Below, one piece after another: positions 1 through 64,000 of a stretch of DNA of 64,000 bases. The stretch covers positions 434,001 through 498,000 of the forward strand of contig NC_020191.1 in assembly GCF_000315915.1 (NCBI RefSeq), read 5' to 3'. Under the pieces are notes generated by a model. That model ran no database searches, had not been told where the DNA came from, and saw nothing but the letters and a program-made list of their open reading frames with translations. How positions within the stretch are numbered: the stretch's first letter is position 1; every line of letters begins with the position of its first letter. The translations under genes and the position numbers were made by a program. The DNA is from Henningerozyma blattae CBS 6284. Its lineage: Eukaryota > Ascomycota > Saccharomycetes > Saccharomycetales > Saccharomycetaceae.

Positions 1-1
1 A

Positions 2-955
2 TCCACCTATGCTCAAGCGTTGATCTTGGGTATTGCATTCGCTTCTAATATAGGTGGGATGTCTTCTCCAATTTCTTCCCCTCAAAATATTTTTGCTTTG
101 ACTTTGATGGACCCTTCCCCTAATTGGATTGATTGGTTCGTCGTCTCTATCCCCACATGTCTAATTTCTATCATTTTAATTTGGATCTTCCTTCTATTAA
201 CGTTTGATTTCAATTCAAATTCTCAAATCCAACAAGATTCTGCCCCATCTTCCTCAACATCAACTACCTCTACAAAACCATTGAAACTATTAAAAATCCA
301 TCCAATTAATGATCCTTTAAACAATAAACAGAAAATAGTCATCTTCATCTCTTCAATCACTATCCTATTATGGTGTTTTGCTGATAAATTATCCTTCTTA
401 ATGGGGGATATGGGTATCATCTCAATTATCCCTATTGTAACATTATTCGGTACGGGGCTTCTAACTTCAGATGATTTCAATAATTTCATGTGGACTATAG
501 TAATCTTAGCCATGGGTGGGGCCACTTTGGGGAAAGCTGTTTCAATGTCAGGCCTATTAGCTACCATTGCTGTTCATATTAAAGAGTCCATACAGGATAA
601 ACCAATCTTCCTCATTGTATTATTATTCGGAATCATGATCTTAACCATGGCCACATTCATTTCTCATACAGTGGCAGCCATGATTATTATCCCATTGATG
701 AAGGAAATTGGGAACCATTTACCAAGTGATCATTCAAGACTATTAATTATGATTAGTACCCTACTTTGTTCAAGTGCAATGGGGCTGCCCACTTCAGGGT
801 TCCCAAACGTAACTGCAATATCAATGACAGATGAAATCGGTAATAGATACTTGTCTGTCAAAACTTTCATCACAAGAGGTGTTCCTTCAAGTTTATTGGC
901 TTATCTAGTCATTGTAACGATAGGTTTCGGTCTTTTAGAATTAATCGGCTTTTAA
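2..955 (+). CDS. PHO91: Low-affinity phosphate transporter, C-terminal part (PHO91-like)
   Basis: This is the C-terminal 317 residues of a membrane transporter whose 5' part lies outside the window; the frame is open from base 2. The SLC13/DASS-type permease signature is visible twice: SNIGGMSSPISSPQN near the window edge and SSAMGLPTSGFPN about 250 residues later. These paired small-residue and Pro-Asn loops form the substrate and cation site in this family. At least five hydrophobic membrane segments can be seen, with a polar Ser/Thr-rich loop at about residues 75-100 of the fragment. PHO87, PHO90 and PHO91 are close relatives, and all carry an N-terminal SPX domain that would be upstream here. 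PHO91 (vacuolar phosphate export in S. cerevisiae) is preferred because PHO91 belongs to the same ancestral neighbourhood as PFK2, TOM40, CSE2 and NRM1. Family assignment is firm; the choice of paralogue rests on synteny. Confidence 0.85.
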   Translation, partial: STYAQALILGIAFASNIGGMSSPISSPQNIFALTLMDPSPNWIDWFVVSIPTCLISIILIWIFLLLTFDFNSNSQIQQDSAPSSSTSTTSTKPLKLLKIHPINDPLNNKQKIVIFISSITILLWCFADKLSFLMGDMGIISIIPIVTLFGTGLLTSDDFNNFMWTIVILAMGGATLGKAVSMSGLLATIAVHIKESIQDKPIFLIVLLFGIMILTMATFISHTVAAMIIIPLMKEIGNHLPSDHSRLLIMISTLLCSSAMGLPTSGFPNVTAISMTDEIGNRYLSVKTFITRGVPSSLLAYLVIVTIGFGLLELIGF

Positions 956-1818
956 ATCACCTATACCAAAAATTTTTTTTGTACTTCTCCATACTTCTCC
1001 AAACTTCTCCATATTTATTCCTCTTGTTTTACTTGTTCATTTTACTCGTTTGTTTTATTTATTCGTTTTTTTATTCTTTATTATCTACCTATCTATAAAC
1101 TAATGTAACCGCCCACCTTTTATTTCCTTTTTTTTTAATTTTATTTTTTATTTTTTTCATTCTTCCCTATCTAACTTCCACGGAATTTACGATTTTTGAC
1201 CAACTCATCTCGGCTTCCTATTTTACCATTTGCAGTTATCCGTCAATCTCTGTCAGCTTCCTGTTTTTCCAATTCTGGACCTACGCCCCCTACTCTGTGC
1301 ATCTCCGGACCACATTAGACCCATCACGCTAAACATCTTTTGGATTTAAACAATCTCGAGCCGATAACCATTAAAGTACATTTTTGCACAGATAGACGAT
1401 TATTTCAATGCCATCTTTTTTGAAGTTCAATCACATTACAATCAACGATTCCCATTATCATAAAAATCGAATAAATTCTCTTGAAGGTATGTATCATTTG
1501 ATTATTCTCATCGTGTTATTTTCCTTCTTACTTTTTTTTTTTTTTTATTTTTTATTGTCTTGAAATAATTTTAATAGCTTAATCTTGACTTTATTATTTT
1601 TTTTTTTCTTTTTGCATTTCAAACATTCTCGTTTGTTTATTCAAGTTCTTTTCTTCAATTTGCTTAAACAACTCTTTTTTTTTTTAATTTTTTTATTTTT
1701 GTTTTTGTTTCTTTACATTTCATTCTATTTAAAACTATTATAGTTCATTTAATACCTTTCTTCTTTTTTTTTTTATTTCAAGATCGATTATAATATAGAT
1801 AACTATCATAGTTAAATA
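956..1818. other. Intergenic: PHO91 3' end and PFK2 promoter
   Basis: This 863-base stretch holds no convincing gene. It has long T and CT tracts (about 1120-1170 and 1530-1790), typical upstream of strongly expressed yeast glycolytic genes. A cluster of four CTTCC motifs lies at 1162-1261. A 50-codon ATG-started frame at 1408-1560 lies about 410 bases before the PFK2 start and contains GTATGT at 1487-1492. I see no TACTAAC branch point after it, so I do not call an intron. Confidence 0.6.
1162..1261 (+). promoter_or_regulatory. Cluster of four CTTCC (Gcr1-type) motifs upstream of PFK2
   Basis: CTTCC occurs at 1162-1166, 1175-1179, 1214-1218 and 1257-1261, about 560-660 bases before the PFK2 ATG. 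CTTCC is the core bound by the glycolytic activator Gcr1 in S. cerevisiae. The motif is only five bases long, so the clustering and the identity of the downstream gene carry the argument. I do not see a clear full-length Rap1 site beside it. Confidence 0.4.
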
Positions 1819-4695
1819 ATGGCAGTCATCATCCCTTTAGTTAACGGTACTTCTTATAATACTGTTACAGCTCATTCTGCTGAATCCTACAAGAATACCG
1901 TCAATTTCTATACTAAATTCTTGGGTTTAAAGACTCAATCTTCCAAGGACAATGAATCAATTTTAACTAACGAAGATATTTGTATTAAAATTGTCTTAGA
2001 AGAATCTAATGATGGTTTTAAGTTAGACGAAGCTCGTTTCAATGAATTGTTTAAATTGACTGCTCGTTCCGATTGGAGATCGAAAGTTCCACAATCTTTA
2101 GTCTTTAACGTAGAAAACATTAACATTATTAAGGATGTCTTGATCGAATTGGATGCTCCAAGACAATTCCACCCTTCAGAATTATCTCCAATGTTTTTAT
2201 ACACTTTAGATCCTTTAGGTAATGTTGTTGGTGTCACTGAAACTAAAAATGCTGTTTCAACAAAACCAATGAAACCAACTTCTACTACTTCTACCATGAA
2301 GGTTCATTCTTCTTTACCATCAAAGGTCACTTCATCTACTGATTTAGCTGGCCAAATTAAAACTACCACAAACTATCCTTCTCTACCAAAGGCTAAAGGC
2401 CATGAAAAAGCTATTGCTGTTATGACTTCTGGTGGTGATGCCCCAGGTATGAACTCTAATGTCAGATCCATTGTTAGATCTGCCATTTTTAAAGGTTGTC
2501 AAGCTTACGTAGTCATGGAAGGTTACGAAGGTTTGGTTCGTGGTGGTCCAGAATATATTAAACAAGTCACCTGGGAAGATGTTAGAGGTTGGTCTACTGA
2601 AGGTGGTACCAATATTGGTACTGCTCGTTGTATGGCTTTCAAGAAGCGTGAAGGTAGATTATTAGGTGCTCAACATTTAATTGAAGCTGGTGTTGATGCC
2701 TTAATCGTCTGTGGTGGTGATGGTTCTCTAACTGGTGCTGATTTGTTCAGATCTGAATGGCCATCTTTAATTAAAGAATTATTAGAAACCAAGAGAATTT
2801 CAGAACAACAATACACTAGATACCAACATTTGAACATCTGTGGTACTGTTGGTTCAATTGATAACGATATGTCCACTACTGATGCTACCATTGGTGCTTA
2901 CTCTGCCTTGGATAGAATTTGTAAAGCTATTGATTATGTAGAAGCCACTGCTTACTCTCATTCAAGAGCGTTCGTTGTTGAAGTTATGGGTAGAAACTGT
3001 GGTTGGTTAGCCTTATTGGCTGGTATCGCTACTTCTGCTGATTATATTTTCATTCCAGAAAAACCAGCTTCGTCTGAAGAATGGCAAGACCACATGTGTA
3101 ACATCGTAGCTAAACATAGATCAAAGGGTAAGAGAACTACTATTGTCATTGTTGCTGAAGGTGCTATCTCTGCTGATTTAACTCCAATTACTCCAAAGGA
3201 TGTCCACAAAGTTTTAGTTGACAAATTAGGTTTAGATACCAGAATCACCATTTTGGGTCATGTTCAAAGAGGTGGTACTGCTGTCGCTTACGATAGAGTC
3301 TTGGCTACTTTACAAGGTGTAGAAGCTGTTAATGCTGTTTTGGATTCCACTCCAGAAACTCCATCTCCATTAATTGCTATCAATGAAAATAAAATTGTTA
3401 GAAAGCCATTGATGGATTCTGTTGCTTTAACTAAATCTGTAGCTGATGCTATTCAAGCTAAAGATTTCGACAAAGCTATGTCTTTAAGAGATACCGAATT
3501 TGTTGAACATTTAAATAACTTTATGGCTATAAACTCTGCTGATCACAATGAACCAAAATTAGCAGCTGATAAGAGATTAAAGATCGCTATCATTAACGTT
3601 GGTGCCCCAGCTGGTGGTGTTAACTCTGCTGTTTATTCTATGGCTACTTACTGTATGTCTCAAGGTCACAAGCCATACGGTATTTACAATGGTTTCACTG
3701 GTTTATCAAGACATGAAAGTGTTCGTTCATTAAACTGGAAGGATCTATTGGGTTGGCAATCACGCGGTGGTTCTGAATTAGGTACTAATAGACACACCCC
3801 AGAAGAAGCTGACATCGGTATGGTTGCTTACTATTTTCAAAAATACCAATTTGATGGTTTAATCATTGTTGGTGGTTTTGAAGCCTTCGTATCATTATCT
3901 CAATTAGAAAGAGCAAGAGATAGTTACTCTGCTTTCAGAATCCCAATGGTTTTAATTCCAGCAACCTTATCTAACAACGTTCCAGGTACTGAATACTCTT
4001 TAGGTAGTGATACTGCTTTGAACGCTTTGATGGAATACTGTGACATTGTTAAACAATCTGCTTCTTCTTCAAGAGGTAGAGCTTTCATTGTTGAAACTCA
4101 AGGTGGTAATTCCGGTTACTTAGCTACATTAGCAGCTTTGGCTTGTGGTGCTGCTGCTTCTTATGTTCCAGAAGAAGGTATATCCTTAGAACAATTATCC
4201 CAAGATATTGAAACTTTATCAGGTGCATTCGAAAACGCCAAAGGAAGAGATAGATTTGGTAAAATTATCTTAAAGAGCAAGAATGCCTCCAAGGCCTTAA
4301 CTACAGACAAATTAGCTGAAGTTATCACCGAAGAAGCTAGCGGTAGATTCGATGCTAAGTCAGCCTTACCAGGCCATATTCAACAAGGTGGTTTACCATC
4401 TCCAATCGATAGAACTAGAGGTACTAGATTTGCTATTAAAGCAGTTAACTTCATTGAAAATAACCAAGATTTAATTGCTGAAGCTCGTTCAGATGATGGT
4501 GATTTCGATATCACCGACAAGCAAGTTTCTGCAACTGCCTCTGTTTTGGGTGTCAAGGGTACTAACGTTGTTTTCACTTCTATTAGACATCTATATGACG
4601 TCGAAACCGATATTGCTAAGAGAATGCCAAAGATTATTCACTGGCAAGAAACAAGAACTATTGCTGACCATTTGGTTGGTAGAAAGAGAGTTTAA
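1819..4695 (+). CDS. PFK2: 6-phosphofructokinase beta subunit
   Basis: This enzyme phosphorylates fructose 6-phosphate to fructose 1,6-bisphosphate with ATP, the main control step of glycolysis; the yeast enzyme is a cytosolic alpha4-beta4 octamer. The 958-residue length matches S. cerevisiae Pfk2 (959). Residues 1-190 form the yeast-specific glyoxalase-like N-terminal extension, starting with VNGTSYNTVTAHS, which resembles Pfk2 more than Pfk1. The catalytic half carries GGDAPGMNS (205-213), CGGDGS (298-303), GSIDND (345-350, catalytic aspartates) and MGRNCGW (390-396). The C-terminal half (from about 588) is the diverged regulatory copy, which keeps GAPAGGVNS in place of the catalytic-half motif. 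Codon use is strongly biased (GGT, GCT, AGA), as expected for a highly expressed gene. TOM40 next door agrees with PFK2 rather than PFK1, since PFK2 and TOM40 are close neighbours in S. cerevisiae. Confidence 0.97.
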   Translation: MAVIIPLVNGTSYNTVTAHSAESYKNTVNFYTKFLGLKTQSSKDNESILTNEDICIKIVLEESNDGFKLDEARFNELFKLTARSDWRSKVPQSLVFNVENINIIKDVLIELDAPRQFHPSELSPMFLYTLDPLGNVVGVTETKNAVSTKPMKPTSTTSTMKVHSSLPSKVTSSTDLAGQIKTTTNYPSLPKAKGHEKAIAVMTSGGDAPGMNSNVRSIVRSAIFKGCQAYVVMEGYEGLVRGGPEYIKQVTWEDVRGWSTEGGTNIGTARCMAFKKREGRLLGAQHLIEAGVDALIVCGGDGSLTGADLFRSEWPSLIKELLETKRISEQQYTRYQHLNICGTVGSIDNDMSTTDATIGAYSALDRICKAIDYVEATAYSHSRAFVVEVMGRNCGWLALLAGIATSADYIFIPEKPASSEEWQDHMCNIVAKHRSKGKRTTIVIVAEGAISADLTPITPKDVHKVLVDKLGLDTRITILGHVQRGGTAVAYDRVLATLQGVEAVNAVLDSTPETPSPLIAINENKIVRKPLMDSVALTKSVADAIQAKDFDKAMSLRDTEFVEHLNNFMAINSADHNEPKLAADKRLKIAIINVGAPAGGVNSAVYSMATYCMSQGHKPYGIYNGFTGLSRHESVRSLNWKDLLGWQSRGGSELGTNRHTPEEADIGMVAYYFQKYQFDGLIIVGGFEAFVSLSQLERARDSYSAFRIPMVLIPATLSNNVPGTEYSLGSDTALNALMEYCDIVKQSASSSRGRAFIVETQGGNSGYLATLAALACGAAASYVPEEGISLEQLSQDIETLSGAFENAKGRDRFGKIILKSKNASKALTTDKLAEVITEEASGRFDAKSALPGHIQQGGLPSPIDRTRGTRFAIKAVNFIENNQDLIAEARSDDGDFDITDKQVSATASVLGVKGTNVVFTSIRHLYDVETDIAKRMPKIIHWQETRTIADHLVGRKRV

Positions 4696-5537
4696 ATTCA
4701 ATGGGCTCCTTTTCTGTTTTATTAATCTGAAATTTATTCCTTTATTATTTTTATATTGATTCTTTCTATCCTCCTTTTTATTTTTGCAATGACACTCCTT
4801 TCTTACTTATAACATGTTATGTGAAAATGTTATAGTGGAAGGGAAAACTATCTCAATAAGTTTGAATAACAAAAATCAGCCGAAGAAAACTGATTTGATG
4901 ATTTCGGTAGTAATAAATTATCTCATAATTATGTGTTGTATTTTGATAATTTATTTATTTGGAATATATGAACTCGGTTTCTCTTTATTTTACTTTAACG
5001 TCTCTTTTTCTTTATCAATTTTAATGTATACGAGATTATGTGTAATATCCAAACACCTTTGAACATTTTATCTTTTACTCGTGTATTATTTTATAGATTA
5101 TTATTATTTACCCTTTAAAAAAGAAACATTTTTATCTATTTATTATTTATCTTCACATTCAAAACATCAAGGTTTTTTATAGTTAAGAAATGGGCGTATT
5201 TTTCTGTTTTTAGGCTACCTCTATGTTTTAAATAAATGCTTTGAATTTACAAATTTACAAAAAAATTATTTATTAGTAGCTAGAAATTATTTTCGAATAT
5301 CATCAGTTTATCAAGTCGTGTTTATTTGCTTATTTGATAATGTTCATATTATTAATGGAAGTCTGTTAAATTATTGACAGGATATATTAGTTAAATACAA
5401 GTACAGATAACCAAAGTTAATGACGAATTTATTATCTAAATTAAAAAATAAATTATTCCATTAAATTTTTTATATTTTTTATTTTTAGATGTTTAATGTA
5501 AATTTCCTACTCCTAATAATAGTACATTACACCAAAG
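4696..5537. other. Intergenic between convergent PFK2 and TOM40
   Basis: This is an 842-base convergent 3' region, AT-rich, holding both genes' termination signals. Short open frames (such as 82 codons at 4814-5062) have composition like the surrounding noncoding DNA and resemble no protein I know. A small inverted repeat (CCGAA ... TTCGG) lies near 4878-4908. INP1, which sits between PFK2 and TOM40 in S. cerevisiae, is absent here. Confidence 0.6.
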
Positions 5538-6698
5538 CTAAATTTCGGTTGGTTGTGGTGGAGCTTGTAATGGATTACCGTCTTTGTCTAAACCTTGTTG
5601 CATCATTAATAATTCTTCATTACCAGCAGTTTCGAATTGAAGACCGCAACCTAATTTGCTTTCATTTTTGAATTGGTCAATTTCACCACAAAATAATATA
5701 GATAATGTTGGCAAAACTTTTCTTTCTAAGAAACAAGCAACTTTACCGTTTGAGCTAATAGAACCTCTATAAACAGATTGTCTATATTCATATTTGGCAC
5801 CAATAGTTGTAGAACCTTCAACAGTTGGCTGGATACCAACTGGAGCACCAAGAACGGGATCTGTAATTGGAGTCATACCAGCTTGAAGATTGGTTTCAAT
5901 ACCAGCCTCTACAGATGGTAAAACTTTTCTCCAGAAAGAAGCAACTAAAGCACCATTAGCTTGCAATTGGCCTGAAAATACCCAATCTTTCTTGCTGGAT
6001 ACATAACGTGCTAAATATGAAACACCAGCATCAGCAGGGGCTGAAGGTTGAGCACGAGAGTATAATAATTCCAGACCTAATGCTAATTGAGGAGTAACAC
6101 TTTGAAGTAAGGAACCAACTGCAACACCAGTGAAGATATTTCTAGAATTAGCAAAAGAAGGATTTAAACTCTTAAAATTTAATGAAAAATCAGAACCTTG
6201 ATAATCTTGTTCTAATTGGCACATTGAAGGTTGGTCATTAGATAATTGTAAGTTGATTTTAGAGATATTTTTCTTATTCCAACCATAATTTAATCTTCCG
6301 GATAAGGATTTATCATTGTCAACGTTACCTTGGATAAATAAATTATCATCTGCAAACAAGGCAGAGAAGGCATAAGATGGTAAGTTTTGAGATCCAATTG
6401 AGAAGGTATGAGATGTTTGGAATGCAGGATTTAAGGCAAATGCTTTATTTAAATCAGCTTTAAAACCAGTGAAGAAATATTGGCTCAAAAAGACATCACG
6501 GGAAACTTCCTTATTCAAATTTTCAACTGTACCTGGGTTAATTAGTTCTAATGATAGTCTATGACTGTGGATTTGTTTGTATGTATCAATAAAGAAACTT
6601 GAAATTGGATTAGATGACCAGAAACCGTTAGATACTTCGGTGGAAGTATTTGGATCTGGGATCACGTTTACAGACTTCAGTGAAACAGGTTGAGACAT
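5538..6698 (-). CDS. TOM40: Mitochondrial outer-membrane import channel Tom40
   Basis: Tom40 is the beta-barrel pore of the TOM complex through which almost all nuclear-encoded mitochondrial proteins enter. The 386 residues match the S. cerevisiae length (387). The N-terminal segment before the barrel contains FWSSNPISSFFIDTYKQIHSHR and is followed by INPGTVENLNKEVSRDVFLSQ, both typical of fungal Tom40. The rest has alternating polar and hydrophobic stretches with many G, N, S and aromatic residues, as expected for a 19-strand barrel. It ends in a flexible Gln/Pro-rich tail (MMQQGLDKDGNPLQAPPQP). There is no cleavable presequence, as normal for a barrel protein. A perfect TCACGTGA element lies 211 bases before the start. 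It is convergent with PFK2. Confidence 0.97.
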   Translation of the reverse strand: MSQPVSLKSVNVIPDPNTSTEVSNGFWSSNPISSFFIDTYKQIHSHRLSLELINPGTVENLNKEVSRDVFLSQYFFTGFKADLNKAFALNPAFQTSHTFSIGSQNLPSYAFSALFADDNLFIQGNVDNDKSLSGRLNYGWNKKNISKINLQLSNDQPSMCQLEQDYQGSDFSLNFKSLNPSFANSRNIFTGVAVGSLLQSVTPQLALGLELLYSRAQPSAPADAGVSYLARYVSSKKDWVFSGQLQANGALVASFWRKVLPSVEAGIETNLQAGMTPITDPVLGAPVGIQPTVEGSTTIGAKYEYRQSVYRGSISSNGKVACFLERKVLPTLSILFCGEIDQFKNESKLGCGLQFETAGNEELLMMQQGLDKDGNPLQAPPQPTEI

Positions 6699-7453
6699 TT
6701 TCGATAAATAGATACTATTGGCCTATTAATATCAATTGGTGTATAGAGCTTTAAATAATATGATAAACTAAAGTTTTTGTTTAGATGGCATATATATTTA
6801 TCATAAAACTTCTATAGAATAGGTCAATTAGTTCAAAATTGTTCTTGAAGCTGTTCCTTTTTCGGATTTTGGCGAGTAATGCAAAATCTTGCCGAAATAA
6901 AAGATCGGTCACGTGAGATAGGAAGACAATGTGTAATGTCGTAAACCAAATTGTGAACACTTAACTACATAATATTATTGGCAGTATTTTTAGGTTTAAT
7001 ATTATTATTCTTATTATTAATTAAACTGTATAGAAAAATTAAAATATTTTATGTAATTATATCTTAATTACTATTGTGTTATAATACTTGCTGTTTAAGA
7101 TAGAAATGTTTGTTTTACATACTAAAACGATAAAAACAAATGAATAAGATATTTATTTCTTTTGAAAACTTTTTTTTTAACCCTCATAATCTCTTATCAA
7201 GTTATATATATATTTTCCTAAATACTCTAAAAGGTGTCAAATATATATTTTAGTAAAATATTAAACCAAATAAAGCTAAATATTACTATCAATAAGATGA
7301 AAAATAGAATGAAGTTTTATCAATAATAAGTATATATATGAATATTTATATAATATTTTAATGTGCAGACGAATATTAGATTTTATAAAAATTTCGTAAG
7401 TTGCCCATAAATTAATCATATCAATTGCTTCCATCTTATAATATTCATAATTG
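6699..7453. other. Intergenic: TOM40 promoter and MED9 3' region
   Basis: This 755-base stretch has no gene. Its TOM40-proximal end (to about 6960) holds the CACGTG element, and the rest is AT-rich. PRP2 and URK1, which lie between CSE2 and PHO91 in S. cerevisiae, are not present. Confidence 0.6.
6909..6916 (+). promoter_or_regulatory. TCACGTGA palindrome upstream of TOM40 (Cbf1-type)
   Basis: The eight-base palindrome TCACGTGA lies 211 bases upstream of the TOM40 start codon. This is the preferred site of the bHLH factor Cbf1 (RTCACRTG) and also contains the CACGTG core. Cbf1 is known to act at many mitochondrial and methionine genes, so the position is plausible. Confidence 0.5.
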
Positions 7454-8299
7454 CTATATATCTGTCATAGAAATATCTTCATTACTGAAAGTATTTGGAG
7501 ATGCATTAGTATCATTCATTTTTGTTGGATCAATAACGCCATTATTATCATCTGCATTTGGAATAGAATTGACATTAATGTTATTATTTTGGCCATTCTC
7601 ACCATCATTATTACTAGTATTAATGATACTGTCGTTATAAATACTTGCTTCGTTTATTCCATTAATACCGCTAGCGGTGCCATTAGTTTTCTTTACTTCA
7701 CTTTCAGCTATATCTGCTGTAATATTAGTTTTTGGGGCAAAAGCTAGATCGAATTCAACATTATTAACAGCTAATTCTTTATTTTCCGGTATTAATGGAT
7801 TATCCATTGTAATTGTTCTATGTGAGCTCTTTTCTTCATTATTATTTTGACTATCCATATTCTCGTCGAGAATATCTGTAATTTGTAAATTCAAATTGCT
7901 TAACAGTTTCTGTCTAACAGCTATTTCTTGGTCTCTTTGTTTTAAATATATTTCCCATTCATCAATAGATTTAGATAACAAATTTATAGAATTAACATCA
8001 TTTTCGATAAACTTTTTACAATTCTTAAGCTTGTTCTTAATCGAAGATGTTGTAGTCTCAAGTTGATTGGCTGAGTTATTTGGATCTTTAGTTATCTGGT
8101 ATAAAGAATAGAAAATGTGTGGTATAAATTCTGACTGTTGAATGTTTGAACTAGTAGGATTAATAATGTTAACAGTTTTTGGAGTCGAAGCTAACGATGC
8201 AGTCGCTGGAGACGCTATGGTTAGATCATTGACAGGCTGATTAGAAACGGAAGGCAATAAGAATTGCTGAATTTGATTTAATGAAGAATCTTGAAGCAT
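7454..8299 (-). CDS. CSE2: Mediator complex subunit 9 (Cse2), with long C-terminal tail
   Basis: Med9/Cse2 is a subunit of the Mediator middle module, which links activators to RNA polymerase II. The conserved core spans about residues 55-140. EFIPHIFYSLYQITKDPNN, then NQLETTTSSIKNKLKNCK, then LLSKSIDEWEIYLKQRDQE all closely resemble S. cerevisiae Cse2. The protein is 281 residues against 149 in S. cerevisiae. The extra length is a C-terminal Asn/Asp/Ser/Thr-rich tail from about residue 145 (for example NNNINVNSIPNADDNNG). The N terminus (MLQDSSLNQIQQFLLP) also resembles Cse2. It sits beside NRM1 as in S. cerevisiae, where CSE2 and NRM1 are neighbours. The tail has no recognisable domain and is probably disordered. 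Confidence 0.93.
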   Translation of the reverse strand: MLQDSSLNQIQQFLLPSVSNQPVNDLTIASPATASLASTPKTVNIINPTSSNIQQSEFIPHIFYSLYQITKDPNNSANQLETTTSSIKNKLKNCKKFIENDVNSINLLSKSIDEWEIYLKQRDQEIAVRQKLLSNLNLQITDILDENMDSQNNNEEKSSHRTITMDNPLIPENKELAVNNVEFDLAFAPKTNITADIAESEVKKTNGTASGINGINEASIYNDSIINTSNNDGENGQNNNINVNSIPNADDNNGVIDPTKMNDTNASPNTFSNEDISMTDI

Positions 8300-8869
8300 T
8301 ATGGAAATTGAAAATCGGCGCTAAGAACGCTGTATTATTCTAATCTATCAGCTCTACAAGATATATGTATAGAAATAGATACTCTATTTAGATGTTTCTT
8401 CATTAACAAGTGTTATGAAAATTAAAAAAAACTAAGCTCCGAAATGAAAAAACGGAATTTTATATACTTACAGTAATTAGACAAATAGTAATACAGTATT
8501 TAGAAAAGGTTAATAATATAGGAGAGCTATATACAATTGATATGATAGTCGATTTATTTTATATGACATGACCTTGATGTAAAATAAAAAAATGGTATAA
8601 ATAAATAATTCTATAATTATTAACAGATAGAGTAAGTTGATGCAATGCGGAGAAAATCATAAATTAAGTGAAATAATGATATGAAAAAAAATAAAAAGTG
8701 ACAAAATAATATAATTAAGATTAGACAAAGAGAAAGCGAATAAGTCATGGTATGAATAGTAACAAAATAATAATATTAATCAAAAAGTAATTGTAAAAAT
8801 GTCATATAAGGTATTAATAAGTCCCGGTTCGATTGAAATTATAATAGAAAAAGTATCAATTTAGAATTA
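8300..8869. other. Intergenic: MED9 promoter and NRM1 3' region
   Basis: This 570-base, strongly AT-rich spacer lies between two minus-strand genes. I see no gene and no obvious regulatory motif beyond A/T tracts. Confidence 0.5.
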
Positions 8870-9766
8870 TTATTTTACAGAAGAAAATAAATGCAATAAT
8901 GACTTAGCTGCTTGTAAACTTATTGGTGTTTGTTGAGTAGAGGTCAATAGCATATTTTTATTTGCCTTTGCATTAGAGTTTAAACTGTTGATAGTTGCTT
9001 GAAGAGGCTTAATTGGAGTAACAACAGATGCAATAGTAGTGTTTAAAGTTACCACATTTGATAAACCATGTGAATGGGTAGAAGTATTGGAAGTTGTATT
9101 GGAGGTTGAATCGGCACGTGTAGAAGATTGGAACAGATTGGCTCTAATAGGTGTTTTATAATTCCCATGAGATACTAACAATTTTCTTCTGCGTCTACTG
9201 CGCTTATGTTTGGAGTTGATGTATGAAGAAGTTGAACGACTTATTTTGTTACTACTTGACGTGGAAGATTTAGCGATTCCATTTTTTAAAGCAGAAACAC
9301 GGGCGCTAGATGAGGCTGAAAAATTCTGAATAGTATGAACTTTCAAGATATCAGTTGCAGTTAAATGTGTTTGACCAGTTTTACACTTGTAAAGTGCCCA
9401 TTGTAATCTTACTCGTAGTTTACTGGCTACTAACTGAGCATTTGCTTGTCTGGCTTTATCACTATTTTCATTGGCATTGGAAATAGAAATAGTATTTTTT
9501 GTGTCTACACTTCGTTTAAAAGTACTTGGTAAAGTAGGTGTGCTATTACTTGAAGTAGTTAAAGTAGAATTCGTTGACATTGGTACTATGTTTGAGTTTT
9601 CTTCAGTAGGCGTTGGCAATGATAAAAGTGATGAAATAGGAGGAAGGGTATGTGTAACCAAAGGTTTTAGCGACTCATCGACAGGTGTTGGGCAATTATT
9701 TCTAGGTGGTTTATTCATAGAAGCTAAACTTAAAGGTGCTAATGGATTTCTAACCGGAATAGACAT
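8870..9766 (-). CDS. NRM1: MBF co-repressor Nrm1
   Basis: Nrm1 binds the MBF transcription factor (Mbp1-Swi6) and switches off G1/S genes on exit from G1. The diagnostic feature is the GTB motif at about residues 114-140: KLRVRLQWALYKCKTGQT followed by HLTATDILKVH, the short segment shared by Nrm1 and Whi5 that contacts the Swi4/Mbp1-Swi6 complexes. The remainder is Ser/Thr/Asn-rich and disordered, with a basic patch near 190 (SKHKRSRRRRKLL) that could serve as a nuclear signal. Length is 298 against about 249 in S. cerevisiae. Whi5 is the main alternative, but the position next to CSE2 matches NRM1. An ACGCGT element lies 108 bases upstream, consistent with NRM1 being an MBF target. Confidence 0.88.
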   Translation of the reverse strand: MSIPVRNPLAPLSLASMNKPPRNNCPTPVDESLKPLVTHTLPPISSLLSLPTPTEENSNIVPMSTNSTLTTSSNSTPTLPSTFKRSVDTKNTISISNANENSDKARQANAQLVASKLRVRLQWALYKCKTGQTHLTATDILKVHTIQNFSASSSARVSALKNGIAKSSTSSSNKISRSTSSYINSKHKRSRRRRKLLVSHGNYKTPIRANLFQSSTRADSTSNTTSNTSTHSHGLSNVVTLNTTIASVVTPIKPLQATINSLNSNAKANKNMLLTSTQQTPISLQAAKSLLHLFSSVK

Positions 9767-10969
9767 TGAAAATAAGGTTGGCGAATATAAATGAGTAAGG
9801 TAGAGTATGAACTTAAAAGTGATAAAAAAATATACGGAAATGAAATAAAAGATTATTAAAAGTAATGAAAGCGACGCGTAAAATAAGAAATTATATTAAA
9901 AGTTGGCTTGCGCTTGTTAGAAAAAAAAAAAAAGATAATGCTTAAATGCTAATGCTAAGTTGCTATGTGCAGTGCTTCTTTAGATTGTTGATGATAACAA
10001 AGTGTAAATTTTTAGTAACATAAAACACAAAATTAATAAATCCAAAACAACATGAAAAAGCAAGCGTACATACATAACTCAAGCAAATAAACCTACTCCT
10101 GATCAAACACTTCTTATATAAAGTCTACCAGTCAACTGAACACCTATCACCACTACACATTGGAATAACAACTGGTAAGTTAATTCAGCTAGTAATTTCA
10201 ATATTAAGAACAATAACAATTAAGATAGGCTCTGTATGCATAACAAACTATTTACTTAGAACCCATCTGAGTAAAATACCCAATGCGTCTGATTACTTTA
10301 GGAAATGAATAATAAAGAGTATTTCCCAGACAATCTCAGATCCTGAAGGCTACCAAAACATACTTGACCAATCTATCTATCCTATTTCACTCATCAAAAC
10401 AACTCATCTCCAACGTTTATTGCTCTAAACCACGAAAAATGGTGAAAATCAGGACTAAGAATCTTACCAAGATTGTGAGATATTCTGTTATAGAGTGAAA
10501 AATAGTGAAATATTCCTCACTAGAGATTGTTGACACCAAAAATGTTTACAATTTCCCCTTTAAGCGCGTCGCGTCTTTTCCTTTTTAATTTATATTTTTC
10601 AATTTATCGATACCCTTTTAGTCGATTGTTTTCGTTTCCGTGTTTACTTTTCTGCTTATTTTTTGATTTTTCACATCTTGCATATTCCGTTACTCGTTTT
10701 TACGGTTTATTTTTGTTTTTTTCGGGCTCGGCATTTTTTGCGGCATGTACGGGTATCTCTTTCCTGTTTAGGTAAACATAGTGGCTGCTAAAGGCTACCC
10801 AATTTGGGAGTCAATTCCTACGCGATAGATAGCTTTAAAATTTTAACATTCTTAGATCGTGATTAATCTGTATTAAGATTAAGGATATATACCCTTTTTT
10901 TCTTTTCTATTTTCTGTTTTTGACTACCTTGAGAGTGACACATGATATTTGGTATCATCATATTAAAGG
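9767..10969. other. Intergenic between divergent NRM1 and RAD14
   Basis: This 1.2-kb divergent promoter region holds an MCB element near NRM1 and a double CGCGT near 10565-10574. An 82-codon frame at 10527-10775 is T-rich and Phe/Leu-rich, starts inside promoter-like DNA, and is not called. ERG2, which lies between TOM40 and RAD14 in S. cerevisiae, is missing from this stretch. Confidence 0.6.
9874..9879 (+). promoter_or_regulatory. MCB element (ACGCGT) upstream of NRM1
   Basis: The MluI cell-cycle box ACGCGT lies 108 bases before the NRM1 ATG. MBF binds this hexamer in S. cerevisiae and NRM1 is itself an MBF target, which builds a negative feedback loop. A second place with two overlapping CGCGT cores is at 10565-10574, about 800 bases from NRM1 and 400 from RAD14. 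Confidence 0.6.
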
Positions 10970-12100
10970 ATGACTCCAGAACAACAGGCGAAGATTAAAG
11001 CGAATAGAGAGAGGGCATTAGCAAGACTAAGACAGCGAGGGTTTCTGGAACCTGCAAAGCCAAGTGATGTTACAAATACCTGTGCAAAACATAGTGAACT
11101 AAATAGTGGTGTTAATAATACTATAAATGTGAATAAGAATGTAGCTACGCCTGCTATCGAGACCAGAATTACTTCGGTACGTGATGCCACTCTACATGCT
11201 CTACCGAGCATTAACGATGTAGAGAGCTTGGGAGATAAAAGAAAAAGAGATACAAGCTCAACTGGGAATGCTAATGTTAATATTGACAATGCTACAGACC
11301 ACAAGGCAAAACCATTTATAAGACCCTCTATTAGAACATCTGATTATATTGAATATGATTTCTCAACCATGAAAAATTTGAATGGTGGGTATATTAATCC
11401 TGAAGATATTCGATCTGATTCTACTATGTACGATGAATTTTCAATGGGCTCTAAGAAACAAAAGACTTTAGAAGATTGGAAAAAAGAACAAAGGGAACGT
11501 AGAGAATTATATGATAATAAACCTCCTCCTATTAATGTCACTGATGATATGAAATGTATAGAGTGTAAGATTAATTTGGAGATGGATCCCATAATAGATG
11601 ATATATTTAAAAAAAGAGTGTGCAAGAGTTGTGTTAAACAGATGCCAGAGAAATATTCTCTGTTAACAAAGACGGAGTGTAAAACAGATTATTTCTTGAC
11701 AGATCCGGAATTAAATGATGTTGAATTGTTTCATAGGTTAGAAAAACCAAATCCTCATTCTGGTACGTTTGCTAGAATGCAACTTTTCTTAAGATTAGAA
11801 ATTGAAGAATTTGCATTTAAAAAATGGGGTGGTGAAGAAGGTCTGGATGAAGAATGGGCTAGACGTGAAAAAATGAAGAGTGATAAAAGAGAAAAGAAAT
11901 TTGAAAAAAAGATTAAAGAAATGAGAATGAAGACAAGAGCTCAAGAATTTACAAGAAGAATACAGGAGAAAAAATTTGGTAAGCAACATGTTCATAATTT
12001 TTCAGCACCTTTTGAAATAAAAGATGATGAAGATGGTCATAAATTAACAAAAAGAAGATGTATGGATTGTGGGCTAGAAACTGAAGAATTTCTCTTGTAA
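10970..12100 (+). CDS. RAD14: Nucleotide excision repair damage-recognition protein (XPA homologue)
   Basis: Rad14 is the yeast XPA homologue, a nuclear zinc protein that verifies UV-type DNA damage and helps place the excision complex. The zinc site is intact: C196-x2-C199-x18-C218-x2-C221 (CIECKINLEMD ... CKSC). It is followed by the conserved block that begins LLTKTECKTDYFLTDPEL and continues to FARMQLFLRLEIEEFAFKKWG, as in XPA DNA-binding domains. A charged helical stretch (about 290-340) and a second Cys pair near the end (RRCMDCGLETEEF) complete the family pattern. Length is 376 against 371 in S. cerevisiae. The N terminus is basic and disordered. It is convergent with the CLN gene and divergent from NRM1. 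RAD14 lies near CLN1 and TOM40 in S. cerevisiae, so synteny agrees. Confidence 0.96.
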   Translation: MTPEQQAKIKANRERALARLRQRGFLEPAKPSDVTNTCAKHSELNSGVNNTINVNKNVATPAIETRITSVRDATLHALPSINDVESLGDKRKRDTSSTGNANVNIDNATDHKAKPFIRPSIRTSDYIEYDFSTMKNLNGGYINPEDIRSDSTMYDEFSMGSKKQKTLEDWKKEQRERRELYDNKPPPINVTDDMKCIECKINLEMDPIIDDIFKKRVCKSCVKQMPEKYSLLTKTECKTDYFLTDPELNDVELFHRLEKPNPHSGTFARMQLFLRLEIEEFAFKKWGGEEGLDEEWARREKMKSDKREKKFEKKIKEMRMKTRAQEFTRRIQEKKFGKQHVHNFSAPFEIKDDEDGHKLTKRRCMDCGLETEEFLL

Positions 12101-12366
12101 CGAAAAAACAAAAAAATATTATTATAGATTACTATTATTCTTTTATACTTTTTTTTATTGGCTGATACCTGACAGACATTCATATTATTTTCCCCCTTTA
12201 GAAGGGTTAGCATATAAAAATCATGTTAATATTATTTAAATTGAGAAAATCATTTTTTTTATAAGTTATTTACGATATTTAATTAAATATACATTTTTAA
12301 ATTACCATGACAATCAATGCAGAAACGTTATAATTATAGTTATTATTAATGTAAGAAGAACAATTA

Positions 12367-14061
12367 TTATGAGGATAAATTTGGGGTAGGTATCGATAGT
12401 AATGAAGTTGTACTATTATTATTTAAAGTAAATTTATCTTCTGAATTAGATAAGAATATATTAGAATTATTAATTTTTATAATATTAGGGATTTTAGAAT
12501 TATTAGTTATTTTATTAGTGTTTGAAATTGGTTGTATATTTTCTTTATTTGCTATACTTGTGGTGGAAGTTATTAGTGAGTCATTAGAATATATGGAGGA
12601 AGAATTACTCTTATTGATTTGCTTTGATTTTAAGGGTAGGTTTGCCAGGGCATTATTCAAACTAGAATTAGTATTCATTGTTGAATTGACATTTGTAGTT
12701 GTATTTGATGGATAAGGCGTTATTGGAGAAGGTTGTTCGAAATGACTAAATATACTTATGTCTGAAGTGGATGAAAGATTGAAATCCATCGATGAATTTG
12801 TGTAAGAAAGTGTATGAGTTGGATAATGAGAATTTTTTTCGGGTGTATTATAACCACATGGAGAACCATCTATTACGTTAATAGATGCAGTATTACTTGA
12901 TGAAGAAATTGTAGCTGTGTTACTATTAGTAGTAGATAAATTATAATCATTATATTTCTTAATCAAAGTAATAAAATCACAAATACCAGCTTGATCTTTA
13001 TATATTTCATATAATGAAACTGGAATTTTATTTGTTTTTATTAATAAAGATTCAAAAATAGAAATCAAATAATTTTGTTTATCAATGGAAATTTCTGGTA
13101 AATTTAAGATTGAACTTTGTTCAAATTCAATAAAATTTGATGGATTAATATATTTATTAATTAATTTTAAAATTATTAAAGCAATTTCATAAATATTAAA
13201 ACTTAAAAACTCTAGTTCCCAAGTAGATAAGTCTATTAGAAATCTTTTAATATTTATCAATTGAATTTTTAATTGCAAATCTAAATCTTCTTCTTGTTCT
13301 TCTTCATTGATTTGCGGACTAGAAGATGAATTTGAATTTAATTGTTGTTCAATCTTTTTTTTGTTGAATAATTCTAATTGCTTTTGATAAACTTTATATT
13401 GAATTAAACAATTTTCATCCACATTTAATAAATAATCATTTATTAAAGGCTCTGACACTTCCCAACCCAAAGTGCTTAAGATATGAGATTCCATTTGAAT
13501 GAACATTGATTTATCAAAAACGGATTCACCACCTGAATAATGAATCAATTCTGATAATCTAGGAATACGTGCTCTTGGATTTGGCCCATAAAATCTACCA
13601 CCAGTTGGGATACATACATTATTAATGATATGATTACAACCACCTTGGGTCTTTGCTGATATCCAAAGACAAGTAGCTACTACTAATTTGGCTTGATTTT
13701 TTAAGACAATTCTCTTGGAAGAATAACGATCGTAAAGTCGAACAGCATGATAATAAACACCTGGAATGACCCTTGTCACAACGGATAATTCAAATAAAAA
13801 TGATAATATATCATATCTTGTTAAGTGTGGAATCATTTCAGGTTGTTGGTTAATTAAATTGATAGAGGGATTCAATTTATTAGACAACTGGACTGAGTTG
13901 GTGGAAATGTCATTGTTATATTCATTAATGACATTAAAATGATTTAATAGCTCTGAGTTGGATAATTCAATTGGGTAGTGAGTCTGTTTAGCATTAACGA
14001 TTAGACCTAATTTCTGTGGGATATTTGACTTCGATCTAGTAGTGTTGGTAGTACAGCTCAT
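12367..14061 (-). CDS. CLN2: G1 cyclin (CLN1/CLN2 type)
   Basis: This G1 cyclin would activate Cdc28 kinase at Start. The cyclin box lies at about residues 75-165 with HLTRYDILSFLFELSVVTR, LYDRYSSKRIVLKNQAKLV and CLWISAKTQGGCNHI, which are characteristic of Cln1/Cln2 rather than Cln3 or B-type cyclins. The second half is long, low in complexity, and rich in Ser, Thr, Asn and Pro (from about 375), matching the PEST-like degradation region of Cln1/2. Length is 564 against about 546 in S. cerevisiae. CLN1 (chromosome XIII) and CLN2 (chromosome XVI) are WGD paralogues. The left neighbour RAD14 points to CLN1 and the right neighbour HFI1 to CLN2, so the symbol is a choice, not a proof. Several SCB-like sites lie 360-650 bases upstream. 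Confidence 0.93.
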   Translation of the reverse strand: MSCTTNTTRSKSNIPQKLGLIVNAKQTHYPIELSNSELLNHFNVINEYNNDISTNSVQLSNKLNPSINLINQQPEMIPHLTRYDILSFLFELSVVTRVIPGVYYHAVRLYDRYSSKRIVLKNQAKLVVATCLWISAKTQGGCNHIINNVCIPTGGRFYGPNPRARIPRLSELIHYSGGESVFDKSMFIQMESHILSTLGWEVSEPLINDYLLNVDENCLIQYKVYQKQLELFNKKKIEQQLNSNSSSSPQINEEEQEEDLDLQLKIQLINIKRFLIDLSTWELEFLSFNIYEIALIILKLINKYINPSNFIEFEQSSILNLPEISIDKQNYLISIFESLLIKTNKIPVSLYEIYKDQAGICDFITLIKKYNDYNLSTTNSNTATISSSSNTASINVIDGSPCGYNTPEKNSHYPTHTLSYTNSSMDFNLSSTSDISIFSHFEQPSPITPYPSNTTTNVNSTMNTNSSLNNALANLPLKSKQINKSNSSSIYSNDSLITSTTSIANKENIQPISNTNKITNNSKIPNIIKINNSNIFLSNSEDKFTLNNNSTTSLLSIPTPNLSS

Positions 14062-14423
14062 TATGTGCTCGACGGTATATTCTATATTAAATTATGATAT
14101 ATATACAGATAGTGATGTCAATATAATGTGTTGAGTATAAAGCTAAGAACAAGATAGTGATCAACTTTTAAGTTTGCTTCAAAGAAATAAAAACAACCAC
14201 CCCAGGTTATATATGACCGATGTATCTGCCAACACCTAAAATACAAACGCTAACTTTAAACAAAACACACAAGAGATATGAGAGTATACCTTGAGAAATT
14301 TAGTGTTATGTTGTGTGCCAATATCAATAATAATGACTACTATATTAATTAAACTCTTCCTAATTAAGCTTCCATTATTCTTAAATGAAAATTACCCGTT
14401 TAAAGGCTTTAGAATCAAAGAAC

Positions 14424-14711
14424 CACGAAAACACGAATTCTTTGCCATCTCACTCACTACAGACTTCTATTCCAAAGCTATGCGAAATGCCTATTTCTCA
14501 TAAGCCTAATGTGGAATTCCAATAGCATCCAACTGGAAATGACTCGTTGGATGATTGAATCTTGAAATATTTGGCAATTTCATCGATTTAAAATTATTCT
14601 CGATCTTCTGCGCTGCAGATGTTTCTGAGGACCTCCACAACTTGAGAGTTTCCTGAATGAGCTATTTTTGTCAACTTTCGCGTCTCGTTTCCTGGCAACA
14701 ACAACGCGAAA
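14424..14711. promoter_or_regulatory. SCB-like site cluster in the CLN promoter
   Basis: CACGAAA at 14424-14430, TTTCGCG (reverse of CGCGAAA) at 14676-14682 and CGCGAAA at 14705-14711 fit the CRCGAAA core bound by SBF (Swi4-Swi6). They lie about 360-650 bases upstream of the cyclin start. In S. cerevisiae SBF drives CLN1 and CLN2 through such sites at a similar distance. Confidence 0.6.
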
Positions 14712-15980
14712 AATATTTTCCATCCATTTTCCATCGAATTTTTTATTCTTTGAACTGCGTTTTCGTTCACATTGTTTTTTTTTACAGTTTCTTCACTTTA
14801 CAGTTATTGAAAATTTGTGATCTCAAAAAAGGCTATCTTAGGCCTATTGAAATTTCGTAGAATGGAGAATGCATCTCTTCTGTGTCACCCTTGGAATTTC
14901 CCTATCTGGTTACCCGCCAATAGTATTGTTGTTGTTTTGCCTATTTGGTAAACGGTGCTGTTATTGATTTTGATATATTGGTAAGCTTCTCGTCCGTCTC
15001 AAAATCTTGATCGTGACGTGTCTTGGCTTTGTTTTTGCTAGCATATAACTACTTTTGAGGTCCGATTCGACTAGGCCAGCAGTATGTTTTATCAATTTAA
15101 TTTGTTGAATTACGTGTAATTGGCAGTGCGATTAAGCTACTCCCCATCGAGTGGGTACTGGTGAAATATCCGGTTTGTGTCTTAGTGTCGCGTAACCTCG
15201 ATAGTAAGCCTTTCCATCTGGTAACAAATCTGTGCATTCTTTGATTGGTCAAAATGAACGAATTACTGCCGAATGAGCCGTATAGAAGGAAAATTCTGGT
15301 TTAATGATATTACAATTACCTATCACAGAAAAAAAGGCAATATGTAAACCCTTAATTCGTCTCTTTACCTTTTTTAGTGATACTTCTTTACGCTTAATGC
15401 TTTTCCTACTATTTTACCATAACTAATCTTTTTCTTTAATTGAAAATACACGTCGCGTAAGCTTCGTGCGAATGGAATTTGATATCCTAATCTAATCACT
15501 AAAAATTTTGCAAGAAATTTTGAAATTACCAGTGAAAAAAATACACTGCTTGAGTAAAATACACTACTTTAGTAAAATACAAAATTCGTGCCATTTGTTT
15601 TCCTCCAACACAGGTTTTTCTGTTAAGAGAAGATATAGAGAAAAATTATTTTTTGATATATATAGATAAAATGAGAAACACGAATATCTTTTTACGCGCT
15701 GCCTTTTCTTGACAAAAGGGTTTACTTCTTAGCCATGCACAATAAATGCCTAAAGCTTAATTTTCATATAACTGTACGTTACCAATTCTTGAATGTAGAT
15801 ATCTTTTAATAATAATGTATAACCAAAATAATAGTTCATATGTAGCATTCTTGAAATTTAGAATTTCTTTTCTGTCATTTTACTAAAATGTGACATTTTT
15901 AATTTTCAAATGTCAATTTTCCGAAGCCCTCGGGTTTTTTTCCGAAATCCAAACTTATTTTATCATTAAATTCAAATTTC

Positions 15981-16002
15981 ATTTATTTTAATTAAAATAA
16001 AT
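15981..16002. repeat. Perfect 22-base AT palindrome upstream of HFI1
   Basis: Bases 15981-16002 read the same on both strands (half-site ATTTATTTTAA). It lies about 170 bases before HFI1. Such a sequence can extrude a cruciform or bind a dimer, but in DNA this AT-rich it may be chance. Confidence 0.5.
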
Positions 16003-16169
16003 CAATTAATATAGCATTCATTTATTTCACAATTAAATAAATAAAATGAAAAGATTTGAGGAAGCAATTATCATATAGTGTAACTAATTATTTTCAAATT
16101 ATTTATCTTTAAGTGGAAAAAAAAAAAAATTAAAGAAGTACAACTCATAAATATAATTTACAATACGAA

Positions 16170-17717
16170 ATGACATTAATAAAGCAAGAACAATCTTCAC
16201 CATCTACAATAAACACCCCAATTCCATCCGGTTTAGCCCAAGCCGACGCAATTAATGCTATCACATCATCAACAAATATTCAATTATTGCAAAAAATTGG
16301 ATCTCCTCCGGCTATTAATAAATCAATTTCTCATGATTCTCCAGCCGTACATAATCACCAAACAATTTATAATAATACAAATAGCATAACAAATCAATAT
16401 AGGGTCGATTTAGAATCATTAATAGATGGGTTGACTTCAGTATTAGGCAAAGAGAATTGGACAAAGTACGCTCAGCTGCTTAGTCTTTTTATATTAGGGA
16501 AACTTTCTAGAAAGGAATTATGTCGTGATATCGATTCCATGTTTAAAAATATACTAACCACCACAACCAATGACTCAACTAGCAAAGAAACAAACGATAG
16601 TAATAATAATACAAGTACTAATACAAATGCTAATACAAGTAATACTTCTTTGTCTATGAATTCAACGACAACCTCAAATATGTATTATTATTTAATCAAA
16701 TTGCATAATCAAATTTTAATTGGTATATATAATAACTCAATTAGAAGTTCTGATAATGATGAAGCAAATGGAGTTGGATCATGGGGGTTTGGTAATAATT
16801 CAAATAATAAATTAATTAATAATAAATTTAAAAGAGTGAACAAACATAATTCTCAAATTGAAAATTATAAAAAAGTTGTGATGTCCTTGCCAATTCATGA
16901 TAGAGAGAGATTAAAATCAATTACAAAAGAAGCTGGGAAACGTGGGTTTGTATTATGTTCAATTTTACAAGCAAGATTAAACCAAACCCCAAAGATTCCA
17001 ATAGTAACAAACCCTGACACTTTAAAAAGAATAAAAACAAATAATTTAAAAACACCATTGGAATGGTCACAAGATATTATGAATGGATTTAATTCACAAT
17101 TATCAACAGAAAGTTATTCTTTGCCTGATAAAGATACAGTTTTTCTACGAATGGTTGGGATTGCTAGAGAACATGGGCTAGTTGGGACAGTTAATGCTCA
17201 ATGCGTAGAAATATTATTAACAGGTTTGGAACACTATTTAAAAGATATTGTAAGTACTACCATAGACTCTGTTAGATACAGAGAAAAAAGATACTCAGAT
17301 TACTATGATACTGACGAAAATGGTGTCTTTCAACCAGTTTCGGAGGAAATTCATAATAATAACTTTTCAAGCTCTGATAATAGTACTCTTACAGATTCCA
17401 CAAAGTTTAGTGGCATTAATAGTGAAGTTGAAAATGTAGTAACAAGCAATCCAATAATATCTTTAACAAATGATGACTTATTCGATTCCATGCAAATATT
17501 TCCAAACAGTTTGGAAAATTCAAATGCACACTTCAATTTATTAAATTCTACAATGATGAATGATGATGAATTGATTGTAACTCATAGCAGCATTGATGAT
17601 TTACCTGATTTTACAAACCTGGAGGATAGACCCTCTTTTAGTCCGAGAGATAAAAGAAATATTGGTTCTAGAATTGAATTGAATTGGCTAATTAAGGATA
17701 TATTGACTGAAAAATAA
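16170..17717 (+). CDS. HFI1: SAGA complex subunit Hfi1/Ada1
   Basis: Hfi1 (Ada1) is a structural core subunit of the SAGA histone acetyltransferase co-activator. Recognisable blocks are YRVDLESLIDGLTSVLGKEN and WTKYAQLLSLFILGKLSRKE (about 75-120), then YYLIKLHNQILIGIYNN (about 172-190) and, in the second half, SLPDKDTVFLRMVGIAREHG with CVEILLTGLEHYLKDIV (about 318-370), which forms the histone-fold-like region that pairs with Taf12. Asn/Thr-rich linkers sit at about 130-165 and in the C-terminal third. Length is 515 against 488 in S. cerevisiae. The order cyclin, HFI1, VIK1, YAH1 is the chromosome XVI order (CLN2, BBP1, HFI1, VIK1, YAH1) with BBP1 lost. It is convergent with VIK1/CIK1, only 122 bases away. 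Confidence 0.92.
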   Translation: MTLIKQEQSSPSTINTPIPSGLAQADAINAITSSTNIQLLQKIGSPPAINKSISHDSPAVHNHQTIYNNTNSITNQYRVDLESLIDGLTSVLGKENWTKYAQLLSLFILGKLSRKELCRDIDSMFKNILTTTTNDSTSKETNDSNNNTSTNTNANTSNTSLSMNSTTTSNMYYYLIKLHNQILIGIYNNSIRSSDNDEANGVGSWGFGNNSNNKLINNKFKRVNKHNSQIENYKKVVMSLPIHDRERLKSITKEAGKRGFVLCSILQARLNQTPKIPIVTNPDTLKRIKTNNLKTPLEWSQDIMNGFNSQLSTESYSLPDKDTVFLRMVGIAREHGLVGTVNAQCVEILLTGLEHYLKDIVSTTIDSVRYREKRYSDYYDTDENGVFQPVSEEIHNNNFSSSDNSTLTDSTKFSGINSEVENVVTSNPIISLTNDDLFDSMQIFPNSLENSNAHFNLLNSTMMNDDELIVTHSSIDDLPDFTNLEDRPSFSPRDKRNIGSRIELNWLIKDILTEK

Positions 17718-17839
17718 ACAAAGCTGAAACTTTTGAATTAATCTGATAAGAATATGATCGTTTTTTCCTTCTATATAAGTACTTTAGTTATATAGCTCTA
17801 TAGAAGAATCGTATAGATGCAAATGAATAGATAGACAAT

Positions 17840-20095
17840 TTAACATGTTGAAGATACCTTTGAGTTATATATAACTTGCGACAGGTTCATTATAGCTTGA
17901 AAAATATCGGCTTGTTCGATTTCATCTTGCATATTTAATAGAAAACAGTTTTGTGTATGGTTTAATAAATGCTTAATTACTGTATTCGTTATGCTTGTAT
18001 GATCATAAATATTATTTGATAGGAGATTGTATAATCCATTCATATTTTGTATACCATTCATTTGAACAAAATAAAATATCACAGGAAGGCTAGATGATAT
18101 TGAATCTGTTGATTTATTCCAGTATGTAAAAGTTAATAATTGAATGTTTGGCAATGGACTATCATTTTCATTTAGAAATGGCATAGTTTGAATATCATTA
18201 TTTAGCTCAATAGACTCAATTGTTTCATCAATTTTCAGCGAATTATTTTCTGTATCGATGTTAATCAAATTTCCTTGCGCAGTTAAATTATCGATCACCT
18301 GTAAATTTATTTTATAATCAACTTTCTTAGTATAGTAATCTTCTATTGTTTCCTCGTTTACATTGGCATTTAAATAATTATTATTTGTGGATACAAACTT
18401 AATTATTTGTTTAATTAGCTCATCCCAACATTTAATTGGGCTTATTGAAAATAATGTAAAATTTGTATTCTTCTTTAGATTTGAATTGTGATACACAGCA
18501 TATTCTTTCTCCAATAATTCTTTTTCTGATGGGAATTTTAAATTCGATAAAATTTTTGAGAATTTAAATACTTTATTATTACTATTATTATTGTTATTAT
18601 TAGTACTGATATTGTTATTTCGCTTTGCATTTTGAAAATGAATATTCTTATAGAAGTAATCAATTTTGAAATCAGGAGTAATAGTTGAACAAATTTTAGA
18701 GTAGTTCTTAACAAAATTTTCCTCATTTAGATAAGAATAACACCTCAAAGTACCCTTTAAATCCTCAATAGAGTTTTCTAATATCTTATTTTTCAATTCT
18801 TGTAATTTTAAATTATTCAGTGATTTCCTATAAGAAATATTTGAAAGTTCTGCCTCTTTTTTTATTTCATTTGATTCTTTTAATTTTTCTTCAAAAATTT
18901 TTTCTAATTTTTCCAATTCCAATTTTAGTGGGATATTACCATTTGAAAGATCTTCAATCTTTTTATTTTTATCTTCAATGTTATTATTAACGTCACTAAT
19001 TTGAGAATCTAAGCTTTCAATTTCTTTCAATAAATTTGATTTTTGCTCATTTAGTTGTTTAATTTGCTCTATCAAAGAGTATGATTCATTTGTTAAATTT
19101 TGAAGAGGCATGCTTTTTTCTAGTTTAAATAGTTCAAATTCTTCTTTAAGTTTATTTTCATAATCAATCAACTTTAACTGATTACTATTTTTTAGTTCAT
19201 TTAATTCATTTTCTTTTTCTGCAAGCGTTTCTTTAAGAGCTTCTAATTCAATTAAAAACTCCTTCGACGGTTTCATTTCTTTAACTTCTTTGATTTTTAA
19301 TTCCCAATCTTTAATTTCATCATTATATTTGTCAATCAAGTCGTCATTAATATTTTTTAATTTATTTTCCAATTTTAATTTAACCTCTGAGAGATATATA
19401 TTCATATTTTCATTTTCTAGCACTAGCTTTTCATTTAAATTTTGGACCTTTAGATCATAATCTTTATTTTTACTATCTATTAGGTTAATAGAATTCTTAA
19501 ATTTACAAATTTTATATTCTAAATCTTGATTTTTTTTTGTTAAACTATCTATATCGTAATTTAGAGATCGTATATTTTTCTTCAATTGGCTTAAACTCCT
19601 CAACACATTCCGTTTCCCTATCTTTACCTCTTCGATTGTTGAAGCATCACCAAATAAATATTTTTGCTTTGGTGTTGAATTCTTTTGAAATTTTAAGATA
19701 TTGCTTTGATTAGAGTTTTGTATATCTAAGACATTTTCGCTTAGTATCGTAGTGCTGGGTGTATTTATCATAGGTTTTGAATTTAGTATTGATGTATTGT
19801 CCATTAGAATGTTGGTACTATGGTTAGATTTATTATATGTTGGGGTTATATTAAAACTGGAGTTATTACTCTCTTGCACGTTAGTGCCATTACTATTAGA
19901 TGGAATTAAACCAAAATAATCGTTTGGAGCGTTCAATTTTTGTCTCTTATAAAAAATATTGTCATTGGTAGTAGTAGTATTATTGTTGTTATTCTTGGTG
20001 ATATGATCTTGACTTGAAGTTGAGGAATGAATGTGAGTAGTCGATAAGCTGATATTAGGTCTATTAATGGAGGGTATCTTCGATATCATTCTCAA
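17840..20095 (-). CDS. VIK1: Kar3-associated coiled-coil protein (Vik1/Cik1 type)
   Basis: Vik1 and Cik1 are noncatalytic partners that dimerise with the kinesin-14 Kar3 and target it to spindle poles or microtubules. The protein has a disordered Asn/Ser/Thr-rich N terminus (1-140) with a small basic signal (YKRQKLN). A long coiled coil follows (about 150-460, dense in Leu, Lys, Glu and Asn heptads), then a globular C-terminal part (about 470-751). As expected for Vik1/Cik1, that part shows no kinesin P-loop (GxxxxGKT/S). Length is 751 against 647 (Vik1) and 594 (Cik1), with an Asn-rich insert near 500. The block LKGTLRCYSYLNEENFVKN resembles the start of the Vik1 motor-homology domain. VIK1 and CIK1 are WGD paralogues; the neighbours HFI1 and YAH1 favour VIK1, while VTI1 two genes on fits CIK1. 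Confidence 0.82.
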   Translation of the reverse strand: MRMISKIPSINRPNISLSTTHIHSSTSSQDHITKNNNNNTTTTNDNIFYKRQKLNAPNDYFGLIPSNSNGTNVQESNNSSFNITPTYNKSNHSTNILMDNTSILNSKPMINTPSTTILSENVLDIQNSNQSNILKFQKNSTPKQKYLFGDASTIEEVKIGKRNVLRSLSQLKKNIRSLNYDIDSLTKKNQDLEYKICKFKNSINLIDSKNKDYDLKVQNLNEKLVLENENMNIYLSEVKLKLENKLKNINDDLIDKYNDEIKDWELKIKEVKEMKPSKEFLIELEALKETLAEKENELNELKNSNQLKLIDYENKLKEEFELFKLEKSMPLQNLTNESYSLIEQIKQLNEQKSNLLKEIESLDSQISDVNNNIEDKNKKIEDLSNGNIPLKLELEKLEKIFEEKLKESNEIKKEAELSNISYRKSLNNLKLQELKNKILENSIEDLKGTLRCYSYLNEENFVKNYSKICSTITPDFKIDYFYKNIHFQNAKRNNNISTNNNNNNSNNKVFKFSKILSNLKFPSEKELLEKEYAVYHNSNLKKNTNFTLFSISPIKCWDELIKQIIKFVSTNNNYLNANVNEETIEDYYTKKVDYKINLQVIDNLTAQGNLINIDTENNSLKIDETIESIELNNDIQTMPFLNENDSPLPNIQLLTFTYWNKSTDSISSSLPVIFYFVQMNGIQNMNGLYNLLSNNIYDHTSITNTVIKHLLNHTQNCFLLNMQDEIEQADIFQAIMNLSQVIYNSKVSSTC

Positions 20096-20538
20096 TTTTC
20101 ACTTCAAAAGTGTTTTAGATATGTATCTGATATGTTTCAGTTTAAAAGAGTAAAATACAAAATTATATTTAATTATCTTATGTGTTGAACTGAATTGATT
20201 AAGAACTCAGATTACCGATCAAAACTAACTTTATCTAATTGAAAACTATTTTATTAAGAATTAAAGCTGGGATAATCACAAGAATAATATTCATTATGGC
20301 ATCATTCGCTTATTTTTGCACAAATCTATTACGCGAATTTTGTTTGTTTACCAAATATGCAAAAATAGTAATCAGAGTGAAAAATACTCGCAAATCTTTC
20401 CGCTTCTGTCAAAAATGCTAAAGGCCATCAGTATAATAATCACATATCTTTTAAAATATGCATGATATGGTATGCTAAAGATGGCTATATACAATTATAT
20501 ACAAATACAAATAAGATGCCAAGTGATGGCAATGATGT
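20096..20538. other. Intergenic: VIK1/CIK1 promoter and YAH1 3' region
   Basis: This 443-base spacer lies between two minus-strand genes. A 60-codon frame at 20239-20421 is not convincing. No strong regulatory motif was seen. Confidence 0.5.
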
Positions 20539-21132
20539 TTAGTTATTGGAGAAATCATTGTTGCTCACATTTCTAGTCATAGCAGGCAGAGCTACCCTTA
20601 ATCCCTCGACTTCTTTACTCATCTTCACTTGGCATCCTAGACGAGAAGTTTCAGTTAACCCGTAGGCTAAATCTAACATATCATTTTCATCATCTTCGGG
20701 TTCTGGTAAAGCATCTATATAATCTGGGTCTACAATGACATGACATGTAGAGCATGCACATGATCCACCACATGCACCTTCCATGTCTAAGTTATGTGCT
20801 TGAGCAATATCTAATAAGGAATCCCCTTCGCTAACTTCAAATGTCTTTTGTTCTCCGTCTTTTAAGACAAATGTAATATGCAATTCTTCACCTGGCTTTG
20901 GAGGATTAAGGTGGCCATGAAAAGTAGTTAGTGTTGACGAAAATGATCTTACTTGTGATTTATAAAAATTAATTGCCTTTGGATGACGTCTAAGAGATAT
21001 AGTAGGATCATTAAATGTGCTATGTCTGAGGGCGTACTTATATGAGGCTAATGACGAAAATAATCTTCCACTGGTTAATGGTTTCCAAAGAAGTGATGAT
21101 TTCTTAGAAATGCAATTTGTGAGCGATAACAT
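20539..21132 (-). CDS. YAH1: Mitochondrial ferredoxin (adrenodoxin homologue)
   Basis: Yah1 is the [2Fe-2S] ferredoxin of the mitochondrial matrix that donates electrons to iron-sulfur cluster assembly, haem A and coenzyme Q synthesis. The four cluster ligands are in place: C121-x5-C127-x2-C130-x36-C167, in the block GACGGSCACSTCHVIVDP and in SRLGCQVKM. The N-terminal 65-75 residues form a typical presequence: rich in Ser, Arg, Lys and hydrophobic residues with few acids, and containing VRSFSST, a plausible processing site. Length is 197 against 172 in S. cerevisiae, the difference being in the presequence. The C-terminal ALPAMTRNVS is typical of this family. It is divergent from VTI1 with a CACGTG between them. 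YAH1 follows VIK1 in S. cerevisiae. Confidence 0.97.
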   Translation of the reverse strand: MLSLTNCISKKSSLLWKPLTSGRLFSSLASYKYALRHSTFNDPTISLRRHPKAINFYKSQVRSFSSTLTTFHGHLNPPKPGEELHITFVLKDGEQKTFEVSEGDSLLDIAQAHNLDMEGACGGSCACSTCHVIVDPDYIDALPEPEDDENDMLDLAYGLTETSRLGCQVKMSKEVEGLRVALPAMTRNVSNNDFSNN

Positions 21133-21594
21133 GTTTATTATATTGTCTGTTCTCGTACTTTTTTTTAAGGATTTTCGTTTCTTTTGCTTTATCGTATTTT
21201 CTATGACTCCTTTTATAGGTTGTCTCGGTAGAGTTCTTACTAAGTTCCGATGAGTGTCACACCCAATTGGCTATGTATAATATTAAAAGATAAAATAGAT
21301 AGAAGTTAGAGTCATATCATTGTAATAATAATTTAACCTATTTAAAGTATATAGGCCATGCGCTATAACTAGTATTTATTAGCATCTCTTGCCTTTACTT
21401 GATACTTTGCACGAAATTTTTTTGGTGATCACGTGCAAGCAGGGGCCTGAAATTTTTGCTTCCTAATAGAATGACAAAGCCTCTTAAGTAATGACTAAAG
21501 TAATATATAGTCCAGATAATTATTGATTAAGAGATATTGAAAAAGCTACAAAAAAAAAATAGAGATAAGAAATATTTTATCAAGTTGAATAACC
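21133..21594. other. Intergenic between divergent YAH1 and VTI1
   Basis: This 462-base shared promoter contains CACGTG at 21430-21435, within GATCACGTGC, about 300 bases from YAH1 and 160 from VTI1, followed by AGCAGGGGCC. There is no gene. Confidence 0.6.
21430..21435 (+). promoter_or_regulatory. CACGTG (Cbf1-type) element between YAH1 and VTI1
   Basis: The context ATCACGTGC fits the Cbf1 consensus RTCACRTG. It may serve either gene; YAH1, an iron-sulfur gene, is the more likely target. Confidence 0.45.
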
Positions 21595-22284
21595 ATGTCT
21601 ACTCTGCTATCTTCATATGAACAAGAATTTAAAACAACTTTAAATCAAACAGTTGATAACATATCTATTGCCGACACACAATCATTACCACAAAGAAATT
21701 CTACATTAAAACAAATTGAGATTCAAAAAGATGAATTAATTGATCTGTTAGATCAAATAGATATTGAAATCAACAATTCTATAATAAACTCAAATGAAAA
21801 AGCTAATTGGAAATCCAAATTAAGGAATTATAAAACTGAATTAAATGAAAAAATTACCGCTAAATTTAACGATTTAATGGACTTAAATGATAGAGATAGG
21901 CTGTTTGGCGGTGCATCTTTCAACATGGATAATGATGGTGAACTACCTGACAATTGGAACTCATTGTCAGATGAACAAAAGCAACAATTAATTAAAAATC
22001 ATTCGATTCTTCAGAAAACAGGAGAAAGATTACGTGACTCCACAAGAATAGCTAATGAAACAGAAAATATTGGCTCTCAAATTATGAATGATTTAAGGTC
22101 TCAGCGTGAAACCCTTGAAAATGCAAGATCAACGCTGTTCCAAGCTGATTCATATGTTGATAAAAGTATAAAGACTTTAAAGACAATGTCAAGAAGATTG
22201 GTGGCAAATAAGTTTATTAGTTACGCTATCATTGCAGTTTTAATTCTATTAATATTATTAGTGTTATTTGCAAAATTCAAGTAA
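21595..22284 (+). CDS. VTI1: v-SNARE Vti1
   Basis: Vti1 is a Qb-type SNARE used in several Golgi, endosome and vacuole fusion steps. The N-terminal domain begins MSTLLSSYEQEFKTTLNQ, close to S. cerevisiae Vti1. The SNARE motif runs about residues 140-200, with RSQRETLENARSTLFQADSY and VDKSIKTLKTMSRRL; the glutamine in LFQADSY is a likely zero-layer residue. A single C-terminal membrane anchor of about 20 residues (207-226, FISYAIIAVLILLILLVLF) ends in AKFK, so the protein is tail-anchored. Length is 229 against 217 in S. cerevisiae. It is divergent from YAH1 and convergent with the YMR196W homologue, its immediate neighbour in S. cerevisiae. Confidence 0.96.
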   Translation: MSTLLSSYEQEFKTTLNQTVDNISIADTQSLPQRNSTLKQIEIQKDELIDLLDQIDIEINNSIINSNEKANWKSKLRNYKTELNEKITAKFNDLMDLNDRDRLFGGASFNMDNDGELPDNWNSLSDEQKQQLIKNHSILQKTGERLRDSTRIANETENIGSQIMNDLRSQRETLENARSTLFQADSYVDKSIKTLKTMSRRLVANKFISYAIIAVLILLILLVLFAKFK

Positions 22285-22513
22285 CTGTAATACATTTAAC
22301 ATTCTTTCTTCAGTAGCAAGCATTTTACATTTTACTTATATAATAAATTTATAATTCCAATTCTTTAACTTCTATTCGACGTCTTCAATTTGATTTTGAC
22401 TCTTTTTTCGAAATATATATATATATTCATTCTGCAACAAAATAGAAATAAACAATCATTAATTTAATAGTATTTAAACATAATTCTAACATTATATGTG
22501 AAGGGTAGCTAAC

Positions 22514-25500
22514 TTAATAGCAGTGCAATTCACTGTCTTGATCATCATCTTCACTACTCTTGCTACTATCGACCGACATCTTCCTCAATTTATCCTTTAA
22601 TTTTTTAATAACTTCATTTTCAAAGTAATGAGCATTTTCTATTGAAGATGGTTTCTGTTTAGATGAGGATTTCATTGAAGAAGCTTCGGCAATACTCGAC
22701 CTTGGAGTAACACCAGTCTTTGCACCACCTAGCGTATGTTGTAATTTTTCTTCTTCTGTTAATTCTAATACAGTACCGGTGAAGTAAACCATAGACTTTG
22801 CACTCTTACGTCTTGTAGACATTAGCCATTTATTAGGTTCATCAAGACCATAGTCAGCGGCCATTGGTACAGAACTGCTATCTGTTGCAGTAGTTGTGGA
22901 ATAGAGCGAATTAGACCTTGTTTTACGTGGGTTCTTCATTTGTGATAAGGCTAAATCATTGATCCATTTGGATACAATTGATGTCCAACCACATTGATGA
23001 GTAGCACCTAAGCCTCTACCAGTATCGGCATCGAAATATTCGAAAAATGTAATGTATTCTTTGAAATGAGGATCTGTTGATAGATAGCTTGTGTCCAATG
23101 GCTTGATTTCTTCTTCTTTTTCTTTTTTCCTATTGACGTCTTTTCTTTGTATCTTTTGAATATCATCTTCGAAGGCCTTCTTAATTCCCTTTCTGATATC
23201 ATCTTCATTGGAATCTGAATTCAAAGATCCAGTAGCTGTATCGGTGCATGACAAATCATCATTAGAATCAGGACAACTTTCTTTTTTATTTGAATTATGA
23301 GCTGATGTAGAAGATGAAGAAGTCATTGACATCGGCGATGAGGAAGATTCTTGATCTGAAATATTTTCAACAGTGTCTAATTCCTTATTAATTGGAATGG
23401 AAGATTCATTTTGTGATACATCTAATTTTTGTTCTTCATCTGATTTTATTTCAGGTTTAAAATCATTTGTTTTTAATATTGGTCTGATACCATCTTTGTC
23501 AGGCATGAATAAACAAATCATTCTGTAAGCAATCTCTTCTGCAACTTCAGCAAGATTCAACAAATTACCTGAACCTACTGGACATTCGACCTTAAAGCTA
23601 TCACCATAATATAAGAAGAATCTTTGTAAAGATTCCACGATTAAGAAAGTAGTTGGGAACCAAATTGGACCTCTCCAATTCGAATTACCACCAAACATAC
23701 CGGAATTTGATTCACCTGATAAATATTTGACTTGATAAAAGGAATCATTGACATGCATTTCAAATGGATGTTTTTCATGATATTTAGATAATGATCTGAT
23801 ACCATATGGAGATAAAAATTCATTTTCATCCAACATTCTCTCTAAAATTGACTTTAATCTGTCCTTTGATACCAAAGACAATAATAATCTTTCACCAACA
23901 CCTCTTTTACTCATTGAAGCTACATTTCTATCGAATATTTCTGGTTTATTTTCAATATACCAGTCAACTCTCTTCTTAAAATTAGGGAATTTTGTTAACA
24001 AATGTGGTTCTAGTGTCATTGCTGCATACAATGGAATTAACCCTACTAAAGATCTAATTGGAATTTGTTGTCTATGTTGAGGTCCCCAAGAAATTGCATC
24101 GTAATAAAATTTATCATCTTCATTCCAAAGATTTTGTTTAATAATTTGTTTTAATTCTCCAGAACTATTATCAACAGTATATTCAAATGACATTGAATCA
24201 CTAATTAAAATGAAATGTTGGAAAAACTTACTTGCAATATCCTCATAAACTGGATTTTCTTTAGCCAATTCTAAAGCAATATTTAGCATTTGTAAGGCAA
24301 AGAACGCCATCCAACCAGTGGAGTCAGCTTGTTCTAAAGTACCACCAGTGGGTAAAGGTTCACTACGATTAAAGATACCAATGTTATCTAAACCTAAAAA
24401 CCCACCTTCAAAGACATTTCTACCTTCAGTATCCTTTCTATTAACCCACCAAGTGAAATTTAACAATAATTTTTGGAAAACTTTTTCTAGAAAGACTCTA
24501 TCTTCACGACCGTATAGATTTCTTTCAATTTTGAAGGTTCTATAAACAGCCCAAGCATGAACAGGTGGATTTACATCACAGAAATTCCATTCATAAGCGG
24601 GAATTTGACCATTTGGATGCATATACCATTCTCTTGTCAGTAAATCTAATTGATGCTTAGCAAATTCGGGATCAATCATGGCTAATGGAATGCAATGGAA
24701 GGCAGTATCCCAAGATGCGAAAAATGGATATTCCCATTTATCAGGCATTGATAAAATGTTATCAATATATAAATTTTTCCAGACTTTATTTCTACCATTA
24801 GCTCTATCTTTTGGTGGAGCTGGTCTAATATTTGGATCACCATTATACCAATTTTCCCAAATGAAATGATAAAATTGTTTTGTCCACAATAAACCTGCAA
24901 AAGCTTGTCTTTGAATTTTTCTTAATTCTTCATTAATTGGTAAAGGATTAATTCTCCAATAGAAATTATCAGCCTCTTCAATTCTATCTTCAAAGACATG
25001 ATCAAATGCATCTTCATCTAATAAAGATAAATCTTGAGCTTGAAATATGCTATCTTTAAAATCATTAGTAAATTTATATCTTACTGTTACATATTCACCT
25101 GGTGGAATATTGGGGAAATGATAAACAGCACAAGCTTTTGTACCTCTATTTTTTGGATTCACTGAATCTCTATTTTCTTTAACCAAGTATTCTTCAAAGG
25201 CATCTTTGGTAAATTCTGATTTATTTTTTTTCTCATTAAATAATTTAACTAAATTCGATTCATTTTCTGTGAATAATAATTCTGGTTCAATATCATCATC
25301 AGTATCTTCGTCTTCTTCATTTAATGGATTACCATTTTCATCTACTGCAAAGACACCTGGTGAAGGTTGAAATACAATTTTCCTTTCACCATATTTTTGT
25401 GAATGAACATTAATTAAGTTTGAAGAATTGGAATCCTTTTCTAACCAAGGTTTATTGGCTTCTCTTTTTTCTTCATCAACTTCCCATGCCCAAGTATTTC

Positions 25501-26173
25501 TAAAAAACATTTGTGGAATAACATATAATTCACCTGAATTCAATTCACTTCTATTATAAACGGTAATTCTAAAACTTAAATCTTCTGGATTTTCATCATC
25601 TTTAGCCATTTCGAAAAAAACATCATAGTAGCAATTATCATTTGTCTTGGAATCCTTAAACATGCCATCGATATCATAAATTTCGAATTCTTTATCTTCA
25701 AACCCACGCTTACCGTTTTCTTCAATCAATTGTTTATAGGGGAAAGGTTTTGTAAACGGGTATTTATATAAAGCTTTCATATAAGAATGAGTTGGTGTAT
25801 TATCGAGATAATAATATAATTCTTTAACATCTTCACCATGATTACCTTGATGACCTGTTAACCCAAATAATCTTTCTTTCAATCTTTCATCTTTACCATT
25901 CCAAAGAGCCACGTTGGTACAGATTTGTTGTTTAGCATCTGATACACCAAATAACCCATCTTCACCCCATCTAAATACTCTTGCGTTAGCATGTTCAAAG
26001 GGGAAGTTGTTCCAAGCATCACCATTATATGAATAATCTTCACGGACAGTGGCCCATGATCTTTCACTTAGATAGGGACCCCATCTATACCAATTGAAAT
26101 TGTTTTCTTTATTTGTTTTTAATCTTTTTTCCTCTACAGTAGAATCAATCACTTCAGAGGCAAAGGGAATCAT
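22514..26173 (-). CDS. YMR196W: GH63-like glucosidase-related protein of unknown substrate (YMR196W)
   Basis: This is a large cytosolic-type protein (no signal peptide or membrane segment seen) of the glycoside hydrolase 63-like family; the S. cerevisiae homologue YMR196W is uncharacterised. The N terminus is conserved: WYRWGPYLSERSWATVREDY and WNNFPFEHANARVFRWGEDG. Clan-typical motifs in the (alpha/alpha)6 part include FFASWDTAFHCIPLAM (about 487-502), GGFLGLDNIGIFNR, QADSTGWMAFFALQML (about 617-632), GNSNWRGPIWFPTTF and the final ATHQCGWTSIVSKW. Length is 1219 against 1088. The excess is mostly an acidic Ser/Asp/Glu/Lys-rich insert at about 905-1015, just before the last conserved block, plus a Ser-rich tail. 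It lies between VTI1 and an ICY gene as YMR196W does. A TATATAAG lies about 140 bases upstream. Confidence 0.9.
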   Translation of the reverse strand: MIPFASEVIDSTVEEKRLKTNKENNFNWYRWGPYLSERSWATVREDYSYNGDAWNNFPFEHANARVFRWGEDGLFGVSDAKQQICTNVALWNGKDERLKERLFGLTGHQGNHGEDVKELYYYLDNTPTHSYMKALYKYPFTKPFPYKQLIEENGKRGFEDKEFEIYDIDGMFKDSKTNDNCYYDVFFEMAKDDENPEDLSFRITVYNRSELNSGELYVIPQMFFRNTWAWEVDEEKREANKPWLEKDSNSSNLINVHSQKYGERKIVFQPSPGVFAVDENGNPLNEEDEDTDDDIEPELLFTENESNLVKLFNEKKNKSEFTKDAFEEYLVKENRDSVNPKNRGTKACAVYHFPNIPPGEYVTVRYKFTNDFKDSIFQAQDLSLLDEDAFDHVFEDRIEEADNFYWRINPLPINEELRKIQRQAFAGLLWTKQFYHFIWENWYNGDPNIRPAPPKDRANGRNKVWKNLYIDNILSMPDKWEYPFFASWDTAFHCIPLAMIDPEFAKHQLDLLTREWYMHPNGQIPAYEWNFCDVNPPVHAWAVYRTFKIERNLYGREDRVFLEKVFQKLLLNFTWWVNRKDTEGRNVFEGGFLGLDNIGIFNRSEPLPTGGTLEQADSTGWMAFFALQMLNIALELAKENPVYEDIASKFFQHFILISDSMSFEYTVDNSSGELKQIIKQNLWNEDDKFYYDAISWGPQHRQQIPIRSLVGLIPLYAAMTLEPHLLTKFPNFKKRVDWYIENKPEIFDRNVASMSKRGVGERLLLSLVSKDRLKSILERMLDENEFLSPYGIRSLSKYHEKHPFEMHVNDSFYQVKYLSGESNSGMFGGNSNWRGPIWFPTTFLIVESLQRFFLYYGDSFKVECPVGSGNLLNLAEVAEEIAYRMICLFMPDKDGIRPILKTNDFKPEIKSDEEQKLDVSQNESSIPINKELDTVENISDQESSSSPMSMTSSSSTSAHNSNKKESCPDSNDDLSCTDTATGSLNSDSNEDDIRKGIKKAFEDDIQKIQRKDVNRKKEKEEEIKPLDTSYLSTDPHFKEYITFFEYFDADTGRGLGATHQCGWTSIVSKWINDLALSQMKNPRKTRSNSLYSTTTATDSSSVPMAADYGLDEPNKWLMSTRRKSAKSMVYFTGTVLELTEEEKLQHTLGGAKTGVTPRSSIAEASSMKSSSKQKPSSIENAHYFENEVIKKLKDKLRKMSVDSSKSSEDDDQDSELHCY

Positions 26174-26746
26174 ATTGAATATTTGTATATCACGTTTAAT
26201 TTAACTTAAAGTTGCTGTTTTAAAACAAGGAACGTAGAAAAGGACAGAGAAAAAGGGAAAGGGGGAGTGGATACTATAAATGATGAACCAAGAGGTATGG
26301 AAACCTGTGTACTTATATAGTGTACGATAGTCGAAATAGAAAAATTTTACAGAAAGGTGTTGGAAAGAAAGCAACTATATCAAACAATCATGATCTATTT
26401 GGTCTACTATCAACTTACCGTAACTAAATTAAAAGATGAACAAATTTATGATTTGACGTATTTGATTGTTCTAAAGTTAGGCAAAAAGAAAAGAAATGAA
26501 AAGTGGTGAAAACCCCCTCAGTAGAAAATACAGCTTAACTAACAAGCAAAAGGTATTTTTCTTTCAACAAAAGGCGGGGTTTAATTGGATCGAGTATTTT
26601 TCGATTTTTGCTATATATTTTCTCAGCAGAGTGTACGAATTGAGACACCCCTTAAAATTCGCCAATTTGCCCGCTAGAAACAGGCAACCCACCTTCAAAA
26701 TGGTAACTTGAAGGTATATGAAGTCTAGCGGAAGAACTACTTTTTC

Positions 26747-26806
26747 AAAAAATAAAACAAAATAAAATAAAATAAAATAATAAAATAAAATAAAATAAAA
26801 TAAAAA
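26747..26806. repeat. AAAAT microsatellite
   Basis: About eleven near-perfect AAAAT/AAAAC units in tandem, interrupted once by a shortened unit. It is noncoding, about 570 bases upstream of the YMR196W homologue. Confidence 0.9.
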
Positions 26807-27399
26807 TGGAAGAAAAAGGGACACAACTCTAGCAGAGAAACTTGAACCGTGTCTTTTTCAAAGAGAAAGTCTAGATTCTTTGTCGCAACAAACGAATGAA
26901 CAAACAAAAGAACGTTTAACTAAAGTAGAGAAATTTAACCAATCAAACGAATCTAGACAATGTAAAATACTCTTAATAAATAAAGTTTTTCTATTTCTAG
27001 TACAAAATTGACTGGCTCTATGACGAATAGGACGACAAAGCTAAAAATAATTGCAACTAAAAAAAAAAACTGACCCAACCAAAACAGTTGGAAGGGGAAA
27101 AGTAAGACCAATGAAGAATCGGGGTGATCGAGTTTTTTCCGAGTCATAGCCCCTTTTATATTCCTCATTCCAGATTTGCCACCGGAAGCCGCCCCTAAAA
27201 AAGTGGCAGGGAAAAAGATTTCCTGTTGTGGGAAAGCATACAAATGCCTCCTATATTTATCTCCGACGGAGAAACGAGGAAAAACAGGTAGAATCCGGGA
27301 GAAACTGCGAGAAGATTGGCCGACGGATATATTTGAAGAGAGATCCAATCGAATCGTAGATACAATATCAGATACTATATCACAGATATAATTGGATCT

Positions 27400-27526
27400 T
27401 GAGTGTAAAGTGTAAAGGTAAATGTAAAGGTAAGGGTAAAGATAACGCACTAGATAGTGCTAAAGATAACGCAATAGATAGTCATAAAGTTATAGATAAG
27501 GCTATAGATAAGTGTATAGATAAAGA
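27400..27526. repeat. Degenerate minisatellite (GTAAAG / AGATAACGCA / TAGATAAG units)
   Basis: The first part repeats GTAAAG-type hexamers about five times. It is followed by two copies of TAAAGATAACGCA with TAGATAGT, then four TAGATAA-type units. The gradual drift between units suggests successive slippage. Confidence 0.75.
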
Positions 27527-27812
27527 AAAAACCAAATTGGACTAGAAAGCAGTCGCGATGTCTATTAGAGTAGGTTATATAATTAACTAAATGCAAAATA
27601 GGAACTAGCCTAGAACTTGGTCTAGAGTTGAAGGATAAAAAATGAATATGTAAGAATTAAAAGCTAAAGGTATGTATATAGGTGTACTGATGAGCGGGGA
27701 GCGGGGAGCTGGGAGCTGGTTGAGATGGTCATGAAAATATTAGTGTATGTGTATCAAGTAATAAACGTTTGTAAATTTTTTGTCTTTTTGTTGTTGTTTT
27801 TTGGTATTATTT

Positions 27813-28328
27813 TCAGACACTATTCAACCAGTTTCTGTAGTTGTTCTGAGCAGCATTAAATACATCGTTCGGATGCCAGGTTATACTTGAGCTGACGTTC
27901 TTATTACTATTGCTATTAGGACTTGTGGTAGATTTGTGAGGAGACGTGGTGGTTAAGATCGGAAGACTACTAGAAGAGCCGCTTTGGAAGTTGTTGGTCC
28001 CTACTGCGAAAGGTGTACTCAGCTGGGTGAACGATTGACGATCCAAAGTTATACTTGTGTTGTCTGTGATGTTAGAGTCGGAAGTTTCTAGGAAAAAAAT
28101 GTCCTCATCATCATTACTGTTGTAGTTGTTTGAGTGGGAGGTGGTGTAATTATTACTCACTTCATAATTACCACTATCTTGCGCTTGATTGTAATCAAAT
28201 TGCGGGTTGTATGTGAACGATTCTGTGACTGTCAAATTAGATGGGGTGGAAGAGGCCGGGTCCTCTAGGAAATAATCTGTGGTTAACTTGTTTCCAACAA
28301 AATAATCTTCAATGTAAATCTTGGCCAT
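27813..28328 (-). CDS. ICY2: Small Icy1/Icy2-like protein
   Basis: This 171-residue protein begins MAKIYIEDYFVGNKLTTDYF and ends HPNDVFNAAQNNYRNWLNSV. Conserved-looking ends flank a disordered Ser/Asn/Thr-rich middle with an acidic patch (NDDEDIFFLETSD). I did not recognise it by full-length similarity. The call rests mainly on position, between the YMR196W and GYP5/GYL1 homologues, where S. cerevisiae has ICY1 (chromosome XIII) or ICY2 (chromosome XVI). Those are also small, about 127-136 residues, and poorly understood. The codon pattern, conserved-looking termini and a TATATATA about 190-205 bases upstream support a real gene. Its upstream region is unusually long and carries four copies of CCACGGG. 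Confidence 0.6.
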   Translation of the reverse strand: MAKIYIEDYFVGNKLTTDYFLEDPASSTPSNLTVTESFTYNPQFDYNQAQDSGNYEVSNNYTTSHSNNYNSNDDEDIFFLETSDSNITDNTSITLDRQSFTQLSTPFAVGTNNFQSGSSSSLPILTTTSPHKSTTSPNSNSNKNVSSSITWHPNDVFNAAQNNYRNWLNSV

Positions 28329-28420
28329 TATGATATATTATATGATATGTTGTAGTAAGAGTGGGTGGTATTATCTATTACACTATGGTGTGGTGTATCG
28401 CTGTATAATAATCTGTTAGG

Positions 28421-28444
28421 TAGTTAGTTAGTTAGTTAGTTAGT
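28421..28444. repeat. TAGT tandem repeat (6 copies)
   Basis: Six perfect copies of TAGT about 95 bases upstream of the ICY start, probably in its leader or core promoter. Confidence 0.9.
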
Positions 28445-28717
28445 TGATTTTGTACAACAAGATACAAACACCCAAGAGAAAATCTGATCCTAGGAATGCT
28501 CCTAGAGATAGATCGTAGGTTATATATATATATCTTTTACACCAGCCAGACTCTGTATAATGGGGTTACTCATCCTGGTAGCAAATACCGCTTGTTTTAA
28601 GAGGTGTGCATACATTTCACAACGTGTATGGCAAATAGATAGCGCCATTCTGATGACTGGGTGTTTTCTCTATTAACAGATAACCAGGAATAACCACAGA
28701 AATATCCACATAGGAGG

Positions 28718-29124
28718 CCACGGGTGTAACCCAATAACCAAGGTCATAATAACCGTGATGGATAATAATAACCACCGCAATCTGGGCCATAACTGTGTGT
28801 TAAACGTTAATCTATCCGAGGTCAAGTCCACATAGGTTATTGTCCACCACACTTTCTTCCACGGGCCATATTAGTAAACAAATCTACAAACGGGTTACCA
28901 TACTGTTGTGACATGATCTCGAACCCAATCTAGTAGTTTTCTCTGCACACCCTCCACGGGCTCAACCTTCCACCATAATCTATCTCTTTCTGTGAACAAC
29001 GTGAAACCAACTGATTTTGATTGACAAACAGGTGTAGATTCCGCATGCACCTTGGTGAGTCAACCAAATATTAACACTAGCATAAACAGTAACCCATTGG
29101 CTCATTAAACTCACCCTCCACGGG
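28718..29124. promoter_or_regulatory. Four CCACGGG motifs upstream of ICY
   Basis: CCACGGG occurs in the same orientation at 28718-28724, 28859-28865, 28954-28960 and 29118-29124, about 390-800 bases upstream of the ICY start. Three of the four are preceded by TC or TTC. A seven-base GC-containing word recurring four times in 400 bases of AT-rich DNA is unlikely by chance and looks like an upstream activating or repressing array. I cannot name the binding factor. Confidence 0.5.
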
Positions 29125-29560
29125 TCAGCAAATAAAATTTGGTAAATTATTCAGCTTGGATGGTCAATTACCAATTAATTTACCATTATTACCAATTAGA
29201 CTCCTCCTCCCAAATGTGGTGGTGGAGCGTTTTTCTGCGGGTTTTTCTGGGCAAGTGAAAAAAAATGGAAAAGAAAATATTTATGGCTAATAGCATATGA
29301 CAAATGACATATGGAAAAATACGAAATACAAAATACGAAATACGAAGAACGAAATGGAAAAATCACTAATCGGGAATGAAAAAAAAAGTTTTTCACCAAA
29401 AAATAAAATGAGTCAGGCAAAAAGATATTCACTACGTGGGTTTCACAGCCCATGCATTGCTAATTAAAAAAATATTTATCCAAGAGAGTATTCCATATGC
29501 TTTAACCAAATCAAGCAAATAGAAATGGAAGATGATATCCTTAAGCAAGAAAATAATGGT

Positions 29561-29595
29561 TCGAATCGAATCGAATCGAATCGAATCGAATCGAA
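29561..29595. repeat. TCGAA tandem repeat (7 copies)
   Basis: Seven perfect TCGAA units. The start resembles a tRNA B box (GGTTCGAAT), but no A box or cloverleaf can be built around it. Confidence 0.95.
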
Positions 29596-30678
29596 CACTG
29601 TAGGCAAAAAGGGATCCGTGGCCAGATAACCCTTATTGGAATGGGAACTCATGCAACGTGACCTCTCTACCAGCAGAGAACACCCCGTACCCTTGTTGTT
29701 TGCCTTTGCTTGTTTCTGCTTTAAAGGTTATCAACAATGGTTTAAGGTTATCGCTGTCTTATCCAAAACCTTAATGAATCCACATTCTCAAGGGTCTTGC
29801 TTTATCGTTACTCTTATCATGCCGTACAGCCGTCAGCCTATCTGTCTCTGTCTCTGTCTCACCGTCTATTCTTTTTCTCTTTCTTTCTTGCTAGTTTTCT
29901 TTTTTTTTCAATATACTACAGATTCCCAATACAGAGACCCTTTGTTGACGAAATCTCTACAGCCTCCACGTTCTTCCAAGTTCCTTTAACTTCTATTGTT
30001 CGTACAACGTTCACTCTCCCATCCTTACCCTTTTCTATTTAATATTTCGTGATTTAGACTTTTTTGGCTTAACCCTTTTATTTTTAAACACATTCGATAC
30101 ATCAACACTCTTCTCTATTAATAGATCAAACTGGTGTTACCCAACCCTTCCGTCTCACTACCCTCCTTTCTTTTTCTTGTCGTTTATACTCAATTGGTTT
30201 AATAGACACTATTAAATATGTAAACAATACTTAAGTACACGTTTGCCCCCATAATGGATTGTAATTAGGGCCTGATTTTAGGTTTGAAATCTCATCACCT
30301 GTTTTGCCAAGATGTAGAGAAAATAGAAAACATGATCCAGGCCCACCACGTGGATTCATTTTTCTTTTCTGTTGGGATCCACCACACTTTCCCTTTCAGA
30401 TTAATATAGTTAATTGTGAAAACTATGCACGTTAAGAGTTATACAATTTAAGCTATGTGTATTTTACAACTATTTATTGCACATGCGTGTCGAAATGCTT
30501 GGCTGTACCGTTTAGGAAAATTAATCGAAGTGTCTTAATATGGTTTGATTAAAATTATATATATATATATATTTATTGTAGGTCGGTTACTTACAAAATA
30601 ACCGTAATAAAAAAAATATGTAAATAAAAAATGTAAATAATATTGATCCGTTCATCCGCCAAAATCAATTCGATCTCT

Positions 30679-33600
30679 TTACGATGTAGGCTTAAACACT
30701 TTCTTAAACCCATGCCATCCAGACACTCCTAATCCTTGTAAATTTTTAGGACTAGTTTGGGTATTGCTACTCGAACCACTGGCTGTGTTAGGGTTAGGGC
30801 TTGTAGTGGAATGAGATGGTGATTGGATAGTGGTGTTTTGGCTTTCTTCGTTATTAAGGGTATTATTATTAAGAGATGGGCTAGTAGATGTCTTTGCGTT
30901 GATGTTTTGGATTATATCATGCGTATGCAAATGAGGACGAGGATGAGATGCACTTGAGGTTTCACTTAAAACATCTTTTTTGTCATTGGCAAGTATATTT
31001 CCTTGTAATTCACGTTTATCCCGTAATAAGTCTTCTACTCTGCTTTCTAGTAACTCCACACGATCTTGTAATCTCATATTTTCATTCATCACCTCACTAT
31101 TCCGTTTCATGGTTCTTTCTAAATCTTCCTTCAGATCAATCGGTATATTAGAATCAGGTTTGGATAACTTAGCCTTTCGATCTTTCTCTTCAATGTTTTT
31201 TTTCAATTCCAAAATCTTTAATTTCAAATCATTATTCTCATCCGCCAATGTCTCAGTCTTTAATCTATTATTGATCAATTCATTAGCAATTTGAACATGC
31301 TCACGATTCAAAACAGTATAATCATGTTCCAATTTTTTAACTTCTTTTTGTAATTGTTTATTTTGAATACGAACAGTTTCATATTGTTCTTCTTTTTGCT
31401 TTTCCACTTCATGAATTTCATAATACTCTTCTTTGTACCGATTTAATGAAATTGGTGTGATTGTCACTTCATTAATCGCATCCTTGACAAATTGATCAAT
31501 ATTATAATTATAAACATCTATCTTGTCTGTGTTTTTTGTCTTTATATTACTACTACTGCTCTTCTTAGATGGGGAGGTCACTGTACCATTAGTACTATAT
31601 GGATAAGTATTAATACTAGCATTATCATCTGAATTCTCTAATGGTTTATCTTTCAAATAATAATTGAATAATTCACCTTTCAAGAATTCCAATAATTTAT
31701 CAAATTTCAATTTCTTTAATTTTTCTTGATTCTTCAACATTAATATAACTGCAAATTTTAATATAACTTCAATACCTTCCACAAATATAATATCATAAAT
31801 TCTTAATACAAATCCTAATGGGAATTTATATGCGAAAAAAGTTAAAAACCATTGTGTAGCATACATGGTAGATCTGATACCTTCACGTCCAAGATGACTA
31901 TATAACATAGGGGAATTCTCTTCTAACAATCGATCAAATTGATATAATGTAATCATTAATCCTGGCATATCAGTTAAAAAGAAATCACGTAAGCCATATG
32001 ATTTCATTAATCTAACTAATAGACCAAACGCATCGGATTCCTTTTCGAAATTTAATATTAATGGTGCGGCAATGAATGCCATACCTTGAGTATAACCAAC
32101 ATCAGGATCATAAATTGAATAGACTTTAATTACATTAAATAATGCTTCAGTCTTGGATTCATTCACAAAATTTGTACGCCTAATATCTCTACGAATATTG
32201 GCCTCGTGCGGAGTTTCTGCGGTGGATAAAGTTGTATAAATATCTTCAAATTCTTGGGATTTAGAGTTGGCAATCAATTGCCAAATTATACCACGAATTT
32301 GGGATGGGATACCATTGGTAATTCGTTCTTCTAATTTTTCAGGTTCATTAGAGGCAACAGTGGGAAAATCATTTACCACTTGGGTCCAGAAAGTCCAATC
32401 TACATCTTTTAATGCATTTTCATCATCACCAGGTGTTAAAGGTGGTTCTAATGTAGTATCCTGATTAACAACTAAATTTAATGTCTTTAATAAGCTTGCA
32501 TATGAATCTCTTAGAATATTTTGACCTTGGTCTAATTGATCTCTATCTTTTTGATCTGCCTTATTATAATGACTGCTAGTGGCTTTAAATCTACTTGCAA
32601 TTAAATTGACTTCCGCATTCTTAGATAATCCACTTGGATCTGCAACTTTACTGTTGCCACGAGGACGGTTTGGAGGTAATTTTGGTGGTTCCGATCTAGC
32701 ATGTGTTAGAGCAACATTTTTTCTGAAAGTTTCATTCTTCATTTCTTCAGAAAGTGGAGGTGGAACTGCATATTTAGGTTTTGGTCTTTCAGGAATTTTT
32801 GGTAATTCTTTATCAGCAGATTTAGAAATAGTAGGAGTATCAGCAATACTATTTTTCTTCCTTGGTGGTAATGTTGGACTAATGTTCTTTCTTAGTTCAG
32901 ATACTGTTTTTCTTGGAGGAAGTTTAGGAGAAACTGGCTTAGTTTCGATAGTATCTTCGTTAGAATTCTTCATGTTATCATTGATTCCAAGGGATACCTC
33001 TTTTGCAGCATCAATATCGGGCTCAGTTGAAGCAATATTAAGCTGGTTGGAAGATTTAATTCCTTCTTTGGTTTCTGGATTCATGGAAGGCAATTTATTT
33101 TCATCATCCGCCACAATTTTAGGGACATTAATAACAGGATTATCGACACTAACTTCCACTGGTACAGGTCTTCCAATACTTCTATTGCTAGTATGTTCTA
33201 CCACCGGCTCAGAGACTGGTAGTGGGGCAGTTTCCATATGTGGTTCGGTAACTGATTTGGCGGCTAGTTCTGAGACAGATTCTGCCACAGATTCTTCAAT
33301 TGGTCTTGTAGTCGGAGGAATGATTGATTCTATTTCTGGTTTAACGATTGGTGTAACATCTGATTCAGCGATTGATTCCACTATTGACTCAGCTGCTGGT
33401 CTAGCAACTGATTCAGCTATTGGATTAGCTTCTGGTTCAGTAATTAGTTCTGTAGGTAGTTTGGAGACTGGCTCAACAGCTGGCTCAATTGCTGTCTCAG
33501 CTACTGGTTCTGTAACTAGTTTACTGGTTGGATTTGTAACTAGCTCATTTATTGGTTCTGCAACAGGTTCCACTAGTTGTTTAATAATTGGTTCATTTAC

Positions 33601-34977
33601 TGGCTTAGATACTGGCTCAGGGGCTGGCTCGGGGGCTGGCTCGGATACTGGTTCAAGTACTGGTTCGATTACTGGTTCCACTACTGGTTCGACGGTAGGC
33701 TTAGATTTAGGTTCAACAGTAGGCTCGGCTTTGGATCCAACGGGAGGCTCGGCTTTAGGTTCAACGGTAGGCTTAGTCTTAGGTTCAATTTCTGTTTCAA
33801 CTACCGATTCAATTGCAGGTTTAGTTACTGGCTCAACCACTGGCTCGGTAATTGGTGTCTTAGTTGGTGCTAATGGTGGTTCTAAACCTGGGCCAGCATC
33901 TTTTTCAGAACCAAGTGTAGAAATATTTTGTGATGCAGCAACTTCGGATATTTTATCAACAGCAGAAGAATCTATGGAGTTCAGGAAAGGGTTTGTTTCT
34001 GAATCCAATGGTTGTTTAATGTCTGGTTTATGTCTTTCGAAAACAGGTTTTCTACGTTCAGGAATTTGTGGTATTTGCTTTAATTCCGAATCTTGATTAT
34101 CAGTAACTGGCTTTCTATATTCTGGTACAAATGGTTTGGAGATTGAAGTTTTCTCATCTGTACTTGTACCTTTTTCTTCAGAAAATTCGTGGAGATTAGG
34201 CTGTATTGTATTAATGGTTTCATTAGGTGGGTTACTAACATCTTTTTTAGGATTTACATCAAACGAACTTTCCACTGGAGTGACAGTATTAGAAATATGT
34301 GCTTCTTTGGTGTGAGAAATACCTGGTGGAGAAGTTAAACCAAAGATTTGATCTACTGGGGTTATTGGGGCAGGATCTCTTTTTATGTCCAGGCGTGGAG
34401 GTTGTTTTCTAATAGGTGGTTTACGAAAGAGCATGTCATTTGCCTGTTCGTCATCGTCATCGTCATCATCCTCGTCATAATTATCATCCATATCATTTGT
34501 CTTTCCACCATCGAGGAAGTCGAAATCGTCTATAAGAGCGTTCAAATTAGCAGCAACATGTTTATTTCTTCTTTCAGCAATCACTGCAGGATCTTCCTCT
34601 TCTTCTTCTCCAGCATTTTCCTTGTTTATTGGAGCATTCAAATCATCGTCTAAATCATTCTGGAGTTTTAATTCATGTGTAAAATCTCCTTCCCCTGCTT
34701 CATGAAACAGCTCTTCATCAGATTCATCGTTTTTAACGTCAGGATCAACGTTCTGATCCGTTGTTGATTTGGAAGCGCCGAAGTCTGTATTACTATTTGC
34801 TTGCAAAGCTGCAATTCTTGCAGCTACACCACCAGTTACACCACCTTTAATTGGACTACTATCAATGGAAGATTCTTCGTTCATAGAGGCGTTACTACTA
34901 GTAACATTCGAATTTGAATTAGAATTGAGGTTACTATTTTTACCTTGTTTCTTGTTGCCCTTCTTCTTTTTGGCCAT
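30679..34977 (-). CDS. GYP5: Rab GTPase-activating protein (TBC domain), Gyp5/Gyl1 type with expanded repeat region
   Basis: Gyp5 activates GTP hydrolysis by Rab proteins such as Ypt1 and Sec4 in polarised exocytosis; Gyl1 is its WGD paralogue. The N terminus is Lys-rich (MAKKKKGNKKQGKN), then acidic. Residues about 372-594 are a striking repeat of roughly four-residue units (VEP, SEP, TEP, AES). Pro-rich motifs (PKLPPRKT, PTLPPRKK) that could bind SH3 domains follow at about 680-780. The TBC domain spans about 880-1110 with IRRDIRR (near 930, arginine finger) and GYTQG (near 962, glutamine finger) both present, favouring an active Gyp5-like enzyme. A coiled coil covers about 1180-1330. The end, LQGLGVSGWHGFKKVFK, is a conserved-looking tail. 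Length is 1432 against 894 (Gyp5) and 720 (Gyl1). GAL4 next door matches GYP5 in S. cerevisiae. Confidence 0.92.
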   Translation of the reverse strand: MAKKKKGNKKQGKNSNLNSNSNSNVTSSNASMNEESSIDSSPIKGGVTGGVAARIAALQANSNTDFGASKSTTDQNVDPDVKNDESDEELFHEAGEGDFTHELKLQNDLDDDLNAPINKENAGEEEEEDPAVIAERRNKHVAANLNALIDDFDFLDGGKTNDMDDNYDEDDDDDDDEQANDMLFRKPPIRKQPPRLDIKRDPAPITPVDQIFGLTSPPGISHTKEAHISNTVTPVESSFDVNPKKDVSNPPNETINTIQPNLHEFSEEKGTSTDEKTSISKPFVPEYRKPVTDNQDSELKQIPQIPERRKPVFERHKPDIKQPLDSETNPFLNSIDSSAVDKISEVAASQNISTLGSEKDAGPGLEPPLAPTKTPITEPVVEPVTKPAIESVVETEIEPKTKPTVEPKAEPPVGSKAEPTVEPKSKPTVEPVVEPVIEPVLEPVSEPAPEPAPEPVSKPVNEPIIKQLVEPVAEPINELVTNPTSKLVTEPVAETAIEPAVEPVSKLPTELITEPEANPIAESVARPAAESIVESIAESDVTPIVKPEIESIIPPTTRPIEESVAESVSELAAKSVTEPHMETAPLPVSEPVVEHTSNRSIGRPVPVEVSVDNPVINVPKIVADDENKLPSMNPETKEGIKSSNQLNIASTEPDIDAAKEVSLGINDNMKNSNEDTIETKPVSPKLPPRKTVSELRKNISPTLPPRKKNSIADTPTISKSADKELPKIPERPKPKYAVPPPLSEEMKNETFRKNVALTHARSEPPKLPPNRPRGNSKVADPSGLSKNAEVNLIASRFKATSSHYNKADQKDRDQLDQGQNILRDSYASLLKTLNLVVNQDTTLEPPLTPGDDENALKDVDWTFWTQVVNDFPTVASNEPEKLEERITNGIPSQIRGIIWQLIANSKSQEFEDIYTTLSTAETPHEANIRRDIRRTNFVNESKTEALFNVIKVYSIYDPDVGYTQGMAFIAAPLILNFEKESDAFGLLVRLMKSYGLRDFFLTDMPGLMITLYQFDRLLEENSPMLYSHLGREGIRSTMYATQWFLTFFAYKFPLGFVLRIYDIIFVEGIEVILKFAVILMLKNQEKLKKLKFDKLLEFLKGELFNYYLKDKPLENSDDNASINTYPYSTNGTVTSPSKKSSSSNIKTKNTDKIDVYNYNIDQFVKDAINEVTITPISLNRYKEEYYEIHEVEKQKEEQYETVRIQNKQLQKEVKKLEHDYTVLNREHVQIANELINNRLKTETLADENNDLKLKILELKKNIEEKDRKAKLSKPDSNIPIDLKEDLERTMKRNSEVMNENMRLQDRVELLESRVEDLLRDKRELQGNILANDKKDVLSETSSASHPRPHLHTHDIIQNINAKTSTSPSLNNNTLNNEESQNTTIQSPSHSTTSPNPNTASGSSSNTQTSPKNLQGLGVSGWHGFKKVFKPTS
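33195..33860 (-). repeat. In-frame Pro/Glu/Val tetrapeptide repeat in GYP5
   Basis: About 222 codons of GYP5 are built from a roughly 12-base unit encoding xEPV-like tetrapeptides (VEPV, IEPV, LEPV, SEPA, AESV). The middle units are most alike and those at the edges more diverged, a sign of recent internal expansion with older flanks. The period also keeps the complementary strand free of stops, which yields a long spurious antisense frame. Confidence 0.9.
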
Positions 34978-35667
34978 AGCGTGTTATTTTTATGAATTTA
35001 TTTTTATTGAATTATGTATTATTACTCAATAAAAATCGGTTGTCAGATCGAACAAATTTCTTAATCACAATCTATAACAAAGTTCAAATATCTTAAAAAA
35101 TGTCTTTTGTTGATATTTGTTACATATCCTTAATTTGAAAGTGGGAACTGTCTCAGATTTCTGTTGGTCCGATGTCTAGTGCCTCCATCAGTATTTTCCG
35201 GAATCAACAATGACGACAGTAAATATTAGCATGTGACACAATTAGAGGTGGTGTACGGAATAAGCTTTGTCAACAAACAAGAAACTGTTGATAGCAGTCA
35301 ATACTGCCATAGAGGTAATGATACAACACTATGTGTAAGGTATATCGAATTAACGTGCATTGAATTATTCACTAAGTATGACAATTGAGTGCATATTTTA
35401 GAGAAATATAAACCCTAAGGGAAAAAAAAATTTAGCTAAAAACCCTAAGCAGGGAAAAAATGGGGTAAAAATTACAATTATATAAAGTTAAATAAACAAC
35501 TGTATAAGTTTGTATAGGTATTACACTTTATTTTGGAAAAAATAAAGACGGAATAGTAAGATATAAATTTTTATCAAGTATCTCAAAATAAAAAGACAAA
35601 TTTATAAAAAAAAAGCTTAATGTGGGAGATAAAAGAAAGGTTATCTATTACTGGAAATAATACTTAA
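34978..35667. other. Intergenic: GYP5 promoter and GAL4 3' region
   Basis: This 690-base AT-rich spacer lies between two minus-strand genes. I see no gene. A short direct repeat, ACCCTAAG, recurs near 35412 and 35443. Confidence 0.55.
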
Positions 35668-38600
35668 TTATTTATCTGGTTCCGTGGTCTCTTGCTCTGG
35701 TGTGTTAGGCTGAGCAATTTTGGGAGACGTATAAGTTGATGTAAGATTAGCTGCATTGTTAGCATTAGGTGGAGTCTCTTGATCATCAAATAAATAATTA
35801 TAAACATCATCCATTGTAGTAGTATTAAACATTGTTGGGGCAATTCCAAATGTACTATATGCAGTCTGATCAGCCCAAATAGGTAAGATTGCCTTAGAGG
35901 GTTCGGTATTTTGATTATCTGTATTTTGTTTAGCTGTGTTAACATTTATAATGCCTTCTGTTTCGGCTGTGTTTGTCGCTGTAGAAGTTGTACTAACAAA
36001 ATTAGTTGAAGAAGTTCCATTTGTAACTAAGACTGATGGAGAATTTGGGATCGAATAAATATGATTAGTGTTTGAGTTTGGCAGAATATTGATAGAATTA
36101 CCTGCATTGAAAGCAGCTTGTTTAGGAAAATGTGGAGATGGGATATCTATGGGTTTTATTTGGATAGGTATATTTTGATTAGGTAAATTGGTCATTCCGG
36201 GATTCGTTACTGCGTTTGAATTAGTTTGTGATTGTGATAAAAATTGAGACATTGGAGAGAGTCCAATGTTTGAATTCGGGATTGAAGAAGGTAATGCTGT
36301 TTGAGTAGATGTTAACCCTGTTTTAACAGGTAATTGTGTTATTATTGTTGAATATTGCTGAGATATATTAGGATTTTTATTTAGCTGGGACTGTTGTTGA
36401 AGATGTGCTTGCATTTGAGCTTGGATTTGTGGTGGAGGTGTTAAGTTTCCATTCGAGCTTGACAGTAACTTCATTAAATCACTAAAGCTGGAAGATGTTT
36501 CTATACTCGGCGAATTATTTATTCTACAGTCAAAATTTGGAGTGGTTGTAATAATTTTACCATTAATATTTATGGGTCCACTGTTTCCCATAGCAAAATT
36601 CTCTCCCAGCGTGGTATTATTATTTTGCTCTGTAATATAATTATAATGGTTATAATAATTGTGTCCATTGTTTCTAGAAACAACTGGAGGGTTGGTAGGA
36701 ATTGTATTGGCAAAAGAATGTTCCATATTAATATTAGAAATATCCAATTCGTTCATTTCCTTCTTTAAATAATTAGAGGAATTTGGCTTAAAATTTGTGA
36801 GATCGGTAGAATCCCTGATAACTTTAATGTCTTTTATAAAAGGATCAGCTAAAAATTTTATTACTTGAATATATTTATCGCAATTAACCATTTTTGAGTC
36901 TTGGATTCTCTTCAAAATATTTAAGCCTTCTATAATTTGGTTCATATATTGATTTAAATCGTTTGGATTGGTGTAACCTGATACAAAGCTCAATTCATCA
37001 ATTGCTTTGATATTTTTAGATGAGTTCGAATTATGAATAATTGTTGTCGATTTTTTCAATCTAATTACACTTGATAATGGAATTAATAATGCGTTAAATA
37101 AGAAAAACGTACAATACCAAGCATTAAATGGAGTTAGATCGTGGTTATTTATAAAATTTGAGACAGACATGATTGTGTTTTGAGAATTTTCCAGTAGAAT
37201 TGAGCTTAATCTATCAACTTCAAAACTAAAATCTTTTTTGTCAGCAGTGTAATTATTTGTAATGAAATATTTTCTAATAATGTGTATAATTAAGTACTCC
37301 TTTTTCCATTTTAAAAAGTATCTTGTAAATGACAGCCATGGGTATTCATGCAAGTAATTAACCAATGCATTAGAAGAAATATCATTCTGTAAATATTTTG
37401 GTTTTTGTTTTAATAGTGTATCTAAGTCTTTAATAAATTTATAACATTTAATAACATTCAAATTTGACTTTTTATTTTTGGTATTTTGATTTTGTATTGA
37501 AGAATTAGCTGAAATGGTAGAGTTTGGTGATGAAGAATTATGATCACTTGTTAGTGAAGAAGTAGAAGTAGTCAATGAAGATGACGGTATTGTTGTATGC
37601 AAATCATCGGAATATTTGATTGAATCATTTAAGAAGCAATCAATATATAATTGGTTAAGGCGCTGTAATTCTATAATATTCAAATAGATTGAGGGATTAG
37701 TGGTATGTTTCTGATTATCATCCATTGATGAAGGGATAGCTATGGAAATTTCGTTATTCTTAGAACTAAAAGTAGAAGAATAGCCGACAAATTGTATTGG
37801 CCTATCATAAATTAAAGAAAACTCAAATTCCCTTGAATATAAACAAGACCAAATTCTTCGTCTTTGCTCTCTAATTACTGGATCCTTGATGTTAGAAGGT
37901 AGATCTTTATAAAGGCCTAAACTTATTGCCATTCTCATTGAATGACCATGATATAGGTATGCAGTATTTGGTTTATTTCTCCATGATGTGTAATGAGAAA
38001 GTAAATATAATGATATAACAAGGGATAATGATGCAGATTCAAATATTTTTTTTGTTAAATGAGACTTTGCATTTTGATAATAAAACCAATCCACGTCGGA
38101 TAATGTACCATTAGTACAATATGCACCAATAGCTAAAACTGTATTGAATAATAATTGCCATTGATATTTCGAATTAGATTCTAGTTCATTGTTATAAATC
38201 TTATACATAGTTTGTTTATGAATTACAGGGAAATATGGATGGAAATTTTTGAAAAATGAATCCATATATCCGGCAGTAACATTTCTTGAACTTAATGAAT
38301 ACGGATCAGTTATAACATTTGAATTCCTTACGATCTCCGTGGTGAAAATATCATTTATCAGACCAAATCTCTTTAAGAGATTACTTATGGAGAAAGCACC
38401 ATAGTATCCCCTATTGTTTGGATCAACATTCAAAAATCCCATCCCATCTTCTTTAGTCGATAAATCTTCTTCTTCTGACCAATCAAACCCTAAAAACGCA
38501 TCATTGGGTAATGATGATTGTGGTATTGAATACTTATCCTTGATAATTTTTTCTAATTTTATTTTTGTTTTTGATACTGACCCAGGTCGTGCAGATTTGG

Positions 38601-39132
38601 TAATTGAAGGCTGCATGTGTTGTAAAGTTATATGTCGGCTTGAGGAAGATGAAAAAGAAGGTGAAGGGGTTGAGTGATGAGATGATTGTGGTGAGATTTC
38701 ATTAATAATCTCATAATTAGTTATCGTCTCCAATAAATTAGTCTTTAATATTGGGGATGAAGTATTATGCAATAGGGCTGTTGGGTTAGTAGATTGTAGC
38801 TCCTTCAGTAACTGGATTCTTACTGATCGTTTCAATAGATCACTCATTTTAGATATTGAATCTAACTTTAAAATTTTTTCAATATCAGTTTGAGGAAATA
38901 TTTCCCTAAACAACAACTCTAGAATACTCAATCTATTCTCTACTTTAGTTAAATGATTCCTTGTTAATGGAGATCTTTTAGCCCTTGGAGAATAGCAGCA
39001 TTCCCAGATATTTTTTAGACATTTGGCACATTTTGGTTTCTCTTTGGAACATTTTAACTTCTTGAGACGGCATGAGTCGCAAGCTTGGTCATTGAGTAAA
39101 CTTGTATCTTTCATCAATGTGACAATGCTCAT
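35668..39132 (-). CDS. GAL4: Galactose-pathway transcription activator Gal4
   Basis: Gal4 binds CGG-N11-CCG sites and activates GAL genes unless held by Gal80. The Zn2Cys6 cluster has all six ligands: C18, C21, C28, C35, C38, C45. The recognition segment [20 protein letters not shown] is identical to S. cerevisiae Gal4, and linker and dimerisation parts follow ([20 protein letters not shown]). The fungal-specific middle domain spans about 260-700. The C-terminal activation and Gal80-binding segment is clearly kept: [18 protein letters not shown] at about 1105. Length is 1154 against 881, with long Asn/Gln/Ser/Thr-rich inserts (about 520-560 and 820-1100) and some 35 residues after the activation segment, where S. 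cerevisiae Gal4 ends almost at once. An extra Cys (46) replaces the Arg of ECRYSP. Met7 is an alternative start, closer to the S. cerevisiae leader length. It lies next to GYP5 as in S. cerevisiae. Confidence 0.97.
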
Positions 39133-39982
39133 AAAAGGTCAGATTCCAAAAGGTAAAATAAAAAAGTAAAAAAAGAAGGAATGAATATATAGTATTAACG
39201 TGGTGATGTAGAAATGATGAAGAAAAGTAATATCTATTTCTATTTGAATAATAACTAAAGTGTGTTTGATGTATCTTTGTTTTCTGAATAGTCTATAATA
39301 AACACATTAATGAATAAAAAAAAGGAAGTGATGGCCTAAGAAAATTTCCAAAAGGTATTAATTTTTTTTATGATTCTTTAATATCTTATGTTATTTGTAA
39401 AGAACGGTTTTGTAATGAAAAACTTTGTAATCTAGGCTTACTTAAACAATTTCGTGAGTCCTTTTTTTTTTAGTTTTAGTATTAATTCTAATCTTGAAAT
39501 CGTATACTCGGCTGTCCATGAAATTTTACCAGCTTCACCAATTTCAGTGAAAATATAATTGAATTCTCCGCCTGATTGTTTGTTTTTGCCCCACTCAGAT
39601 TGTTTGCGGGGAACTGACAAAGCAAGGACTAGCCCGGCAGGAATAGGAATTTACCGAATATGGTAATAGAATACCTTAAGGTATTTTTAGCCGACGGAAA
39701 TACCCTATTAGGAAAGTCCCACGGTTATCCCCCACGGAGGTAAAGTTGAAGAAAAGAGGGGTCTATTTGAACAGTAAATCAAGGGATATACATTAAAATG
39801 GTAAGTAATATTAGAAGTGTAATATATATCTATGGTTATATAAATAGTAATATACAGTATATCATATGGCAGGATAATATAAAACAAAGTAAAATTAAAT
39901 AAAAGTAAACGTTACAATATTAATAGTAAAGTGATGGCAGAAAAAAAAAGGTGAGCTTTAATATTGCGAACAATAGACACTA
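39133..39982. other. Intergenic: GAL4 promoter and ACC1 3' region, synteny breakpoint
   Basis: This 850-base stretch contains no gene. TATATA near 39185-39190 may serve GAL4. Moderately GC-rich patches at 39600-39760 include TTTGCGGGGAAC (39603-39614), a Mig1-like SYGGGG core about 475 bases upstream of GAL4, and CCCCCACGG near 39729. GAL4 and ACC1 are not neighbours in S. cerevisiae, so an evolutionary breakpoint lies here or nearby. Confidence 0.5.
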
Positions 39983-42900
39983 CTAGACTAAGCTCTTTGA
40001 AAGCTTCTCCTTATCTTCAGCGCTTAACATTTTCAAAACTTCTGATAATCCGATAATTGAATTATCATGATCATTTCTAATAGATTTAGCTAATTCTTGA
40101 GCAAATTTTTCTAGTTTTAAGCCCTTCAATTTTTCTTCAACGACATGGTAGTTTTCTTCGATCCAAACGGCAACACTTTTATCATCTTCAATTGTAATAT
40201 CTTTAGAATACCAACTTCTTAATCTAGCCATCTTTTCCAGTCTACTGGAAGTCTTTAATTCCTTGTCTAGACGACGAATCAAATATTCTTCGTTTAATCT
40301 TCTTCTCAATCTCCAGAAGAAGAATCTACGAGATTCGCTCCATTCTAATTCCTTCCTAATGGTATCCTTAGCTAACATACGGCCGGTTCTGTCATGTAAA
40401 TCAGCAAATTGAACACTGATTTGACTATAGACTGGGTATAATTGTTTTTCACGTAACGATAATTTCTTGCTTAGTTCTTGGTGTTCTTCAGTGCTTAGTT
40501 TACTGTTCATTAATTGTTCTTTCAAATCACGGTATTTCTTGTCCAATCTTGCCATAGTGGATAATAATTTTTCCCTACGATACTTAATACCAACCATACC
40601 TTCTGGTTCTAAGACACCAGCTCTTGAGTCTACATCAGCATACATTTCCATCTGTTCTGGATTAATGGTTGGATCAACAACAACCCAAGAACCACCTCTT
40701 AGTTCACCAGTTGGTGGAATATAGATGAAAATTGGTTGTTTATATTCAACTAAAGCATCAACAATGAAAGAACCATATTTCAAAACTTCATTGAACATAT
40801 CACGCTGACCACCAGAGAAACCTCTCCAATTAGCTAAAATCATTAGTGGTAATTGTTCACCATGGTTAAAATCTTTAATGGCTTGAGCTGTCTTGAAAGC
40901 AGAATTTGGATACCAAACTTGGCCAGCTTCTTGAACCAAAGTTTCAGTGGAATCTGGATTGGCTGGGTCAGCTGGAATAATAGTCTCAACTGTTTGAGTA
41001 GATACAGCGATGACACCCATTGGGATACCACCTAAACGAGCTCTACCTACAACAACACCCTTAGCCCAACCAGACAAAGTTTCAAAGAATGAGCCTTTAT
41101 CGAATAACCCGTATTCAAATCCGTTTGGGCCATCGCGACCTTCAATCATCCATCTGACATCATAAGGAGCTTTATCACCTGGTGGGCAATAATCAACAGA
41201 TCTATCCCACTTATCATCCGATTCCAGAATTGGAACTGGCATATTACGTTTGGCGGGAATATAGGACAACCACTTCATAATTTGTTGAACAGCAGCTAAA
41301 TCGTCGGGAGCAGTCAAATGAGAGACACCATTATTGTACATGATTTGAGTACCACCTAATTGCAAGTTGGATGTGTAAACTTCCTTACCTAGAACCTTAT
41401 TAATGGCAGGAGCACCTGTTAAAATAATTGGTTGACCTTCAATTTGAATGGCTCTTTGACCTAACCTAACCAAATAAGCACCAATACCGACAGATCTACA
41501 TGTGACTAAAGTAATGGTGAAAATATCAGTGTATGCTCTTGAAGTTGCACCAGCGATTAAACCAGAACCTCTCAAACATTCTACACCTAACCCATCTTCT
41601 GAACCAATAATTGTTTTGATAACATGTCTTTGTTCACCATTTTCCACAATTGGCTCAGTAACAACAGATCCTTCTTTACCGTATTTCTTTAATTCTTCAA
41701 TGCCAGAATCATTTAAGTACAGATACTTGAAACCCTTGGCTTCAGAAGTTGGATCATTCCAAGCAACTTGGTACAATGGAACCAATTCATCAGCAATACC
41801 AATTCTAGCACCAGAATTTGCAGATAAGTAAATTCTTGGAATACCCAACTTTCTAGCATATTCGGTGACTTTATTAAAGAATTCATCTTCTTGTGGACCA
41901 AAAGACCCAATTTTGAAGGTGATATCATTAGCAACAATAACAAATTGACGGCCACGAGGGTATTCAGGAGTCTTGACAGTAACTTTGAAAGCAACCATAC
42001 CAATGTTGTTTGCACCAGCTTCACGTTCGACTTCAGCTAATTCACCATTTTCATCTTCGATCAATTCGTTAGCAACAAAGAAATCATCATCTAATTTAAC
42101 CTTTGGAGAATGTTTAGTCCATTCTAAAACTGCAGCTTGATGGAATAATTCAGGGAAATCGTATACATAAGTAGTACCCATTAAATGAGCCTTGTAACGT
42201 TTTGGTTGTAGCCATTCTTTGACAGGGTATGGAGTAGCAATTGGTCTTAAATGCATAGAACCTGGTTTACCCAAAGACTTGAAAACCCATTCACCTTTAG
42301 CATTCTTAATTTCAATGTACAATTCACTCTTGACAACATAACCAGAAACATTATTAATTAGAGCACGTAATGGTACTGGAGCACCTGTTTCTGGATCTTT
42401 GATGATGATACGGATTTCAGCAGAAGTAACACGTAATCTCATTAATCTCTTACCGAATCTACCCAAGAAACCACCAAAAGCGGCTTCAACATCTTCTGGA
42501 GAAACATCAAAGACTGCAGAGAAGTGAATGAAAATATGGTTCAAGTCGGAATTAGAAGTATCTAAGATTTCTAAGTTGTCTAAGATATCACTCATTAATC
42601 TATGAGCTTCAGAAGTCAAATATTCTTGAATTGATACATCTTCACGAATGCTACCTGTTCTAATTATACCTCTTGTGAAAAATCTTTTATCTAATGGAGA
42701 TGTCTTACTAACAGCTTCATAGACATGAATATTTCTATTTTCAGTAAAGATTGGTTTGATATCAAAATTGGCCATTCTACCCAATTCTAATTGGAAAGCC
42801 AAAGCAGGTTCAATATGACGAATAGTTTCATCTTCAGAATAGTTTGGACCCTTAAAGGTATAATACTTTGGATAAGAACCATCATCGAAACCAAACAAGA

Positions 42901-45900
42901 AAGTAATACGACGGATACCTGACTTTACTAGTACTTGTTTGTTTAAATTCAATATTTCACTTAATCTCTTCAAAACATCAGTCTCAGAAGAAAACCCTTC
43001 AGTAGAATGTACGTAAACATTGATAATGTTACTTAAAGATGTTGGATTGTTTGATGATCTATCTGGAGCTGGGCCAGCGGAGTTTCCGGTATTATGATGA
43101 TGTTTTGGAATAACATCAACACTTTGGGTGATAGCATCATCTACGTCATCTAAATGATCGACAGCTGATAGAATACCAGTTCTTAATGGGGCATTTTCAC
43201 TATCGACAACATAAGATAAATCAGAAACAGAAACAGCTCTATTCATACCAAATTTATTTTTAACTAATGGGATTGCAGAGAATGCGGCAGAAGGTAACTG
43301 GAATTTCCATTCACAAATTGGGTTATTGGTACCATCATGAACTTTAACATCTGCAACAGTGTAAGCTCTATACGCACGACGTACATAAACCTGAGCAGCA
43401 GCAGCACAAACTGAGTGATCAGAATGGTTTAAGAAAGGTGTTAAAACATCAAAAACAACATATTTTGAATCAATCAAATCTTTCAATACTTCCAAGTCTG
43501 GTTCAGAACGTTTAGGATGGGTATCACCATAAGCAGTTTTAACAACTGAGGATTTCAAGATGTGTTCAATCTGTTCAGTTCTTTCCTTAACAGAAGGTAG
43601 TGCACCTTGAATTAAGATTTCTCTTGCCTGTAAAGCTACTTTAGCAGTAGCTTTGGATTCTAATTCTACAATATGTTGCAAAGGATCAGCAATAATACTT
43701 GCAATATCAGAAGATAATTTACATAGAGGTTGGTAGTGTTTTAGAATGGCCAAGATTAAATTATTTTTGGCAGATATTCTTGAATGAGATAAAACTATTA
43801 ATACAACTTTATCTAAATCATCAGGGTTTTCATCACGTAATTTTAAGATAACATTTTCTTCCCTAACGTTTGGACCGTTAAATAATTTTTCAACATTGTA
43901 ATATTCTTCCAATAATTTCACAAATATGGAATGTTCATGATGTTCCAAGCCATTTTCAAATCTCTTTGTAATATCTAATAATGGTTCAATAGTTGTCTTA
44001 AAAAGTAAAATATCAGATTCCGGTATTTTTTCAGAACGTTGTTTTTCAACTTCCAAATCTAGCATTTTCTTCAATTGTCTAGCTGGGAACACGGCATTAC
44101 GCTTTAGAGATCTATCGACTAATTCATTAAGCTGTTCATCTAATTTAATTGGTAATCTAGAATGTAAAGCAGATACTTGCGATTGCCATTCTGAATAAGG
44201 TAAAGTAGGATCTCTTAATACATGGATCAATTGATTTAAAGTAGCATCCATTACAACTTGATTATCATAACCTTTTAAAATATTTTGTAGAGTTGAGATT
44301 AAGAATTTGAACTTTTGAACAGGTTTCTTACCTTGAATATTTGGAGAACCGAAGTCCGGTAGCATTCCTTCGAATGGCAAGGCATGTTTAACTTTTGATG
44401 GGTCGTCTAGTGTTAAAATGGCAATGATATCACCTGCGGATATGGTTGAACCAGGTTGTTTTAGTAGTTGAACGATACCAGATTCTTGAGCTATTAAGGG
44501 CATTTGCATTTTCATAACTTCAACTTCGGCATAAGCTTCACCTGAATTAATATGATCACCGTTTTCAACTAAATATTTAACTAATTTACCTGGAGATGGA
44601 GTACGTAATTGTGTTGGATCATTTTCTACTTCTAATAAGGTAGTCATTGAGTCTACTGATAATCTTGTTGAAGCAACTTCATCTTTCCAATAGATGGTAT
44701 GTGATTTCCCACCAATAGCGATTAGCAAACCACCATCAGATAATTTATGAACAGATACTTCACATTTGGAACCATTGATGAAAAGAGTATATAAGTCATC
44801 AGCAGATTTGGCTACGGTAAATTTGAAGCGTTTTCCTTCATGAATAAACTCTATTGGAAACATTGTTTGTAGAAGAACACTGGAAGAAACTTGACCTCTC
44901 CTCAAAGATTCTATATATTCATTACAATTGGTTTCAGAAGCGATGAAAGCTTTAGTTGCAGCACCACAGATTACAGCCAAAGTAGGATCTGGTTTTTCGG
45001 CAGTCATTTTATGTAAAATCAAATCATCTAGCCAGCCAGTTGTAATGGTATTATCTTCGAAATCTTCGGTTTCTAATAACTTAATCAAATATTCCACAGT
45101 GGTCCTAAAGTCACCCCTAATAGATAATTCTTTTAAGGCGACAACCATATGTTTTCTAGAAGCTTGTCTATTTTCACCAAAGGCAAAGATATGACCGAAT
45201 TGAGAATCAGAGAATGAATGAATGTTACCATTGTTACCCACAGAGAAATAACCCCAAACATTTGAAGATGAACGGAAATTTAATTCATGTAATGAACCAC
45301 CGGATGGTTTAAAACCTTCATTTGGATCTTCAGAAGTGATACGGCACGCAGTACAATGGCCCTTTGGAACAGGTTTTCTTTGAATCTTTTTGGATTCTTC
45401 AGTGGAGAAATCAAAGTCAATTTCTGTAGAAGTATGAGGATTCAAACCATAAAGGACTCTAATATCTTTAATTCTATGTAATGGAATACCCATAGCGATT
45501 TGTAATTGGGCAGCAGGTAAGTTTACGCCACTAACCATTTCAGTAGTTGGATGCTCCACTTGTAATCTTGGATTTAATTCTAAGAAATAGAACTTTTCAT
45601 CTTCGTGACTATACAGATATTCCACAGTACCAGCTGATACGTAACCAACCAATTTCCCCAGTCTTACAGCAGCTTTTTCCATTTCAGTAAAAGTTATAGG
45701 TTTAGCAATCGTAACTGGTGCTTCTTCAATAATCTTTTGATGTCTTCTTTGAACAGAACAATCTCTACCGAATAAAGATATATTGTTACCGTATTGATCG
45801 GCTAATAATTGGACTTCTAAATGACGAGCCCTACCTGCTAATTTCATAATAAAGATTGGAGAACCTGGAATTTCATTCATAGCTTGATTATAAAGCGATA

Positions 45901-46663
45901 TGAAATCTTCCTCACGTTCTACTTGTCTAATACCTTTACCACCACCACCTTCAGAAGCTTTGATCATTACCGGGAAACCAATCTTTTTAGCCTTCTCAAG
46001 ACCATCTTCTGGAGAAGAACAGCACCCTTGTTGATAAATATCGTCATCTACAGACACTAGACCTGTCTTTGAATCAATATGAACGGTATCCACGCCAGTC
46101 CCAGACCATGGGATACAAGGAACTTTTGCATGTTGTGCAACAATTGTAGAGGAAATTTTATCACCTAATGAACGCATGGCACTACCTGGAGGACCAATAA
46201 ATAATATTTTTCTATGAGATTGTGCCAATTTTTCAGGTAAATGAGGGTTTTCAGAAGCATGACCCCAACCAGCCCAAACGGCATCTACATCGGTTCTTTC
46301 AGCGATATCCACAATTAAATCTACATTAGCATAATTGTTGTTATTTGTTCCTCCTGGAACTTCGATGAATTGATCAGCCATTCTAATATATTCTGAATTT
46401 GCCTTTAAATCATCTGGAGTTGCCATAACTACGAATTGAATGATACGATCATTACCAAATGTTTCATAAGACCATTTTCTAATGGACCTAATTTCCTTTA
46501 CAGCAGCAATACCATTGTTAGCAATTAAGATCTTGGAAATAATCGAATGACCTTCATGAGAAGCGATGAAATCTTTCAAAGGAGATTCATCATTAGATTT
46601 GGCAATAGTATTAAACCCAATAAAATTTGAAGGTAAAGTGGAATGTTTTGCAATATAACTCAT
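39983..46663 (-). CDS. ACC1: Acetyl-CoA carboxylase
   Basis: This biotin enzyme makes malonyl-CoA from acetyl-CoA and bicarbonate, the committed step of fatty acid synthesis. The 2226 residues from the first ATG match S. cerevisiae Acc1 (2233). In order: biotin carboxylase (about 40-550, with GGGGKGIRQVEREEDF and FLELNPRLQVEHPTTE); the biotinyl site EVMKMQM (near 715); the central region; and carboxyltransferase (about 1480-2200, with SANSGARIG, ECLRGSGLIAGATSRAY, GGTQIMYNNGVSHLTA, NWRGFSGGQRDMFNE and PPTGELRGGSWVV). HFA1 is the mitochondrial WGD paralogue; overall sequence fits Acc1. The frame stays open 50 codons upstream of the ATG (to 46813), encoding a basic, acid-free stretch that may be a non-AUG-initiated mitochondrial presequence. 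An inositol-type E-box lies about 590 bases upstream. It sits between two unrelated synteny blocks. Confidence 0.97.
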   Translation of the reverse strand: MSYIAKHSTLPSNFIGFNTIAKSNDESPLKDFIASHEGHSIISKILIANNGIAAVKEIRSIRKWSYETFGNDRIIQFVVMATPDDLKANSEYIRMADQFIEVPGGTNNNNYANVDLIVDIAERTDVDAVWAGWGHASENPHLPEKLAQSHRKILFIGPPGSAMRSLGDKISSTIVAQHAKVPCIPWSGTGVDTVHIDSKTGLVSVDDDIYQQGCCSSPEDGLEKAKKIGFPVMIKASEGGGGKGIRQVEREEDFISLYNQAMNEIPGSPIFIMKLAGRARHLEVQLLADQYGNNISLFGRDCSVQRRHQKIIEEAPVTIAKPITFTEMEKAAVRLGKLVGYVSAGTVEYLYSHEDEKFYFLELNPRLQVEHPTTEMVSGVNLPAAQLQIAMGIPLHRIKDIRVLYGLNPHTSTEIDFDFSTEESKKIQRKPVPKGHCTACRITSEDPNEGFKPSGGSLHELNFRSSSNVWGYFSVGNNGNIHSFSDSQFGHIFAFGENRQASRKHMVVALKELSIRGDFRTTVEYLIKLLETEDFEDNTITTGWLDDLILHKMTAEKPDPTLAVICGAATKAFIASETNCNEYIESLRRGQVSSSVLLQTMFPIEFIHEGKRFKFTVAKSADDLYTLFINGSKCEVSVHKLSDGGLLIAIGGKSHTIYWKDEVASTRLSVDSMTTLLEVENDPTQLRTPSPGKLVKYLVENGDHINSGEAYAEVEVMKMQMPLIAQESGIVQLLKQPGSTISAGDIIAILTLDDPSKVKHALPFEGMLPDFGSPNIQGKKPVQKFKFLISTLQNILKGYDNQVVMDATLNQLIHVLRDPTLPYSEWQSQVSALHSRLPIKLDEQLNELVDRSLKRNAVFPARQLKKMLDLEVEKQRSEKIPESDILLFKTTIEPLLDITKRFENGLEHHEHSIFVKLLEEYYNVEKLFNGPNVREENVILKLRDENPDDLDKVVLIVLSHSRISAKNNLILAILKHYQPLCKLSSDIASIIADPLQHIVELESKATAKVALQAREILIQGALPSVKERTEQIEHILKSSVVKTAYGDTHPKRSEPDLEVLKDLIDSKYVVFDVLTPFLNHSDHSVCAAAAQVYVRRAYRAYTVADVKVHDGTNNPICEWKFQLPSAAFSAIPLVKNKFGMNRAVSVSDLSYVVDSENAPLRTGILSAVDHLDDVDDAITQSVDVIPKHHHNTGNSAGPAPDRSSNNPTSLSNIINVYVHSTEGFSSETDVLKRLSEILNLNKQVLVKSGIRRITFLFGFDDGSYPKYYTFKGPNYSEDETIRHIEPALAFQLELGRMANFDIKPIFTENRNIHVYEAVSKTSPLDKRFFTRGIIRTGSIREDVSIQEYLTSEAHRLMSDILDNLEILDTSNSDLNHIFIHFSAVFDVSPEDVEAAFGGFLGRFGKRLMRLRVTSAEIRIIIKDPETGAPVPLRALINNVSGYVVKSELYIEIKNAKGEWVFKSLGKPGSMHLRPIATPYPVKEWLQPKRYKAHLMGTTYVYDFPELFHQAAVLEWTKHSPKVKLDDDFFVANELIEDENGELAEVEREAGANNIGMVAFKVTVKTPEYPRGRQFVIVANDITFKIGSFGPQEDEFFNKVTEYARKLGIPRIYLSANSGARIGIADELVPLYQVAWNDPTSEAKGFKYLYLNDSGIEELKKYGKEGSVVTEPIVENGEQRHVIKTIIGSEDGLGVECLRGSGLIAGATSRAYTDIFTITLVTCRSVGIGAYLVRLGQRAIQIEGQPIILTGAPAINKVLGKEVYTSNLQLGGTQIMYNNGVSHLTAPDDLAAVQQIMKWLSYIPAKRNMPVPILESDDKWDRSVDYCPPGDKAPYDVRWMIEGRDGPNGFEYGLFDKGSFFETLSGWAKGVVVGRARLGGIPMGVIAVSTQTVETIIPADPANPDSTETLVQEAGQVWYPNSAFKTAQAIKDFNHGEQLPLMILANWRGFSGGQRDMFNEVLKYGSFIVDALVEYKQPIFIYIPPTGELRGGSWVVVDPTINPEQMEMYADVDSRAGVLEPEGMVGIKYRREKLLSTMARLDKKYRDLKEQLMNSKLSTEEHQELSKKLSLREKQLYPVYSQISVQFADLHDRTGRMLAKDTIRKELEWSESRRFFFWRLRRRLNEEYLIRRLDKELKTSSRLEKMARLRSWYSKDITIEDDKSVAVWIEENYHVVEEKLKGLKLEKFAQELAKSIRNDHDNSIIGLSEVLKMLSAEDKEKLSKSLV

Positions 46664-46813
46664 ATTTGAATAAAACCTTTTGTTGCTAATAAATACAGAT
46701 CTTTTAAAAAATAATAAAGAGGTATTATTGAAGTAGTAGTGCTTATAGGAGGAAGAAAACTTTAATACTTTTATTGAATAATTTCTAATAATCTTTAAAG
46801 TAGTTAATGGTAG
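46664..46813 (-). other. Possible non-AUG N-terminal extension of ACC1 (mitochondrial presequence-like)
   Basis: Reading upstream from the ACC1 ATG in frame, there is no stop until TAA at 46814-46816. The 50 codons contain no Asp or Glu, but six Lys, three Arg and one His, with many Ser, Phe, Tyr, Ile and Leu. The stretch ends SVFISNKRFYSN just before Met1; RFYS resembles a matrix-protease site. Two consecutive ATT codons (46787-46792), the first preceded by AAG and both with A at -3, are candidate non-AUG starts. S. cerevisiae HFA1 is known to start at a non-AUG codon and to gain its presequence that way. This is inference, and depends on the mRNA including this region. Confidence 0.45.
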
Positions 46814-47250
46814 TTAGAATAATGGAATTAATTAAACAAAGTCGAAGAATAATAACAGATGTGGGGGAGGACGAAAGGATTAATGAGTTTAAAATGGAAA
46901 AAAAAATTAAAGAAAAAAATATTGGTAATTGAAGAAGAAATAAAACAAAAGAAAAAATATTAATATGATATCAAAAAATATATTTTTATTTGTAATTTAA
47001 TAGGATTAAGGAAAAAAATAATGGAAGAAATAAAATAAAGAGTAATTAATTAAAAGTAATCGGAAGCAAAAGAGTCCAGGCAGTCGTGTGGTGGATTGTC
47101 TATCGAAACGTGTATTGAGTGTCTTAAACACAGCCAATTGCTATTTTAATTTGCTTTAGATTTGCTTTTTGAATTGCTTTGCTCTTTAGCCTTTTGATTT
47201 AATGTATTAAATAAATTTAAACGCGGTAAATCCCAAATGTATCGTGTTTC

Positions 47251-47260
47251 CATGTGTAAT
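47251..47260 (+). promoter_or_regulatory. Ino2/Ino4-type E-box (UAS-INO like) upstream of ACC1
   Basis: CATGTGTAAT matches the UAS-INO consensus CATGTGAAAT at nine of ten bases, about 590 bases upstream of the ACC1 ATG and beside a TATATAAAT element. In S. cerevisiae ACC1 is activated by Ino2/Ino4 through such an element. Confidence 0.45.
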
Positions 47261-47384
47261 ATTTATATATAAAGAGTCCACCATTAAAATCCGCTTAAAT
47301 AATTGATATACTTGGAAAAAACGCCTGACAGTCGCGGTGTTGTTGTTGGGTTTCACAGGCACCTCGGGCATTCGATAGGGGTAG

Positions 47385-47426
47385 TTACCCGGTTTGGTTG
47401 CGGAGTATAGTACAATTACCGGGTAA
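47385..47426. promoter_or_regulatory. Pair of Reb1-type sites (TTACCCG / CGGGTAA)
   Basis: TTACCCG at 47385-47391 and CGGGTAA at 47420-47426, the latter inside the palindrome TTACCGGGTAA. Reb1 binds TTACCCG and clears nucleosomes or terminates transcription. Between FBA1's 3' end and the ACC1 promoter, either role fits: insulating ACC1 from strong readthrough, or opening its promoter. Confidence 0.55.
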
Positions 47427-47770
47427 AATATTCTGTTGGAAAATAATGGAATAATGATTACTTCATATGACACAATTTAACAGAGTAGAAAAGAAACATG
47501 AATATCAATTGTATATGTATTTTTGTATCTAGATAAAGTGTCAAAAAGGCAAAATTTAAATTTTTCATAGAATCTTGTGAAGAGAAGAAGTAGAAATAAA
47601 CCCCACCTTCCGTTTGAAATGTCATTAAAGATTTTCGTTAATCATATGAAATATAAATATGAATGTACATAAGTATATATTATACTGTAAGAAAAACCAT
47701 AATACTTATTTTTTTCAGATACAGTTTATAAAATAATAGGAGAAGTAGAGAGAAATGGTAATTAATCCGA

Positions 47771-48856
47771 TTATAATTGGTTGCAAGTGTTGTAAATTTC
47801 CAAACCTTCAGTGATTCTAGCCGACATGGTCTTTTCACCTTCTCTAACCCAGACTCTTGGGTCAAAGTATTTCTTGTTTGGCTTGTCAGCACCATCTGGG
47901 TTACCGACTTGAGACATGATGTAATCCTTCTTCTTTAAGACGTAATCTCTAATACCAGTTAAGTAGGCGTATTGACAATCAGTATCCAAATTGACTTTAA
48001 CAACACCATTCTTGATAGCAGTTTGGAATTCTTGCTTAGTGGAACCAGATCCACCGTGGAAGACCAAGTAGATTGGTTTAGAGCCTTCTGGTTTGTTTAA
48101 TTTCTTGGAAGCGTAAACTTGATGTTCAGCCAAGATTTGTGGGGATAAGACAACGTTACCTGGCTTGTAAACACCATGGACGTTACCGAAGGCAGCAGCA
48201 ATAGAAAAGTTTGGAGAGATTGGAGCTAAAGCTTCGTAGACGGAGTAGACAGTTTCAGAAGAAGTGAACATCTTGTGCTTTTCGACGTGTTCGTTGTTAA
48301 CACCATCTTCTTCACCACCGGTAATACCGATTTCCATTTCTAACCATTGGTTCATCTTGGTCATTCTCTTGAAATATTTGACACAAGTGGCAATGTTTTC
48401 ATCATCATTTTCTTCAGATAAATCCAACATATGAGAGGAGAATAAAGGTTCACCATTGGCTTTGAAATAAGCTTCATCAGCTTCTAACATACCATCGAAC
48501 CATGGTAATAACTTCTTAGCACAATGATCGGAATGTAAGACAACTGGGATACCATATGCTGGAGCAATGGATCTGATGTAATGAGCAGCAGCGACAGAAC
48601 CCCTAATAGAAGCGTTTTGACCTTCGTTGGAAACACCCTTACCGGCAAAGTAAGCAGCACCACCGTTGGAGGTTTGTAGGATAATTGGAGACTTGTTGTC
48701 TCTTGCGGCTTCTAAAGCAGCAACAACGGTAGAAGAAGAAGTGACATTGATAGCTGGAATAGCGAATTTGTTCTTGTGAGCGTAATCGTATAATGCCTTG
48801 ACGTCATCACCGACAATAACACCGGTCTTTCTCTTTAAAACACTTTCGACACCCAT
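47771..48856 (-). CDS. FBA1: Fructose-bisphosphate aldolase, class II
   Basis: This zinc-dependent aldolase splits fructose 1,6-bisphosphate into two triose phosphates in glycolysis. Length is 361 against 359 in S. cerevisiae. Catalytic Asp and first zinc His are in VLHSDHCAKKL (D110, H111). Other zinc or substrate blocks are EMEIGITGGEEDGVNN, AAAFGNVHGVYKPG and VFHGGSGSTKQEF, and NLDTDCQYAY is also kept. The N terminus MGVESVLKRKTGVIVG and the end of the protein align with the yeast enzyme. Codon bias is extreme, consistent with one of the most abundant proteins in the cell. A TATATAAA lies 169-176 bases upstream, and a GC-rich island about 0.8-1.0 kb upstream may be its activating region. 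It belongs to the S. cerevisiae chromosome XI part of the interleaved block. Confidence 0.98.
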   Translation of the reverse strand: MGVESVLKRKTGVIVGDDVKALYDYAHKNKFAIPAINVTSSSTVVAALEAARDNKSPIILQTSNGGAAYFAGKGVSNEGQNASIRGSVAAAHYIRSIAPAYGIPVVLHSDHCAKKLLPWFDGMLEADEAYFKANGEPLFSSHMLDLSEENDDENIATCVKYFKRMTKMNQWLEMEIGITGGEEDGVNNEHVEKHKMFTSSETVYSVYEALAPISPNFSIAAAFGNVHGVYKPGNVVLSPQILAEHQVYASKKLNKPEGSKPIYLVFHGGSGSTKQEFQTAIKNGVVKVNLDTDCQYAYLTGIRDYVLKKKDYIMSQVGNPDGADKPNKKYFDPRVWVREGEKTMSARITEGLEIYNTCNQL

Positions 48857-48946
48857 TTTATTTTTTTATTTCAAAAATATTCTTGACTTTGTTGTTTTTG
48901 ATATATAACTAATTAGAAGTTTTTCTATCGCTGGTGTATTAGACAA

Positions 48947-48968
48947 GAGAGAGAGAGAGAGAGAGAGA
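48947..48968. repeat. GA dinucleotide repeat (11 copies)
   Basis: Eleven perfect GA units about 90 bases upstream of FBA1, giving a CT tract on the coding strand, a frequent feature near the transcription start of strongly expressed yeast genes. Confidence 0.95.
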
Positions 48969-49024
48969 ACACTTGGAAGGAGAGTAGGATGGAGAAGACG
49001 AATTATTTACCTAGTATTTATATA

Positions 49025-49032
49025 TTTATATA
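49025..49032 (-). promoter_or_regulatory. TATA box of FBA1
   Basis: TATATAAA on the FBA1 coding strand, 169-176 bases before the start codon, followed on the same strand by the CT tract. Position and consensus both fit. Confidence 0.6.
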
Positions 49033-49701
49033 TAAACGGTATCATAACAAGAATCTAAAAAAGATATCAAACAATAAAGAATTTTAAAGGGAAGGGTGTG
49101 AGGGGAGTGGGCAAAAAACAAAAACTATCTAAAACAAATTCCAAGGGAGAAAAAATACGAAGCTAGAAAAGAGCTCCAATAAATGGCTTATAGTATAAGG
49201 TAATAATATAATGTTTTAGTAAGAAGGTGTTAAAGTTCGAGTGGGCATATAGTTTTTTTTTCTTGGTTTTTTCTTGAAGTATATTGGTATGTGATTATAA
49301 TTAGTAAATAGCCAAATATTTGAAATGTTTTGAACATTTCTTTATTGAGATAATGAGACCAGGACCGCGTGTGAACTGAGGTAAGATGGCAATGGATAGA
49401 AGGCTAGGCAAATAGACAGTAAATTGTACTTTACACTCTTTTCCCACTCCCAGTGACTGAAGTAGCGCGGCACGCCAAGTATGGTTATTATTATTATTGG
49501 CATGGTGCATTAATAAGAACAATAGCTTACTCTAAATGGTAGCGACATGGAAAGTTAACCACACTCCCTAAACATCAACTTTGGATCAACAGGGCACTGA
49601 ATTTGAGCTTAGTGAATCACGTTGCCAAGTTGCTGTTTCCAATAATCAGGCACGCGATCACCTGCCGCCGACCGGCTCCGGCCAGCCGACCACCCCTAAA
49701 A

Positions 49702-49735
49702 GTGACTCGCCCAGCCACCCTCACACCCTGAGTCA
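49702..49735. promoter_or_regulatory. Two Gcn4/AP-1-like sites in the GC-rich island
   Basis: GTGACTCG (49702-49709) contains TGACTC, and TGAGTCA (49729-49735) is a perfect Gcn4 site. They lie 27 bases apart inside a GC-rich stretch, about 850 bases from FBA1 and 1.0 kb from HRT2. CACCCCT (49691-49697), a stress-element-like CCCCT, is adjacent. Confidence 0.45.
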
Positions 49736-49806
49736 CCCTGACACCACGCCTATTCTGGAAATACAGGCTGCTATGTCTGGCGGCGTGTATTACCGTATCG
49801 GGAATA

Positions 49807-49905
49807 GGGTCAATTTGAGATGTAGGGCCAAGGCAAAAGGGTCAAAGGGGTCAAAATGGTCAAAAGGGACCTGAGGGTCAGAAAAAAGATAAGAGGGTCA
49901 AAAGG
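49807..49905. repeat. Degenerate GGTCAAAA tandem repeats
   Basis: GGTCA or GGTCAAA recurs six times in the same orientation within about 100 bases, at 49808, 49840, 49849, 49858, 49876 and 49896 (approximate starts). The three middle copies are 9 bases apart. It may be slippage or a binding-site array. Confidence 0.65.
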
Positions 49906-50638
49906 ACAATACGCGTGAATATGGGACTTTCTGTTAATTGCTTTTTTTTATTTCCTGGATCAAGAGTTAATTCTCAGATGAAGGTTTTTCCATATCTGGC
50001 CTTGGGATTCTATACTGTGTTATTGGGATGAAATCTAATCTTGTCGTCTCGGACGAAAACATTTCTTAAAAGCATCTTTAACCAGATTACTAAATGAAAG
50101 ATTGGGCGGCTATCGGAAAATAGATATGTAGGGATCTGATTTTTTTTTTTAGCAAATTACAGTAGACCGGTATATACTACACACTAAAGATTTGTTTAGA
50201 TCATAAAAAAAAAGAATAGATATTTTATGGCTGCATTTTCAAAATTGGTTACAAATTCAGTTATTTTAACAGAGGGTTTTTGAATTATAAGAATTTGATA
50301 CAATATAATAAAATGGTAATAAATAAATAAATATATCCATTTCAGGAAATCAGCATACAAGTTGAATAAGAGACACTCCTTTCATTTAAGGAATTTGCAA
50401 CCAAGTTTACAATATTGTATTTGTGTCTAAACGCTATAATACTACATTTTCCAAAGATTACGTCACGTTTATCTTTCTCCACAGGGTACGAAGTTTCTTT
50501 TATTATTTTCCAAGTTTCTCCAGAATAATTAATTAATCCGAAGTTCCCATTTTCTTTGACATGTAAATAAGGTAAAACTGGAATCCCGAACTGGATCTAG
50601 TAAAATTATACGTTACGAAAAGTTCATTATCTATTTCA

Positions 50639-50641
<3 letters not shown>

Positions 50642-50670
<29 letters not shown>
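50642..50670. repeat. AT dinucleotide repeat upstream of HRT2
   Basis: A perfect AT run of 29 bases about 90 bases before HRT2. A second shorter AT run lies at 50726-50742, just before the ATG. They may act as a TATA element and leader. Confidence 0.9.
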
Positions 50671-50675
<5 letters not shown>

Positions 50676-50755
50676 AACATAAAAAAGGTTATCACTTCGT
50701 TATCAAAAAGAGACTAAACCAAAAAATATATATATATATATAACCACTATACAAA

Positions 50756-52150
50756 ATGACTCTTCCAGAACAATATTCTACTGCTGATGAAGGCACGTTT
50801 GGTAAATTTACCGCAGAGACTCGTTGGGGTGTTATTCTTCAAAACGCCATCGATGATATAAATAATTCAATGACTAATGATAAAATTGATATTGATATTG
50901 GTAAATTAATTGAAAAAGATTTGATTGGTTTCAAAAAGGAATTGGTTGACAATGCTCCTTTACGTGTTTTCACTCCAAAGGAAATTGAAACCTGTAATAT
51001 ACCTTTATCATTTAATCAATTTATTAACGAATACCAGGGCCCTGCCTTGACTTGGTTGAAGGCTCCTTGGTTATTCTCTGAAATATATTTTTATAGACGT
51101 ATTAATGCAATTTTTAAAATGAATAGTTTGGGTATTTCCAAATTTTGGTTTGAACAATTCGATATTTTTAATAGACTAAAACGAAGTACTTTCAAATTGT
51201 CCTTACATGGTGTTGTTGAACTGGCTCACAGATATTTAAATTTGAAAAAAGTATTATTATCCGACAAGAATATTGATACTGAATCCAAACAAATCCTATT
51301 TAAAGAATTCATCGAAATTTCCCTATGGGGTAATGCCACTGATTTATCATTATTAACAAATGCAACTTACGAAGATATTAAATCATTGCAAGGTGAAAAG
51401 GCTAGGCAGGACTCTGAATCAAAGATCTTAATTAATGATACCGTGTTAGCTTGGAATAAATTATTAGAAAACCCATCAAATAATAGAATTGATATCGTCT
51501 TGGATAATTCCGGGTTTGAATTGTATGCTGATTTCATGTTATCTTTATTCTTAATTCAAAGTAACTTGGCTAAGAAAATTGTTTTCCATGCTAAGGATAT
51601 TCCATATATGGTTTCTGATGTTATGATGAAAGATTTCACCATTTTAATAGATGATTTGAAAGATAGAAAATTTTTTGATGTTCCAGTTGGTTCCAAAGAT
51701 GATATTGCCTTAAATACTGTCAGTGATGATATTAGTGAATACGTTAAAGAGGGTATTTTTGAATTTAAAACTGATTCTTTTTGGACTACTGAATTACCAT
51801 ACAATTATATTGATCCATCAGAAACTAAATATCATGGTGCCCAAATTCATAAAGAATTATTGAATTCTGATTTAGTTATTTTCAAAGGTGATTTGAATTA
51901 TAGAAAATTAACTGCTGATAGAAAATGGGAAAAGACTACTCCATTTAAAACTGCCTTATGTGAATTAGCTACAAATGGTATTACTCTATTAAGTCTAAGA
52001 ACATGTAAGGCGGATGTTCAAGTGGGGTTGAAGCCTGGTGTTGATGAAGAATTAACCAAACTTTGGGAAAAGGATCACCCAGGTCAAGGTAATTGGTGGG
52101 TCAGCAGTGGTAAATGGGCTATCATTTGTTATTCAAATGGTCAAAAATAA
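50756..52150 (+). CDS. HRT2: DUF89 metal-dependent sugar-phosphate phosphatase (YMR027W/HRT2)
   Basis: This family (ARMT1/DUF89) comprises metal-dependent phosphatases proposed to remove damaged or excess sugar phosphates; the S. cerevisiae member acts on fructose 1-phosphate and related substrates. Length is 464 against about 470. Recognisable parts are the N-terminal block RWGVILQNAIDDINNS, the conserved WLKAPWLFSEIYFYRRI (about 99-115), the metal-site motif VLDNSGFELYADFML (about 250-264), VIFKGDLNYRKL (about 377-388) and LSLRTCKADVQVGL near the end, with the RTxK phosphate-binding pattern. There is no signal or membrane segment, so it is probably cytosolic. It is divergent from FBA1 and followed on the same strand by TAP42, as YMR027W and YMR028W are adjacent in S. 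cerevisiae. Confidence 0.92.
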   Translation: MTLPEQYSTADEGTFGKFTAETRWGVILQNAIDDINNSMTNDKIDIDIGKLIEKDLIGFKKELVDNAPLRVFTPKEIETCNIPLSFNQFINEYQGPALTWLKAPWLFSEIYFYRRINAIFKMNSLGISKFWFEQFDIFNRLKRSTFKLSLHGVVELAHRYLNLKKVLLSDKNIDTESKQILFKEFIEISLWGNATDLSLLTNATYEDIKSLQGEKARQDSESKILINDTVLAWNKLLENPSNNRIDIVLDNSGFELYADFMLSLFLIQSNLAKKIVFHAKDIPYMVSDVMMKDFTILIDDLKDRKFFDVPVGSKDDIALNTVSDDISEYVKEGIFEFKTDSFWTTELPYNYIDPSETKYHGAQIHKELLNSDLVIFKGDLNYRKLTADRKWEKTTPFKTALCELATNGITLLSLRTCKADVQVGLKPGVDEELTKLWEKDHPGQGNWWVSSGKWAIICYSNGQK

Positions 52151-52911
52151 ATCAAAATTCACAAGTGATGCATTTCTGAAACACAATTCCCATGCATAAG
52201 GTCTTTCCCATTATTTCTGATCTTACATGTCTTTATCCTCCTTTTATATACTTTTATTATATTTGAACTTTTAAATTTCATACAATAAATATTATTAATT
52301 TCCCTAAATAACCTGACAGCATTTTAGGAATGACGTTATAAAATCAGATCGGTTTCAATGTTTACCCAGTTTAATTAACTCCGAGATTTTATATAACTTT
52401 AATTAGAGTTTTAATTATAGAAATAAGTTTTTGCATAAGCTCTGCAAAGAATGTATTATTAATTACATAGAATAATTCTTAAACGTTATATTTGCATGTC
52501 TTCCCTATTATTTAAGCTAGAAAAAATTTAAAATAAGTTGTTTTCACACATGTAAAGAGCTTTAAAGATTTTTTTTACGATACAAACATACATCACGTTG
52601 TGTGTTCTAATATAACTAAATTTGAATACGTAACAATGGTAAATAGGTAAAATTCACGAATTCTTTATTTAGAAAATTCCTTTAGACAAGAATGTTTTTT
52701 TTTATTTTTTTTTCTTTTAATTAATTCGGGATTTCCTATTTGAAAATTTGAAAATTCTAAAAAAAATACCTAGCTAATCATCGATAATGTAAGCTCATAA
52801 AAAAATCGTTAATAATCACGAAATAATTTATCGAAATATCTTTGAGTATTGTTTCCAAAAATCTATTTTAACTTTTAAAGTAACTTTTAAAATTAAAATA
52901 AACAACCAATA
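52151..52911. other. Intergenic: HRT2 3' region and TAP42 promoter
   Basis: This 761-base, strongly AT-rich spacer lies between two plus-strand genes. I see no gene and no clear regulatory motif. Confidence 0.5.
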
Positions 52912-54105
52912 ATGTCTAGCCAGAACGAAAATGAGCCAATTGGTTCTATTGCCACTCAATATGAAAAAATTATTAACCAATATAACGTGGAAATTAAAAA
53001 CTCTAAACTTCGCCAAGATAGTATTGAGTATCAAAAACAGTTAAGCGAAATTATTAATAAATTAATCACTTTTAAAAATCTAATTTACTCCAAGTTATCG
53101 TTATTTAGTGATAATGAAACATTGGATGATTTATCAACAACTTCCCTTAAATATTTATCCATAGATTATTATTTAGGCCTATTGATGGAACGAAAACAAG
53201 ATTGTAGCAAAAATGGTGAGATTAACACTAATAAGAATAAATTAAAAGTGAAGTTTCTAGATAAATCTATTCAACTATTCATCCAATTTATGATAACATT
53301 ACAAAATTATAATATATTAGATGAATTGCTAGGCAAGAAGATAGATTCCTTTGAAGAGACTTATCACCCCAAATTAGAGGAGCTATATAAGGGAATGACC
53401 CCTAAAAATGATAAAGATTTAAGTGGTGCTCAATTAAAAAGGGAAGCTAAAATTAAAATATTCAAGAGAAATAAAGAAATTAATGAAAAATTAAATCATT
53501 TAAAACAAAAATATGACGATAATAAAAATGAAAATGATGAAGAAAAGGCTTATACTGTAGATGAAGAAGAAATGCTAAGATCTATATATATTGAACAGCT
53601 AAAATCATTTAGTTATGATTCTTTTAATAAGATTGAACAAGATTTGTATGAAAGTGAATTATTGAATAATTTCATTAAAAGAGGATTTGAAGAGATTACA
53701 GATACTCCTAAGAGTAATGAGCAAGAAGACATTAGAATGCAAAAAAGGGATTTCACAGGGTATACTGATAAATTAGAAGTATTAAACAAACCATTATTAT
53801 CAAAACAAGGTAAAGTATTACGGAATTTTACATTAACAAGTAAACGTCAAGAACTTAAGGATAAAGTTAAGGGATATGGACAATATGGACCAACCATGAC
53901 AGTGGAAGAATTCCTTGAAAAAGAATTTGAAGAAGGAAGAGTATTACAAGGTGGAGAAAATGAAATAGAAGAAAGTCAAAAATATAAAGAAGAGATGGAA
54001 GATAATGATGAATATCAAGATAAAGAAACATATAAGGCTCGTGAATGGGATGAATTTACAGAAGCTAATCCGCGTGGTATTGGTAATACATTGAATCGTG
54101 GATGA
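52912..54105 (+). CDS. TAP42: PP2A-associated TOR-pathway regulator Tap42
   Basis: Tap42 binds the catalytic subunits of PP2A-like phosphatases (Pph21, Pph22, Sit4) and links them to TOR complex 1. The N-terminal helical half includes SIATQYEKIINQYNVEI, then LITFKNLIYSKLSLFSDNET and LKYLSIDYYLGLLMERKQ (about 77-95), as in Tap42/alpha4 family members. A Lys-rich helix follows (AQLKREAKIKIFKRNKEI), and a conserved C-terminal region begins LLSKQGKVLRNFTLTSKR and includes YGPTMTVEEFLEKEFEEG. The end is acidic (KAREWDEFTEANPRGIGN). Length is 397 against 366, the extra mostly in Lys/Asn/Glu-rich linkers. It is convergent with OAR1, with only 66 bases between them. Confidence 0.95.
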   Translation: MSSQNENEPIGSIATQYEKIINQYNVEIKNSKLRQDSIEYQKQLSEIINKLITFKNLIYSKLSLFSDNETLDDLSTTSLKYLSIDYYLGLLMERKQDCSKNGEINTNKNKLKVKFLDKSIQLFIQFMITLQNYNILDELLGKKIDSFEETYHPKLEELYKGMTPKNDKDLSGAQLKREAKIKIFKRNKEINEKLNHLKQKYDDNKNENDEEKAYTVDEEEMLRSIYIEQLKSFSYDSFNKIEQDLYESELLNNFIKRGFEEITDTPKSNEQEDIRMQKRDFTGYTDKLEVLNKPLLSKQGKVLRNFTLTSKRQELKDKVKGYGQYGPTMTVEEFLEKEFEEGRVLQGGENEIEESQKYKEEMEDNDEYQDKETYKAREWDEFTEANPRGIGNTLNRG

Positions 54106-54171
54106 ATATATAATATTCCAATTGTATATCGAATATATATATATAGGTTTACGTATATTCACATTGCATTA

Positions 54172-55110
54172 TTAACATTTTAATTGGCCAATAAACATGT
54201 CCCATACTTGATTAGTAACAGAGTTTTTTGTAGTAATGTTCTTTTCTGCATCATTTAAGATAATTGGATTTTCATGAATACTTAAGCCCTTCGTCATATC
54301 TGTATCTTCAATCAATAAAGGTTCTATACAATGGACAGAGATCCCTAATTTGTCGTTAACCTCTAAATCTAATATTTCTGAATACCTAGATAATCCTGAC
54401 TTTGTAGCAGAATAAATTGAGGTGCCACTGATATTGAAATTTTTGTCCTTATTATTGGAGTTTGATTGTGCCAAACATGACGAAACGTTTATAATAAAAG
54501 GTTTAATCATGTTTGAATTTAATCCGATCTTTCTTTTATTTTTAATAAAATATTTTAAATATGAATTAATTAAAGAAATAGGGGAGTTCAAATTAATGTT
54601 TATTAAATTTTTAATTTGTAAATTACTTGTTGAGATTGATAAAGAGGATTGGGTTATTCCTGCACAATTAATAACGCCGGCTATATAATAATGATTTTTG
54701 GTCGAACTTCCATGTATATCTGAATTAAAAGGGGGAGGAAATAATGGATAGTATGTATATATTGGTTTATTATTGTAATAGTTTGTAGTCTTACTATTCC
54801 CTAGCTCATCTTTGCTAAAAATATAAGTTGGGTATATTTTAGACTCTACCCAATTAGGCCAGTTGGAAAGATCAATGGCACATACAGCAATCTTTTGATT
54901 TAATTTACTAAACTTTATAGCGTCATATTTTAATTGATCAAAATTGTTGTTTTTTAACTTTTGAAGTTGGTCAATTAATGTTGTTGTGGAGTTAGTAGAG
55001 CTTCCAACTCCAATACACGAGATGCCGTGGCTAATAAATTTATTAAAAATAGAGTTCCCTAAACCTCTTGTTGCACCAGTAATGATAACTGTTGGAATAT
55101 ATTTTGACAT
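54172..55110 (-). CDS. OAR1: Mitochondrial 3-oxoacyl-[acyl-carrier-protein] reductase
   Basis: Oar1 is the NADPH-dependent ketoacyl reductase of mitochondrial fatty acid synthesis, the pathway that makes lipoic-acid precursors. It is a short-chain dehydrogenase. The Rossmann motif is VIITGATRGLGNSIFNK (about 8-24), VINCAGITQSSLSIST is the NAG-like block (about 146), the catalytic Ser is in FIINVSSCLAQSN, and YSATKSGLSRYSEILD provides the Tyr and Lys. Length is 312 against 278, with Asn/Tyr-rich inserts at about 30-60 and 95-140. No classic presequence is seen after the ATG, and S. cerevisiae Oar1 is similar in this. Thirteen in-frame codons precede the ATG, including KLRRSPF, without a good near-cognate start except CTG or ATT. 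It is the chromosome XI member between FBA1 and SFK1. Confidence 0.9.
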   Translation of the reverse strand: MSKYIPTVIITGATRGLGNSIFNKFISHGISCIGVGSSTNSTTTLIDQLQKLKNNNFDQLKYDAIKFSKLNQKIAVCAIDLSNWPNWVESKIYPTYIFSKDELGNSKTTNYYNNKPIYTYYPLFPPPFNSDIHGSSTKNHYYIAGVINCAGITQSSLSISTSNLQIKNLININLNSPISLINSYLKYFIKNKRKIGLNSNMIKPFIINVSSCLAQSNSNNKDKNFNISGTSIYSATKSGLSRYSEILDLEVNDKLGISVHCIEPLLIEDTDMTKGLSIHENPIILNDAEKNITTKNSVTNQVWDMFIGQLKC

Positions 55111-56833
55111 TACAAGAATAAGGTTAAATGGAGATCTTCTCAGCTTACCTCATTCGGTAAAAGGTTTGGTATCAAGTTAATCCTTTTTAAGATTTAAGAT
55201 GCGCTCTTTTTGTATTTGCTTTCTTGAGGCTTCGGTTACGGAGATTGCTACGGGTATTGCTTATAATTTTGCTTATTTAGTAAAGTACAAGAACAAAAGA
55301 AAGTATTATGATAAATGCCATACAAACCGATGAGCACTACGTAATGTAACAATTTAAGGACTTTCGGGTGATATTCTTTTGATGCTCATTGGATTCTCAT
55401 TTGGTTATTTTCAATATGGATTGAAAATTTTCGAAATTGTTACAATTTTTTTTTATTTTTATACTCGAAATTTACGAATTAGGAAAGAAATTTTCAACAA
55501 AAAAAAATGTGAAAAAAAATAAAAAAAAAAACTAAAATTGAAAAATGAAAAAATTCCAGTAATTTTCATATGAAAATTTATATTGCAAGACACAAGATTG
55601 CTGGTTATCCCGTGTTCGGACACATTTCCTCATGCATACCCTATGCCCCTTAATTTTGAATCAAACACTAAAAATAGATATTTACAAGTGACATAAAATT
55701 CTACATTTTATAAAACACGTATTACTTCATAGCCATTTATCCTTATGATATTTTGTTTTTTCCTAAACGTCTTAAATTATAAAAAAATAACAACATAACC
55801 AGCAAAATAATAATTTCATTAAATAATTCTCTCCTAAGGTAATCATTACATCAACATACAAAATCTTAAAAGATGATAGAAGCTATTTCGATAATCTTGT
55901 TATACTATAACGCCAAGCAATCAGCATTATCATGTATATCTATCAGATTATTATCACAACGCTATAAGACAGCTTTTCTTTACGGGCTGGGCATTCGATA
56001 TTGGTAGCGCCGTATGAATCACTTTTTTATTTTTACTTTTAGTACATGCTCATTGTATTTCAACCTAGTTTTCTTTGCGGAGTCTCAGTACCTTTTCGGC
56101 ACCATTTTCCTGATGGGGAAATTTTGAAGCCGGAAAGGGGTCAATGTCTCGTTTCGGGTGGTCCCTTCCTGATCGGGCCTGTATACCACGTCGCAGAGAA
56201 AGCGCCGCACAACATTTTCTAAAGGCGCTACCAGGTTTTTAGAGTTGTTGACTCTCTTTCCGGATCCGGAAGCACTGCCATTATATTTCCCGTTACCGTA
56301 GCACTTGATCGTTTCTTGTTCCTGGGCCAAGCTGGTTATTTTTGCCGTGTCGCATAATGAGGAAGTGATATTAAATTTCATTAAGCAGGCTGAAATATGT
56401 CCAAATATTTTTTTTTTCAAGTATTTTCAAATAATTTTTCAAATATTTCCAAGCATTTTTAATTAAAATTTTATTTGATTTTCTTCTTCTTTATTTCTTG
56501 AATCATTCTATAAAAGAGATTCATCAAATTTTGGTATTTTTCTACTATCATTTTTGAAGTACCCAAGGTCATTTAATTGGTTTTGAAAAAAATAAAAATA
56601 TTTCATCCTCATAAAAAAGTTTCAACCTGTTTGATTGCGGTGCTTTGAGTTTACTACAATCAATTGACTAAGTGACAATTATTATCACCCTTCAGACGTT
56701 CTTTCGATATAAAAGTATTCTCCCCACGAAAAAAAGGCTGTACCGTTTCGCTTCAACATTCTCACTCCACATTCACACACACATTCATCGTGATCATTTT
56801 CTATAAATAAAATATTTTAATAAATCAAAAGGT
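55111..56833. other. Intergenic between divergent OAR1 and SFK1
   Basis: This 1.7-kb region is mostly AT-rich. A more GC-rich part (56080-56350) contains the perfect palindrome TTCCGGATCCGGAA (56258-56271). A 111-codon minus-strand frame at 56085-56420 spans that part and resembles nothing I know. MPE1-, DEF1- and ASK1-like genes expected from S. cerevisiae chromosome XI are absent. Confidence 0.55.
56258..56271. promoter_or_regulatory. Palindrome TTCCGGATCCGGAA upstream of SFK1
   Basis: A perfect 14-base palindrome about 560 bases before SFK1. It can be read as everted CCG-N4-CGG or inverted CGG-N2-CCG half-sites, as used by Zn2Cys6 factors. The factor is unknown. Confidence 0.35.
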
Positions 56834-58159
56834 ATGGCATTTAATATACCCGCACCTGCAAACTACTATTTTTTAGTACCTATAATCTCATTTTTGCCCT
56901 GGTATATCATGTTGATAACCATGTTGGGTGTATGGACATATCAAGGTCGTCCACGTTACTGGTTTATGGATCATCCACAATCAATTGTTTTTATTTCTGA
57001 TATCGGTGCAGCCAATTTACATCCCTTATTTATTGTCTGTTCCTTCTGGCAAGGTGCTGGCTATTGTATCACTGTTGCTTGTGAGTACTATCAAAGATCA
57101 GGCCATTGGCCATTTCAAAGAAAGAAATTATTGAAAAAGTTAACAGGCGATGATAGTCCCATAGTAGATAGAGATCATCCTATCACTCATCCAAACGCCC
57201 AGCCTGTGAGAAGACACCTTAGTGTTCATAATGATATTTTTTCTGATAGTAATAATACCAATAGTAACCTTCATTTAAATCCAAACAACAATTTGTCGGA
57301 TTTAGAAATTTATTCTGCTAACTCCAACAACCTCAGCATTAATGATGATTTAGAAAACCCATTCGACGATGATGCAAGTGAAAGAGATGATGAACAAGTT
57401 CCAACTTCAGATCAACCTATTGGAACAATTAAAAATAATTATACTCATGCATTATTATCATCAAAATTCTTAATGCCTCCTTGGTATACTAGAGATGAAA
57501 GAAATTTGATTTGGGCTGCTTGGGTTCTTGGTTTAATTGGTGAGTTGTGTTTATTCATGTGCTCAATTTTCTCAACTGTGAAGTTCCATAGAGCTCATAT
57601 TACGATGGTTTATTTCTTTTTATTCTTCATGTATTTCTCCATTGTTTGTACAATTGCTGAGTATTTCGTTATGGGCAGACATTATGCATTAATTCATCCT
57701 TTAGCTGATTTACCACCTCATATTCATATCAATTCCATCCCATGGTATCGTTGGGAAGGTTACATTTGGAATAAATTTACCATTAGTGCCATCCTAAAGA
57801 CTATTTGGTTAGTAGTGGCCATCCTTTGTTCCATTTGTTTTGGTGCTATTCCAAATGATTCAATTAAGGCTGGGTTTGAATGGTGTTTAGGTTTCTGGTT
57901 AGGTGTATTCTTTATGATTGTTTCTGTAGATTTCTATTTGGGAGGAAGATATAAAACTTCACGTTACTTCCATCAAATCCAATCTCAATCCTTTGCAGGC
58001 TACTATAAATATGATAAAGCTGCAGGTGTAGAGAATAATCATAAAAAGGGAAGATCCTCTCTACTGATGGTCGCAACCAGATCTGATTTAGATGATCAAT
58101 CAAGCTTTGAAGTTGAGTCGACATTTAATGCACCAATTGCCATGACTCCAGAACCATAA
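56834..58159 (+). CDS. SFK1: Plasma-membrane protein Sfk1 (Frag1/DRAM/Sfk1 family)
   Basis: Sfk1 is a multi-spanning plasma-membrane protein that supports PI 4-kinase Stt4 function and lipid asymmetry. Six hydrophobic segments are visible, at about residues 10-32, 58-80, 224-249, 256-280, 314-338 and 347-370. The first luminal region has FMDHPQSIVFISDIGAANLH and the second half HINSIPWYRWEGYIWNKF, both typical of the family. Length is 441 against 353 in S. cerevisiae. The difference is a hydrophilic loop at about 95-205, rich in Asn, Ser and Asp, between the second and third segments. The C-terminal cytosolic tail is Ser/Thr-rich. It is convergent with the EIS1/YKL050C gene, as SFK1 and YKL050C are in S. 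cerevisiae. Confidence 0.93.
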   Translation: MAFNIPAPANYYFLVPIISFLPWYIMLITMLGVWTYQGRPRYWFMDHPQSIVFISDIGAANLHPLFIVCSFWQGAGYCITVACEYYQRSGHWPFQRKKLLKKLTGDDSPIVDRDHPITHPNAQPVRRHLSVHNDIFSDSNNTNSNLHLNPNNNLSDLEIYSANSNNLSINDDLENPFDDDASERDDEQVPTSDQPIGTIKNNYTHALLSSKFLMPPWYTRDERNLIWAAWVLGLIGELCLFMCSIFSTVKFHRAHITMVYFFLFFMYFSIVCTIAEYFVMGRHYALIHPLADLPPHIHINSIPWYRWEGYIWNKFTISAILKTIWLVVAILCSICFGAIPNDSIKAGFEWCLGFWLGVFFMIVSVDFYLGGRYKTSRYFHQIQSQSFAGYYKYDKAAGVENNHKKGRSSLLMVATRSDLDDQSSFEVESTFNAPIAMTPEP

Positions 58160-59325
58160 ATGAATGAAACCTTTTAATGATTATGGTTCTTATATATTTT
58201 TATGTTGTCATGTCTTTGTTTCTTCTATTCCCATTTCCTTTTTATTGGTTTGCCCTTGCAACTTTTAGTTTTTAATAAACTAACCCTTTAGTATATTATA
58301 TTCATATCATAACTTTCCCAAAGAAAAACTACTCTATCAGATAGCATACATTAAGCTTTTGAACCTTTTTTTTTTACCCACTATTATTATTTCAGTTATT
58401 AGTATTATGATTTCATTTTCATCACGCCCCCACGTGCTCTCGGCTTTCCTTATTACCTTCGGTTTCTCTTATTTATTACCCTTAAAAGGTATCACCATGT
58501 GCCCTGGTGCTATTAATTAATTTTAATAATTTATGCATACAAAATATTAATGTCTCATCTTAATGAAATCTGCCGATCATTTATAAGATTTACGGTGGTA
58601 TCTCTTCTGCGTTTTCAATTTAATTTAATTTTCCTTTATTTTTATTTTTATTTTTATTTTGCTCCTCATCATGATTTTCTGAAATTGTCTCACTTATAAT
58701 TATTTAACTAATAGTAGGCATCTCCAATATTCAGTTTATTTGTTGTTTTTTTTGACATTTGTACTTTTTTTCGTTTTTTTCATTAATTTAAACATTTCTT
58801 AATTGAATGATAACTAATCCAATTATTAAACACACTTCTATGAATTTTTTTTATTTCCTCCCAACCAATATTAGCATACAATAGTTTAATCATTTGAACT
58901 TGTCTTTTTTTTACGTGAAGTTTGAACTTCATTTAAATCTATTACTACTTTTTTTTTTCTCTCTATTTCGATTTTATTTTTATTTTCATAATTTTTACGT
59001 TTTATATTTATATAGATTATACTTCTAAACTTTCATACAAACATAAAAGAAGAAGATCACCCTTACTGTGAAATAATCTTGATATTATTCAAATGGTTAT
59101 TATTATGTGTATGATTCGCAAATGGTCTAATAAAAATATTTATTACATCGAAATATATAAAATATATAAAAAATAAAAAAAAAGAATATAATAATTTGAT
59201 AATAAAAAAGAAGGATAAAAGGTAAAATAAAGAATAAAAAAATGGGAGGGAGGCGAAATAAAATAAGTCTTATGTTGTTACAGTAGATAGTAGTTATAGT
59301 ATAATAAAAAAATGGCATAAAATGA
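58160..59325. other. Intergenic between convergent SFK1 and EIS1
   Basis: This 1.17-kb convergent 3' region is T-rich on the left and A-rich on the right, as usual for yeast terminators. I see no gene. A CACGTG at 58431-58436 is isolated from any promoter. Confidence 0.55.
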
Positions 59326-62300
59326 TTAGAAAACTTCTTTGAAATAACTATTATCTCTTCCCATTGCTTCAGCTTCAACTGTGGATGCACCAACCAAATT
59401 TGAGGCTGTCTTGGCTTGAGAAATAATATTATTAAGCGCTATTGCGTCTACATTGTCAGGATCATCCTCATCTTCAACGTTCTCATTATTAACATCAGGT
59501 AAAGTACCTTGAGAAAAGCCACTAAATTGATCCGCAGTTACATCATTATCTTTCCCCTCGCATGGTTCCTCTGTATCTGCGGGAAGTTCATCATTAGCGG
59601 TATTTGTTACACTCTTAGATTTCGTTGGAGAATTATTTTCAATGCCACCCTCATTATCACCTTCTTCGCCAGCTAAAAGATTTTTATCATCATTAGTCGT
59701 AGCTTTACTTTCACCAGATGATAATAAAAATCTAGAAGCCCAACTACGTTTTTGAGTCTCATGAGTATTAAGCTCACATTCATCAAAGTCACTAACGGGT
59801 TCATCATCATCATCATCTTGGTCGTACAAAGTTGGATGAGATGCTGTTTTCTTTCTCATACCTGATTCTTCAGCAGATGGATGATCACTATAATAAATAT
59901 TATTAGCAATATCGCTTTCATCAGTTATGGAGGGGGGAATTAAATCACTAACAATATCAAGATCATTATCGTTAGCATTCGTGGCTGGAATTGGAAGTGG
60001 TGTTTCTAATCTTGTTTTAGCATATTGAGATTTTTTCTTTTCATATACTTCACCGGCTTCCATGGCTCTAGTTCTTGTACTTGTTGCATCAAGCATGATA
60101 TCATCATCACCATCATCCTCAGTACTATAAATATCAATTTCATTTTGAATATCTCTAATAGAATGTAATTGTTCTCTTTTGAAATTTAATTCAGTATTAT
60201 TGATTTGAATATTTCTAGAATTAGCAAATGAATCAGTTTGTAATTGTTTCAATTGTGCAATCTGCAAAGCCAAAGAAGCTTTAGACTGAGCTTTCTTGGC
60301 CTTTATCATTGATAATTTATCTTCAATTATTTCTTGTTTATCTAATAATTCTTCATCAATATTTTCATTATTTGAGGTGCTAGTATTTGTTTCATTTGTA
60401 ATTTGAATCAATTCGACAGTTAAAGAATGAATTTGTTGATCAAAATCTTCGATCGATTTTTTACTTTTGTCCACAGATTCTTTAATTACATTTTGCTTTG
60501 AAATGATTTCATTTTTCTTGAGATTCAAATCTTTTTGCTTTTTCTCAGCAATTTCTAATTGAGTCTTTATATTAACAATCATTATATCTTGTTCCTTTTG
60601 TAATGAAGCCAGATTTTCTTCTTCAGTCTTTTTAACATTGGCGAATTTTTTAGCTAACCGTTTTTTATGATTATCCATTTTTAATTTACAAGCATCTTTA
60701 GTGTCTTTGAATTTTTTCTTTGTCAAATTTAAATCATTTTGTTTAGCTGATAATGCCTTTTCCTTTGTTTCAACCAATTTATTAAATTTAGAAGTTTCTT
60801 TATTTTTAGTATTGGTAAATTCTTGTTTATGTTTTAAAGTAGTTTCATCTAAAACTTTTTTATCATTTGTATCTTTTAAAATTTGTAAATTCTTAAAGTC
60901 TAAAAATCCATTTGAATTTTTTTCAGCTCTTTGATGAATATCTAAATCATTTTTACGTTGTTGTTCTGCTCTAGAGGAAACTTCATCCAAAACAGGAGAT
61001 AACATCTTGGCTGCAATATCATCGATTTCTTCTTGGGATAAAAATAAACCAGATCCCATATCGATTTTATTTCTATTTGGATCATTAATTTGTTTATTAA
61101 AAATTTCTTGAGCCTTTGTTATAGCAGCTTGATTATATTTTTCATTTCCAAATAGATTGACACCACGTTTCCCTTGACCAAAGGTATTTGATAAATTTTG
61201 ATCCAAGTTTCTTAATTTTTCATCTACATTTGATTGAGCTGCAGTAATCACACCTTTTGATGTTACATGTTTTAAATATTCATCTCTTTCTTTTTCGAAA
61301 TCAAGTTGAGTCTTTTCATAATCAGTCATAGAACTATAATTTCTAACAGCATAAGCAGCACGATGAGCATGCTTATCCTTATGATGTGGATTTTTTTCTT
61401 TAGTAGTGGTGGTAGTGGTATTTTGTTTTGTCTTTAAAGAAGAAATCATGGAATTTGATTTGGAATTTGATCTTGACATTATGATTGATGCACTTCTCGA
61501 ATTTGACCTAGAAGGTGTTCTTGAAGTTGCTCTTGGGCTTGTAACATCGTGATCCATTTTAGAGGAAGAGGCAGTGGGAGGAGGTGGAGGGGCAAGAGGA
61601 GATTGAATATTATTAAAACTACTAAAACTTTCCATTGTGGCAATGCTTTGGGATCTGGATCTTGCAATGCTTTGAGAACCTGACCTTGCAATACTTTGTG
61701 ATCTGGATTTGGCAATACTTTGTGACCTTGATCTTGACACAGGTTTTTTTTCATCGTTTGCACCTGGGTTTTCACTACCTAAAGCTGTTGGTAAATTATG
61801 ATAAAACTCATATCTAGTGGTATTTGTAAGTAACCCGTATTCGAATTCTTTCCTCTCAGGTTGAAGTCTTGAATTCAGTCTTGTTTCAGCAGATTTTTCA
61901 GCACCTTTAAATAATTTCGTCATATCAATTGGAGTTAAATTGACATTTTTCAAATCATCAGATTTTTTAAATTTCGAATTTTTTTTCTGTTTTGCCTTTG
62001 TTTTATTGTTAATTGTAGAAGCGTTACTAATTAAAGAATTGGATTGAGAGGATTCTTTATTTGAAAAAGAATTTGTCTTGGAATTGATTTTCGATTTAAG
62101 TTTCCCCTTTATAATGGTACCATTTGATTTAATTGAATAAGTTTGATCTTTTTTCGAACTTGAAGTTGAATCAGTAGTTACATCCAAATTATCAGATAAA
62201 GCTTTTAAAGTTTGTGGGTCTATAACTTTTGGTTTTGTTCTTAAAGTTGTTGGAGAAGGAGAAGTGATTGTATTGGAAGTAGAACTAGTCACACTTGTGA

Positions 62301-62832
62301 ATAGGGATCCATTGGGAGTAGATTTCAATGGGGTAGCAGTTAAAGATGGAGATCCGACAAAAGATGAATAATTATATTCCAAGTCATCTTCAATGGAGGA
62401 GGCAGAATAGGCCTTTGTAGCTGCAGCAGAAGATGAAGAGGGTCTTCTCATTCTTTTGGGGATAGAATCTACAAAGTTTGAAGAATCGGTGGCACTGCCA
62501 TTACCACTACCACCAAGTAATTTCTTGTAGGTATCTACATTTGATTGCGGTGGTGCAATATGATCTTTGTGGGCTTTTTGAGCAGCCACATCTGAAGCCA
62601 ATTTAGGGTTTGATAGACCTTTACTTAATTTTGAAGTGGGGGATTGGAAGGCACCGGTTTTCAATTTAGCTCTGTATAGGGCTTCTGCACTTAGAGGTTC
62701 GCCAGATTCTTGATATACGGATAATTTTTTTTTAGTTTTCATTGTGGGAGGTGTAATGTCTTTAGTGTTGTTATTATTATTTTTTTGTGAAACCAAAGAA
62801 TAGTTCTTTGATGTAGAGGAGGAAGAAGACAT
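59326..62832 (-). CDS. EIS1: Eisosome-type coiled-coil protein (Eis1/YKL050C family)
   Basis: Eis1 (YMR031C) and YKL050C are WGD paralogues; Eis1 is an eisosome component at plasma-membrane furrows. The N-terminal conserved block is GEPLSAEALYRAKLKTGAF with QSPTSKLSKGLSNPKLASD. AAYAVRNYSSMTDYEKTQLD (about 487-506) and GSGLFLSQEEIDDIAAKML (about 586-604) follow. A long coiled coil rich in Lys, Glu and Gln covers about 625-900. Acidic Ser/Asp/Glu/Asn-rich stretches fill the C terminus, ending EAMGRDNSYFKEVF. Ser/Asn/Thr-rich linkers make it 1168 residues against 843 (Eis1) and 922 (YKL050C). Residues 366-397 are four copies of an eight-residue SRSQSIAx unit. It is convergent with SFK1 (as YKL050C) and divergent from HOF1 (as EIS1), so it descends from the shared ancestor and the symbol is a choice. 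Confidence 0.9.
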   Translation of the reverse strand: MSSSSSTSKNYSLVSQKNNNNNTKDITPPTMKTKKKLSVYQESGEPLSAEALYRAKLKTGAFQSPTSKLSKGLSNPKLASDVAAQKAHKDHIAPPQSNVDTYKKLLGGSGNGSATDSSNFVDSIPKRMRRPSSSSAAATKAYSASSIEDDLEYNYSSFVGSPSLTATPLKSTPNGSLFTSVTSSTSNTITSPSPTTLRTKPKVIDPQTLKALSDNLDVTTDSTSSSKKDQTYSIKSNGTIIKGKLKSKINSKTNSFSNKESSQSNSLISNASTINNKTKAKQKKNSKFKKSDDLKNVNLTPIDMTKLFKGAEKSAETRLNSRLQPERKEFEYGLLTNTTRYEFYHNLPTALGSENPGANDEKKPVSRSRSQSIAKSRSQSIARSGSQSIARSRSQSIATMESFSSFNNIQSPLAPPPPPTASSSKMDHDVTSPRATSRTPSRSNSRSASIIMSRSNSKSNSMISSLKTKQNTTTTTTKEKNPHHKDKHAHRAAYAVRNYSSMTDYEKTQLDFEKERDEYLKHVTSKGVITAAQSNVDEKLRNLDQNLSNTFGQGKRGVNLFGNEKYNQAAITKAQEIFNKQINDPNRNKIDMGSGLFLSQEEIDDIAAKMLSPVLDEVSSRAEQQRKNDLDIHQRAEKNSNGFLDFKNLQILKDTNDKKVLDETTLKHKQEFTNTKNKETSKFNKLVETKEKALSAKQNDLNLTKKKFKDTKDACKLKMDNHKKRLAKKFANVKKTEEENLASLQKEQDIMIVNIKTQLEIAEKKQKDLNLKKNEIISKQNVIKESVDKSKKSIEDFDQQIHSLTVELIQITNETNTSTSNNENIDEELLDKQEIIEDKLSMIKAKKAQSKASLALQIAQLKQLQTDSFANSRNIQINNTELNFKREQLHSIRDIQNEIDIYSTEDDGDDDIMLDATSTRTRAMEAGEVYEKKKSQYAKTRLETPLPIPATNANDNDLDIVSDLIPPSITDESDIANNIYYSDHPSAEESGMRKKTASHPTLYDQDDDDDEPVSDFDECELNTHETQKRSWASRFLLSSGESKATTNDDKNLLAGEEGDNEGGIENNSPTKSKSVTNTANDELPADTEEPCEGKDNDVTADQFSGFSQGTLPDVNNENVEDEDDPDNVDAIALNNIISQAKTASNLVGASTVEAEAMGRDNSYFKEVF
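61641..61736 (-). repeat. Four 24-base repeats in EIS1 (SRSQSIA unit)
   Basis: Four contiguous 24-base units (starts 61641, 61665, 61689, 61713) encode SRSQSIA followed by Lys, Arg or Thr, with one unit reading SGSQSIA. The RSxS pattern suggests a serial kinase target; the exact period and similarity show recent duplication. Confidence 0.9.
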
Positions 62833-63020
62833 TTGAGGATGGTTGATATATTGAAGTTCAAAAAAAAANAAAAAAAAAAAAAGTAAAAAGACAAAGAGAT
62901 ACGTGAGGATGAATTAGATAATGAAAGTTAAAAAAAAAAAATGAAAATTAGAATTCAAAATGAAAAAAGAAGAGCAAATTGTAATAGCGTATGGAGAATG
63001 GTTATTCTCCCTTTGTTATA

Positions 63021-63051
63021 TGGGGTGGGATGGGATGGGATGGGATAGGAT
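63021..63051. repeat. TGGGA tandem repeat
   Basis: Four perfect TGGGA units (63026-63045) flanked by near-copies. Confidence 0.9.
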
Positions 63052-63139
63052 AATTTAAACAGCACGCACACGACAACCCGACAATAGTATACAAACGCGT
63101 AGATTAGTTAGGGATAGCCCCTTTGCAAAATTTGTTTTA

Positions 63140-63167
63140 AAATTTCAAATTTCAAATTTCAAATTTC
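63140..63167. repeat. AAATTTC tandem repeat (4 copies)
   Basis: Four perfect seven-base units followed by a partial one. Confidence 0.95.
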
Positions 63168-63180
63168 AAAATTGTATATT

Positions 63181-63200
63181 GTAGTAGTAGTAGTAGTAGT
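63181..63200. repeat. GTA trinucleotide repeat
   Basis: Six GTA units plus GT, followed by a T12 tract. Confidence 0.95.
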
Positions 63201-63715
63201 TGTTTTTTTTTTTTCATGATAATTACAATTCCCCATTGAACTATAATAGATTGAAATTTGTTTTACCCAACAGGTTCAATAGAATTCACGACTCATCTTA
63301 AAAGGGAAAATGCCGAAAGAGGGGGTGTTCCAGGAGGGGAATCGCAGCCCTAGGTCTGGGGAGGCGCCTGGTCTGGGCACGACGGGAGTAACCCTAAAGA
63401 ATGCGGGGTGATTTGCATCCGTGCACCATGTATGGTTTAATGTTTTTTTTTTTCTTTTTTCTTTCTTTTCCCTGAGTTAAGCGAAATTTTTCTAAAAACT
63501 GGAAAGGGTAAAAAGTAAACAAACAAAAAGACTAGAATGGTAATAAGCAATTAAGAGATGGATTTATGAGGTTTGTAATCTGTCAAGAGATTTAGAAAGG
63601 TGAGAGAGGGAAACGGTAGAAAAAAAAAAAAAAAAGTAATATTTGAATAGCCATTTGAGAGTTGTAATTGATAAATTCTCCAATCTGCAGAGTAGTAAGG
63701 CAAAATCAAAGAAAA

Positions 63716-64000
63716 ATGCTGTTGTATAATTATGAACAATGTTTTTGGGAGAAAAACGACAAGGGAGTAGAAGTGTTGTTATCTCATCTTGCGAATGGGT
63801 TACAAACGTGCCAGACGATTGTGAATTTTTTCAAGCAAAAGAGTGAATTGGAAAAGGATTATTCGAGGAGGTTGGGAGCTATCAATGAGAATCTATCGAA
63901 AAATTTGGTGGAGACGAGTGATTTTGGACATTTAAATGAAACGATCAATTGTTTACAAAACCTTGAATTTAAAAATGCACAATATCATTCGAAACAGAGC
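63716..64000 (+). CDS. HOF1: F-BAR cytokinesis protein Hof1, N-terminal part
   Basis: This is the first 95 residues of a gene that runs off the window. Hof1 is an F-BAR and SH3 protein at the bud neck that coordinates the actomyosin ring, septins and septum formation. The start MLLYNYEQCFWEKNDKGVEV resembles Hof1, and FFKQKSELEKDYSRRLGAIN is the F-BAR (FCH) signature shared with the yeast protein. HLNETINCLQNLEFKNAQYH and SKQS follow in register, with no gaps against the remembered protein. The ATG at 63716 is the first in frame and gives the family's usual N terminus. EIS1 and HOF1 are divergent neighbours in S. cerevisiae (YMR031C, YMR032W), which supports the call. The SH3 domain would lie beyond the edge. 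Confidence 0.93.
   Translation, partial: MLLYNYEQCFWEKNDKGVEVLLSHLANGLQTCQTIVNFFKQKSELEKDYSRRLGAINENLSKNLVETSDFGHLNETINCLQNLEFKNAQYHSKQS

Follow-up and report, generated by a model that had tools for sequence, protein, structure and literature searches.

In Saccharomyces cerevisiae, mitochondrial acetyl-CoA carboxylase (ACC) is made from HFA1, whose start has been mapped to an AUU codon at -372 relative to the annotated ATG (Suomi et al. 2014, PMC4263661), in line with the non-AUG start that a first-pass annotation of the locus described here had given for this gene. For yeasts with a single ACC gene, two starts that would give both forms of the enzyme were proposed by Turunen et al. 2008. 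The ACC of K. lactis (KLLA0F06072g) rescues hfa1 only when its upstream region is present (12/18 isolates versus 0/18), and upstream presequence predictions for yeast ACCs are tabulated in the same report (PMC4263661). According to the published view, dual targeting of ACC is ancestral and S. cerevisiae divided the two roles. Outside the carboxylases, translation of ALA1 and GRS1 of S. cerevisiae begins at a non-AUG codon to give the mitochondrial form and at an AUG further downstream to give the cytosolic one (PMC2909995), and redundancy of non-AUG codons has been reported for both genes (PMC4263661).

Here we analyze the ACC gene of Henningerozyma blattae (T. blattae) CBS 6284, ACC1, which lies in a 64,000-nucleotide stretch of contig NC_020191.1 that we refer to as the window. 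Like the K. lactis ACC, it is a single gene with a presequence-like in-frame stretch upstream and an ordinary AUG for the cytosolic form. In K. lactis, the upstream region was shown to be needed for hfa1 rescue; the H. blattae leader is a candidate proposed from sequence, and the acidic MSEE start has been lost in H. blattae. K. lactis is a yeast without the genome duplication, whereas H. blattae, which we take to have undergone it, now has one ACC copy. A table in PMC5499181 places T. blattae among the post-duplication species. Candida glabrata is likewise a post-duplication yeast with an upstream frame on its ACC, for which the MitoProt II score is only 0.56 (PMC4263661). As with the mitochondrial ACC made from HFA1, AUU is the best in-frame candidate start in H. 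blattae, but HFA1 is a separate paralogue, whereas H. blattae has one gene, with candidates at -129 and -126 rather than -372. ALA1 and GRS1 share the order of the two starts; they differ in encoding unrelated tRNA synthetases and in using ACG and TTG, compared to ATT here.

In the CC-licensed literature, we found no paper on the T. blattae acetyl-CoA carboxylase, and Tetrapisispora is absent from the main text of PMC4263661. The principle of a dual-targeted ACC with a non-AUG start is already published; what is new here is an acidic start that was lost and likely recoded. H. blattae adds a probable post-duplication yeast in which one ACC gene seemingly serves both compartments, which fits the ancestral dual-targeting view. 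Mitochondrial forms of this kind escape annotation when genes are modeled from their first ATG.

One ACC gene with a presequence-like upstream frame

Ahead of the ATG at 46663, the ACC1 reading frame continues through exactly 50 codons that include neither a stop nor an ATG (Table 1) and translate as LPLTTLKIIRNYSIKVLKFSSSYKHYYFNNTSLLFFKRSVFISNKRFYSN; the remaining two forward frames of the same 150 nt contain 4 and 5 stops. Our recount gave 0 Asp/Glu and 9 Lys/Arg, NKRFYSN stands directly ahead of Met1, and both codons of the tandem ATT have A at -3. The first-pass annotation had described all four of these features, and each was recovered as described. From the first ATT, the proposed presequence would comprise 43 codons. 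The motif R-x-aromatic-S is a presequence-cleavage-like motif and occurs here as RFYS. Charge, absence of acids, and RFYS all fit a presequence, and amphipathicity is modest (0.33 to 0.34, compared to 0 to 0.53 for six presequences from the same genome).

Table 1. Features of the ACC1 locus and the OAR1 candidate, in window coordinates
Feature	Positions	Strand	Basis
ACC1, 2226 aa when read from the first ATG; putative cytosolic form	39983..46663	-	
ATG-free in-frame open stretch of 50 codons ahead of Met1; proposed mitochondrial presequence	46664..46813	-	
R-F-Y-S, presequence-cleavage-like motif ending one codon ahead of Met1	46667..46678	-	sequence
Codons 35-50, probably the old cytosolic N-terminus (MSEE(S/N)LF...YEVTD in relatives), at present 5' of Met1	46664..46711	-	BLASTP alignments
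Tandem ATT ATT, proposed non-AUG starts at -129 and -126; contexts TTAAAG-ATT-A and AAGATT-ATT-A	46787..46792	-	
5' flank without any ATG	46664..47250	-	
TATATAT at -608, possible promoter element; sole match of a TATA[AT]A[AT] scan	47265..47271	-	
Short-chain dehydrogenase, OAR1 candidate (mitochondrial fatty-acid synthesis)	54172..55110	-	Pfam adh_short; name from the first-pass annotation

The PF08326 profile has one match in the H. blattae genome, that is, one ACC gene. A whole-protein genome search, in which the best candidates were scored and which a strongly decayed relic could escape, yielded no second copy; it returned ACC1 itself and partial matches of 22 to 40% identity at other biotin-carboxylase/CPSase-type genes. 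The possibility of a second ACC gene, raised in the earlier annotation, therefore found no support in either search, and a separate HFA1 gene was likewise not found by the profile or the whole-protein search.

The pathway that would use mitochondrial malonyl-CoA is represented in the genome. Genes for mitochondrial fatty-acid synthesis (mtFAS) and lipoate, with names assigned by family, include an ACP1-like gene with a presequence-like start, LIP5, a LIP2/LIP3-type gene, a CEM1-like gene, an MCT1-like gene found below the curated cut-off, and the OAR1 candidate of the window (Table 1). An mtFAS pathway without a mitochondrial ACC would be odd, and ACC1 is the only candidate found.

We conclude that the sole ACC gene found probably carries a functional non-AUG mitochondrial presequence, so that one gene would give two enzymes. 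Under this reading, a single message would be read in two ways. Most scanning ribosomes would start at the AUG and make the cytosolic carboxylase, while a minority would start at the tandem AUU, 129 and 126 nt upstream, so that the product gains about 43 residues of basic presequence lacking acids. The long form would then be imported into the matrix and cut near RFY/SN, just ahead of Met1, and the matrix enzyme would supply malonyl-CoA to the retained fatty-acid and lipoate pathway.

Chance and the untranslated-leader alternative

The most serious alternative is a purely cytosolic ACC1 preceded by an AT-rich leader that is not translated and whose frame is open partly through chance and partly through descent of its last 16 or so codons from an old N-terminal coding segment. 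We regard this as unlikely. Under it, no ACC found here would serve the mitochondrial pathway, and it must explain both the length and the charge of the frame.

Length was compared with 83 called ORFs, each of at least 150 codons and some of them possibly not real genes, in 264 kb made up of the window and 20 further stretches from contig C1. Only 2/83, ACC1 being one, have 50 or more open codons upstream, and the count rises to 5/83 for at least 46 codons and 9/83 for at least 34, the last being a point in favor of the untranslated leader. Dinucleotide shuffles (20,000 trials each) kept the ACC1 frame open in 0.8% of cases when drawn from the 150-nt source and in 3.8% when drawn from the 300-nt source. 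Among the shuffles that stayed open, 31 to 44% had no acidic residue, 0.4 to 5.7% had at least nine Lys/Arg, and 0.1 to 2.5% had both. The caution in the first-pass annotation that AT-rich leaders can lack acids by chance was therefore well placed, and the acid-free character is to be expected of an untranslated leader too.

Among 3208 intergenic blocks of 43 codons, 163 have an open frame, as an untranslated leader could; only three of the 163 are acid-free with a net charge at least that of the ACC1 leader, and a combination found in 3/3208 blocks speaks against that explanation. Two of these three look-alikes exceed the ACC1 leader in amphipathicity, and R.[FYIL][STA] occurs in 14/163 open blocks.

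Codon usage as proof of translation was inconclusive to negative across the 25 upstream frames compared. The raw codon score of the leader is -0.207 per codon (rank 15/25), which is UTR-like and is what an untranslated leader predicts; gene starts average +0.19. Two presequences from the same genome are likewise negative in raw score, at -0.137 and -0.152, and the synonymous part of the ACC1 leader score is slightly coding-like (+0.077, rank 5/25). Taken by themselves, the sequence statistics back an ACC1 presequence only moderately. Chance alone as the source of the frame is not excluded by length (2/83), and charge and genome context lower its likelihood.

Homologues provide a further point against the untranslated leader, namely presequence-like extensions. 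We examined the best 120 of 7120 homologues found and counted as an extension at least 17 residues ahead of the script-chosen start, where a leading M may stand for another start codon. Such an extension is present in 41 of the best 120, and 31/41 have zero or one acidic residue; among the other ten, the acid counts of P0006, P0026, P0090, and P0092 are inflated because the cut fell at a later Met. R-x-[FYIL]-[STA] occurs anywhere in 20/41 extensions, which vary in length, and in P0092 it falls within the wrongly cut part. The presequence-like extensions of P0002, P0005, and P0006 resemble one another and have M as their first residue, and MFLNKxYxLSSRVxLTS is common to those of P0002 and P0006. 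Some lineages may start the mitochondrial ACC form at AUG. Neither residues 1-100 of the long form nor residues 1-60 of P0001, used as queries, returned a homologue of the first 34 leader codons or a sister with an upstream frame, and no stray yeast contig that encodes a relative turned up among the prokaryote genome contigs.

Loss of the acidic N-terminus and a possible shift of the start

The earlier annotation overlooked that the acidic N-terminus of close relatives is missing here and that the codons preceding Met1 align with that segment. In 35/36 best-scoring homologues, Met-Ser-[Glu/Asp/Gln] lies 57 to 64 residues ahead of an ILIANNGIAA-type core, the remaining one (P0036) having it at 49. 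ACC1 of H. blattae begins 44 residues ahead of the core, with MSYIAKHSTLPSNF, and the conserved acidic start of relatives, MSEE(S/N)LF...YEVTDY, is gone. A short start is not rare beyond the nearest set, since the core is at residue 40 to 49 in 26 of the best 120 homologues.

Using residues 1 to 100 of the long form, in which Met1 is residue 51, as a BLASTP query, we obtained alignments that extend past Met1 into the leader in all five relatives chosen. The alignments start at residue 35 in T. phaffii P0020, 37 in P0001, 44 in P0015, and 48 in V. polyspora P0009 and P0026, so that only three residues past Met1 align for the last two. In 4/5 relatives, YE(V/I)TDY lies opposite this stretch, its Tyr pairing with that of RFYS and its Thr with Met1. 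For P0001, which is 85% identical, the alignment is gapless and pairs MSEESLFFENSPSPTSTSYTSRH with FFKRSVFISNKRFYSNMSYIAKH. The 16 pre-Met1 positions score 11 against P0001, compared to an average of -11 for shuffles (P 0.007), although one other offset scores 12, and over 35 relatives the mean score of the pre-Met1 positions has a shuffle P of 0.015 to 0.02. Relative to the old N-terminus, every acid was lost and basic residues were gained, which counts against an untranslated leader.

Read most simply, these alignments point to loss of the ancestral AUG, an inward shift of the ACC1 start by about 16 codons, and a change of the acidic segment to a basic one. The alignment supports, short of proof, the view that the old N-terminus survives as the codons just ahead of Met1, which would now be translated as presequence alone. 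The alternative of an internal deletion following Met-Ser is disfavored, not disproven, by the gapless P0001 alignment and by the BLASTP extension past Met1 in 5/5 relatives. The full scenario, in which the boundary between the two ACC1 products moved and the old acidic N-terminus was recoded into the basic, cleavable end of a non-AUG presequence, with loss of the ancestral AUG, we consider evenly balanced between true and false. If it is true, overlapping ACC1 isoforms traded sequence through start-codon migration, and ACC1 would be a small, testable case of such migration. ACC1 also shows that the acidic start, although conserved among close relatives, can disappear.

This alignment also changes the weight of the frame's length. 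Because the last 16 or so codons align with the old N-terminus, they have a second reason for being open, and the 50-codon length weighs less; because they look ex-coding, their openness is no evidence for present translation. The alignment of these codons with the N-terminus of relatives also speaks for the untranslated leader. Of the unusual length claimed in the first-pass annotation, the part that stands is that such frames are uncommon, whereas about 16 of the codons look ex-coding and the other 34 are matched by nine of the 83 ORFs. Its proposal that this one gene supplies both compartments fared similarly: dual supply is still the best explanation, with no second ACC found, and its length argument is weakened.

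Where translation of the long form may begin

The tandem ATT provides a near-cognate start codon in good context upstream of ACC1. In an ALA1 reporter in S. cerevisiae, ATT gave about 50% of ATG activity, and AAG and AGG were the two triplets without initiation in that screen (PMC2909995). Further near-cognates are present in frame, namely ATA at -111 and ATT at -27, the latter very near the ATG.

No ATG begins in any frame within 589 nt 5' of ACC1; the next, at -590, opens just 35 codons. This ATG-free flank is the longest (rank 1/80) among ORFs with enough flank, for which the median is 149 nt. About 1% of shuffles of the 590 nt that include that ATG were ATG-free, with a mean of 3.6 ATG, compared to 34% when the nearest 300 nt were shuffled and 73% for the nearest 150 nt. 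Absence of ATG close to the gene is therefore ordinary, and only the long ATG-free run is notable. Together with the TATA-like site at -608, the flank is compatible with an mRNA 5' end upstream of the ATT pair, and only that. A scan of the 1.1 kb up to the neighboring ORF for yeast-type 5' splice sites (GTATGT, GTAAGT, GTATGA, GTACGT, or GTATGC, and also GTATG and GTAAG) returned none, which makes a spliced upstream AUG exon unlikely.

These data bear on a second alternative, in which the presequence is real and translation starts elsewhere, at ATA -111, at another codon, or at an upstream AUG joined by splicing. We consider this improbable. The ATA and the proximal ATT are both in frame, but ATA -111 has T at -3 and ATT -27 would leave only nine residues, and the route through an upstream AUG meets a 1.1-kb flank without a donor and an ATG at -590 with a 35-codon frame. 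The last alternative, that a sequencing or assembly error masks a normal MSEE start and that the missing N-terminus and the open frame are both artefacts, would account for the short distance to the core relative to 35/36 homologues but can be dismissed almost entirely, since a single frameshift cannot restore a start in a 589-nt flank devoid of ATG in any frame and the alignable pre-Met1 stretch is in frame.

Other genes with open upstream frames

Besides the tandem-ATT model for ACC1, which we continue to favor, several other genes have open frames upstream. A BPL1-like gene (L010, G000:C6, - strand) has a 46-codon ATG-free in-frame upstream stretch with 9 K/R and 4 Glu. A matrix ACC would need attached biotin, and Suomi et al. 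2014 (PMC4263661) predicted upstream presequences for the BPL1 genes of other yeasts. The upstream frame of a 185-codon ORF at L024:4790-5347 (+) has 49 codons, including 9 K/R and one acid, and could either resemble a presequence by chance or be another hidden one. Within the window, the 197-codon ORF at 20539-21132 (-) has a 46-codon upstream open frame with 12 K/R and three acids, and the 298-codon ORF at 8870-9766 (-) has a very hydrophobic 43-codon one with 1 K/R and no acids. Just upstream of the ORF at 59326-62832 (-), an apparent undetermined base (N) places an X in the upstream frame.
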